Source: a bacterium | Lineage (GTDB): Bacteria; Patescibacteriota; Patescibacteriia; SG8-24 | NCBI GenBank assembly: GCA_023246195.1 | Contig: JAHFIW010000015.1 | Span: 1 to 33,225 of the forward strand | Direction of reading: 5' to 3' | Length of the DNA stretch: 33,225 nt | Shown here: in pieces, positions 1 to 33,225 of the stretch | Layout: every line of letters starts with the position of its first letter | Numbering within the stretch: the stretch's first letter is position 1 | Program-made: the position numbers and the translations under genes | The notes under the pieces: model-generated | Database searches by the model: none | What the model saw: only the letters and a program-made list of their open reading frames with translations | Told to the model about the DNA's origin: nothing

Positions 1-2
1 CT

Positions 3-41
3 GTCCATCTGAAACGTGCAGATGGCAAACCGACCGCGTAA
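3..41 (+). CDS. Possible 3' tail of an upstream gene (partial)
   Basis: One frame is open from the window edge and reads VHLKRADGKPTA before a TAA at 39-41. The stop overlaps the AAGGAG ribosome binding site of the next gene, as in an operon junction. Too short to identify, and an open frame of this length can occur by chance. Confidence 0.25.
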   Translation, partial: VHLKRADGKPTA

Positions 42-50
42 GGAGCATTC

Positions 51-1190
51 ATGGGAATGAAGGAAACAGGCGAATTGCGTGGACGCGACGGGTTGCGAGA
101 AGGGCCGGATGGCCATGATCGCGAGACAGGAGGCATAAATGAGTACGTGAGAGTTCTTTACAAAAGGCAGTCCGATCTCTTTCAGCAGGACGAAGCGCAG
201 CGACGCCGATATTTCGAGCGTCACCCGACGTTCTTTGCCTGCCTGAAGTGCATGGACGGCCGGGTCGAGTTTCCTACCATGACCAAAACCGCGCGCGGCC
301 TCGTAAAGCCGTATCGCGCGGTCGGCGGGAAGTTCGAACTGTTCTGGCCGGCCTTTCAGCGTTCGCTCGCCCTGTGGGTGAAGCAGGCCATCATGCATGA
401 CGCGCATTCCTGCATCTTCGTCAGCAGTCACTTCTGTTCCTTCCGGCGCGACCTCGGTTGCAAGGGATGGGACAACGATGCCGAGGCGGCAATGTGCCAC
501 ATGCAGAAACTCTCGAGCCAGATGACCGAGGATTTCGGCGAGCAGCTGGTGGCCATTCCGACCAGCGTCGACACGTCATGCGACAACCTCATCCTGCACG
601 GGCCGGAAGGGCACGTCGTTTCCGGTGACACCCTTCGCGGCAAGGACATCGACGCGATTCGCGACGAGATCGGACTGGTCTTTCCGACCATGCCGCCGCA
701 GGTCGTCCGGGACCTGACGCCGTTCCTTCTTGGCAACGCCGAACGCGTCGCTGAAATCAAGGCCAACCCGAGAAACGTCCGCGAGATGGAGCACGACGAG
801 AGGGTCATCGCCCTCGGAGAAGGCTTTGACGGATTGGCCGCGGAGAACTTCGCCTTCATGAACAGCGATGTCAACCCGAATCTCGACTCGGCCGTCGTCA
901 TGGCCGCGAAGATGATTGAGCGAAAGGTGGACGTGGGCATGCGCCGCGAACAGGCGACGATCTTCACGAACATCTTCTACGGGGGCAGACGCGGCATCCT
1001 GAGCAGCCTGCCCGGCATGGACAAGAAATGCGCAGTTCGGCGCTCGCGCGGCCTTCAGGAGTTCGCGCAGATGCACATTCGAGAGCATTGCCCCGAGCTT
1101 TGGAGGTCGGGCCGCCTGCATTTCCTGACGGGCATTACCCGCGAACCGACTCGCGAGCTCGAAGTCATCGAGGAAGGAAAAGTCAGCTAG
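51..1190 (+). CDS. CsoSCA-like carbonic anhydrase family protein (probable)
   Basis: A 379-residue soluble protein with no signal peptide. Residues 67-71 read CMDGR, followed by H127 and C137 in a Cys-rich stretch (SSHFCS, then GCKGWDND). A C-x-D-x-R dyad with a later His and Cys is the layout of beta-type carbonic anhydrases, in particular the carboxysome shell type CsoSCA, which would make C67, H127 and C137 zinc ligands and D69/R71 the dyad. There are no carboxysome or RuBisCO genes here, so a carboxysome role is not implied; bicarbonate supply or a different zinc chemistry is possible. The ATG at 51 has AAGGAG at 40-45. The first 30 residues look unconserved, and a second strong Shine-Dalgarno before an out-of-frame ATG at 139 makes the N-terminus uncertain. 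A terminator follows. The family call rests on motif memory, not alignment. Confidence 0.5.
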   Translation: MGMKETGELRGRDGLREGPDGHDRETGGINEYVRVLYKRQSDLFQQDEAQRRRYFERHPTFFACLKCMDGRVEFPTMTKTARGLVKPYRAVGGKFELFWPAFQRSLALWVKQAIMHDAHSCIFVSSHFCSFRRDLGCKGWDNDAEAAMCHMQKLSSQMTEDFGEQLVAIPTSVDTSCDNLILHGPEGHVVSGDTLRGKDIDAIRDEIGLVFPTMPPQVVRDLTPFLLGNAERVAEIKANPRNVREMEHDERVIALGEGFDGLAAENFAFMNSDVNPNLDSAVVMAAKMIERKVDVGMRREQATIFTNIFYGGRRGILSSLPGMDKKCAVRRSRGLQEFAQMHIREHCPELWRSGRLHFLTGITREPTRELEVIEEGKVS

Positions 1191-1199
1191 TCTTCGTTG

Positions 1200-1228
1200 C
1201 GCCGTCCCTGTCGGGGCGGCGTTTTTTT
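1200..1228 (+). terminator. Rho-independent terminator after the CsoSCA-like gene
   Basis: A 9-bp GC-rich stem (1200-1208 with 1213-1221, one G-T pair) and a TGTC loop are followed by seven T residues. It lies 10 bases past the stop codon and isolates this gene from the next one. Confidence 0.9.
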
Positions 1229-1242
1229 ATGCGCAAAAAGTC

Positions 1243-1269
1243 TTGACAATGAAGGTTTTTCCTGATAAT
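1243..1269 (+). promoter_or_regulatory. Promoter for the 230-residue protein
   Basis: A perfect -35 box TTGACA (1243-1248) and a -10 box GATAAT (1264-1269) are separated by a short 15-base spacer. A second reading with a 17-base spacer gives TAATTT at 1266. It lies between a terminator and the gene start, so it should drive this gene alone. Confidence 0.65.
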
Positions 1270-1276
1270 TTCTGCT

Positions 1277-1291
1277 GTCCCGCTGCGGGAC
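1277..1291 (+). other. Hairpin in the 5' leader
   Basis: GTCCCG (1277-1282) and CGGGAC (1286-1291) form a perfect 6-bp stem with a CTG loop. It begins a few bases after the expected transcription start and ends four bases before the AAAGGAG ribosome binding site. It could protect the 5' end or affect ribosome access; no T run follows, so it is not a terminator. Confidence 0.5.
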
Positions 1292-1307
1292 GGAAAAGGA
1301 GCTCTTT

Positions 1308-2000
1308 ATGACGAAGAACACGAGTGATCCCGTGACGGCGCTTCGGACGACCTTGGAGCCGCACCTTGCGCGAATCGACGTCTTCAGCGAGACCGGTCAC
1401 GAACGGGTATTCGATACGCTGATCGATGCGGCGCGGAGCATCTCCGACCGTCTCGAAGACAACAAACCGTACCTCTTCGACGACGGCGGCGATACGCGAC
1501 CGTACGGCCAATCCGTCTCTGCGCTGAATGCGCTGTTCAGCGGCTATGGAGAATGGGGCGAGGTGCCCATGTCGTTTGCCAAGCCGTACGAAAAGCCGAA
1601 TTGGATGGATGCTCGCGGCTATGACGAGAGCATCATCAAGAGCTACGACGATACTCTCGCCGTGCTCATCCGTGAACGGCTCAACGGGAAATTCATGGCG
1701 GAATATCCGCGCTACCGTTTCGTCCGCGCGGCGCTCGACATGACGTTCGAACGACGGATCTGCCGGGCATTCGACGGTTCCAGGCTGCTGCCCCATGTCG
1801 TCGCGGAACAGGTCGAGGAGAACGTCCTCGAAACGCTCGCCTACGGCCTGACCCTCGTTCTTGGCAAGTCGCCTCGCGAGAGGTTGATGCAGTCCGAGTC
1901 GCTGGCGAAACTCGCCGAGACGTTCACCTGCGTCATTCCCGTCGGCAAGACGCCGACCAACGTCGCCGTCTATCGCCGCATGCTCGTGCTCGTCGCCTAG
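1308..2000 (+). CDS. Hypothetical protein, 230 residues
   Basis: Not recognised. The start is well supported: AAAGGAG at 1295-1301 and ATG at 1308, with a good promoter upstream and a terminator 15 bases after the stop. The product is soluble, without signal peptide or membrane segment, and looks mostly helical, with a Tyr/Trp/Asp-rich middle (residues about 70-110). No catalytic motif was seen. It is a single-gene transcription unit convergent with the Ehr-like operon, so its context says nothing about function. Confidence 0.75.
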   Translation: MTKNTSDPVTALRTTLEPHLARIDVFSETGHERVFDTLIDAARSISDRLEDNKPYLFDDGGDTRPYGQSVSALNALFSGYGEWGEVPMSFAKPYEKPNWMDARGYDESIIKSYDDTLAVLIRERLNGKFMAEYPRYRFVRAALDMTFERRICRAFDGSRLLPHVVAEQVEENVLETLAYGLTLVLGKSPRERLMQSESLAKLAETFTCVIPVGKTPTNVAVYRRMLVLVA

Positions 2001-2014
2001 ACGGCGCGGAACGC

Positions 2015-2047
2015 AAAGCCCCTCCGGTTATCGGAAGGGCTTTTTTT
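2015..2047 (+). terminator. Terminator between convergent units
   Basis: AAAGCCC (2015-2021) pairs with GGGCTTT (2037-2043), and TCCG with CGGA inside, with one C-A mismatch, followed by a run of seven T (2041-2047). It ends the plus-strand unit. Read on the minus strand the hairpin is followed by only three T, so it may end the Ehr-like operon (stop at 2056) less efficiently. Confidence 0.85.
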
Positions 2048-2055
2048 ATCATCGA

Positions 2056-3609
2056 TTACATGTCCGTGCCGCTGTAGGACAGGTCCAGGCTTTTGTTGCA
2101 TAGCGGGAAGTCGGGAACGATGTTGCCAGGTCCGATTTCGCCGAACAGCGCCCAGTTGCAGAAGGACGGATCGCGCGGCATGCAGCGATCGATGCGTCCG
2201 CTCTTGATGCGCAGCGCGCACAGGATCTCACCGCGCCAGGATTCGACTGCTCCCAGGGCGATGCCGTCCTTTGCGTGGCATTCGGCACGGATCGGCCCGG
2301 CGGGCATGGTCGCAGTCAATTCGGCGATCAGCCGTGAGGAATCCTCGAGTTCGCGCACGCGCGCGATGAAGCGGGCGTAGACGTCACCGGACCGTTCCTC
2401 TACCAGGGTCGGTCGGAATGCGGCGTAGGCGGCGTAAGGGTGCGTGAGGCGTACGTCGCGGCCGATGCCGGAGGCGCGGGCAGGAAGGCCCTTCGCGCCG
2501 AGGGCGAGCGCGCCTTCCCTGGAAAGCACGCCGGTCGTCTCGAGGCGTTCGCGTTCACCGTCGGAAGAGAGGCACATGGCGAGGAATGACCGCATCTCCG
2601 CGTCGGCCTCCTTGATGACGAGCGCAATTTCCCTTAACGCCTCATCTTTCAGGTCAGCCGCCAGACCTCCCGGCACGATGGCTCCGCGCCAAAAGCGGTT
2701 GCCGAAGAGCTTGGCCGAAAGGCGCACCAGGCGTTCCTTGATGCGGAAGCCGTTGGCCGCCATCACGGTGTAGCCGGTGCCATTGCCGGCGATATTGGCC
2801 AGGTCATGCATGTGCATGCTGACACGTTCAAGTTCGCACAGCAGGCTGCGGGAAGCTTCGGCACGTTCGGGTACGCGACATCCGGCGATGGACTCGACCG
2901 CCTGGCAAAACGCAAGCGCGTTCGAGACGGACATGTCGCCGGACAAACGCTCGATGAACGGCAGGGCTTCGGTCGGCGTCTTGCCCTCGAGCAGCTTCTC
3001 GACGCCCTTGTGCGTGAAGAACAGCTTGCCTTCGAGGGTGATGATGCGCTCCCCTGCCACGTTGAATCGGAAATGGCCGGGCTCGATGACGCCGGCATGA
3101 ATGGGGCCGACGGGAATTTCGTAGACGCCTTCTCCTTCCACATGGTGCATGGGATACGGCACGTCGGCGTGAGCGAGCTTGGTATTCCAAGCGAAGTCCT
3201 TACGCAAAGGATGCGTGCCTTCCGGTACGTTTTCATGATGCACAAGCCGTCGCGGATCCGGATGGCCTTCGGCGACGATGCCGAACATGTCCATGGCGTA
3301 GCGTTCGTACCAGTGGGCAGCGACGACCTTGGCCGTCACTGAGGGATAACGCGGAGCGTCCTCGGGCAGCTTTGCGGAGAGCATCAGCCATCCGTGCGCC
3401 TCATCGAGCGCGAACGCGACGTGGACGCCGAAACTGCCGTCGGTCTCGCGGTCATCAGTGGCGTAGAGGAGGGACAGCGGCAGGCCATTTTCGGAGAGCA
3501 GCGCGCAGGCATCCGCCAACTTTTCCGGCGCGATTGCCGCCAGCGTCAAGCCGTTCCTGGTTTCGCCGACCTGACCTCCTGCCAGGTCGATGTAGTCGTG
3601 GGTGGTCAT
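2056..3609 (-). CDS. Ehr-type catalytic-subunit homologue (HyfG/HycE-like), NiFe ligands lost
   Basis: A 517-residue fusion of a NuoC-like domain (about 1-140) and a NuoD/NiFe large-subunit domain (about 155-517), the same architecture as HycE and HyfG. Landmarks: the NuoC segment HWYERYAMDMFG, IHAGVIEPGHFRF near 170, and VPERA at 246-250. In active group 4 NiFe hydrogenases the metal is held by ERICGIC and DPCxSC. Here these read ERLSGDM (S223, M226) and DLSYSGTDM (S511, G514), so all four ligands are gone although the surrounding alignment is good. The protein also ends at TDM, where HycE has a tail that is removed during maturation. It cannot bind a NiFe centre in the known way. This is the hallmark of energy-converting-hydrogenase-related (Ehr) complexes, whose function is unknown. 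Last gene of the operon, 3 bases after the HyfF-like gene. Confidence 0.88.
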   Translation of the reverse strand: MTTHDYIDLAGGQVGETRNGLTLAAIAPEKLADACALLSENGLPLSLLYATDDRETDGSFGVHVAFALDEAHGWLMLSAKLPEDAPRYPSVTAKVVAAHWYERYAMDMFGIVAEGHPDPRRLVHHENVPEGTHPLRKDFAWNTKLAHADVPYPMHHVEGEGVYEIPVGPIHAGVIEPGHFRFNVAGERIITLEGKLFFTHKGVEKLLEGKTPTEALPFIERLSGDMSVSNALAFCQAVESIAGCRVPERAEASRSLLCELERVSMHMHDLANIAGNGTGYTVMAANGFRIKERLVRLSAKLFGNRFWRGAIVPGGLAADLKDEALREIALVIKEADAEMRSFLAMCLSSDGERERLETTGVLSREGALALGAKGLPARASGIGRDVRLTHPYAAYAAFRPTLVEERSGDVYARFIARVRELEDSSRLIAELTATMPAGPIRAECHAKDGIALGAVESWRGEILCALRIKSGRIDRCMPRDPSFCNWALFGEIGPGNIVPDFPLCNKSLDLSYSGTDM

Positions 3610-3612
3610 AGG

Positions 3613-5085
3613 CTACCGGGTAAGGTTTCGGGACAGCGTCATGAAGAAGTCGCGGCCGGGGGCGTTCAGCAGTGCGAATCCGAGCGCGAAACACAGGATG
3701 ATGCCGATGAGCATGGCGACGTTCGCCAGGTTCCAACGTTCGCTGCCGGTAGCATGCGTCCGCGGTTCGGCCGTCTCTGACGAGAAAAGCATCTCGATCG
3801 CCGATCGCATCATGCCAAAGCCGATCATTACCAGCAGCGCTAGAATGATGACCGTGAGCAGCGGCTGGCGTGTCAGGCCGTACGACGTCATGATGTACTC
3901 GCTCATGAACAGGGCTGAAGGCGGTGCCGCGAGCAGTGCCAACAGGCCGATGAAGAACAGTACGCCGGTCTTCGGCCGACGTTCGACGACGCCTCGCACG
4001 TCGGCAATGCGCGTAGACCCGTACTCGTGCAGCATTTCGCCTGCGCCGACGAAGAGCGCCGGTTTGGCCAAGGCGTGTCCTGCCATGTGCATCATCGCCG
4101 CGAAGGTGCCCAACGGTCCGAGGCCGACCGCAAAAGCCATCAGTCCCATGTGTTCCACGGAAGAATAAGCCAGCATGCGCTTGTAGTTTTTCTGTACCAG
4201 CATGATGAACGACGGCAGCGCTACCGAAAGCGTGCCGAAAGTCAGGAAGAACGTATCGGTCCAGCCGGATGATCCCGAGGCGGCATCGACGATCAGCTTG
4301 GCGCGAAGCAGCACCGCAAAGGCGACGTTGAGGAGGATGCCGGAAAGCATCGCGGAAATCGGCGAAGGAGTCTTGCTGTGCGCGTCCGGAAGCCAGGTGT
4401 GCATCGGCACGAAGCCCACCTTGGTACCGACGCCGATGAACAGGAAGACGAATGCCCAACGCAGCGTGTCGAGCGACAGCGAGCCGGCGTATGCCGACAG
4501 CGACGACAGGGTGAGCGCGCCGGCACCAAGGTTCGCGCCGACGGCCGAATGGATGAGCATGAGCACGCCGAGCAGTCCGAGGGTGATGCCCGTGGAACAG
4601 ATGACGATGTATTTCCACGCGGCCTCCACTGCGCCGCGAGAACGGTCAAAAGCTACCAGCAGGGTGGTGGTCAGCGTCGTGGATTCGAGGGCGATCCAGA
4701 GCAGCGCCAAGTTGTCGGCGGCGACCGCCGTCCACATGGACAGTACGAACAGCATGAAGAACAGGATGAACGTCTTTTCGTTGGCCGGAGTGATAGTCCC
4801 CTTTTTTTGGCCGTGCGCCAGATAGTGGGTTGCGGCCAACGAGGCGAGCGCGGCGACGATCGCCACGAGACTGATCATGTAGGAGGCGAAGCGGTCGACC
4901 CGAACCGGTCCCCAGGCGGATGGCGTGCCGGAGAGCAATACGGGAACGGCGACGAACGCGGCGGCGGTGCACGAAAGCAGCGCGCCAAACAGGAAGTTGC
5001 GGCGGCGGGCGGCGCTGCTGATCGGCAGGAACGCCGCGGCGGCGGAAGCGAGGGCGAGGAAGAAAGGAAACAGTGGATGCGACAT
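3613..5085 (-). CDS. Antiporter-like membrane subunit (HyfF/NuoN-like)
   Basis: A 490-residue protein with about 13-14 hydrophobic helices, of the proton-conducting transporter (Mrp/NuoL/M/N) family. The two residues that define the channel are present: E134 in LLWIALESTT (helix 5) and K222 in GVGTKVGFVPMHTWLPDAH (helix 7). H229 in the same loop is also conserved. Where HyfB has a Lys in the next broken helix, this protein has Asn (SGILLN), which is usual for HyfF-type subunits. Expected to carry H+ or Na+ through the membrane arm. It starts 1 base downstream of the HyfE-like stop codon, so translation is probably coupled. Confidence 0.88.
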   Translation of the reverse strand: MSHPLFPFFLALASAAAAFLPISSAARRRNFLFGALLSCTAAAFVAVPVLLSGTPSAWGPVRVDRFASYMISLVAIVAALASLAATHYLAHGQKKGTITPANEKTFILFFMLFVLSMWTAVAADNLALLWIALESTTLTTTLLVAFDRSRGAVEAAWKYIVICSTGITLGLLGVLMLIHSAVGANLGAGALTLSSLSAYAGSLSLDTLRWAFVFLFIGVGTKVGFVPMHTWLPDAHSKTPSPISAMLSGILLNVAFAVLLRAKLIVDAASGSSGWTDTFFLTFGTLSVALPSFIMLVQKNYKRMLAYSSVEHMGLMAFAVGLGPLGTFAAMMHMAGHALAKPALFVGAGEMLHEYGSTRIADVRGVVERRPKTGVLFFIGLLALLAAPPSALFMSEYIMTSYGLTRQPLLTVIILALLVMIGFGMMRSAIEMLFSSETAEPRTHATGSERWNLANVAMLIGIILCFALGFALLNAPGRDFFMTLSRNLTR

Positions 5086-5086
5086 A

Positions 5087-5737
5087 TCAATCCGTAAGTT
5101 CGTTCAGGGCCTGCGTGTTTTCCGTGCCGTACAGCTCGCGGACGCGGCCGCTGACCGTGCCCATCAGCACGATGCCGAACGTCAGCGTCATGAGGATTCC
5201 CAGCTCGACCAAGAAGGGCAGGTCGCGGATGACGGCGAAGGAGAACGCGGCAATGCCGTTTTCCATCACCAGGAAGCCCATCACCTGCGAGAGCAGGTCG
5301 CGGCGCAGCACCATCATGGCCAAACCGATCATGACCATGGCGACGGCGACAAGCAGGAGGTATTCCGGATCCGCTCCGGCGGCGAAGGGAGAACGCAGCG
5401 CCATTGCCGTGACCACCGTGATGAGTACGGTGATGACGATGTAGGTGGGCGCCGGACGGAGCGTGGATGAAAGACGCATGGACATGCCTGCGCGATCAGC
5501 CGCGCGGGTGATGACTGCGGGGATGATGAGCGCCTTGAGGGCGATGGCGGTCGCCGCGAGCAGGTAGAGTTCCGGCGCATTGCGTTCGAAGGCCAGTCCT
5601 GCGACGAAGAGTCCGAGAAAGAGGGCCGAGGCCGCATAGGATCGCACGAGCGTGTGAAAACGCAGCGCCCCTGCCGCACGGATGGATGTTGCCAGCGTAG
5701 CGCCGGCCAGAATGGCGTTGATGAGCGTGATGTGCAT
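5087..5737 (-). CDS. HyfE-like membrane subunit (NuoK-related)
   Basis: A 216-residue protein with six or seven hydrophobic segments. The C-terminal part carries QVMGFLVMENGI with E159, matching the membrane glutamate of NuoK (E36 helix), and K68 sits in a helix (ALKALIIP). HyfE proteins supply the NuoK-like ion path linking the NuoH-like subunit to the antiporter subunits. Length matches E. coli HyfE (about 216). It lies between the HyfC-like and HyfF-like genes, as in hyf operons. No frame or length anomaly. Confidence 0.85.
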   Translation of the reverse strand: MHITLINAILAGATLATSIRAAGALRFHTLVRSYAASALFLGLFVAGLAFERNAPELYLLAATAIALKALIIPAVITRAADRAGMSMRLSSTLRPAPTYIVITVLITVVTAMALRSPFAAGADPEYLLLVAVAMVMIGLAMMVLRRDLLSQVMGFLVMENGIAAFSFAVIRDLPFLVELGILMTLTFGIVLMGTVSGRVRELYGTENTQALNELTD

Positions 5738-5743
5738 AAGGGT

Positions 5744-6676
5744 TCAGGCGAGCGCGAGTATCAGGCCGGCGAGAGCCGTCAGGAAGGCGATGGTCATGTA
5801 TTCCTGCATGCGATAAAACCGCATTTTTGCCATCGATGATTCCAGAAGCGCAAGCAGCCCCATCGCGGCGCAGAGCTTGAATACCGTGCTGGCGATGATC
5901 ATGAGCATTGCCGAAACTCCCGAATCGACTGTCATGAGCGGCATGGGAATGATGATGTTGGCGAACAGTATCGCGAACAGCGTGAGTTTGAGTGACGAGG
6001 CATACTCGAGCATGGCCAGATACGGACCGGAGTATTCCAGCACCATCGCCTCGTGCACCATGGTAAGTTCAAGATGCGTTGCCGGATTATCGACGGGATA
6101 CCGCGCGTTTTCGGACAGTGCCACGAAAACGAAAGCGATCAGGCTAAGCAGCAGGCCAGGATGCCGCAACAGTCCCATGCCGGTCACGGAAAGCATTTTG
6201 GCGACAGTGCCGCTGCCACTGGTCACGGCGAAAGCCGCGAAGACGGCGATGATCGACGGTTCCACCAGCGCGACCAGCGTCATTTCGCGGCTGGCACCCA
6301 TGCCACCGAAGGCGCTGCCCGGATCGAGTCCTCCGAGCACCAGGAATACCGCGCCGAGCGCGAGCAGTCCGGCGACTACGATAAAGTCGCCGCTCGCCGA
6401 AAGCGCTCCGTCAACGGAGGTCAACGGGAGAAGCAGCGCCACGAGCGCGGTGCTCGCCAGTACCGCGTACGGAGCCAGGCGAAACACCCACGAGACCGTT
6501 GGCGAAATGACCATTTCTTTCCTGAGGAGCGTGGCGTAAGTGACATACGGAAGAAGCGGCGACGCGCCGTGCCTGCCCTGCAATCGAGCCTTGCACCAGC
6601 GGACAAGTCCGGTAGCGAACGGGGCTAGAGCCAGGATGACCGCTCCCTGGATGACGGTGAGGAGGATGGGCGTCAT
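5744..6676 (-). CDS. NuoH-like membrane subunit (HyfC/HycD-like)
   Basis: A 310-residue protein with about eight membrane helices, related to NuoH. It keeps the charged loop and helix residues of the family: E131 in FGGMGASREM, E139 in ALVEP, E189 in SENARYPVDNP, and E203, E209 and E214 in HLELTMVHEAMVLEYSG. These line the funnel that links the peripheral arm to ion transfer. I chose the ATG at 6676 because it overlaps the upstream stop as ATGA; an in-frame ATG at 6688 would add four residues (MHRH). The loops that contact the redox subunits look intact even though those subunits have lost their cofactors. Confidence 0.87.
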   Translation of the reverse strand: MTPILLTVIQGAVILALAPFATGLVRWCKARLQGRHGASPLLPYVTYATLLRKEMVISPTVSWVFRLAPYAVLASTALVALLLPLTSVDGALSASGDFIVVAGLLALGAVFLVLGGLDPGSAFGGMGASREMTLVALVEPSIIAVFAAFAVTSGSGTVAKMLSVTGMGLLRHPGLLLSLIAFVFVALSENARYPVDNPATHLELTMVHEAMVLEYSGPYLAMLEYASSLKLTLFAILFANIIIPMPLMTVDSGVSAMLMIIASTVFKLCAAMGLLALLESSMAKMRFYRMQEYMTIAFLTALAGLILALA

Positions 6677-8670
6677 ATGGCGATGCACAGCGTTGCGGCA
6701 AGCGCGACGAGGATGAACAGGAGATAGAGCTGGATCGACCCGCTTTGGACGCGGCGGGCCCAGTTGCCCAAACCGTGAAACCCGCGCGAGATCGGTTCGT
6801 GCACGTGCGATTCCCAGAATGAGCGGCCGGTGAGCAGCATTTCGCGCTTCAGCAAAAAGGAATTTCCCTTAGTCGTAGGAATGGTCACGACGGTCTTGCG
6901 GACGCCGACGAGGTTACGGAAAAAGAAACGGATGGGCGCGCTGAAGGCCGTAGCCGTGTATTCCATGTGCGCGTTGATCGGCTGTCCGCAGTTCCACGTT
7001 TGGTAGACGCGTTCCTTGGACGGCCGCGAGAGGAACCGTTTGGCAATGAGGCTGAGAAGCAGCGTGCCAAAGACGGCCAGAGCGAGGACCAGCGGCGAGA
7101 GGGACGTTCCCCTGCCAGTGACGATGGTTTCGGAAGACATCGTGCCGTTCATGATGAGGCTTCCCAGTCCGAGTACGCCGAGGATTTGCGAGGCGAACGC
7201 TCCGGTGAGCGCAGCCAACGCGGCGAGGACGATGACCGGCAGCCGAATCGCGTCGTTCGGCTCATGGGCGGCTTCCGCTGCGGCCGAGCGTGACGCGCCC
7301 AACTGCGAAATGGAGAACAGCTTGACCATGGCAAAGACCGCGATGCCGGCAGTAAAGGCGGTGCCGACGAGGGCGAGTACGAGAACTGCCTGCGTCGCCG
7401 GCGCGATGCCGTGCAACGATGCCACGAGCCCGGAAAGATACATCCATTCGCCGATGAAGCCGGCAAATGGCGGCAGTGCGGCTCCTGCGAGCGCCAAAAC
7501 GAGGAATGCGCCGGAGAAGGTCGGCATGCGCTTTGCGAGGCCTCCCATGCGCTCAAGGCTGCGCGTATGCACGGCGTGCGCGATGGCGCCAGCGCTCAAG
7601 AACAGGCCGGACTTGAAGATGGCGTGCGCGATGCAGTGAAATAGCGCTGCGGCAAAGGCCACGGCAGCGAGAGCATGGAGTCCTTGTCCTCGCGCATACA
7701 GGCTGGTGCCAAGCATGAGGAAAATCAATCCGAGGTTTTCCACGCTGCTCCAGGCCAAGGTGCGCTTGATGTCAGTATCAACGGCGGCATGAAGCGCGCC
7801 GAAGACCGCGGAAATCAGGCCAATGCCCATGACCGTAAGCGCTGCGGCGGCAGGAAGCGACGGGATGATGAGAAAAGCGCACAGGATGAAACCGTAGACG
7901 GCCACCTTGAGCATGACGCCGGACATGAGCGCACTCACGTGGCTCGGCGCCTGCGGATGCGCTTCGGGCAACCAGGTGTGGAGCGGCACGAGACCGGCCT
8001 TGGACCCGAAGCCGACGAAGAAGAATGCGAACGCGAGTGTCGCCTCGCGCAGGGGCATGGTGCGGGCATTGGCGGCCAGGGCGGCGAAGTCAGCCAGCGG
8101 GTTGCCGGCGGCAAGCAGCAGGAATCCTGCCATGAGCGAGAGCGCGCCAAGGTGCGCCATGACGAAGTAGAGCATGGCTGCCTTGCGCGAGGCCGTGCTG
8201 CGGTCCGCCATTACCAGCGTAAAAGACGATAGGGACATGATTTCCCATGACACCATGAATCCCAGTGCCGAGGTTGCCAGAAGCGTGGCCTGCATGCCGA
8301 AGATGAACAGCGCGGTGACGCCATGCAGGCTCGGTACATCGTAGGCGTCGCGATTCTCGTCGACATAACGCATGGCATAGATGGCCGCGATGCAGGCCAC
8401 CAGGTTCACCACGACGAAGAACGGCGCCGCCAGGGGGGTCAGTCGGAAGGTGACGCCAAAGGAGGCGATGACTGGAAGCAGCGGGACAGCCCCCGTCTTC
8501 AGCGTCATGGAGGCCATGGCGGAAAGTGCCCCGATCCCCGTACCTATGACGAGGAAACCGTTGGAGAGGCGCCTCAAAAGGCCCTTTCGAAGGAGGAAGG
8601 CCAAGGGAAAAGCGATGAACGTGGCGACAAGACAGGCGGTCAGCCCCGCCTGGATCAAGGAAAGTTGCAT
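6673..8670 (-). CDS. Antiporter-like membrane subunit (HyfB/NuoL-like)
   Basis: A 665-residue protein with about 15-16 membrane helices, second Mrp/NuoL-type subunit of the complex. Channel residues are present: E143 in VSWEIMSLSS, K224 in GSKAGLVPLHTWLPEAH, H231 and K255 in SGVMLK. The C-terminal part has the HyfB signature TWNCGQP followed by YTATAFSAPIRFFF and a final helix. With the HyfF-like gene this gives two antiporter modules, as in hydrogenase-4. Stop and next start overlap by 4 bases. It starts 3 bases after the small-subunit stop. Confidence 0.88.
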   Translation of the reverse strand: MQLSLIQAGLTACLVATFIAFPLAFLLRKGLLRRLSNGFLVIGTGIGALSAMASMTLKTGAVPLLPVIASFGVTFRLTPLAAPFFVVVNLVACIAAIYAMRYVDENRDAYDVPSLHGVTALFIFGMQATLLATSALGFMVSWEIMSLSSFTLVMADRSTASRKAAMLYFVMAHLGALSLMAGFLLLAAGNPLADFAALAANARTMPLREATLAFAFFFVGFGSKAGLVPLHTWLPEAHPQAPSHVSALMSGVMLKVAVYGFILCAFLIIPSLPAAAALTVMGIGLISAVFGALHAAVDTDIKRTLAWSSVENLGLIFLMLGTSLYARGQGLHALAAVAFAAALFHCIAHAIFKSGLFLSAGAIAHAVHTRSLERMGGLAKRMPTFSGAFLVLALAGAALPPFAGFIGEWMYLSGLVASLHGIAPATQAVLVLALVGTAFTAGIAVFAMVKLFSISQLGASRSAAAEAAHEPNDAIRLPVIVLAALAALTGAFASQILGVLGLGSLIMNGTMSSETIVTGRGTSLSPLVLALAVFGTLLLSLIAKRFLSRPSKERVYQTWNCGQPINAHMEYTATAFSAPIRFFFRNLVGVRKTVVTIPTTKGNSFLLKREMLLTGRSFWESHVHEPISRGFHGLGNWARRVQSGSIQLYLLFILVALAATLCIAI

Positions 8671-8673
8671 ACG

Positions 8674-9222
8674 TCAGAATCGTTTGGAGCCGGCTGCCTC
8701 GCGTATGGCGTGAAGGACGCCACGAAGAATGTCGGTCGGAGATGGGGGGTCTCCTGGAATCTTTATGTGGACCGGAATGACTGATTCGACCGGTCCGACG
8801 ACGGCGTAGGAATCCTTCCAGATGCCGCCGGTACAGGCGCCGTCTCCTACCGCCACGACGATGCACGGATGCGGCGCGGCCTCGTAGGTGGTTTTGACCG
8901 CGCGTTCCAAGTTGCGCGTCACCGGTCCGGTGACGAAGAGCATGTCGGCATGCCGAGGAGAGGCCACGAACGACAGGCCAAAGCGATCGATGTCGTAGTA
9001 GGCGTTGCCAATGGCGGTCAGTTCGATTTCTTCGGCATTGGTGGAGCCTCCGTCGACGGCACGTATGCGCAATGAGCGCCCTCCGTAGAGTTTCTTGACC
9101 GTCTCGCCGAGCTCCTTGCCCACGTTTTCAAATTCGGCGTCTCTCGCGGAGAGGAAGGCGCTGGCCGGTTCAGTGACTCTCGGACCAAAAAAAAGTTCCC
9201 CCCACAGCTTCGTCAGGTACAT
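8674..9222 (-). CDS. Small-subunit homologue (HyfI/HycG/NuoB-like), Fe-S ligands lost
   Basis: A 182-residue protein that aligns by eye with HycG, HyfI and NuoB over residues 50-170. In this family four cysteines bind the proximal [4Fe-4S] cluster (N2 in complex I). Here the canonical GSCNGCxIE reads GSTNAEEIE (T61 and E64 for the two Cys), the GDC position reads GDG (G128), and GCPP reads GDPP (D158). All four are lost while the flanking residues remain. C130, two residues after the third position, and C120 are the only nearby cysteines and cannot replace the set. The fold is probably kept as a scaffold joining the large subunit to the membrane arm. First gene of the operon. Confidence 0.87.
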   Translation of the reverse strand: MYLTKLWGELFFGPRVTEPASAFLSARDAEFENVGKELGETVKKLYGGRSLRIRAVDGGSTNAEEIELTAIGNAYYDIDRFGLSFVASPRHADMLFVTGPVTRNLERAVKTTYEAAPHPCIVVAVGDGACTGGIWKDSYAVVGPVESVIPVHIKIPGDPPSPTDILRGVLHAIREAAGSKRF

Positions 9223-9246
9223 AACTCAATCGGCCGCTACGGCGGC

Positions 9247-9252
9247 ATTTTA
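9247..9252 (-). promoter_or_regulatory. Possible -10 box of the Ehr-like operon
   Basis: On the minus strand TAAAAT lies 24 bases before the ATG at 9222; the ATP synthase promoter has the same hexamer. No good -35 is seen at 17 bases. A TTGACA exists at 9301-9306 inside the atpC terminator tail but is too far from this -10. A short inverted repeat (9233-9246) directly follows the box. Confidence 0.35.
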
Positions 9253-9304
9253 TGAAACGTACTTAGGATAAGCCTGTCGCCTAAAAATGGCAAGGCGACC
9301 TGTC

Positions 9305-9332
9305 AAAAAGCGCCCCTTGCAGGACGCTTTTT
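9305..9332 (-). terminator. Terminator of the ATP synthase operon
   Basis: AAAAAGCG and CGCTTTTT pair perfectly (9305-9312 with 9325-9332), extended on the minus-strand RNA by GU, GC, GC and GU pairs to a 4-base loop. It lies just past the atpC stop (9346), so it separates the ATP synthase and Ehr-like operons, although read-through is possible. Confidence 0.8.
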
Positions 9333-9345
9333 CCTTTGCGGGTGT

Positions 9346-9783
9346 CTAGCCTGACGGCAGGTGCCGGTTTTTGCCGAAGTGCTTGCGGGCCACGCGGGCG
9401 CGCGCCAATTCGCGTTCCAGCGCGGCTATGGCGCTTGCGGCGGAAACATCGTCGTTGCTGCGTTTTTCGGCCAGGACTTTCTCGGCACGTTCGCGGGCGG
9501 CCTCGACCTTTTCGAGATCGAGTTCTTCTGCGCGCTCGGCAGTGTCGGCCAAGATGATGATCTTGGAGCCGGGTTGCACCTCGACGAACCCGCCGGAGAC
9601 GGCCAGGTAGGATTCCTCCCTGCCCTTGCGGAGGGTGATCATGCCGGGAACCAAGTTAGCCACCAGCGGCAGGTGTCCGGGCAATACCGTAATCTCCCCT
9701 TCCTGGGTAGGAACGGTCGCGGCATCGTATTCTTCCTTGAGGACGATGCGCTCGGGAGTGGTGAGTTCGAAGTGGAGTGACAT
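9346..9783 (-). CDS. atpC: ATP synthase epsilon subunit
   Basis: A 145-residue F1 epsilon subunit. The N-terminal beta-sandwich is clear (FELTTPERIVLKEEYDAATVPT, GEITVLPGHLPLV), followed by a charged C-terminal helical hairpin from about residue 90. It belongs to the central stalk and can inhibit ATP hydrolysis. It follows atpD by 1 base and is the last gene of the operon. Length is typical (about 130-145). Confidence 0.96.
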   Translation of the reverse strand: MSLHFELTTPERIVLKEEYDAATVPTQEGEITVLPGHLPLVANLVPGMITLRKGREESYLAVSGGFVEVQPGSKIIILADTAERAEELDLEKVEAARERAEKVLAEKRSNDDVSAASAIAALERELARARVARKHFGKNRHLPSG

Positions 9784-9784
9784 A

Positions 9785-12087
<2,303 letters not shown>

Positions 12088-12099
12088 ACCCCTAAGTCA

Positions 12100-13605
12100 T
12101 CAACCGTTAATCTTCTTGTACTCGGCAACCGCCTCTTCGATTCGCATCTTAGTGTCATCCGACAAGTCCGTCTCTTTTTCGATGGTATCGACGATGTCGC
12201 GGCGGGTCTTGCCGAGGTAGTCGCGGAAGCCGGCTTCGAAGGCGCTGATCTTCTCTACGGCGACGTCGTCAAGCTTTCCGGCGATGAGCGCGTAAAGGAT
12301 GGTGGTCTGCGAAGCGAGCGACAACGGCGCATACTGGCCCTGCTTGAGCAGTTCGGCAGCACGGCGGCCGCGCTCGATCTGCTTGCGAGTGGTCTCGTCG
12401 AGGTCGGAGGCGAACTGGGCGAAGGCCTCGAGTTCGCGGAACTGGGCCATTTCGAGACGCAGCTTGCCTGCCACGCGCTTCATGGCCTTGGTCTGCGCGG
12501 ACGAACCGACGCGCGACACCGAGATGCCGACGTTGACTGCCGGGCGGACGCCCTTGTTGAAGAGGTCGCCTTCAAGGAAAATCTGGCCGTCGGTAATGGA
12601 AATGACGTTGGTGGGAATGTAGGCGGAGACGTCACCGGACTGCGTCTCGATGATTGGCAGCGAGGTGATGGAGCCTCCCCCGTTCTCCTTGTTGAGACGG
12701 GCGGAGCGTTCAAGCAAACGGGAGTGCAGGTAAAAGACGTCGCCGGGGTAGGCTTCGCGACCCGGCGGGCGGCGAAGCAGCAACGAGACTTCGCGGTAGG
12801 CCCAAGCGTGCTTGGAAAGGTCGTCGTACACGACGAGCACGTCCTCGCCCTTGGCCATGAAGTACTCGGCAATGGCCGTGCCGGAGTACGGAGCCAAGTA
12901 AGTCATCGAGGCGGGATCAGAAGCGCCCGCCATGACGATGACGGTGTGCTCCATTGCGCCAGCAGCTTCGAGACGGCCGAGAATCTGAGCGATCTTGGAC
13001 TCCTTTTGACCGATGGCCACGTAAACGCACTTCACGCCCTTGCCTTTCTGGTTGATGATGGTGTCGATGGCGATGGTGGTCTTGCCGGTCTGGCGGTCGC
13101 CGATGATGAGCTCGCGCTGGCCCTTGCCGATCGGGATCATCGAATCGATGGCCTTGATGCCGGTCATCAGCGGCTGATTGACGCCCTGGCGGGTAATGAC
13201 GCCAGGTGCGACCCTGTCGACCGGCATCACGGTCTTGTCACCGCCGATTTCGCCCTTGCCGTCGAGCGCCTCGCCAAGCGGGCTGACGACGCGTCCGATG
13301 ATCTTTTCTGAAACCGGAATCGAAAGCACTCGGCCGGTGGACTTCACCTGGTCGCCTGCCTTGATGTGCGTGTAATCGCCGAGCAGCATCGCGCCGACGG
13401 ATTGCTCTTCGAGGTTGAGGATTACGCCAACGGTGCCGCCGGGAAATTCAAGCATTTCCGCGGTCAATGCGTCGGTCAGTCCGGACATGCGGGCGATGCC
13501 GTCGGCAATCTCCACGATGGTACCGGTCTTGTCGGCCGCGGCGCCGGTGCCGAGGTGCTGGATTTCTTGTTTCAGCGCTTCGATGATGGATGATTTTGAG
13601 GCCAT
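12100..13605 (-). CDS. atpA: ATP synthase alpha subunit
   Basis: A 501-residue non-catalytic nucleotide-binding subunit of F1. Walker A is GDRQTGKT at 169-176, and the arginine-finger region [15 protein letters not shown] is present. Length is normal. It follows atpH by 10 bases. The minus-strand bases before its ATG read TTTCCTCCTGATC, the opposite of a Shine-Dalgarno, so initiation must rely on coupling to atpH or another route. Confidence 0.98.
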
Positions 13606-13615
13606 AAGGATATGA

Positions 13616-14023
13616 TCAGGAGGAAACGGTGCGAGTCAGGACGTTCTTCAGGTCGTCGAGCGTGTGGCGAACGGTGGCATCGATGACGCGGTCCTCGGTG
13701 CGGATACGGATGCCGCCGACCAGGTCGGGCACCACCTTGCGAACCACTTCGCGGCCCTTGGAGGAGATGCCTGCCGCGGCCAGCGCTTCGGCTTCACGCG
13801 CGTCGTCAATCGGCGAGGCCGTCTCTACCGTGATGCGCGTGCGGCTGTCGATGTCCTCCATGACTTCGGGCAGCGAGGCTAGCGCGTCATGCAGCATCGA
13901 CTCGAGTCCGTGCCGCCCGATGACGGCCACGAAGTTGGCTATCAGCGGCTTCAGCTCGTCTGCCGTGGCATTTTTGGTTGCCAGGTAGAGGGCGCGTGCA
14001 AGTTCTTTAGGGGAAGTTTTCAT
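13616..14023 (-). CDS. atpH: ATP synthase delta subunit (short)
   Basis: A 135-residue delta (OSCP-like) subunit by position and by its C-terminal half ([30 protein letters not shown]), which matches the conserved end of the family. The usual length is about 175-180 residues, so the N-terminal helical domain that binds alpha is shortened. Short delta subunits occur in reduced bacteria. The frame is intact. It joins F1 to the b-subunit stalk. Confidence 0.9.
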
Positions 14024-14047
14024 ACGACTAAGTTGATTTCCACCGCC

Positions 14048-14593
14048 TTATGCGGCTCCTTCCGCGCTCGCGACGTCCTTAATGGCCTTGGCAATGAGTC
14101 CGGCGTCGATGCTGGCGTCAATCTTGCCCTTGAGCACCTTTTCTGCGGCCATGGCCACTAACGTGCCGACCTCGGCTTTTGCTTCGGCCATCATCTTGTC
14201 TTTTTCCGCGCGAATCTGTTCGCGGCCCTGGTCAACGACTTTTTGCACCTCAGCTCTGGTGCGAGCGGCCGCTTCGACCCGCTCCTTCTCTGCCAGGATG
14301 GTGGCAGCATCCATGATCTCTTTGGCGCTCTTGCGAGCCTCGGTCACGATGTTGGCACGATCAGCCTCGGCCAACGTGCGGGATTGCGACGAGGCCAGCG
14401 CGTCCTTGATCCCCTGTTCTATCTTGGCTGCGCGATCGTCCATGATCTTGAGCAGCGGCTTGTAGGCGAACTTCCAGAGCACCAGCAAGATCAGGCCGAA
14501 GTTGACCAGCTGCGCGACGAACAGTTTCCAGTTGATGCCGAGCGTGCCGAGCACGTCGGTCGATGCGGCGACTTGTTGAACTTCGGTGACCAT
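14048..14593 (-). CDS. atpF: ATP synthase b subunit
   Basis: A 181-residue peripheral stalk subunit. One membrane helix at about 22-44 (WKLFVAQLVNFGLILLVLWK) is followed by a long charged coiled coil (about 50-165) rich in Ala, Glu, Lys and Arg. It has about 20 residues before the membrane helix, somewhat more than E. coli b. It lies 25 bases before atpH and 103 bases after atpE. No Shine-Dalgarno is visible. Confidence 0.95.
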   Translation of the reverse strand: MVTEVQQVAASTDVLGTLGINWKLFVAQLVNFGLILLVLWKFAYKPLLKIMDDRAAKIEQGIKDALASSQSRTLAEADRANIVTEARKSAKEIMDAATILAEKERVEAAARTRAEVQKVVDQGREQIRAEKDKMMAEAKAEVGTLVAMAAEKVLKGKIDASIDAGLIAKAIKDVASAEGAA

Positions 14594-14645
14594 AGCGGGA
14601 GATGCAAAGGGTGAAATGCGAAGCGTGGAGATCGGAGAGGAAAGC

Positions 14646-14672
14646 TGGAGCGCAGTTGTCGACGACGCTCCA
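14646..14672 (-). other. Hairpin in the atpE-atpF gap
   Basis: TGGAGCG (14646-14652) and CGCTCCA (14666-14672) form a 7-bp stem with a 13-base loop in the 103-base gap after atpE. No T run follows, so it is not a plain terminator. A stem here could protect the 3' end of an atpE-containing fragment or lower atpF expression relative to the c subunit. Confidence 0.45.
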
Positions 14673-14696
14673 ACCTTCTTACTCCGAACTTCACTC

Positions 14697-14915
14697 TTAC
14701 AGGGTGAAGACGACGACGAGCGAGTAAATGGCGATGGCTTCAGCGAAGGCGGCGCCGAGCAGCATCGGAACGAACAGCTTGCCGGTCGATTCCGGATTGC
14801 GGCCGATCGACTCCATGGCCTTAGCGACGATTTGACCGATGGCCAAGGCCGGGGTCATGCCGCCGATCGCCATGGTGAGACCTTTGGTAAGGATCTTGAT
14901 TGCTTCCGGGCTCAT
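14697..14915 (-). CDS. atpE: ATP synthase c subunit
   Basis: A 72-residue hairpin of two membrane helices that forms the rotor ring. The ion-binding carboxylate is E59 in AAFAEAIAIYSLV, and the polar loop is ESIGRNPE (35-42). The sodium-type set (a Gln in helix 1 and Glu-Ser/Thr in helix 2) is not present: helix 2 reads AEAIA, and the Gln at 28 is one turn off the sodium position. Proton coupling is predicted. The helix 1 glycine repeat is partly replaced (MTPALAIG). Gaps of 139 and 103 bases with hairpins flank this gene, unlike the rest of the operon. Confidence 0.95.
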   Translation of the reverse strand: MSPEAIKILTKGLTMAIGGMTPALAIGQIVAKAMESIGRNPESTGKLFVPMLLGAAFAEAIAIYSLVVVFTL

Positions 14916-15026
14916 ACGAATGGTGAAGCGTTCAGGTCGACTGGAGGGGAGTTTAAAGTCGCCTACTTCGGCTTCGGTTAAGGGTGAGGTTCGAAGTCCG
15001 CCGCATGAAAACGGAGCGGGCGTCGA

Positions 15027-15043
15027 ACCGTTGCCTCAACGGT
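15027..15043 (-). other. Hairpin between atpB and atpE
   Basis: ACCGTTG (15027-15033) and CAACGGT (15037-15043) form a perfect 7-bp stem with a 3-base loop in the 139-base gap before atpE. It starts 11 bases past the atpB stop. Without a T run it is more likely an RNA stability or processing element than a terminator. Confidence 0.5.
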
Positions 15044-15054
15044 CATCCTGCGGG

Positions 15055-15954
15055 CTATATGCCCGGCAGGGCTTCGTTCAGGTCCGGCTTTCCTTGGGCG
15101 ATGCCGTGCGCTTCGCCGAGTACGTCTTCCTCATGCTTGTGCTCGTCACCATGCGGCGCGTCGGTCGCAAGGACCAAGTACACCAGCGTGAGCATCGAGA
15201 ACACCAGGGCCTGGACCACGCCTACGATGATCTCCAGGAACATGAACGGCGTCGGCAGCAGGAAAGCCATCAGGGAAGACAAGACGTGAATCAGCACTTC
15301 GCCGGCAAAGATGTTGCCGAACAGGCGGAGCGCGAGCGAGACCATCTTGGCAGCTTCCGACATGAGCTCGATCAGGCCGACCATCAATCCGATGACGGCC
15401 GTGAATACCCCGACGGCGTACTCGCCGACGGGTTGCGTGCCGATTTTGGAAACGGCCTTCCAGAAAGTGCCCAGTTGGATGAACTTATTCCAATATTTGA
15501 AGAAGCCGACGGTCATCACGCCGATGACATGCGAGGCGATGACTACCGCGATGCTCATGGCAAAAGTCATGTTGAGGTCGCTGGTGGCGGGGCGAAACAG
15601 CGGAATCAGTTCCTTCCCTTCCCCCGTCATGCCCCACAGGCCGATGGTGCCTACGCCGGGCAACAGACCGAACCAGTTGGAAAGCAAGATGAACGGAAAC
15701 AGCGCCCCGACGATCGGCAGGAAACGGCGCGAACGCGCGCGTTCGTGCGTGACCTGATCCATGAAGGAGAGCATGCCTTCAAGAACGTATTCCGCGACGT
15801 TCTGTACCCCCTTCGGTACCTCGGCGACGGTGCGAGAAATGACGGCACTCAACATCACCAGTACCGCAACGACTACCCAGCCGGTGAGCAGGGAATTGGT
15901 GACGGGCAGGGCCCCGAGGGAAAACAGTTTTTCTGCGGCAACCGGAATCGACAT
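15055..15954 (-). CDS. atpB: ATP synthase a subunit
   Basis: A 299-residue membrane subunit that forms the ion half-channels. The essential arginine is R210 in LALRLFGNIFAGE. About six hydrophobic segments are present. The start MSIPVAAEKL at 15954 lies 4 bases after the atpI stop; longer in-frame readings run into atpI and are unlikely. The C-terminus carries an approximately 35-residue His/Glu/Asp-rich tail after the last helix (APHGDEHKHEED onward), longer than in E. coli. Confidence 0.95.
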   Translation of the reverse strand: MSIPVAAEKLFSLGALPVTNSLLTGWVVVAVLVMLSAVISRTVAEVPKGVQNVAEYVLEGMLSFMDQVTHERARSRRFLPIVGALFPFILLSNWFGLLPGVGTIGLWGMTGEGKELIPLFRPATSDLNMTFAMSIAVVIASHVIGVMTVGFFKYWNKFIQLGTFWKAVSKIGTQPVGEYAVGVFTAVIGLMVGLIELMSEAAKMVSLALRLFGNIFAGEVLIHVLSSLMAFLLPTPFMFLEIIVGVVQALVFSMLTLVYLVLATDAPHGDEHKHEEDVLGEAHGIAQGKPDLNEALPGI

Positions 15955-15958
15955 ACTG

Positions 15959-16255
15959 CTAACGATTCGCTTCCTTATGAGCCTCTTCTTCCTCGCCGAG
16001 CGCCTCGTACTCGCGACCGAAGTCGCGCGATCTCTTGTTGATGAAGGTCGCGGTGATGATCGCGGCAATGACGAATCCCGCGATGCGCAAGTAGGGCGCG
16101 GTGCCGTACATGTCGTCCAGCTTCTTTCCCGTCATTGCCAGAACCACTACCGGAATGGCAATGGAAGCGCCGAATTCCCCCATGATCCTAAAAGCAAGAA
16201 GAACGTAACGGCGGTCAGTGCTGCTGCGAGAAGTGGGTTTTTGAACCGAATCCAT
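15959..16255 (-). CDS. AtpI/AtpZ-like F0 assembly protein
   Basis: A 98-residue protein with two membrane helices (about 28-42 and 56-73), a basic start and an acidic tail (GEEEEAHKEANR), placed first in the ATP synthase operon. Small two-helix proteins at this position (AtpI, AtpZ, gene 1) help c-ring assembly or cation transport. The start MDSVQKP at 16255 is chosen because a longer reading would begin at a TTG upstream of the operon promoter. No Shine-Dalgarno is seen. Confidence 0.75.
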   Translation of the reverse strand: MDSVQKPTSRSSTDRRYVLLAFRIMGEFGASIAIPVVVLAMTGKKLDDMYGTAPYLRIAGFVIAAIITATFINKRSRDFGREYEALGEEEEAHKEANR

Positions 16256-16265
16256 GTGCGGTAAC

Positions 16266-16337
16266 AGAAAACCCGTCTCCGGAGACCGGAAAGGCGGGGT
16301 AATCGCCTCATGCCAGTTTTTCACAGGCAATGAGGCG
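16266..16337 (-). promoter_or_regulatory. Structured leader of the ATP synthase operon
   Basis: CGCCTCAT-GCC (16304-16314) is inverted at GGC-A-ATGAGGCG (16326-16337), an 11-bp pairing with one bulge and an 11-base loop. The downstream AGGCG at 16292-16296 can instead pair with CGCCT at 16304-16308, so two folds exclude each other. A further stem follows (GTCT/AGAC with CC/GG outside, 16273-16290) and on the minus strand runs into TTTTC, like a weak terminator. This resembles an attenuator, or the first repeat could be a repressor site beside the -10. Regulation is an inference. Confidence 0.45.
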
Positions 16338-16366
16338 ATTTTATGCAAATTGCGCGATATGGTCAA
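16338..16366 (-). promoter_or_regulatory. Promoter of the ATP synthase operon
   Basis: On the minus strand -35 TTGACC (16361-16366), a 17-base spacer and -10 TAAAAT (16338-16343). It lies 83 bases before the atpI start and directly after the histidine kinase stop, making it the likely main promoter for all nine atp genes. Confidence 0.7.
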
Positions 16367-16370
16367 GAAG

Positions 16371-16382
16371 GATTTTAAAATC
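16371..16382. repeat. AT-rich perfect palindrome upstream of the atp promoter
   Basis: GATTTTAAAATC is a 12-base perfect palindrome 5 bases upstream of the -35 box and 2 bases past the kinase stop. It could be a UP-like element or a dimeric regulator site; it is followed by no T run suited to termination. Confidence 0.4.
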
Positions 16383-16383
16383 G

Positions 16384-18342
16384 TCAACGAGCCGCCGGCA
16401 GGGAAACCGTAAAACGCGTCCCCTGTCCCAACGTCGAGCTTACGGCAATCGTACCTCCCATCTTCTCGACGAGGGTCTTCACGATATACAGTCCGAGTCC
16501 CGTACCGGGAATTTCCTGTCCGACAGCTCGGAAGTACGGCATGAACAGCTTGGATTGGTCGACGACGGAAATGCCGATGCCCGCATCTTGGAAGGACGTG
16601 TTCAGGAAGGCTCCGGCGGTTTCCTGGGAAACGGTTATCGTCCCGCCATCCTTGCTGTACTTGATGGCGTTGGTGAGGAGGTTGTCGAACACTTCCCCGA
16701 GCGCGTCCGGATCTGCAATGACCCTCCTTGATTTCGTCTGGATTTCGTATTTCATGACGATGTTGCGCGGGGTCATTGTCGGAGCGAGCGCCTGGAGCAG
16801 TTCTTTGAGCAACGGTTCCGTGTCAATCGTCGTCTTCTTCAGCAGGACGTCCGGATTTTCGCCCGCAGCGACCCGGCACAGATCCTCGATTAATTTGCTC
16901 ATGCGCTCACTGACCTCCTTGAGAACGGAGATGCTCTCAAGCTCTTTTGCCGTCTTTTTCATGTTTTTATCTTCTTCCGCGTGCACGGCTAAAGCCATGC
17001 GTATCACGTTTACCGGAGAGCTTAGGTCATGAATGGTACGGAAGACGAAATCGTCCCTCATCCTCGAGAGCTGCTGCTTGTGCGCCTCGAGCTCGTATTC
17101 GTTGGAAACGTCTCGAAAGACGATTACCGCGCCCGTCGTCAGGCCGGTCTTTTGATCGATAATCGGTGCGGCGCTGTCCTCCAGCGGCACTTTTCGTCCG
17201 TCTTTGGCGATGAGCTGCGTATGGCTTCCCATGGTTTGGGAAGTGCCCTTGCGCATGGCTTCCTCTATAAAAGAGATGTTTTCGGTGCCGTCTTCCATTC
17301 TTTCGAACTTCAACACGTCGTTAAGCTGTCTGCCCACGACCTCCTCCTGGGTCATGCCGCTGATGTGTTCTGCGGCCCTGTTCCAGAAGGTGATGTGCCA
17401 GGTGCGGTCGACGGCGAAGACGCCGTCACCGATGCTCTCCATGAGGGCCCTGTCCTTTGCGCCTTCTTCCTGCAGCTTCCCTACGGCCGCAGCCCTGTCC
17501 ATGTCGACGGCATGCAATTTCGTGATGGTGGACCAGAGAATCGAAGCGAAGACGAGCGAGCTGCCGAGGGAGATGAGCACCAGGCGAAGTTGAGTCGGAT
17601 AGTTATGGAAGACGACGTCTAAAAATTCCGGAGTTATCAGCGCCACCAACATGAGTCGTCGCGCGGCCACGCCGGCAGCGCCGTCATCGGTCACGTATCT
17701 CATGAGGCCTTGCTCGGGAAGCGCGAAAAGAGCTCCTAATGAAAGGAGCAGGAGGCCGAGCATGGCGTTGAGGGCAATGGGGGTAAGGCCGTTGACGCTC
17801 ACCAGTTCCTCGACGTTGTAGATATAGCCGAACAACGCGAGCATCGCGGTGATGATCCCGAGACAGGCAAAGACGTTTGACGTCTTGATGCGTTTGCCGC
17901 CATAGGACATGGCCAGGGAGACGCCGACGCAAAAAAAGACGATTGCCGCGTTTGGCGTTATCCGGTTCAGATGACCGTTCGCAACCTCGTTGATTTGCGA
18001 GGAGAACAAGATGCTGTCGAAATAGACTTCGTGCACCGCGATCAGGCCGACGATCTTGACGAATCCCACGAAGCCGACAATCGCGGCCAGGGCGGCGCCA
18101 AGACGATTGAATGCCGAGCGTTTTTTGGTTTCGTTAAGAAGTATCAGCGATATGCCCGCGAGGATGAACGTCATGGTTCCCGCGGGATTCATGGAGACGA
18201 TGAACGGGGAAAGCGACGTCAGCCCCTTAACATTCAGCGCAAACCCCATGAAAACAAGAATTCCAAGAAGGACGCTGGTCATTCCGAAGGCGATTGAGGC
18301 CGCGCGAAAGCCGGGTGCGAATGGTCGTGTGGGCATCAGCAT
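16384..18342 (-). CDS. Membrane sensor histidine kinase with PAS domain
   Basis: A 652-residue kinase. Residues about 15-270 hold some eight membrane helices, a PAS domain lies at about 300-415 (GDGVFAVDRTWHITFWNRAAE), then HisKA with H438 in the H-box FRTIHDLSSPVNV, and an ATPase domain with N-box DNLLTNAIKYS (553-563), G1 DAGIG (586-590) and G2 GTGLG (613-617). All catalytic motifs are present. The membrane part has no large outer loop, so the signal is probably sensed in or near the membrane. No response regulator is adjacent, so it is an orphan. It lies just upstream of the ATP synthase operon in the same direction, and the atp promoter begins right at its stop. No Shine-Dalgarno is visible before the ATG; a start at the second Met is possible. 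Confidence 0.92.
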   Translation of the reverse strand: MLMPTRPFAPGFRAASIAFGMTSVLLGILVFMGFALNVKGLTSLSPFIVSMNPAGTMTFILAGISLILLNETKKRSAFNRLGAALAAIVGFVGFVKIVGLIAVHEVYFDSILFSSQINEVANGHLNRITPNAAIVFFCVGVSLAMSYGGKRIKTSNVFACLGIITAMLALFGYIYNVEELVSVNGLTPIALNAMLGLLLLSLGALFALPEQGLMRYVTDDGAAGVAARRLMLVALITPEFLDVVFHNYPTQLRLVLISLGSSLVFASILWSTITKLHAVDMDRAAAVGKLQEEGAKDRALMESIGDGVFAVDRTWHITFWNRAAEHISGMTQEEVVGRQLNDVLKFERMEDGTENISFIEEAMRKGTSQTMGSHTQLIAKDGRKVPLEDSAAPIIDQKTGLTTGAVIVFRDVSNEYELEAHKQQLSRMRDDFVFRTIHDLSSPVNVIRMALAVHAEEDKNMKKTAKELESISVLKEVSERMSKLIEDLCRVAAGENPDVLLKKTTIDTEPLLKELLQALAPTMTPRNIVMKYEIQTKSRRVIADPDALGEVFDNLLTNAIKYSKDGGTITVSQETAGAFLNTSFQDAGIGISVVDQSKLFMPYFRAVGQEIPGTGLGLYIVKTLVEKMGGTIAVSSTLGQGTRFTVSLPAAR

Positions 18343-18395
18343 GAAATGGCATGATTACGAAGGTAGTATTGCATACCTGCGTCGCTCTTTCCACA

Positions 18396-18427
18396 AAAAA
18401 ACGCCCCTCTGCTGAAAGGCGTTTTTT
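18396..18427 (-). terminator. Terminator after the 638-residue gene
   Basis: AAAAAACGCC (18396-18405) pairs perfectly with GGCGTTTTTT (18418-18427). It lies 7 bases past the stop at 18434 and gives a U run on either strand; on the minus strand it separates the 638-residue gene from the kinase. Confidence 0.88.
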
Positions 18428-18433
18428 CGGTGA

Positions 18434-20350
18434 TCAGTTCTTCCCGACCTGCGAGCTTTGCGAGCGCAGCTGCTCTGCGAGTCCGGCGACGGTAGACACC
18501 AGTGACTCCACGTTCCTGAAGTGCACCTCTGAATCGGTAACATGGTAGGCAGCCAACCGCTGAGTGAACTGTCGGCGAGTGGCTTCGTTCTCGTTCTTGG
18601 CGAGGAGCATGTGCATCAGATAGTTGGCAATTTGGTCAACCAACGCCTCATCCTTGGAAGCTGATGCCGTGCCACCGAGAGCGGCTTCGATGACGCGGCT
18701 CATGACGCGCTTGACGCCCTCGTCGACATGCTGCCTGTCGATGAACGCCACCAATTGGTCGTTTTCATCGATGCGTATGTTGCGGGCATCGAGTTCGGGA
18801 TGGCGGTCGATGAGCTTCTGCTCGTCGGGTGAGCGGCGCAAGTTCGTGAGACGCCGCTCCGAAGCCTCGCCTACCCTGCCGAGTTCGATTTCGGCGAGCA
18901 CGAGCTGGGCGGCTCGCGAGGCGGCTCGGTTGTCAGGACTGATGGTCTTTTCCAGCTTGCCGACATAATCGTCCAACGCGGCGATATCAAGCTGCGCGAT
19001 GTCGTTACGCAGCTTCTTGTATTCGACTTGCGCCGCCGCAGCTTCGTTGGCTTCGCGGGCGGAATCGGGCGCTACCTCGTCATCCGCCGACGTGTCATCG
19101 CTGAAGAGCGCCTCGTCGGGAACTTCCATGTATTCGTCGTTGCCGTGCTCCGCTGCGGGGACGATCGCCGGCGCGGGTGCAGGCGCGGCCGGCGTTTCGG
19201 GCAGGTGCGTTTCGATAGCCGCGAGCATCTCAGGTTTTTTGGCGAAATGTTCGAGCAGGACGGCCCGCACGATGCGATTTGACTCCTCCCTGGTCATGTC
19301 GCTGCCGAAGCTCACTTTGAAGGTGCTCCGTGCGAAGTCGGTGACATAGGAAAGGTATTTTTCGATTTGCTCAGGCAGCTTGAAGAGCGGCTCGAACTTC
19401 TCGGCCAGCATCGTCGCCGACGCTTTCAACGTTTCGTGCGCCTGTGCGGGCGTCATGGTGCGAGCGTCCATGATGTTGACGGGCTTGGCCGGTTTGGATT
19501 CGGCCTCGGGCTCGTTGACCTGCGCGTCCGCCTCGTCAGGATGTTCGGCAGCCAGTTTTTCGCTGATAATGGTCTCGCGCTTACGCTGCATCAGCGGTCC
19601 ATACCAGGCTTTGTATTCTTCGGTGTCGTAATAATCGCGTTTGGTGCGGACCATCTCGATGATGAAGGGGGGCACGTCGAGAATGCGTTCCTGCTGCGGT
19701 TGGCCCTCCTCCAGTTCATACTTCCATTTGGGATAGAGCTTGTCGGTGTCACGCGGACGATCGAAGAACACCTTCACGCCCTTGCGGTCCAGGGCTCGGC
19801 GCAGGTCGTCGCAGCGCTGCTCGACGGCTTTGGACGCGTTCTCGTCGCTGCCGATTTTCGCAGCGAGTTTTTTTGTGAGGGTGATGGACGTCTCGATTTC
19901 ACCTTCACGATAGCCGCCGGCACGGTCGTCGCGCACGCGGAAGTCTTCCTTCATTCGCAAGCTGCCGTCGTCGTCGTGGACGAGACGGTAGCCTTCGAAG
20001 ATGCGCTTGGGGCGATTGCCTCGCGCTTCGCGGGATTCACGAGTCTCCGGCTGCAAAGGTGCCGGTGAAGTCGCCGATTCGATTTTGTCCGTTGCAGGCG
20101 TCGCTTCCCTCTCCTTTTCCTCCTCTTCGGCGCTCGCTTCGGGCACGGGATAGCCTTTTTCTTTGGCCCACGAGATTAACGACTTTTGTGCCGTCTCCGA
20201 GAGGGACGTAAAAGCGTCGCTGGCCCAGATGTCAGCGAGATCCATCTCTTGTCCCATCATCTGTTGCGCCTCGATGGCACCTTCGATCAGCTCACGAACA
20301 ATTGAGCCGTCCTGCCGCTTGGCAGTTTCGGCCGAGGAAAGATGTTCCAT
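18434..20350 (-). CDS. Large hypothetical acidic protein, 638 residues
   Basis: Not recognised. A soluble protein without signal peptide or membrane helix, rich in Glu, Asp, Ala and Arg. Ala/Pro/Glu-rich linkers (about residues 70-110 and 400-455, with runs such as EEEEKERE and PAPAPAPA) separate likely helical blocks: about 1-65, 115-290, 300-395 and 455-638. No catalytic motif was found. The ATG at 20350 is preferred over an upstream in-frame TTG. A TATATT box ends only 8 bases before this ATG and there is no Shine-Dalgarno, so the mRNA may be leaderless. It is divergent from another unknown large gene and has its own terminator. A multi-domain scaffold is possible but unsupported. Confidence 0.75.
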   Translation of the reverse strand: MEHLSSAETAKRQDGSIVRELIEGAIEAQQMMGQEMDLADIWASDAFTSLSETAQKSLISWAKEKGYPVPEASAEEEEKEREATPATDKIESATSPAPLQPETRESREARGNRPKRIFEGYRLVHDDDGSLRMKEDFRVRDDRAGGYREGEIETSITLTKKLAAKIGSDENASKAVEQRCDDLRRALDRKGVKVFFDRPRDTDKLYPKWKYELEEGQPQQERILDVPPFIIEMVRTKRDYYDTEEYKAWYGPLMQRKRETIISEKLAAEHPDEADAQVNEPEAESKPAKPVNIMDARTMTPAQAHETLKASATMLAEKFEPLFKLPEQIEKYLSYVTDFARSTFKVSFGSDMTREESNRIVRAVLLEHFAKKPEMLAAIETHLPETPAAPAPAPAIVPAAEHGNDEYMEVPDEALFSDDTSADDEVAPDSAREANEAAAAQVEYKKLRNDIAQLDIAALDDYVGKLEKTISPDNRAASRAAQLVLAEIELGRVGEASERRLTNLRRSPDEQKLIDRHPELDARNIRIDENDQLVAFIDRQHVDEGVKRVMSRVIEAALGGTASASKDEALVDQIANYLMHMLLAKNENEATRRQFTQRLAAYHVTDSEVHFRNVESLVSTVAGLAEQLRSQSSQVGKN

Positions 20351-20358
20351 ATACAAAA

Positions 20359-20364
20359 AATATA
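20359..20364 (-). promoter_or_regulatory. -10 box of the 638-residue gene
   Basis: TATATT on the minus strand, 8 bases before the ATG. Transcription would begin at or next to the start codon. A competing -35 TTGACT lies at 20416-20421 but lacks a good -10 at normal spacing. Confidence 0.4.
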
Positions 20365-20401
20365 CCCTCGGTAGCTACTTCGTATCGGAAACAGCATCTC
20401 A

Positions 20402-20543
20402 AAAAATGGCGTATTAGTCAATCATGGCGGTCTTTTGTTGCTAGTAATGGTCGAGAAACGTCAATACCATTTATTTTTGGCTAAAAATAGCGATATTCAG
20501 TAAGTTATCAGCAGGCGGTTAACCTTGACAAAACGCCATTTTT
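20402..20543. repeat. Inverted promoter-like repeats in the divergent intergenic region
   Basis: AAAAATGGCG at 20402-20411 is inverted as CGCCATTTTT at 20534-20543. Each copy is preceded, in its own direction, by TTGAC (20416-20421 on minus, 20525-20530 on plus) at nearly the same distance. Between them lies a palindrome TATTTTT-GGCT-AAAAATA (20472-20489). The 309 bases between the two genes are AT-rich and otherwise without coding sequence. This looks like a control region for the divergent pair. Confidence 0.5.
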
Positions 20544-20551
20544 GTGATAAA
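20525..20551 (+). promoter_or_regulatory. Promoter of the 500-residue gene
   Basis: -35 TTGACA (20525-20530), a 15-base spacer and -10 GATAAA (20546-20551) preceded by TG one base upstream (extended -10). The same 15-base arrangement occurs at 1243-1269. The leader would be about 100 bases. Confidence 0.55.
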
Positions 20552-20659
20552 GATACCCTACGTTTCCACACGGATACGTTGCGCGACAGAGGGTCGCGTA
20601 AAACGGCTCCCGACAACGGGACATCGACGCGCTTCAAAAGCGCAAACGGCAGGTGGACA

Positions 20660-22162
20660 ATGGCTCATTTCAACAATCGCAACGGCAATCGTCAGCAGAG
20701 TGCACGCGGACAGCAGGGAGACGGCGCGCCTCGTCTGCCGGTGGCCTTCGACAAGGGCGAGCTCATCGAGCTCACCTTCTCGACGGTTCCGGCACGAGAC
20801 GGCGGAACGTACGTCGCCTCCATCCTCTCCGACAACACCCACGTCGAGCCTGGCTCGTACGGGGAATACCGCTTCGTCCCGGTTCTGGACGAGAAGTCGT
20901 ACCTCTGCAGCGTCATGGGAGGCAAGGGGAAGTGCTCGGCGTTGCCGGTGCACTACCGCGAGCTTTCCCGCGACGAGTGGGTGCGCGTGCAGCCGCAGCG
21001 CGCCTGCCTGACCGCCGTCCTCGTCTTCGAGATGAGCGACGAACGGCAGAGCGGACGCGTCCCGCGGCCCATCTCCCATCATTCCGATGGACGGGTGGTC
21101 TTCGTGGAGCGCGGGTTCGAGGACAAGGTGCAGCTCGGCGTCGAGACGCGCGTCTCGCTCATCGAGCCGCGAAACGGCGGCAACGTCCTGTTCGCCATTC
21201 CGTCGGCGGTTCCGACCGCCACGCCCGTTCGCGGCAACGAGACCGAACGGCTCGATCCCCCGGTGCAGCCGGCGGATCAGCTCAAGGTCACCGTGCGATC
21301 GTTCATCCGCAAGCCGGATGTGGCAATCGTGCGTTCTGCCGCGGACGTGAAGGCGCTCGACCGACAGCTGTCGATCTACGAGATCCTCTCGGACAGCGCG
21401 CGCGGCATCATGACGACTGCGACGAGCAGCGCCGCGACCGTGCGAGCAAACGCCAACCAGATCATCGACGCGCTGGTAGGCACGCTGCATAAGGGTTCGC
21501 CCCGCCTGCAGCGCGAGAACGTCCTGGCACGAATCGACGGCATGGACGTGGCCGTGAAGCGGGCGCTTGCGGCGCTCGAGGCGAACGGCCAGAAGGCCGA
21601 TAATGCGGCCGAACAGACGGTCGTGCAGGCGGTGACGGACGACGGCAATCAGCCGAAGCGCCGTAACCGCAGGCGCGGTCGTCGAAACGGTCGCGCGCGT
21701 GACGACCACGCCGCGACTGGTGATGCCTACGTCCGAGGCTTTCAGATCAAGGCGGTGGTGACGCCGGCGGCCAGGCGTGCACCGGGCACGGCGACCATCG
21801 GTGATGCCGTCGGAAACGCGCTGGCCAAGGGTTTCGAGAGCATTCCGCCGGTTTCGTTGCCGATGGTCGCTCCCGTTCACGAGGCACCAGTCGCGTACGA
21901 GCCCGAGTCCGACGTCATCGTCCCCGTCAGGGAGGATGACTCGGCCAAGGGCACTCCTCCGGCAACGGAGGTCGATGAGAACGCGGAAGCGTTCTCGCGC
22001 ATGGCGAAGGACCTGAAAGTCACCGTCGAGGTGGTCAAGGCGGCCTTTGTCAGGTCTGGCATGAGTTTCTCGGACTTCTCGGAGACGGACAGGAACGTGC
22101 GAAAGCATTTCGTCCGCGAGGTCAAGGCAAACATCGTCCAGACGGCAAGCAAGTCCGCGTAA
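20660..22162 (+). CDS. Large hypothetical protein with Arg-rich stretch, 500 residues
   Basis: Not recognised. The start at 20660 is chosen for AGGTGG at 20651-20656; the frame stays open to 20525 but that would overlap the promoter. The N-terminus (about 1-25) is Gln/Asn/Arg-rich and disordered. Residues about 25-215 look beta-rich (segments such as VVFVERGFEDKVQLG and TRVSLIEPRNGGNVLF), and 230-320 look helical. A very basic run, KRRNRRRGRRNGRAR, lies near 333-348, followed by an acidic, Pro-rich linker and a C-terminal helical block. The basic run suggests RNA or DNA contact, as in some ribosome- or RNA-associated proteins, but no named domain can be assigned. Ends at a strong terminator. 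Confidence 0.72.
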   Translation: MAHFNNRNGNRQQSARGQQGDGAPRLPVAFDKGELIELTFSTVPARDGGTYVASILSDNTHVEPGSYGEYRFVPVLDEKSYLCSVMGGKGKCSALPVHYRELSRDEWVRVQPQRACLTAVLVFEMSDERQSGRVPRPISHHSDGRVVFVERGFEDKVQLGVETRVSLIEPRNGGNVLFAIPSAVPTATPVRGNETERLDPPVQPADQLKVTVRSFIRKPDVAIVRSAADVKALDRQLSIYEILSDSARGIMTTATSSAATVRANANQIIDALVGTLHKGSPRLQRENVLARIDGMDVAVKRALAALEANGQKADNAAEQTVVQAVTDDGNQPKRRNRRRGRRNGRARDDHAATGDAYVRGFQIKAVVTPAARRAPGTATIGDAVGNALAKGFESIPPVSLPMVAPVHEAPVAYEPESDVIVPVREDDSAKGTPPATEVDENAEAFSRMAKDLKVTVEVVKAAFVRSGMSFSDFSETDRNVRKHFVREVKANIVQTASKSA

Positions 22163-22170
22163 GCGGCAAC

Positions 22171-22188
22171 GACCGAAGCGGTTCGGTC
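22171..22188 (+). other. Hairpin just after the 500-residue gene
   Basis: GACCGAA (22171-22177) and TTCGGTC (22182-22188) form a perfect 7-bp stem, 8 bases past the stop and 8 bases before the terminator stem. First of three hairpins in a row. Confidence 0.5.
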
Positions 22189-22196
22189 GGCTCAAA

Positions 22197-22236
22197 AGGG
22201 GCGGCACGCGCGTTGCGTGCCGCCCCTGATCTTTTT
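22197..22236 (+). terminator. Strong terminator of the 500-residue gene
   Basis: A perfect 13-bp GC-rich stem (22197-22209 with 22215-22227) with a 5-base loop and TCTTTTT downstream. Read on the minus strand the stem runs into TTTT, so it can also end the tatD operon arriving from the right. Confidence 0.88.
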
Positions 22237-22250
22237 CTACGGAAATGTTG

Positions 22251-22272
22251 AGAGCCTCTGAGGCTCTTTTTT
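22251..22272 (+). terminator. Second terminator-like hairpin
   Basis: AGAGCCT (22251-22257) and AGGCTCT (22261-22267) form a 7-bp stem with CTG loop, followed by T residues to 22272. It backs up the previous terminator on the plus strand and touches the tatD stop codon. Confidence 0.65.
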
Positions 22273-23132
22273 CATATCCGAAAAAGCGCCTTCACGTTTT
22301 GCAGGGTCTGCCGCTCCACCTCTTCGACGCTGACGTGTTTGATTCCGGCGATGAAGGCGGCCACGTGCTTCACGAAGGACGGTTCATTGCGTCGGCCGCG
22401 GTGCGGCAGCGGCGCCAGGTAGGGCGCGTCGGTCTCGATCAGCATGCGATCGAGCGGCACTTGGCGGGCCACGTCGGCCAGCGTCTCCTTGCCTTGACCG
22501 AGGTCGGATTTGCGCGGAGGAAAAGTGATGATGCCGGTGAAGGAAACATAGAAGCCGAGCGCCAGATAGCGCTGCGCTTCGGCCCAGGTGCCGGTGAAGC
22601 AGTGCACGTTGCCGCGAATCGGCCTGCCTGCTTCGCGGTATTCCTCGAGCATGCGCAGGACTTCGTCGTGCGCTTCGCGGCAATGGATCATCACCGGAAG
22701 GTCGAGTTCGCGTGCCAGATCGAGCTGTCCGCGAAAGGCAGCGCGTTGCGCCTCTTTTATGGCTTCGTGGTCGCCGCCTTCGGGCAAGCGGTAATAGTCC
22801 AGGCCGCACTCGCCGATGCCGACTACTTTAGCCGACCTCCTGGCCAATGCGCGGTAGGCGGCGATGTCGAACTTTTCCGGAGTACTGACGTCGGCCATCT
22901 CGCTGTCATCGACGTATGACGAAAAGACGTGCGTCGGGTGCAGTCCCACCAAGGCCCAAATGCCGTCGTGCTTGTCGGCGCAGGCGACGGCTTCGAGGCT
23001 GGTCTCCATCCGCGTGCCGACCGCGAGCATGCCCGTTCCCTCTTCCAGAGAACGGCGAATCACCGCGTCCTCGTCATCACGAAAGGCGCGGAAACTGACG
23101 TGGCTGTGGGCATCGATGCGTTGCAGGTTCAT
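22272..23132 (-). CDS. TatD family metal-dependent hydrolase (second copy)
   Basis: A 286-residue TIM-barrel amidohydrolase-type nuclease. Metal-site motifs: DAHSHV at the start, GIGECGLDYY, MIHCREAHDE, HCFTGTW, and ETDAPYLAP near the end. TatD proteins are 3'-5' DNA or RNA exonucleases, or deacylases of misacylated tRNA in other members. The ATG at 23132 overlaps the stop of the first TatD gene as ATGA; a longer open frame to 23444 only shadows that gene. Last gene of the thiI-rsmI-metG-cvpA-tatD-tatD operon. Confidence 0.92.
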   Translation of the reverse strand: MNLQRIDAHSHVSFRAFRDDEDAVIRRSLEEGTGMLAVGTRMETSLEAVACADKHDGIWALVGLHPTHVFSSYVDDSEMADVSTPEKFDIAAYRALARRSAKVVGIGECGLDYYRLPEGGDHEAIKEAQRAAFRGQLDLARELDLPVMIHCREAHDEVLRMLEEYREAGRPIRGNVHCFTGTWAEAQRYLALGFYVSFTGIITFPPRKSDLGQGKETLADVARQVPLDRMLIETDAPYLAPLPHRGRRNEPSFVKHVAAFIAGIKHVSVEEVERQTLQNVKALFRI

Positions 23133-23971
23133 TGCGGGCGCGGAATGCGAGCGAACACCTTGAGCGCGTTGGCGGTGGTCTCGGTGGAAATTTGCGCGGA
23201 AGTGACTCCTCGGATGGCGGCGACGGCCTCGGCCACCAATGGCAGGTAGCTGGGCTCGTTGCGACGATGGCTCCAGGGCACCGGCGTCATGAACGGGCAG
23301 TCGCTCTCGATGACCAGCCGGCTCGAGGGCGATTTTTTCATGATCTCGGTTTGGTATGCGCCATGCGTAAGGATGCCAGTGACGGAAATCATGAAATCCA
23401 GATCGAAGTAGCGCCGGGCGGTCTTCCAGTTGCCGGAAAAGCAATGGATGATGCCGCGCGACTCAAAGCCTCGGGTGGTCTTGTCCCAGGTCTCGAGCAT
23501 CTCGAGCATTTCCTCGTGCGCGTCACGGCAATGGAGCAGCAGCGGAAGACCGTGCTCGCGGGCAAGGTCGAGGAAACGACCGAAGACTTTCTTTTGGTTG
23601 ATGCGGATGCGGTCAGCCAGTTCGCGCTCGGCATCGTCGCGGGTATACGTCGGGAGATCGTGAAAATCCAATCCGGTTTCGCCGAGCGCGACCACTTTGG
23701 GATGCGTGAGCAATTCGGAAAAGCCGCCGATGTTCACCAGCTGGTCTTCGGCAAGCAGGTCCCCGCCGATTTTCGCCGGATGCATTCCCACTGCGGCAAA
23801 AACGCCATCGGGATAGCGTTCGGCTATCTCGACGGCGCGGCGTGACGATTCCAAGTCGCTGCCGAGCGTGACGATGGCGACGCCTTCGTCACGGGCGTGA
23901 CGTACGACGATATCGAGATCGCGCTCGTAAATCGGAGAATCAAGATGGCAATGAGTGTCGATGAAACGCAT
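23129..23971 (-). CDS. TatD family metal-dependent hydrolase (first copy)
   Basis: A 280-residue TatD family protein with DTHCHLD at residues 5-11, ALGETGLDFHD, LLLHCRDAHEE, IIHCFSGNW and VIESDCPFMTPV. It shares the whole framework and the C-terminal RRNEPS motif with the next gene but differs widely elsewhere, so the duplication is old. It has a TPVPWSHRRNEPS segment and a shorter loop before ESDCPF than its neighbour. It starts 6 bases after cvpA. metG next to tatD is a common arrangement. Confidence 0.93.
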   Translation of the reverse strand: MRFIDTHCHLDSPIYERDLDIVVRHARDEGVAIVTLGSDLESSRRAVEIAERYPDGVFAAVGMHPAKIGGDLLAEDQLVNIGGFSELLTHPKVVALGETGLDFHDLPTYTRDDAERELADRIRINQKKVFGRFLDLAREHGLPLLLHCRDAHEEMLEMLETWDKTTRGFESRGIIHCFSGNWKTARRYFDLDFMISVTGILTHGAYQTEIMKKSPSSRLVIESDCPFMTPVPWSHRRNEPSYLPLVAEAVAAIRGVTSAQISTETTANALKVFARIPRPQ

Positions 23972-23977
23972 GGTATG

Positions 23978-24490
23978 TTACATGAACGACTGAGCTGCCC
24001 GTACCGCCAGCGGCAGCAGCGGAGCGAGGATCGACCCTACGGGAAGCAACGTGTGCGCCACTGACGATCCGCGCAACGCCGCTTCGGATATCGCGGAGAT
24101 CGGAAAGCGCGAGGCGAAGAACACGGCCAGTCCCAACGCCAGGGTGCCTTCCAGCAGTCCCAGCGCGGCGCCGAGCAATCGGTTGAACGTCTTGACGAAC
24201 GGAATGACCGAGATGAATTTGAAGATTTTCTCGACGGCCCAGAACAGCAGGCCGACAAGCTTGCCGACGACGATGAACACCGCGAAGAAGGCGATGACGC
24301 GGCCGAGATTGGCGTTGCCTCCTATGTGCGGCGTGATCCAGGCGCCCACCGGTCCGTACAGGCGACCGGATACGACGGTGGCGACCACTAAGCCGAGCAT
24401 CGAACCGACCAGATGGACGATGCCGAACCAGAATCCGTACAACATGAATCCGCCGAGTGCCACGAGCAGGCTGATGTCGATGAAGTTCAT
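23978..24490 (-). CDS. CvpA family membrane protein
   Basis: A 170-residue protein with four hydrophobic helices (about 5-20, 28-45, 62-85 and 110-127) and a hydrophobic C-terminus, fitting the colicin V production protein family. The start MNFIDISLLVALGGFMLYGFW is typical of CvpA. Members are linked to envelope stress; the precise role is unknown. It lies 12 bases after metG and 6 bases before tatD. Confidence 0.8.
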   Translation of the reverse strand: MNFIDISLLVALGGFMLYGFWFGIVHLVGSMLGLVVATVVSGRLYGPVGAWITPHIGGNANLGRVIAFFAVFIVVGKLVGLLFWAVEKIFKFISVIPFVKTFNRLLGAALGLLEGTLALGLAVFFASRFPISAISEAALRGSSVAHTLLPVGSILAPLLPLAVRAAQSFM

Positions 24491-24502
24491 AGTCCTTTGG
24501 TG

Positions 24503-26020
24503 CTATTTGCTTTCTGCCGCAGGAGGCAGCCTTGGGAAAAGTATAGCACTTTTGACTACGGTCGTCCCCGGAACGAGTTTTCCCCATTCCGCGTCGTCCG
24601 GGAGGGCGACATCCTCGAAACGAATCGATATTTGGCCGAGAATGCGGGCTGCAGCGGCCGGAATCACCGGAAGCAAGGCGATACCTATATGGCGCTGGGC
24701 CTCGGAAAGCTGGTACATGAACGGCGACACGTCGATGCCTTCCTTGGCCTTCTTGAACGGCGCTTCCGAATCGATGGCCTGATTCACGCCGGTGACGTAC
24801 CTTTCGAGCACTCGCGCGGCTTCATCAAAACGGAAAGAATCAAGCGCGGCGGCGTAGTCCTTCCAGAACGTCGCAGTGTCGAACCGGTCGGGCTGCACGG
24901 CGGGTACTTTTCCCTCGCAGTATTTTTCCACCATGGTGGCGGTACGCGCGGCCAGATTGCCGACGCCGTTGACCAGCTTGGAGGTGTAGGTTTCCTCGAA
25001 CAGCTTTTTGGAGAAGTCGCCGTCTTCATACGACGGCATGCCGCTCATGAGGAAGTAACGCACGGCGTCGGTGCCGTACTGCGTCACGAGATCGTAGGGG
25101 TTGATGACGTTGCCGGTGGACTTGGATATCTTCTGGCCTTCGGCCGTGATAAAGCCGTGGATGAAGATCTGCCTGGAAGGCGGCAATTTCGCCGACATGA
25201 GCATCGCCTGCCACATGGCGGATTGCTGGCGCAGGTTGTCCTTGCCCGCAGTCTGCACTCCCGGCCAAAACGACTCGAACGTCGCCATGTCGGTCGGCCA
25301 GCCGATGGTTGAAACGTAGTTGACCAGCGCGTCAAACCACACGTACATGACGTGTTCCGCGTCGCCGGGCACGGGAATGCCCCACGGCATCTTGGATGCC
25401 AGCCGCGAGATGCTGAAGTCCTGCAGGCCGCCGCGCACGAACGACTCGATTTCTTTCATTCGTCCGTCCGGAACCACAAAGTCAGGACGAGCCGAGTACA
25501 GGTTCGTCAGCGCTTCGGCATAGTTTGACCATTTGAAGAAGTAGTTTTCCTCATCGCGCGTTTCCACGTCCATTTTCGGGTGGATCGGGCACTTGCCGTG
25601 ATCAAGCTCGGAGTCGGTTTTGACCAGCTCGCAGCCCACGCAGTACTTTGACTGGTAACGCGCCTTGTAGATGTCGCCGGCGTCAGCGCAGCGCTTCCAG
25701 AATTCCTGGGCCGCGGCGACGTGATTGGCGTCGGTCGTGCGGATGAAGTTGGTGTACGAAAGGTCGAGGCTGTCCTTGAGACCGTGAAACTTTGCCGCGT
25801 ACATGTCGCAATACGCCTTGGGGTCCATGTTCGCCTCGGTCGCGTTCTTGTAAATCTTCTGCCCGTGCTCGTCGGTGCCGGTATTGAATACGACCTCCTC
25901 GCCATGCAGGCGGTGCCAGCGAGCAATCGCATCGGCCTGGATGATTTCCAACGCGAAGCCGATATGCGGATCGGCGTTCACGTACGGAAGAGTCGTGGTG
26001 ATGTAGTAGGTCTTTTTCAT
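24503..26020 (-). CDS. metG: Methionyl-tRNA synthetase
   Basis: A 505-residue class I aminoacyl-tRNA synthetase that charges tRNA-Met. The HIGH motif reads HIGF (19-22) and KMSKS reads KISKS (297-301). The zinc knuckle is C127, C130, C144 and H147, the CCCH form known from Thermus-type enzymes. It ends after the anticodon-binding helices and has no C-terminal EMAP-like tRNA-binding domain. It lies between rsmI and cvpA with gaps of 9 and 12 bases. Confidence 0.97.
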   Translation of the reverse strand: MKKTYYITTTLPYVNADPHIGFALEIIQADAIARWHRLHGEEVVFNTGTDEHGQKIYKNATEANMDPKAYCDMYAAKFHGLKDSLDLSYTNFIRTTDANHVAAAQEFWKRCADAGDIYKARYQSKYCVGCELVKTDSELDHGKCPIHPKMDVETRDEENYFFKWSNYAEALTNLYSARPDFVVPDGRMKEIESFVRGGLQDFSISRLASKMPWGIPVPGDAEHVMYVWFDALVNYVSTIGWPTDMATFESFWPGVQTAGKDNLRQQSAMWQAMLMSAKLPPSRQIFIHGFITAEGQKISKSTGNVINPYDLVTQYGTDAVRYFLMSGMPSYEDGDFSKKLFEETYTSKLVNGVGNLAARTATMVEKYCEGKVPAVQPDRFDTATFWKDYAAALDSFRFDEAARVLERYVTGVNQAIDSEAPFKKAKEGIDVSPFMYQLSEAQRHIGIALLPVIPAAAARILGQISIRFEDVALPDDAEWGKLVPGTTVVKSAILFPRLPPAAESK

Positions 26021-26029
26021 ATCGGAATG

Positions 26030-26704
26030 TTAGGACTTCCCTTCCATGACTATCACGAACTCTCCCTTACTGCTCGTGCTCGCGAGACGCTCCGCGATGT
26101 GCGTCGCCGTTCCGCGATAGGTCGTTTCAAACATCTTCGTCAGCTCCCTGCACACGACCAGCCTGCGTTCCGGCGCGTATTCGCCGATCGATGCCAGCGC
26201 CTTCTCGATCCGGTGCGTGGATTCGTAGAGCACGGTCGTCCGCGGCTGTTCCAGCGCGTCCTTGAAAAAGGCGTTGCGTCCTTTCTTGTGCGGAGGAAAT
26301 CCGAGGAAGGTGAACTCGTCCGAGGGGAAGCCCGCGACGGAGAGCGCGGCAGTGACCGCGGAGACTCCGGCAATCGGGATAATGGCGGTGTCTGGTTCGG
26401 CGCGGAGGACGTCGCGCACCATGCGGAAGCCGGGATCGGCGATGGCGGGCGTTCCGGCGTCGGAGACGAGGCCGACGGTCTTCCCCGCGCGCAGCAGTTC
26501 AAGCATCTTTGGCATCTTGAGTCCGTGACTGTCTTCGCGATAGGACTGCATCGGCACCTTGATGCCATATCGTTCCAGGAGACGACCGGTCACGCGGGTA
26601 TCTTCGACAAAAAGCGCATCGAGCTTTTTGAGCGTCGCGATGGAGCGGAAGGTGGCGTCTTCCAGGTTGCCGATCGGCGTGGCGATGATGTAGAGCGTTC
26701 CCAT
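26030..26704 (-). CDS. rsmI: 16S rRNA (cytidine-1402 2'-O) methyltransferase RsmI
   Basis: A 224-residue SAM-dependent tetrapyrrole-methylase-fold enzyme. Signature segments: TLYIIATPIGNLEDATFRS at the start, FVEDTR, and GLVSDAGTPAIADPG at 78-92. RsmI modifies C1402 in the decoding centre of 16S rRNA. It is shorter than the E. coli protein (286) because the C-terminal extension is missing. It starts 3 bases after thiI. Confidence 0.95.
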   Translation of the reverse strand: MGTLYIIATPIGNLEDATFRSIATLKKLDALFVEDTRVTGRLLERYGIKVPMQSYREDSHGLKMPKMLELLRAGKTVGLVSDAGTPAIADPGFRMVRDVLRAEPDTAIIPIAGVSAVTAALSVAGFPSDEFTFLGFPPHKKGRNAFFKDALEQPRTTVLYESTHRIEKALASIGEYAPERRLVVCRELTKMFETTYRGTATHIAERLASTSSKGEFVIVMEGKS

Positions 26705-26707
26705 AGT

Positions 26708-27937
26708 TTATGCGACTACTGTAGCATGCGGCACGGCGCTTGTGACCGCGACCGTTTCAGTTTTCGCCAAAGAGGCTTCGACCAGCGCGTGTACGTCGTA
26801 CTTGGCTTCCTCGGCGTCAAGCTGAACCGCGCTGGCGCGAGTGGCAGGACGGCGCGGTACGAATAACGTGCAGCAGTCGTCGTGCGGTTCGATGGAAGTG
26901 GCGAAGGTCCCAATGCGCTTTGCGACTCGAACGATGTCCTCCTTGTCGTCGCCGATGAGCGGGCGATAGACCGGCATGGTGGTGATTTTGGAAACGGCCG
27001 CGATGTTTTCGATGGTCTGCGAGGCGACTTGTCCGACGCTGTCGCCGGTGATCACCGCGTAGGCGCGTTCTTTTACCGCGATTTTTTCCGCGATGCGGAA
27101 CATCAGCCTGCGATACAGCAGCACGCGCACCGATTCGTCGGCCTTCGCGGTGATTTCGCGCTGCGCGTCGCCGATGGGAACGAGATGCAGCGTCAGTCCC
27201 GGCAAAAACGCGCCAAGCCGCGCGGCCAGGCGCTTCACCTTATCGATGGATTCCGCGCCGACGTAAGGATAGCTGTGAAAATGCACCAGTACCGGACGAC
27301 AACCGCGGCGCATCAGTTTCCAGGCGGCCACGGGAGAATCGATGCCGCCAGAAAGCATGGCGACGACTTTTCCGGCGACGCCGCCGGGCAACCCGCCCGC
27401 GCCTTCTTCGCGACCGACCGCGACGTACGCGACTTCCTTGGCAATTTCGATCGTCACGTTCGTTTTCGGTTCATGCACGTCAACGACAAGGCCCGGGACG
27501 TCGTTCAGCAGGCGTTCTCCGACGGCACACGCGATGTCATGCGAGGACATGGAGAACGTCTTGTCGGAACGAGAGGCAAACACCTTGAAAGAGCGTTTCA
27601 TGCCCTTCGCGACGGCTTCAGAGGTCAGTCCCCTTTTTGTCATCAACGTTTCCGCTGCGGCACAGATCGTTTCGATATCCTTCGTGACGCGAGCAGCAAA
27701 CAAGATCGTGGCGACGCCGAACACCGTGCGCATCGCCGCGGCGCTGGCAGCCGCCGTTTCGTCGGTCATCGGCCCTTCATGGAAGGCAAAGACGCTCCCC
27801 TGGTCACCGCGCACCTTGAAGCTGCCGATCGGCGCGAGGCGCAGCTTGACGTCATCAAGAAGATACCGCTCAAACACGTGGCGGTTGCCTCCTTTAAGGC
27901 AAATCTCGTTGGTTCGTAAGATGATGGTGTCGACCAT
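26708..27937 (-). CDS. thiI: tRNA 4-thiouridine synthase ThiI (no rhodanese domain)
   Basis: A 409-residue protein with an N-terminal ferredoxin-like/THUMP region (about 1-170) and a PP-loop ATPase with SGGIDS at 196-201. C355-C356 in PHDDCCTLF is the conserved cysteine site. It makes s4U8 in tRNA and in some bacteria helps thiamine synthesis. The rhodanese domain found in E. coli ThiI is absent, as in Bacillus-type enzymes that take sulfur directly from a dedicated cysteine desulfurase. The ATG at 27937 (MVDTIILRTNEICLK) is chosen; the frame is open much further but only over the neighbouring terminator and gene. First gene of the operon. Confidence 0.93.
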   Translation of the reverse strand: MVDTIILRTNEICLKGGNRHVFERYLLDDVKLRLAPIGSFKVRGDQGSVFAFHEGPMTDETAAASAAAMRTVFGVATILFAARVTKDIETICAAAETLMTKRGLTSEAVAKGMKRSFKVFASRSDKTFSMSSHDIACAVGERLLNDVPGLVVDVHEPKTNVTIEIAKEVAYVAVGREEGAGGLPGGVAGKVVAMLSGGIDSPVAAWKLMRRGCRPVLVHFHSYPYVGAESIDKVKRLAARLGAFLPGLTLHLVPIGDAQREITAKADESVRVLLYRRLMFRIAEKIAVKERAYAVITGDSVGQVASQTIENIAAVSKITTMPVYRPLIGDDKEDIVRVAKRIGTFATSIEPHDDCCTLFVPRRPATRASAVQLDAEEAKYDVHALVEASLAKTETVAVTSAVPHATVVA

Positions 27938-27981
27938 TGCTAAGCCAGTTCTGCCGTTGCGCGGCTCCTTATAACGTTGCG

Positions 27982-28010
27982 AAAGTAACATATTTTTCGG
28001 CATCTGGCAA
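27982..28010 (-). promoter_or_regulatory. Possible promoter of the thiI operon
   Basis: -35 TTGCCA (28005-28010), a 17-base spacer and -10 TACTTT (27982-27987) on the minus strand. Another -10 candidate, TATAAG, lies at 27967-27972 but lacks a -35. Weak matches; the location between a terminator and thiI supports a promoter here. Confidence 0.35.
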
Positions 28011-28022
28011 CCCGTCGGATAC

Positions 28023-28044
28023 AAAAAACCGCGCCGAAGCGCGG
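28023..28044 (-). terminator. Terminator with UUCG tetraloop
   Basis: On the minus strand CCGCGC-TTCG-GCGCGG followed by TTTTTT (28023-28028). A perfect 6-bp GC stem closed by the very stable UUCG loop, 12 bases past the stop of the 185-residue gene. Confidence 0.9.
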
Positions 28045-28056
28045 AAGCGGAAGAAA

Positions 28057-28614
28057 TCAGGTTTTGACCTGCAGATAGCGATTTCTCTGGTAGAAATCTT
28101 CCACGGAACCTTCTTTGTACCAGTGGGCGCCTCGTCGGCCGTCTGCCGACGGTTCCATGATGTTCGGAAGATGGAACGGCACCTGTCCGGGCGAGAGTTC
28201 CATGCTCAGCGGGTGTTTGCCGATGCTGTCGCGGATCTGGATGAGCGCGTTGCCCTTGAACCGTTTTCCGCGGCGCAACACGCAACGACGGATGGCGATG
28301 TCCTGCACATGCGTACGGTTCGTCTCCTGTCTGGCGTAGTCGAAGCCGCTGTCGACGTTGGTCACGGCATCGTCATAGACGTCGCTGGCGTCTCGGATGA
28401 GTCGCTTGAGCACGAAAGGCCGGCGCGAAAAGAAGGCGAAGTATGCGTCTTCGTAGAGCGCGCACGCTCCGAGAAAATCCACGTCGAAATCGCCGATTCG
28501 CCACGCGAGACGCCAGTTGCCTTTCCCGAGCAGCCTGTCGTAGTCGGCAAACATCGTATCGCGAGAGGCGCCGAAATAGTTCGGTCGTGAAACGTCCTTC
28601 CATCCAGCTGTCAT
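28057..28614 (-). CDS. Hypothetical protein, 185 residues
   Basis: Not recognised. The start is well supported by AAAGGAG 6 bases before the ATG. A soluble, aromatic-rich and charged protein without signal peptide; distinctive parts are YFGASRDTMFADYDRLLGKGNWRLAWRIG near the N-terminus and AHWYKEGSVEDFYQ near the C-terminus. It has its own promoter-like sequence, divergent from the SOD gene, and its own terminator. No catalytic motif was identified. Confidence 0.78.
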   Translation of the reverse strand: MTAGWKDVSRPNYFGASRDTMFADYDRLLGKGNWRLAWRIGDFDVDFLGACALYEDAYFAFFSRRPFVLKRLIRDASDVYDDAVTNVDSGFDYARQETNRTHVQDIAIRRCVLRRGKRFKGNALIQIRDSIGKHPLSMELSPGQVPFHLPNIMEPSADGRRGAHWYKEGSVEDFYQRNRYLQVKT

Positions 28615-28647
28615 GATTCGCTCCTTTCAATGAACGCTGTCCACGAG

Positions 28648-28676
28648 ACGCTACCACGATGTGCCTTGCCTGTGAA
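28648..28676 (-). promoter_or_regulatory. Possible promoter of the 185-residue gene
   Basis: TTCACA (28671-28676), a 17-base spacer and TAGCGT (28648-28653) on the minus strand. The -10 is weak. Its -35 overlaps the -35 of the SOD promoter candidate on the other strand. Confidence 0.3.
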
Positions 28677-28694
28677 GCCTCACGGAGTTAGTAT
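28666..28694 (+). promoter_or_regulatory. Possible promoter of the SOD gene
   Basis: TTGCCT (28666-28671), a 17-base spacer and TAGTAT (28689-28694). It would give a leader of about 30 bases. The SOD start has no Shine-Dalgarno. Confidence 0.4.
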
Positions 28695-28731
28695 GACCTC
28701 ACGCGGACGCTAGCCCGCACCACTTTCATCT

Positions 28732-29337
28732 ATGTCCGACTTATCCGTAAAGCCTCTCAAGTACAAGGAACTTCCCGGCCTGACCGAGAAGCAGCTCTCG
28801 GAGCATCACGACGTGCTCTACGCGGGCTATGTGAAGAAAGTGAACGAAATCCGCGCCGCGCTCACTGCCGTCGACCTTTCCAATTCCAACGGCACGTACA
28901 GCGACCTGCGCGAACTCAAGGTTGAGGAAGGTTTTGCCCTCAACGGCGTGAAGCTGCATGAGGCCTACTTCGACAACATGACCGCCACCGGTCAGCAGCC
29001 TGCCGGCACCGTCGCCGAATGGATCGCCGCCGATTTCGGTTCTTACGAAAAATGGTCGGCCGACTTCGCCGCCTGCGGCTTGTCCGCGCGCGGCTGGGTC
29101 GTCCTTGCCTTCGACTTCACCGACGGCAAGCTTCATAACTACGTCTGCGACCTCCACAATCAGGGCGGCATCTGGGGCGCCATTCCCCTCCTGGTCCTGG
29201 ACGTCTACGAGCACGCCTACTTCCTCGACTATGCCACCGCGCGCAAGAAGTACGTCGTTTCGTTCATGGGCAACCTGGACTGGAGCGTGGCGGACGGATT
29301 AGCGGCCAAACATGATCTGATGAAGCATCGGAGGTAA
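28732..29337 (+). CDS. Fe/Mn family superoxide dismutase
   Basis: A 201-residue cytoplasmic enzyme converting superoxide to peroxide and oxygen. Metal ligands are visible as H25 or H26 (SEHHDVLYAGYV), H76 (LHEAYFDNM), D157 and H161 (LDVYEHAYFLDY). It deviates from the classic signature: DVWEHAYY reads DVYEHAYF, and the second histidine lies in LHEAYF rather than NHxxxW. The C-terminal ATARKKYVVSFM and NLDW are typical. Metal preference cannot be read from this. It is divergent from the 185-residue gene, and a terminator follows. Confidence 0.92.
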   Translation: MSDLSVKPLKYKELPGLTEKQLSEHHDVLYAGYVKKVNEIRAALTAVDLSNSNGTYSDLRELKVEEGFALNGVKLHEAYFDNMTATGQQPAGTVAEWIAADFGSYEKWSADFAACGLSARGWVVLAFDFTDGKLHNYVCDLHNQGGIWGAIPLLVLDVYEHAYFLDYATARKKYVVSFMGNLDWSVADGLAAKHDLMKHRR

Positions 29338-29350
29338 ATCGCGAAAACAA

Positions 29351-29380
29351 AAACGTCCCGCGCAATGCGGGGCGTTTTTT
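29351..29380 (+). terminator. Terminator between SOD and glutaredoxin genes
   Basis: An 11-bp stem (29351-29361 with 29367-29377, one G-T pair) with GCAAT loop and six T. A-rich sequence on the other side lets it also serve the convergent glutaredoxin gene. Confidence 0.88.
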
Positions 29381-29394
29381 AGAGGGGAGAGAAA

Positions 29395-29631
29395 TTATAA
29401 TCCGAGTGCCGCCTTCACCGCTTCCTTATCAAACCCGACGATATGCTTCCCGTCGATCTCGATGACCGGGACTCCCATCTGTCCCGACTTATCGATCATT
29501 TCTTGCGCGGCCTTGTCGTCGGTGGAAACGTCAATATCCTTGAACTCGATGTTATTCTCTGCAAGGTACGCCTTGGCCATTTTGCAGTAGGGGCAAGTTG
29601 GCGTTGAGTACACGGTGACGGAATGGGCCAT
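29395..29631 (-). CDS. Glutaredoxin family protein
   Basis: A 78-residue thioredoxin-fold protein with the redox motif CPYC near residues 13-16, the cis-Pro segment MGVPVIEIDG and GFDKEAVKAAL at the end. It resembles NrdH/YruB-type small glutaredoxins that reduce disulfides or donate electrons to ribonucleotide reductase. The ATG at 29631 is chosen over a GTG two codons upstream. It may be co-transcribed with the HExxH gene upstream, with no terminator between them. Confidence 0.92.
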   Translation of the reverse strand: MAHSVTVYSTPTCPYCKMAKAYLAENNIEFKDIDVSTDDKAAQEMIDKSGQMGVPVIEIDGKHIVGFDKEAVKAALGL

Positions 29632-29706
29632 ATGCACACGGGTTAGGGATTCTCCATGAAGTCTACCACAGCTTGGACGTCAAAGTCCTTTGTCTCGCGG
29701 CAAGCG

Positions 29707-30789
29707 TCAGTTTTTCGCACCCCTTCTCCCCACGGTCGGCGTGATGCCGATATCGCCGGGCTTGTGAGGATGGCGTAATCGAAGGGAGTCTGCCCCGTAC
29801 GTGCCGAGTGCTCGTTTGAGATCATCGATGAGGTCCGTTTCTTCGGGGCTCTCGCCGTGTCCTGATTGCATGCCTCTCGTGACGGAGCGCCCGCATTCGG
29901 AGACTCGGGGCATCGACGGATCATCTGGCGCGACATGACGGGTAAAGAGGTCGATGCCGGCTTCAAGGCGCACCTTGCGTGCCCACTGGAAGGCACGACG
30001 GGTGGCGTCGCGTTCCAAGATGCTCGTCGGCAAGGTAACGAATTCGCGGATATGGAATTCGCTTATGAGGTTTTGCAGTTCGTCGTCGAGATCCTGCACC
30101 CTCATCCTGGCTTCGGACGCCTCACGCGCAAGCTCCTCATGTTTCTTTTGGTCCTTCTCCTTCGCTCTCGCGCCGAGCAGGTGGACATATACGGCGTTTG
30201 CGGCAGCCCTCTCTTCGAGGATCAGCGACTGTTCCGCGCCGAACTCATCAAGCAGGTCGTCGGTAAGAAGGTCTGCGACCTCCGGAACGGCGTCTCGTAC
30301 CTTGGCGACAGCTTTTTTGAGGGCATCCATCTCAAACGAAACGCCCCTTGCGAGCTTCCGTCCCGCGCCGTAAAGGTCGCCGGTCTTGTGAAACCGTTCT
30401 TCGCCGTATTGCTCGGCATGGCCGAGCTCATGCAAAAAGACCCCGACGTCGGTCGGCGTTTCCAGGGGCGGAACGGTCGCGCGCAAGTTGTCCTCGTCGT
30501 AATCGTAGTTGTCTTGACGTTCGGAAGTGACGATCACCTTGATGCCCCGCGCGTTCGCCAGCGCCAGCATGTCGACTTCGGTAGGTTGGCCGTCTTTTTC
30601 CCCGCGAAGCGTGAAACTGCGCATCGCATGTCCGCGTACCGGCGGAAGCGCTTCTTTTCCGTCTCTGGGGATTTCCACCTCGGCATCGTCCAGTTCGACT
30701 TCCGCGCGGCCGATCAGGTTGCCCGCGACGTCGCGATACTCAAATCCGCGCCGCATCGTCTGCGGTTCGCGCCTTTCGGGATGTTCCAT
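29707..30789 (-). CDS. HExxH putative zinc peptidase, 360 residues
   Basis: A cytoplasmic-looking protein with HELGH at 120-124 in VGVFLHELGHAEQYGEE and a second conserved-looking segment LEERAAANAVYVHLL about 70 residues later, where E192 or E193 could be the third zinc ligand. That spacing and the E-x-x-A-N pattern recall ImmA/IrrE (M78-like) and other glu-zincins. Residues about 205-245 form a charged helix or coiled coil. No signal peptide. The start at 30789 is chosen for GAGGAG at 30798-30803; the frame continues further upstream without support. The family is not firmly identified, so substrate is unknown. Confidence 0.7.
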   Translation of the reverse strand: MEHPERREPQTMRRGFEYRDVAGNLIGRAEVELDDAEVEIPRDGKEALPPVRGHAMRSFTLRGEKDGQPTEVDMLALANARGIKVIVTSERQDNYDYDEDNLRATVPPLETPTDVGVFLHELGHAEQYGEERFHKTGDLYGAGRKLARGVSFEMDALKKAVAKVRDAVPEVADLLTDDLLDEFGAEQSLILEERAAANAVYVHLLGARAKEKDQKKHEELAREASEARMRVQDLDDELQNLISEFHIREFVTLPTSILERDATRRAFQWARKVRLEAGIDLFTRHVAPDDPSMPRVSECGRSVTRGMQSGHGESPEETDLIDDLKRALGTYGADSLRLRHPHKPGDIGITPTVGRRGAKN

Positions 30790-30815
30790 TCCTGATTCTC
30801 CTCGCATACCGTCAC

Positions 30816-30844
30816 AGTATCCGTCATTGCAAAGGCATGTGCAA
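30816..30844 (-). promoter_or_regulatory. Possible promoter of the HExxH gene
   Basis: TTGCAC (30839-30844), a 17-base spacer and GATACT (30816-30821) on the minus strand, 26 bases before the ATG and just after the sufT-like stop. No terminator was found in between, so read-through from the SUF genes is possible. Confidence 0.35.
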
Positions 30845-30856
30845 ACGACTTTGTCC

Positions 30857-31147
30857 TCAGACCCCCAGCATCGCCCGCACTTCCTCGCTCGGCTCCCATG
30901 GCGGATCGAAAACGACATCGACCTTCACGTCGTCGAGTCCCAATGCGCGGAATTTGCCGCGCAACTCGCCTACCATCTGCGGGCCGTACGGGCAGAGCGG
31001 CGTGGTGAAGGTCATCTTGAGGACGAGCTTTTGGTTCTTTTCGTCCATGTCGACGTCGTAAATCAGCCCGAGCGTGTACAGGTCGATGCCGAGTTCGGGG
31101 TCGAGCGTGTTCTTGAGGACCTCGATGACCTCTTCTTTGATGACCAT
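30857..31147 (-). CDS. SufT-like MIP18/DUF59 family protein
   Basis: A 96-residue protein of the MIP18 (DUF59/PaaD) family with TLDPELGIDLYTLGLIYDV and the conserved cysteine C52 in TFTTPLCPYGPQM. In Fe-S systems such proteins (SufT) help mature or transfer clusters. It sits 10 bases after sufC, which supports that role. The ATG at 31147 starts the conserved domain; longer readings run into sufC. Confidence 0.88.
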   Translation of the reverse strand: MVIKEEVIEVLKNTLDPELGIDLYTLGLIYDVDMDEKNQKLVLKMTFTTPLCPYGPQMVGELRGKFRALGLDDVKVDVVFDPPWEPSEEVRAMLGV

Positions 31148-31157
31148 AGGATGTGCT

Positions 31158-31883
31158 TTACCACTTGGTGAATCCGTCTTTTTCGATTTCTGCGGCCAGG
31201 TCGGCACTGCCGTCGGCGACAATCAGGCCGTCCTTGAGCACGTGGACCTTGTCGGGTTCCAGATCTTGGAGGATGCGGGCGTGGTGCGTGATGAGCAGCA
31301 CGCCCATGCCCTTCTCGCGCAACTTCCTCACTCCGTCGCTGACGATCTTGAGCGCGTCGACGTCCAGGCCGGAGTCCGTCTCGTCGAGCACGGCGTACTT
31401 TGGTTCCAGCAGCGCGAGCTGGAGGATTTCCATGCGTTTCTTTTCGCCGCCGGAGAAGCCTTCGTTGAGGCCGCGGTGCATGAAGGAGGCATCGATTTTC
31501 AGGTCTGCCATCTTTTCCTTGAGCAACTTTCGAAAGTCGGCCACGGACAGCGGTTCACGGCGCGCGGTCGTGGTGATGACGCGAAGGAAGTGCGCCACGG
31601 TGACGCCCGAGACCTCCGGCGGGTGCTGCATCGACAGGAACAGGCCCTTGGCGGCGCGCTCGTTCGGCTTGAGCGCGGTCAGGTCCTCGTCGTCGATGCC
31701 GATGCTGCCGTCGGTGATGACGTACTTGGGATGGCCCATCAGCGCGTTGGCAAGCGACGACTTGCCGGAGCCGTTCTGTCCCATCAGCGCATGCACTTCA
31801 CCGGGCATGATCTCGATGGTCACGCCTTTGACGATTTCCTTGCCCTCGCGGGACACGTGGAGATTTTTGATCTTGAGGGACAT
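31158..31883 (-). CDS. sufC: Fe-S assembly ATPase SufC
   Basis: A 241-residue ABC ATPase without membrane part. Walker A GQNGSGKS at 35-42, Q-loop, signature FSGGE at 143-147, and Walker B VLDETDSGLD (165-174), which is the SufC form. It normally works with SufB/SufD scaffolds; neither is in the window and they may lie beyond the right edge. One base separates it from sufU. Confidence 0.96.
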   Translation of the reverse strand: MSLKIKNLHVSREGKEIVKGVTIEIMPGEVHALMGQNGSGKSSLANALMGHPKYVITDGSIGIDDEDLTALKPNERAAKGLFLSMQHPPEVSGVTVAHFLRVITTTARREPLSVADFRKLLKEKMADLKIDASFMHRGLNEGFSGGEKKRMEILQLALLEPKYAVLDETDSGLDVDALKIVSDGVRKLREKGMGVLLITHHARILQDLEPDKVHVLKDGLIVADGSADLAAEIEKDGFTKW

Positions 31884-31884
31884 A

Positions 31885-32304
31885 TCAGTGTTGTTCCTTT
31901 CGTTCAGTGAGATGGTTCTGGAGGCCGACTTCGAGCGTCTTCAGTCCGAGCAGCGCGCAGCGAAGCCGCGTCATTCCCACTTCGATACCGAGCAGTTCAA
32001 AGATGTTTTCCCTGGTGAGCGCCTTCAATTCTTCCACGGTCTTGCCCTTGACGAAGTCGGTGAGCATCGAGACCGATGCCTGACTGATGGCGCAACCGTG
32101 TCCGTCGAACTTGATGTCAGCCACCTTGCCGTCGGCGAGCTTGACGTACATGCCGATGGCGTCGCCGCAGGAGGTGTTCACCTCCTGATGCGTGAAAGTG
32201 GCGTCGGGGATGGTGCCGGCGTTATGCGGATGCGTGGAGTGGTCGAGGATGTTCTCCATGTACATCCGTTCGTCGCCGATGAGGTCGTTGTTGAGCGGTT
32301 CCAT
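31885..32304 (-). CDS. sufU: SufU/IscU-type Fe-S scaffold or sulfur carrier
   Basis: A 139-residue protein with the three conserved cysteines C46 (NTSCGD, with D48), C71 (GHGCAISQAS) and C116 (RLRCALLGL). Next to SufS and SufC this is SufU, which takes sulfur from SufS, rather than IscU of an isc operon. The ATG at 32304 lies 1 base after the sufS stop; a longer reading overlaps sufS. Confidence 0.92.
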   Translation of the reverse strand: MEPLNNDLIGDERMYMENILDHSTHPHNAGTIPDATFTHQEVNTSCGDAIGMYVKLADGKVADIKFDGHGCAISQASVSMLTDFVKGKTVEELKALTRENIFELLGIEVGMTRLRCALLGLKTLEVGLQNHLTERKEQH

Positions 32305-32305
32305 A

Positions 32306-33225
32306 TCAAGGCAAGCGAAAAATTTTGCGCGCCTTCTCGATGCCGGCCGCAAGCGCGTTGACATCGGCGTCGGTGCTGTAGATGCCGAAGCTGGCGCGAG
32401 CCGTGCCGTTGATCAGCCCGAGCGTTTTGAGCAGCGGCATGGCGCAATGATGGCCGCCGCGCACGCAAACGCCTTCGGCATCGAGGATGGTGGCGACGTC
32501 GTGCGGATGGATGCCGTCGACTTCGAACGAGACCACGCCGGTGCGCTCTTCGCTCGCGCCCGGACCGATGACGCGCACGCCGGGAATCGCGGAGAGTTTG
32601 GCAATGGCACGCGACGCCAGCGCCAGTTCGTGCGCCGCGATGCGGTCAATGCCGGCAAGCCGCACGTAGTCTGCCGCCGCACCGAGCCCGATGACGCCGC
32701 CGATGTTCGGCGTGCCGGCCTCGAATTTCCACGGGACTTCATTCCATGTCGAGTCCTCGAAGCGCACCTCGCGGATCATGTCACCGCCAAATTGCATCGG
32801 CTCCATTTTTTCCAGCATGGCCTTCTTGCCGTAGAGCACGCCAGTGCCGGTGGGCCCGAGCATCTTGTGACCGGAAAATGCCAAGAAGTCGCAGTCGATT
32901 TTACGCACGTCAATCTGCAAGTGGCCGGCTGCTTGGGCGGCGTCAACGACGACGGTCGCGCCGACCGCATGCGCAAGCTTGGCGAGCGCCGCAACGGGAA
33001 CGACAGTGCCAAGCACGTTCGAAGCCATGGTCACGGCCACGACCTTCGTCGCCGGCGTGATCATCCGTGCGGCCGCGTCCATGTCGAGCTGGTAGTCGGC
33101 GGTAATCGGTATGAATTTCAGCGCAAAGCCGAACTCCTTGGCATACTGCTGCCACGGCACCAGGTTGGCGTGATGTTCCATGACGGTCATCACCACGTCG
33201 TCGCCATTGCGGAGCTGCGCGGCCA
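32306..33225 (-). CDS. sufS: Cysteine desulfurase SufS (5' end cut by window)
   Basis: At least 306 residues of a PLP enzyme of the SufS group; the frame stays open to the window edge and reads AAQLRNGDDVVMTVMEHHANLVPWQ at the cut, an internal part, so about 100 residues are missing. The PLP lysine lies in FSGHKMLGPTG and the active cysteine in RGGHHCAMP, as in SufS. It supplies persulfide sulfur to SufU and perhaps to ThiI. Confidence 0.96.
   Translation of the reverse strand, partial: AAQLRNGDDVVMTVMEHHANLVPWQQYAKEFGFALKFIPITADYQLDMDAAARMITPATKVVAVTMASNVLGTVVPVAALAKLAHAVGATVVVDAAQAAGHLQIDVRKIDCDFLAFSGHKMLGPTGTGVLYGKKAMLEKMEPMQFGGDMIREVRFEDSTWNEVPWKFEAGTPNIGGVIGLGAAADYVRLAGIDRIAAHELALASRAIAKLSAIPGVRVIGPGASEERTGVVSFEVDGIHPHDVATILDAEGVCVRGGHHCAMPLLKTLGLINGTARASFGIYSTDADVNALAAGIEKARKIFRLP

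Follow-up and report, generated by a model that had tools for sequence, protein, structure and literature searches.

Six intact reading frames in the window (the whole stretch of 33,225 nucleotides analysed here) form an operon that runs from position 9222 to position 2056 of the minus strand, in the order small subunit, HyfB-like, HyfC-like, HyfE-like, HyfF-like and large subunit (Table 1). Genes of an F1Fo ATP synthase, the names of which we in part presume, precede the operon. Past its other end, one gene intervenes and then, at a distance of 872 bp from where the large-subunit frame stops, comes a convergent gene that encodes a carbonic-anhydrase-type protein, here named CA1. The arrangement of ATP synthase followed by small–B–C–E–F–large recurs at many loci of Uhrbacteria and Moranbacteria. 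Elsewhere in the window (22272–23971, minus strand) lie two neighbouring frames, both of which we take to resemble TatD-type hydrolases. The genome that contains the window (G000; 1.17 Mb in 47 contigs, 98% complete) has a single copy of the large subunit. Across an even sample of the phylum, a large-subunit match was found in 16 of 379 genomes, three of which (G015, G039 and G057) keep the cysteines discussed below.

Table 1 Genes and other features of the locus, with the evidence for each
Feature	Position	Strand	Evidence or remark
CA1, CsoSCA-like carbonic-anhydrase-type protein	51–1190	plus	profile, fold model, invariant residues
Uncharacterised 230-aa protein between CA1 and operon	1308–2000	plus	no Pfam family match
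Terminator-like hairpin between convergent genes	2015–2043		
Large subunit, NuoC-NuoD/HycE-like	2056–3609	minus	frame, Pfam, structure-sequence alignment, 57 relatives
HyfF-like antiporter-type membrane subunit	3613–5085	minus	E134, K222, K341, H337 conserved; TM8 Lys replaced by N253
HyfE/NuoK-like membrane subunit	5087–5737	minus	E159 conserved
HyfC/HycD/NuoH-like membrane subunit	5744–6688	minus	R134, E135, E143, E193, D200, E207, E213, E218 conserved
HyfB/NuoL-like antiporter-type membrane subunit	6673–8670	minus	E143, K224, K255, H231, K353, H349 conserved
Small subunit, NuoB/HycG/MbhJ-like, first gene of operon	8674–9222	minus	Pfam, MbhJ/HycG alignment
Terminator-like hairpin, A/T-rich arms, between ATP synthase epsilon and small subunit	9305–9332		
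F1Fo ATP synthase genes epsilon, beta, gamma, alpha, delta, b, c	9346–14915	minus	upstream of operon; outside complex

The large-subunit gene, for which the initial annotation named no strand, starts with ATG and encodes 517 amino acids. Its domain matches (Pfam Complex1_30kDa at residues 26–142, E = 1.5e-22; Complex1_49kDa at 279–443, E = 5e-38) are those of a NuoC+NuoD-type fusion protein of the hydrogenase-4 kind; a match to NiFeSe_Hases (E = 1.3e-5) lies under the cut-off of that family. The top solved relative is formate hydrogenlyase subunit 5 of E. coli, HycE (7z0s_E; E = 3.2e-62, aligned over 39–516). The initial annotation had proposed that the flanks of both metal motifs align with HycE and that Ser223, Met226, Ser511 and Gly514 occupy the four NiFe ligand positions. 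Both proposals are borne out: DRVCGICGF of HycE aligns with ERLSGDMSV, and SLDPCYSCTD with SLDLSYSGTD, so that the four cysteines become S223, M226, S511 and G514, and the same four are replaced relative to Pyrococcus MbhL (6cfw_L; E = 7.3e-36). Other cysteines at the ligand positions, named beforehand as the result that would speak against this assignment, were found neither in the HycE and MbhL alignments nor among 57 relatives.

These 57 aligned large subunits comprise 54 of a cysteine-less type and 3 of a Cys type (L075–L077). Position 223 is Ser in 51, Cys in 4 and Ala in 2; position 226 is Met in 34, Ala in 7, Ser in 7, Thr in 6 and Cys in 3; position 511 is Ser in 51, Cys in 3 and Gly in 1, with 2 gaps; and position 514 is Gly in 51, Cys in 3 and Ala in 1, with 2 gaps. 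The fourth Cys at position 223 belongs to L048 and the others to the Cys type; members of the cysteine-less type thus carry at most one of the four ligand cysteines, and that only in L048. The expectation that Ser, Met, Ser and Gly are conserved among relatives therefore holds for S223, S511 and G514 (51 of 57 each) and fails for Met226 (34 of 57). An adjoining residue, D225, is Asp in 53 of the 57. Conservation of Ser-x-x-(Met/Ala/Ser/Thr) and Ser-x-x-Gly across relatives indicates that the replacements are not chance decay. HypD (PF01924) has no match in the window genome; it is absent from 12 of the 13 genomes with the Ehr-type (energy-converting-hydrogenase-related) complex, G087 being the one that has it, and present in all 3 Cys-type genomes. 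Given the absence of the NiFe ligands and of HypD, we reject an active hydrogenase.

The same redox-dead large subunit occurs at three loci from metagenome-assembled genomes named as Acidobacteria or Acidobacteriota (L043, L044 and L047), accompanied in L043 and L047 by most or all of the operon. The genes that flank L043 are presumably non-CPR, one of them LmbE-like. These loci suggest transfer beyond the CPR or mis-binning.

Replacement extends to the small subunit. Alignment to MbhJ (E = 2.5e-28) and HycG (E = 4.2e-24) places T61, E64, G128 and D158 at all four positions of the FeS-cluster cysteines: CNGC reads TNAE, the third Cys is Gly and PGCPP reads PGDPP. Across 50 aligned small subunits, T61 is found in 39, E64 in 43, G128 in 42 and D158 in 43. 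Cys occupies the first, third and fourth of these positions only in L061, and the second in L061 and five members of a distant clade (L066, L067 and L069–L071); 49 of the 50 are thus devoid of FeS cysteines, bar that one Cys in the five distant-clade members. L061, from a non-CPR Nitrospirae metagenome-assembled genome, combines an Ehr-type large subunit (SGVSS, LSYSG) with all four FeS cysteines, so the losses of the NiFe and FeS ligands are separate steps; as read from these alignments, the window lineage has undergone both. The small subunit of L072 (7659–8402; genome G177) is diverged and its cluster ligands are lost (GDNSAE, GTDA, GNPP).

Placement with the Ehr group, as the initial annotation had it, agrees with the definition given in passages of PMC6349859, namely a large subunit without Ni/Fe-coordinating residues together with Mrp/Hyf-type membrane subunits. 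The plainer reading of the complex as simply an Ehr does not stand: because L061 keeps all four FeS cysteines and the window does not, the window complex is a redox-free variant, a distinction that is drawn from L061 and not from the published definition. The initial annotation did not touch on the lost small-subunit ligands, the lack of an electron-input subunit, the conserved ion path or the carbonic anhydrases at the operon.

The membrane arm, in contrast, is preserved. Conserved charged residues in its four subunits align with those of the membrane subunits of formate hydrogenlyase and MBH. Among 52 HyfB sequences, E143, K224, H231, K353 and H349 are each present in 51, and K255 in 49; among 53 HyfF sequences, E134 is present in 52, K222 in 51, and K341 and H337 in all 53. 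HyfF position 253 is Asn in 50 of 53, in place of the TM8 Lys. In HyfC, R134, E143, E193, D200, E207 and E213 are found in 51 of 51 sequences, E135 in 50 and E218 in 49, and E159 of HyfE is found in 47 of 48. We take it as established for complex I that these residues form the ion path. A frozen ion path and a deleted electron path point best to an ion translocator that works without redox chemistry, and we hold with high confidence that the complex is one. On its sequence, it belongs to the complex I/Ehr superfamily as a redox-free member that is not decaying, and it would move H+ (or Na+/H+) without electrons.

Neighbour families were found by clustering the genes around 44 loci from named records together with phylum-sample loci, and four kinds of carbonic-anhydrase-type protein were recognized among them. 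CA1 is represented by the window copy and at nine of the 44 loci. C67, D69, R71, H127 and C137 (C-x-D-G-R ... H ... C) are invariant in 10 of 10 aligned copies and supply the predicted Cys/His/Cys zinc ligands and the Asp–Arg dyad of CsoSCA-type beta-carbonic anhydrases. The copy at L056 matches the Pfam catalytic domain of carboxysome shell carbonic anhydrase (31.6 bits, against a cut-off of 21.5) and, under the model cut-off, TIGR02701 (E = 7.2e-10); the window copy alone has no Pfam match at E ≤ 0.1. A profile of the family matches the carboxysome shell carbonic anhydrase 2fgy (E = 2.5e-11) with all five residues aligned, and the five best Foldseek matches of a structure model of the window copy (mean pLDDT 82.7) are CsoSCA structures (E = 2.4e-15 to 2.7e-13).

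The second family, CA2 (ten of 44 loci), has invariant C42, H117 and C120 and a nearly invariant D44. It has no convincing sequence match in Pfam or the PDB; the best fold matches of its model (pLDDT 86.7) are beta-carbonic anhydrases at a modest E = 2.5e-3, and we regard it as a putative new beta-type protein, similar by predicted fold. CA3 (five of 44 loci) matches Pro_CA_2 (E = 1.3e-16 and 1.9e-12 in the two copies scanned). A gamma-type protein at L025, L038 and L058 matches the CcmM model (E = 1.2e-49 to 9.8e-43) and the Cam-type carbonic anhydrase model (E = 2.7e-40 to 3.5e-35), in both cases under the full-length cut-off.

Several further genes were seen at these loci. A TAT-type protein downstream of L042 and a 238-aa protein beside the small subunit of L067 (4631–5344, minus strand) were not confirmed as carbonic anhydrases in family scans and are not counted; the L067 protein has no NCBIfam match and carries CIDGK and HKKC motifs (CxD..HxxC) reminiscent of beta-carbonic anhydrases. 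At L040 (11605–12147), a CA2-type gene is split into two frames (an assembly error or a broken gene). L022, L023 and L055, which have CA2 upstream of the operon, carry another, degenerate CA2-like gene past the large subunit, with weak matches to the CA2 profile in L023 and L055. At L095 (6911–8821), CA1 has a CA3-like gene as its immediate neighbour, and the pair comes straight after ATP synthase epsilon. Genome G177 also carries an ordinary Pro_CA.

At least one of the four kinds (CsoSCA-like, Pro_CA_2, the new beta type or the CcmM/Cam-like gamma type) adjoins the operon at 25 of the 44 loci. They lie either upstream of the small subunit, mostly where the ATP synthase also is, or past the large subunit, at the end of the operon that faces away from the ATP synthase. 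Among the 39 loci whose flanks extend 1 kb or more in each direction, such a neighbour is recognized in 23 and none in 16, which leaves an obligatory subunit of all such complexes unsupported. Over 51 loci, the 98 kb of DNA that lie no more than 1.1 kb from the operon hold 30 matches to the carbonic anhydrase profiles and the other 426 kb hold 0, a contrast that is partly circular because the CA1 and CA2 profiles were seeded from neighbours.

Surveys of whole genomes set bounds on the association. Six complex-bearing genomes (G256, G189, G156, G309, G277 and G087) have no CA1, CA2, Pro_CA or Pro_CA_2 match genome-wide, an absence that covers the beta types searched. CA1 occurs in 13 sample genomes, 2 with the complex and 11 without. 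The p value of 0.0016 for co-occurrence of CA1 or CA2 with the complex comes from 4 genomes; because three of them, G000, G305 and G056, supplied seed sequences, the test is not independent. Pfam searches, which are unseeded by neighbours, gave no positive association in the 379 genomes: Pro_CA_2 is found in 50, with no overlap with the 13 genomes that have the Ehr-type complex, and CsoSCA_cat in 4, with G234 the only one of these to carry the complex as well. Given CA1 outside complex-bearing genomes and complexes in genomes without a match to the beta types searched, carbonic anhydrase is often a partner in one branch but is not obligatory for the family.

The clearest evidence is independent of the neighbour-seeded profiles and comes from closely related loci. 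L030 and L035 are 92.4% identical in a stretch of 3,258 bp that spans HyfF and the large subunit, and 89.2% identical in 4,887 bp beyond the adjoining slot; the slot itself (around 1.1–1.3 kb) is unaligned except for 130 bp at its edge, and holds CA3 (Pro_CA_2) in L030 and CA1 (CsoSCA-like) in L035. L037 (CA1) and L038 (gamma) differ at the slot in the same way, and the same slot is occupied by the gamma type in L025, CA3 in L026 and CA1 in L045. The types are also interspersed on a tree of the large subunit, a quick tree with long branches that we used only for this purpose. Unrelated enzymes of one activity that swap in one slot look like the outcome of selection for that activity at that place. 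The neighbours suggest that the complex pumps ions in connection with the chemistry of carbon dioxide, not with hydrogen, and we think it probable that in the Uhrbacteria/Moranbacteria branch the translocator works with carbonic anhydrase.

How the two might work together can be sketched. A carbonic anhydrase physically associated with the complex would form HCO3− and H+ from CO2; the proton would enter the acid-lined former metal pocket, at the conserved D225 of the large subunit and E64 and D158 of the small subunit, and pass from there to the carboxylates of HyfC; and flux through HyfB and HyfF, driven by a gradient, would trap bicarbonate inside the cell. The neighbouring ATP synthase could build that gradient from fermentation ATP. 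Cells that host CPR Ehr-type complexes are held to be simple fermenters. We infer the physical association, the direction, the ion and the substrate, as well as the steps from CO2 through the proton relay to the membrane arm. Gradient-driven vectorial CO2 hydration by a redox-free complex and a carbonic anhydrase, as in DAB, is the mechanism that we favour, with somewhat less than an even chance. Counting against it are the 16 well-flanked loci with no recognized carbonic anhydrase, the six complex-bearing genomes without one of the beta types searched and, in the window, the convergent orientation of CA1 and the gene that separates it from the operon. More tentatively still, the locus could represent a new class of vectorial carbonic anhydrase on a full complex I/hydrogenase-4 scaffold, in which the metal-free redox arm acts as a proton relay, exchangeable carbonic anhydrases of the four kinds plug in, and CO2 capture is powered by an ion gradient, or ion flow by CO2 chemistry, with no electrons involved.

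The strongest competitor, which we judge unlikely but which has appreciable weight, shares the redox-free translocator and drops the mechanical coupling to its partner. The complex would be an Mrp-like cation/proton antiporter or a gated proton path for pH and sodium balance, with the soluble arm as a structural lid and with carbonic anhydrase as a physiological partner, mechanically uncoupled, that supplies H+ and HCO3− for pH control. In its favour, the redox arm is dead and the ion path intact; proteins of the MbhH/Mrp type are close relatives of the membrane subunits; and the complex persists in genomes without a recognizable carbonic anhydrase. On its own, however, it accounts neither for unrelated carbonic anhydrases that refill the adjacent slot nor for a retained soluble arm with conserved new polar residues.

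The carbonic anhydrases could instead be housekeeping genes that share an energy-metabolism locus with the ATP synthase and the complex, with no functional link between them. CA1 directly follows ATP synthase epsilon at L095 and lies beside the atp operon at L099, and in neither genome did the phylum-sample survey find an Ehr-type complex; most loci with an upstream CA2 or CA1 have it between epsilon and the small subunit; and carbonic anhydrases are scarce in these genomes, so a single one would be essential. Against this, they also stand on the far side of the operon (in the window and in Moranbacteria) and next to operons whose examined flanks contain no ATP synthase (L045, L049, L057, L058, L060 and L066), and the slot has been refilled by four unrelated families. 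We therefore consider coincidental sharing of the locus improbable, and prefer a functional link.

A hidden redox enzyme, in which another cofactor or partner feeds electrons to the remodelled pocket, is more doubtful again. Coupling to formate dehydrogenase has been proposed for Ehr complexes in passages of PMC6349859 and PMC7894505, G000 has one small ferredoxin on a different contig, and in G177 the small subunit is extended at its N-terminus by a ferredoxin-like segment (CSFCGECAFKC). Yet all eight cysteine ligands are replaced in the window, and our reading of its frames gave no HyfH/NuoI gene within the operon and no formate dehydrogenase gene in the operon or the window. The NuoI model has no match at its cut-off in any of the 16 genomes, and no ferredoxin-like match at E ≤ 1e-3 in 9 of the 13 with the Ehr type. 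With no such genes in the operon and few ferredoxin-like matches, an Ehr driven by ferredoxin or formate dehydrogenase is disfavoured, and a redox role of any kind is very unlikely.

That every catalytic ligand is lost could mark a hydrogenase on its way out, but six intact frames, kept synteny, a near-invariant ion path and replacements conserved over dozens of diverse genomes rule out a pseudogene, largely refute decay, which we consider extremely improbable, and uphold the view of the initial annotation that the frame is intact and the protein is not decaying.

Absence of the NiFe cysteines from CPR Ehr large subunits is already published: Jaffe et al. 2020, in passages of PMC7304191, describe a monophyletic CPR Ehr clade without metal-binding Cys that ‘likely cannot interact with H2’. 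The window shares with that clade, so far as those passages describe it, a Group 4-type large subunit without NiFe Cys, hydrogenase-4-type membrane subunits and CPR hosts, and differs in also lacking all four small-subunit FeS ligands and in having carbonic anhydrases at the locus; the term ‘carbonic anhydrase’ occurs 0 times in the main text of PMC7304191. Passages of PMC10284858, PMC6349859 and PMC7894505 give the function of Ehr complexes elsewhere as unknown or tied to formate dehydrogenase. Within the open-access literature, subscription papers and preprints being outside our scope, we found neither a link between Ehr and carbonic anhydrase nor a loss of FeS ligands from an Ehr small subunit. 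Group 4 [NiFe] hydrogenases and formate hydrogenlyase (HycE/HycG, Hyf) have the same subunit set and folds as the window complex, which, unlike them, has no NiFe site, proximal cluster, ferredoxin subunit or HypD. Complex I (NDH-1) has the N2 cluster and NuoI, neither of which was encountered in the window complex.

Two known systems join complex I-type subunits to CO2 hydration. According to passages of PMC13144422, DAB2 places a beta-carbonic-anhydrase-like protein on a NuoL-like subunit and is proposed to hydrate CO2 by means of the proton motive force, without electrons. DAB/DAC and the window locus alike pair a two-domain beta-carbonic-anhydrase-type protein with NuoL-type proton subunits, in the window by gene position. 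The window differs in having a full complex I-type scaffold with NuoH-, NuoK- and NuoB/CD-like parts, and in that CA1 is CsoSCA-like and not DabA (UPF0753): two CA1 relatives scanned at E ≤ 10 gave CsoSCA and Pro_CA models, with no DabA model among the matches listed. DabB2 is reported to be without the antiporter ion-pair motifs, whereas HyfB and HyfF keep them here, which counts against the parallel. In cyanobacterial NDH-1MS with CupA/CupS, a complex I-type machine is likewise joined to CO2 hydration, and passages of PMC6981117 propose that redox-driven pumping removes the protons that hydration releases. That system is driven by ferredoxin/plastoquinone redox chemistry, whereas the window complex is without redox centres and linked by gene position; no CupA was noticed among the neighbour genes read. 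CA1 resembles CsoSCA (2fgy, 8thm) in sequence profile, fold and zinc-ligand pattern, and differs in adjoining an ion-translocating operon, with no carboxysome gene seen in the window.

Complex I and its kin are redox-driven pumps, and how their chemistry is coupled to ion movement in the antiporter-type subunits is still debated. A natural and widely conserved member from which all redox centres have been deleted, and in which the membrane carboxylates and lysines are kept, would mean that the coupling machinery can run on a non-electron input, and thereby offers a way into that debate. If the link to carbonic anhydrase is true, this would be a third case, independent of NDH-1MS and DAB, in which complex I-type subunits have been joined to CO2 hydration, and would give the CPR Ehr clade, which has been without a function, a concrete and testable role.

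Follow-up and report, generated by a model that had tools for sequence, protein, structure and literature searches.

The locus

The window, that is, the whole stretch of DNA that was analysed (33,225 nucleotides), carries on its minus strand, at positions 2056-9222, an operon encoding a six-subunit complex, whose coordinates and gene identities were verified. The bacteria that carry this complex are very small and host-dependent (CPR/Patescibacteria), and its distribution among them is patchy, with representatives in 28 of the 380 genomes of the class. All six genes are found in dozens of lineages. The operon and its relevant surroundings comprise the following features:

51..1190, plus strand: homologue of CsoSCA-type beta-carbonic anhydrases, 379 aa; encoded next to the ATP synthase/complex block and at most a possible partner
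2056..3609, minus strand: fused NuoCD/HyfG-like large subunit, 517 aa, with S223, M226, S511 and G514 at the NiFe cysteine positions
3613..5085, minus strand: HyfF/NuoN-like antiporter subunit, 490 aa; conserved E134, K222, H337, K341 and E396
5087..5737, minus strand: HyfE/NuoK-like subunit, 216 aa; conserved K68, E159 and E178
5744..6688, minus strand: HyfC/NuoH-like subunit, 314 aa; conserved E135, E143, D200, E207, E213 and E218
6673..8670, minus strand: HyfB/NuoL-like antiporter subunit, 665 aa; conserved E143, K224, K255, H349, K353 and E408
8674..9222, minus strand: small subunit, NuoB/HyfI/MbhJ-like, 182 aa; assigned from PF01058, PDB alignment, family alignment and AlphaFold/Foldseek
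9346..15990, minus strand: F-type ATP synthase genes (atpC, D, G, A, H, F, c subunit, B), directly upstream of the complex operon

Conservation of the membrane ion path

The ion-path residues that the earlier note had named in the HyfB-, HyfF-, HyfE- and NuoH-like subunits are all present, and they are conserved in about 40 relatives. E143 and K224 of the HyfB-like subunit occur in 40/40 orthologues and align with E144/K234 of NuoM and E144/K229 of NuoL, while in the HyfF-like subunit E134 (40/40) and K222 (39/40) align with E133/K217 of NuoN. E159 of the HyfE-like subunit, kept in 37 of 38 orthologues, aligns with E159 of HyfE, and the six acidic residues listed above for the NuoH-like subunit are conserved in 39-40 of 40 orthologues. 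Conservation extends to the further lysine, histidine and glutamate residues given in the list for the HyfB-, HyfF- and HyfE-like subunits. As in Mrp antiporters, the antiporter-like subunits of the complex have a conserved TM5 glutamate and TM7 lysine.

Replacement of the metal sites in the peripheral arm

The small subunit matches PF01058 and can be aligned to MbhJ from the PDB (E=2.5e-28); its AlphaFold model (pLDDT 86.5) retrieves 7z0s_G, 6cfw_J and NuoB homologues of complex I with Foldseek. The four ligand positions of its single [4Fe-4S] cluster, the proximal one, are occupied by T61, E64, G128 and D158. Only 4 of 64 distinct small subunits have all four cluster cysteines, and the other 60 have at most one: none of the four ligands is kept in clade A, at most one in clade B, and all four in L076, a relative from Nitrospirota that has lost the NiFe site only. 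The remaining three cluster-intact sequences are CPR copies (L164, L165 and L167) encoded next to large subunits with an intact RICGxC motif. Among the replacement residues, E64 and G128 are near-invariant in clade A and D158 is near-invariant across both clades, whereas clade B has mostly D at the third and mostly C at the second ligand position, so that the former cluster site differs within the family. A published account of this cluster loss was not found; the text of Jaffe et al. 2020, as far as it was available, treats only the metal ligands of the large subunit and H2.

In the large subunit, both CxxC NiFe-binding motifs of group 4 [NiFe] hydrogenases are missing. Across homologues, position 223 is S (rarely C, T or A), 226 is M, S, A or T, 511 is S (rarely G) and 514 is G; the first cysteine of each pair is therefore a serine in nearly all homologues, and almost all of them lack cysteine at all four positions. 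Like these two serines, the aspartates D225 and D480 hardly vary within either CPR clade, while L076 has V and A, respectively, at the two aspartate positions. New, invariant carboxylates are placed at or near the old metal sites. The proton-path residues of formate hydrogenlyase (FHL), taken as reference for mapping (PMC9474812), correspond to E176, H266, R378, E420 and R459, all invariant or near-invariant. The canopy aspartate (HycE D529), a residue that never varies in hydrogenases and complex I, is an asparagine in most members of the family; most of the proton path of the peripheral arm is therefore kept, but not all of it. The histidine and tyrosine positions of the quinone site of complex I are I175 and G224.

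Search for redox partners

Since the parts that move ions are intact and the metal sites that would carry electrons have all been replaced, the complex probably moves ions without electron transfer. That redox parts are gone while the ion machinery is kept had been claimed in the earlier note; the claim is well supported, and it now goes further: the proximal [4Fe-4S] ligands have been lost throughout the family, the peripheral arm retains most of its proton-path residues, and the genome has no detectable gene for quinone synthesis, a NuoF-type flavoprotein or HypD. The absence of a ferredoxin-like gene from the window, also claimed there, was borne out by the lack of a CxxCxxCxxxC motif in every open reading frame of the window. 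A partner that would have restored redox function (ferredoxin, flavin or other) was sought near every copy of the complex and not found: no complex locus has a ferredoxin motif or a ferredoxin-like subunit, barring one spurious frame, and the 95-aa ORF between the large- and small-subunit genes of L076 is not a ferredoxin.

In single-family searches of the whole genome, HypD (the hyp gene searched genome-wide), UbiA (quinone synthesis) and the NuoF-type 51 kDa flavoprotein were not detected. One 2[4Fe-4S] ferredoxin is present, on contig C43. This sole ferredoxin of the genome lies inside a 2-oxoacid:ferredoxin oxidoreductase-like cluster on a different contig from the complex, and was set aside as its partner. 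Nor is the genome free of hydrogenase, since contig C25 encodes a distinct NiFe hydrogenase that is group-3b-like and has kept its cysteines. Both proteins imply that low-potential electrons exist in the host, and electron transfer could in principle persist by way of a cofactor or partner that the sequence does not reveal, such as a flavin, a non-cysteine Fe-S centre or an external oxidoreductase acting on the membrane arm. We consider this unlikely in view of the cysteine counts of the small subunits, the ferredoxin-free loci, the genome without detectable NuoF or UbiA, and the substituted quinone-site positions.

Taken together, these sequence comparisons leave an even chance, in our estimation, that the product of this operon derives from the energy-converting hydrogenase-related (Ehr) complexes, is free of redox cofactors and moves ions without electron transfer, working on the gradient of the ATP synthase.

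Selection and order of loss

The loss of every redox ligand and the patchy distribution might be expected of a decaying, functionless hydrogenase remnant. This explanation is scarcely credible, however, because dN/dS, in close pairs with unsaturated synonymous sites, is about 0.03-0.17 in all subunits and usually lowest in the small one; the six genes are all kept, the replacement residues are conserved and the linkage to ATP synthase genes (described below) is retained. Small subunits are mostly 70-80% identical to the window copy; for both antiporter-like subunits the figure is about 40-50%. By the substitution rates, purifying selection acts on every subunit, and the complex is not decaying.

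The large-subunit tree places L076 as the sister of the CPR clades. Because this Nitrospirota copy, devoid of the NiFe site, retains all four cluster cysteines, the comparison suggests a stepwise loss, in which NiFe would have disappeared first and the [4Fe-4S] cluster second.

ATP synthase and other neighbours

Among loci with enough flank, the complex operon immediately follows the F-ATP synthase genes in 24/32 cases in clade A and 3/7 in clade B, the linkage being missing in the other 8/32 and 4/7. Judged by eye, the c-subunit sequence is H+-type in appearance.

The carbonic anhydrase-like neighbour is a genuine CsoSCA relative: it matches CsoSCA_cat (PF20686-like) and has no match to PF10070 (DabA), hmmsearch against PDB 2fgy gives E=1.5e-12, Foldseek matches its AlphaFold model to 8thm/2fgy with TM up to 0.69, and C67, D69, R71, H127 and C137 are invariant in 11 homologues. 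Its gene adjoins the complex in about 10 distinct loci, on either side and in both clades, and the two co-occur above expectation (7/28 versus 30/352 genomes, Fisher p=0.012). The complex might hence serve a vectorial carbonic anhydrase as its membrane part, on which the CsoSCA-type protein docks and where the gradient drives CO2 hydration. Yet three quarters of the genomes bearing the complex lack the gene, and in a control set of 20 CPR loci centred on it, it lies directly after atpC in ten, all of them without the complex nearby. Given that it keeps its place behind atpC in loci lacking the complex, its link is with the ATP synthase; as a specific partner it was dropped as the main explanation, and a vectorial enzyme of this kind appears quite improbable. 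Other recurrent neighbours were rejected as well: a 971-aa downstream protein is a UvrD helicase, and MreB, ParA and ParB reflect general synteny.

Proposed function

From the standpoint of mechanism, it is tentatively proposed that the peripheral arm has been rebuilt as a redox-free carboxylate module, for coupling or catalysis, that would drive or gate ion translocation together with the F-ATP synthase. In the favoured reading, the complex would be placed in the gradient made or used by this enzyme, where it may function as a secondary H+/cation exchanger resembling Mrp or offer a gated route for H+. The rebuilt pocket at the interface of the small and large subunits, rich in carboxylates (E64, D158, D225, D480 and the E176 loop), could be a gate, controlled by protonation or by ions, on the link that the NuoH-like subunit forms with the antiporter subunits.

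An H+ or Na+ antiporter or a gated leak had already been put forward in the earlier note, and it is kept here as a possible mode of action, one test of the antiporter idea, based on the distribution of exchangers, having come out negative. Ordinary Na+/H+ exchangers (PF00999) occur in 15/27 genomes with the complex versus 182/380 others (p=0.43), with none in the window's own genome; as they are not rarer where the complex is present, it is no plain replacement for them, and that role was rejected.

Alternatively, the rebuilt pocket may be a new, non-redox active or ligand site, for instance for a divalent metal or a small anion, whose chemistry or binding drives ion translocation in the membrane arm, much as CO2 hydration and ion flux are coupled in DAB complexes. 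This reading draws on analogy with DAB2, where a NuoL-like subunit and a beta-carbonic anhydrase-like enzyme are linked free of redox chemistry (PMC13144422), and it is consistent with the near-invariance of the replacements (E64 and G128 in clade A; D158, D225, D480, S223 and S511 in both clades) and with the usually slowest evolution of the small subunit. The differing pocket of clade B speaks against it, and we regard it as doubtful.

If the redox-free assignment is true, this would be, within the literature found, the first known member of the superfamily that keeps a hydrogenase-like arm with every redox centre lost. The central open problem of complex I is the coupling between electron transfer in its peripheral arm and ion movement in its membrane arm, and a naturally occurring form that retains the arm, linking loops and ion channels but has no redox centre would allow ion movement to be studied without redox chemistry. 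The annotation of CPR/Patescibacteria energy metabolism would also change, as such genes are readily labelled hydrogenase or NADH dehydrogenase, and neither label is apt.

Comparison with known systems

According to the available text of Jaffe et al. 2020 (PMC7304191), CPR large subunits form a monophyletic Ehr subclade without metal-binding cysteines, with which the present family is most likely identical. Like other Ehr complexes, it combines group-4-like large and small subunits with complex I/Mrp-like membrane subunits and has lost the NiFe-binding cysteines; unlike the Nitrospirota relative, it has also lost the [4Fe-4S] ligands of the small subunit. As published Ehr definitions rest on the missing NiFe ligands, the loss of the cluster, which a redox reaction coupled to charge translocation would need, bears on the mechanism more than on the name. 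With hydrogenase-4 and formate hydrogenlyase (Hyf/Hyc), which provide the closest subunit matches (HyfB, HyfC, HyfE, HyfF, HyfG and HyfI), the complex shares the fused NuoCD-type large subunit, the E/K/H ion path and the glutamate of the beta1-beta2 loop, but it lacks HyfA, HyfD, HyfH, NiFe and the proximal cluster. Respiratory complex I (Nuo) has homologous NuoB, NuoCD, NuoH, NuoK-like and NuoL/M/N-like subunits, whereas the operon is without NuoEFGI, the N2 cluster and the quinone-site residues, in a genome without UbiA.

Mrp Na+/H+ antiporters likewise use NuoL/M/N-type antiporter subunits free of redox chemistry; they are not known to have NuoB-, NuoD- or NuoH-type subunits, in contrast to the hydrogenase-like small and large subunits of this complex. 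Finally, the DAB systems (DabA/DabB) couple a NuoL-like subunit in a redox-free manner to cytoplasmic chemistry, namely CO2 hydration, and here too a beta-carbonic anhydrase-like protein is encoded nearby, although this neighbour is of the CsoSCA type rather than PF10070 and follows the ATP synthase even without the complex.

Operon organisation and genomic context

The window is one contig (C18) of a 1.17-Mb draft genome, 98% complete and in 47 contigs, and related complexes are found on public contigs labelled Uhrbacteria, Moranbacteria, Peregrinibacteria and other Patescibacteria, which marks the source as a CPR bacterium. The following features are relevant here:

51-1190, + strand: CsoSCA-type carbonic anhydrase homologue, from profile and structure searches
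ending at 2056, - strand: fused NuoCD/HyfG-like large subunit, last of the six genes
8674-9222, - strand: small subunit, first of the six genes
about 15990 down to 9346, - strand: F-type ATP synthase genes, preceding the six-gene complex

About 120 bp separate the ATP synthase genes from the small-subunit gene on the same strand, which is followed by HyfB-like, HyfC/NuoH-like, HyfE-like, HyfF-like and large-subunit genes; the E. coli Hyf components HyfA, HyfD and HyfH have no counterpart in this set. ATP synthase genes directly precede the operon in 24 of 32 clade-A and three of seven clade-B loci (the two CPR clades of the complex), counting those whose sequence reaches 3 kb or more upstream, and the genes 3' of it vary (UvrD helicase, DUF4349 with ParA/ParB, others). 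In such catalogue counts, those of small subunits excepted, a few duplicates are possible, as genome and contig sets overlap. By eye, the c subunit looks H+-type, with Glu then Ala and no Gln in helix 1. The 230-aa ORF at 1308-2000 (+), which separates the complex from the carbonic-anhydrase-like gene, matched nothing in Pfam, and its one NCBIfam match was not significant.

Loss of the redox centres

Both cysteine motifs of the large subunit have changed, the NiFe motif RxCGxC to RLSGDM and, at the C terminus, DPCxxC to DLSYSG. Among homologues, Ser almost always takes the place of the leading Cys in each pair, and the other two positions hold M/S/A/T and G. Jaffe et al. (2020; PMC7304191) described CPR relatives of this type as an Ehr (energy-converting hydrogenase-related) subclade without metal-binding cysteines. 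The loss extends to the small subunit, for which no report was found in the literature searched: where the proximal [4Fe-4S] cluster (called N2 in complex I and G1 in formate hydrogenlyase; PMC9474812) has its four ligands, the window copy has T61, E64, G128 and D158. Of 64 distinct small subunits, just four retain all the ligand cysteines, and the other 60 have one or none. Three of these four are CPR copies adjoining large subunits with intact RICGxC, apparently true hydrogenases by their motifs, and the fourth, on the Nitrospirota contig L076, accompanies a large subunit from which the NiFe cysteines are gone. The small-subunit fold is predicted to be kept, given an AlphaFold pLDDT of 86.5 and best Foldseek matches to formate hydrogenlyase HycG, MbhJ and complex I NuoB homologues.

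The large-subunit tree joins L076 and both CPR clades with full support and puts L076 as the sister of A+B (supports 100/100 and 90/85), a topology held with moderate confidence given the long branches and midpoint root; identity to the window copy is about 55-70% in clade A and about 40% in clade B. With the NiFe ligands missing and the cluster cysteines retained in L076, this fits a loss of NiFe first and of the cluster second.

Large subunits of loci L045 and L050 are 99% identical and their other subunits 81-93%, which suggests that part of the operon was recombined or transferred. MAG contigs labelled Acidobacteriota (L058, L062) and Micavibrio (L075) also carry redox-free members, which could reflect gene transfer or CPR contigs assigned to the wrong bin.

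Search for redox partners elsewhere in the genome

Neither HypD, nor a NuoF-type subunit, nor UbiA was found in the genome; their absence is likely but not certain, since each family was searched singly against a draft of 47 contigs. Neither the window nor any complex-bearing locus contains a ferredoxin motif, one spurious reading frame excepted. The genome's single 2[4Fe-4S] ferredoxin is encoded on contig C43, in a cluster that reads as 2-oxoacid:ferredoxin oxidoreductase. Contig C25 (6.2 kb, matching the window in G+C) encodes a group-3b-like NiFe hydrogenase whose motifs are intact (large subunit at 303-1604, +). The adjoining DUF6390 gene has a tail that faintly resembles HypC, but HypD was not found in this 98% complete genome.

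The carbonic-anhydrase-like neighbour

The 51-1190 family, whose window copy is unmatched in Pfam, has invariant C-x-D-G-R and H...C, and groups by sequence and modelled structure with carboxysomal CsoSCA, as profile (2fgy, E=1.5e-12) and structure searches (8thm and 2fgy, TM up to 0.69) agree. It adjoins the complex, on either side, in about ten distinct loci, which suggested a vectorial carbonic anhydrase like DAB, the established pmf-driven beta-CA/NuoL-like pair (PMC13144422). This reading is weakened, however, because the gene directly follows atpC in ten of 20 control loci centred on it, mostly from genomes without the complex, and occurs in only 7 of 28 complex-bearing genomes. It is therefore treated as an ATP-synthase neighbour and not assigned as a partner of the complex. 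Members of the family are found immediately 3' of atpC in many CPR genomes (L134-L136, L139-L143, L149, L152).

A conserved ion path and a rebuilt peripheral arm

The earlier note had proposed that ion machinery was kept and redox parts were gone. Alignment to E. coli Hyf and Nuo and about 40 orthologues bears this out: the NiFe and [4Fe-4S] ligands are replaced, and every ion-path residue it named is present and conserved, namely HyfB-like E143 and K224 (40/40), HyfF-like E134 (40/40) and K222 (39/40), HyfE-like E159 (37/38) and NuoH-like E135, E143, D200, E207, E213 and E218 (each 39-40 of 40). HyfB-like K255, H349, K353 and E408 and HyfF-like H337, K341 and E396 are likewise conserved. Two large-subunit carboxylates are near-invariant in clades A and B, D225, which lies in what was the NiFe loop, and D480; L076 has V and A at these positions. 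Small-subunit D158 is conserved in almost every sequence, with N or E in the rest, and all three residues are replacements under constraint. Close pairs with unsaturated synonymous sites give dN/dS values of about 0.03-0.17 for each of the six genes, the small subunit usually having the lowest. There is thus strong sequence evidence for an intact ion path, absent redox centres and an arm kept under selection.

Were the complex a replacement for ordinary Na+/H+ exchangers, genomes bearing it should lack PF00999 more often; the family is present in 15 of 27 against 182 of 380 (p=0.43), and this role was rejected. The window's own genome has no PF00999 member. The best reading, to which we give roughly an even chance, is a redox-free translocator or exchanger that would move ions on the gradient of the ATP synthase, the rebuilt arm serving as the gate.

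In formate hydrogenlyase, the peripheral-arm proton path includes E193, H284, E437, R478 and R395, with Asp529 in the canopy (PMC9474812). Most of this path is kept, as E176, H266, E420, R459 and R378 (R or K among relatives), and the canopy position is D in the window and N in most relatives.

Follow-up and report, generated by a model that had tools for sequence, protein, structure and literature searches.

Gene content of the locus

The window, i.e., the whole stretch of 33,225 nucleotides that was analysed, belongs to a Patescibacteria (CPR) genome of 1.17 Mb that is 98% complete and whose relatives carry the labels Uhrbacteria, Moranbacteria, Falkowbacteria, Peregrinibacteria and Patescibacteria. 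Six tightly packed genes on the minus strand code for a complex of the Ehr type, in the order S-B-C-E-F-L with S as the first gene. Ehr are energy-converting or Ech hydrogenase-related complexes (Coppi 2005, Marreiros 2013). The genes of an F-type ATP synthase lie directly upstream, and S starts 123 nt past the end of that operon. The features are as follows.

8674..9222, minus strand: small subunit S, 182 aa, a member of the EhrS/HyfI/NuoB family in which the proximal-cluster cysteines are missing (Pfam, alignments, AF2 model)
6673..8670, minus strand: membrane subunit B, 665 aa, an antiporter subunit of the HyfB/NuoL type with conserved channel residues Glu/Lys/His/Lys/Glu
5744..6688, minus strand: membrane subunit C (HyfC/NuoH-like)
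5087..5737, minus strand: membrane subunit E (HyfE/NuoK-like)
3613..5085, minus strand: membrane subunit F (HyfF/NuoM-N-like antiporter subunit)
2056..3609, minus strand: large subunit L (NuoC+NuoD fusion, HyfG/EhrL-like, 30 kDa and 49 kDa domains), 517 aa, in which the NiFe ligands and the quinone Tyr are missing
9346..16068, minus strand: F-type ATP synthase genes atpB-E-F-H-A-G-D-C
14697-14915, minus strand: ATP synthase c-subunit, without a Na+ motif as judged by eye
51..1190, plus strand: X1, a CsoSCA-like protein of the beta-carbonic-anhydrase family (CMDGR...H...C) that commonly lies next to the ATP synthase operon of CPR

The S ORF runs from 9222 to 8674 on the minus strand, and the plus-strand frame is interrupted by stops. 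A site resembling a promoter is present at 9293-9265. An Rfam search returned no match, and two long ORFs of the window, 1308-2000 (plus strand) and 18434-20356 (minus strand), had no match in Pfam. In Moranbacteria-type loci (L041, L042, L044-L048 and others), C and E apparently form one fused frame of about 1.6-1.7 kb.

Loss of the cofactor ligands and conservation of the complex

S matches Pfam Oxidored_q6 with an E value of 2.5e-24. The initial annotation had placed the loss of all four cysteines of the proximal [4Fe-4S] cluster at T61, E64, G128 and D158, and alignment with HyfI, HycG and NuoB of E. coli and one conventional Ehr small subunit proved this exact. These residues stand in place of the ligand cysteines of GG-C-NA-C-EIE, GAC/GDC and GCPP, and the extra cysteine of HyfI and HycG (position 58) is a glycine in S. 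The codons, assigned by alignment (the coordinate of the first was computed from the ORF start), are the following.

9040..9042, minus strand: T61, former cluster ligand 1
9031..9033, minus strand: E64, former cluster ligand 2
8839..8841, minus strand: G128, former cluster ligand 3
8749..8751, minus strand: D158, former cluster ligand 4

C130 was considered as a shifted ligand and rejected, as this position is variable (C 42, I 19, V 1 and F 1 in 63 rows). The AF2 model of S, with a pLDDT of 91.9 overall and at least 93 across all three former ligand loops, has HycG of formate hydrogenlyase (FHL; 7z0t_G) as its best PDB match and aligns with the membrane-bound hydrogenase chain 6cfw_J at 2.2 Å over 137 columns. 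The model indicates that the ancestral fold of S is retained.

The companion claim, that the large subunit has lost its ligands as well, was borne out by the alignment, in which S223 and M226 occupy the first CxxC of L, and S511 and G514 the second.

2932..2949, minus strand: RLSGDM, residues 221-226 of L, counterpart of RVCGIC in HyfG (alignment)
2059..2085, minus strand: DLSYSGTDM, C terminus of L, counterpart of DPCYSCTDR in HyfG (alignment)

The quinone-binding Tyr of NuoD (DRIEYLGG) aligns with G224. Judged by these alignments, both the NiFe site and the known site for quinone are absent from L. A small-subunit match on contig C25 of the same genome was rejected as a cysteine-bearing twin; it is part of a separate, group 3b-like [NiFe] hydrogenase (locus L008, 1-1604) whose CxxC motifs, RICGTC and DPCMSC, are intact.

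Matches were obtained in 26 of the 381 genomes of the class, and 24 of these carry the Cys-less complex, a count that leaves out G315 and G332 with their ordinary, cysteine-bearing NuoB. The Nuo-type matches of G039, G315 and G332 were likewise rejected as relatives, being true NuoB with cysteines. The CPR genome G039 has both complexes, a Nuo-type one with a cysteine-bearing NuoB and a Cys-less one of the Ehr type (contig C44, L012). Further loci came from a large-subunit scan of GTDB genomes, which added 44 loci, and from a wider Patescibacteria sample. None of the 63 aligned Cys-less S rows, which include some genomes twice, keeps the ligand set (TEGD in 37, SEGD in 7, TCDD in 5, other variants in the rest), and the set is likewise gone from eight more complete S sequences of the wider Patescibacteria (L082-L089). 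By their family labels, the Cys-less complexes span about 21 families, and across this broad clade the four substitutions in S occur jointly with the loss in L.

The dN/dS ratio of S was 0.036-0.159 with a median of 0.075 (8 pairs with dS below 1), and that of L was 0.04-0.11; rows with long spurious high-GC reading frames were excluded from these estimates. S is under purifying selection. The absence of the full set from all 63 aligned and 8 further S sequences, together with the low dN/dS, rules out chance, errors of sequencing and local decay. The chance that a decaying pseudo-complex or a sequencing artefact underlies the loss is therefore negligible, given also the open frames in dozens of genomes and the conserved motifs and gene order.

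The Cys-less complex was also found in Acidobacteria-labelled MAGs, in two of which (4.8 and 3.8 Mb) the GC content of its contigs matches that of the rest of the genome; these copies are likely to stem from lateral transfer. Three such MAGs bear the complex (L059, L063 and L060; 3.2-4.8 Mb), and S was seen, and is Cys-less, in L059 and L063.

Relation to known complexes and possible electron routes

The sources of the conventional Ehr were a Nitrospirae MAG (L077), plasmids, and genomes belonging to the phylum of an Acidobacteria MAG. The six-gene order S-B-C-E-F-L recurs in conventional Ehr of Acidobacteria and of a Rhodococcus plasmid (L146-L153, and L140 for the plasmid). The C terminus of conventional large subunits reads ...LSYSGNDL or is a near variant of it, and these subunits are also devoid of the NiFe cysteines. 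In contrast, the four cluster cysteines were intact (CCCC) in every conventional small subunit examined, whereas no Cys-less row has the full set. The Cys-less complex goes beyond Ehr in this respect, as ordinary Ehr retain the small-subunit cysteines.

Trees were computed from concatenated S, B, C, F and L, in one case without the four ligand columns. The Cys-less complexes fall within the Ehr clade with an SH-aLRT support of 100, and the main Cys-less clade is united at 100. Its joining with two smaller lineages (the G039 type and L095) has a support of only 44; the tree is consistent with a single origin of the cysteine loss, which we do not claim. L095 (9659-17014) is a long-branch Cys-less copy with D-A-D-N at the ligand positions and the order B-C-E-F-L-S found in other conventional Ehr, and an early or independent loss is possible in its case.

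According to Jaffe et al. 2020 (PMC7304191), the CPR Ehr are monophyletic on a large-subunit tree, lack the metal-binding cysteines and are likely unable to interact with H2; in what the main text describes, these are almost certainly the complexes studied here. The main text makes no mention of the small-subunit cluster of Ehr, of ATP synthase or of antiporter subunits. As to whether cluster loss had been described in Ehr, a question raised by the initial annotation, the cysteine loss of the large subunit thus had been (PMC7304191), and that of the small subunit was not found in that main text. Since the main text covers the large-subunit tree only, the loss of the small-subunit cluster, its breadth and the selection on it, the linkage to ATP synthase and the conserved ion channels appear to be new. 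A study of Margulisbacteria described Ehr as presumed redox-coupled (PMC6349859).

The membrane subunits B, C, E and F and the fused large subunit have homologues in hydrogenase-4 and formate hydrogenlyase (Hyf, Hyc), but the NiFe site, the proximal cluster, the ferredoxin subunits HyfA/HyfH and HyfD are missing. Similarly, both the NiFe-binding CxxC pair and the ferredoxin-like subunit of group 4 [NiFe] hydrogenases are missing. With complex I the L, M/N, H, K, B and CD cores are shared, but not the NADH module, the Fe-S chain, the quinone Tyr or the N2 cysteines of NuoB.

No ORF for a ferredoxin-like subunit of the HyfH/HycF type was found between or beside the six genes. Of 24 host genomes, 19 had no above-threshold match to Fer4_7, the sole Fer4 family scanned, and the one match in this genome lies in a cluster resembling 2-oxoacid:ferredoxin oxidoreductase, identified by eye. 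Only 3 of 27 hosts had a UbiA match above the cut-off, this genome having no match, and the scarcity of UbiA argues against the use of a quinone.

As far as sequences can tell, no electron-carrying site of known kind is left in the complex, and we infer that it is redox inactive. The initial annotation had gone further, holding that the peripheral arm cannot carry electrons by any known route. That no known site is left agrees with our data; the absence of redox chemistry itself is probable rather than established, given the Asp and Cys residues of one sub-clade. There, T/D-C-D-D at the ligand positions might in principle bind metal, which is the main residual doubt.

It is rather unlikely that the complex is still redox active through an unrecognised cofactor, either a mononuclear metal or unusual cluster held by acidic residues or Cys64, or a flavin or Fe-S partner docking on L. 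Such a cofactor would fit the acidic or amide residue at position 158 in all 63 rows (D 58, N 4, E 1), the invariant D127 of the 63 aligned Cys-less S rows and the D/T-C-D-D at all four places in the one sub-clade. A [NiFe] hydrogenase in general tolerated Asp in place of single cluster ligands (PMC4070099), for which reason D158 alone proves little. However, the main clade has T and G at two of the four positions, and T61 and G128 cannot act as cluster ligands. Residues 61, 64 and 128 vary among sub-clades as would those of a filled-in pocket, and Ehr that have the cysteines already possess D127 (GDC). Moreover, no redox gene accompanies the operon, and Fer4_7 ferredoxins and UbiA are missing in most hosts.

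Ion path, linkage to ATP synthase and proposed function

The channel residues of the membrane arm are conserved: each of E/K/H/K/E of B occurs in 60-63 of 64 rows, each of E/K/H/E of F in 43-45 of 45 and each of E/D/E of C in 42-43 of 43, i.e., conservation is at least 93%. Channel residues include the Lys of FGSKAG in B and the Glu of MVLEYSG in C. A H+-PPase was found in 23 of 27 hosts; all four sequences read (4/4) were of the GNTTKA type, which we take to be the K+-independent H+ type. In 35 fetched loci, S follows AtpC on the same strand, with a 4-bp gap in three of them, and two divergent groups of Cys-less complexes show this linkage. The Cys-less copies of Acidobacteria lie apart from atp genes, as do some of those in CPR. 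In the stretches fetched around conventional Ehr no atp gene was present, a further difference from the Cys-less clade.

Because the electron sites were lost and yet the complex is kept by selection, it probably moves ions without redox chemistry. The conserved channels, the H+-PPase of the hosts and the atp linkage lead us to favour, at about an even chance, a redox-free, gradient-driven ion/H+ transporter that is Mrp-like in action, a substrate and an activity that we infer. Isolated antiporter modules of complex I pass protons without redox (PMC11496545), and Mrp is a redox-free cousin (PMC9568556). As in Mrp, the antiporter-like subunits would work without redox, and their channel Glu and Lys are kept; Mrp, however, has neither S nor L, and its gene set is unlike that of the complex. 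The initial annotation had considered a redox-free relative of complex I to be a new kind of complex, which holds for the hydrophilic arm retained without redox but not for a redox-free membrane arm, already known from Mrp.

In the transporter model, the S-L hydrophilic arm, with its ancestral fold, would serve as a structural or gating cap. B, F and C/E would exchange protons for another cation, or else act as a gated proton conductor, driven by the gradient from H+-PPase and ATP synthase. The net effect would be that of an Mrp-like cation/H+ antiporter made from the body of complex I. Three points count against this model: the Mrp gene set (mrpA-G) is absent from the operon, to our knowledge transport activity is not known for any Ehr, and the strong conservation of S and L among relatives suggests that the hydrophilic arm has a specific role, perhaps ligand binding, that would be superfluous in a bare antiporter.

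The atp linkage in two divergent Cys-less groups, together with the passive H+ conduction by isolated modules (PMC11496545), could also point to a gated proton leak, a regulator or an assembly partner of ATP synthase instead of an exchanger. We regard this as unlikely, as the Acidobacterial and some CPR copies lie away from atp genes and a pure leak would have no need of six conserved subunits.

We tentatively consider, with somewhat less than even confidence, that the complex is a complete complex I-type machine including its hydrophilic arm, in which a non-redox event, be it binding or turnover of a ligand in the cavity or gating, would drive electron-free ion translocation in conjunction with ATP synthase. 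If so, the energy-converting branch of the superfamily would have in it a first member that needs no electrons. The host cells have no respiratory chain, and for them the complex is a candidate ion-gradient device. The clade offers a natural test of whether ion transport in the superfamily depends on electron transfer, and hints that ordinary Ehr may likewise act mainly as ion transporters.

In many loci, a gene for X1 or X2 is located between atpC and S or past L. X1 (about 340-400 aa; invariant C-x-D-G-R, H and C) matches carboxysome carbonic anhydrase profiles, with E values of 3e-11 for a PDB profile and down to 6.5e-9 for Pfam CsoSCA_cat. X2 (about 210 aa) has the motif CSDGDQ...HxPCGxA; it resembles carbonic anhydrases by eye only, and a structure-profile search gave no PDB support. 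DAB and NDH-1MS are carbon pumps, and on their model ion flow might be coupled to a ligand or reaction of a non-redox kind in the former active-site cavity, such as CO2/bicarbonate handled with the carbonic-anhydrase-like neighbour. Consistent with this, X1 or X2 is enriched in complex-bearing genomes (14/24 versus 49/357 others; Fisher p 1.6e-6), often in the same gene row. Nevertheless, both are missing from 10 of the 24, most CPR are not autotrophs, and the Pfam scan of ORFs of the window gave no match to DabA, the partner in the DAB pump, the neighbour here being CsoSCA-like. CPR genomes without the complex can also have X1 directly after atpC, which weakened a DAB-like CO2 pump as the first choice; we regard coupling of this kind as quite unlikely. 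The position of X1 in those genomes also indicates that the link between X1 and the complex runs via the ATP synthase operon: X1 is probably a carbonic-anhydrase-like gene that belongs with the ATP synthase operon of CPR and is tied to the complex indirectly. X1 was seen after AtpC in L170, L171, L172, L174, L175, L181, L183 and L184, and X1 and X2 are adjacent in L172 (6394-8454), L173 (6714-8438) and L175 (5863-7562).
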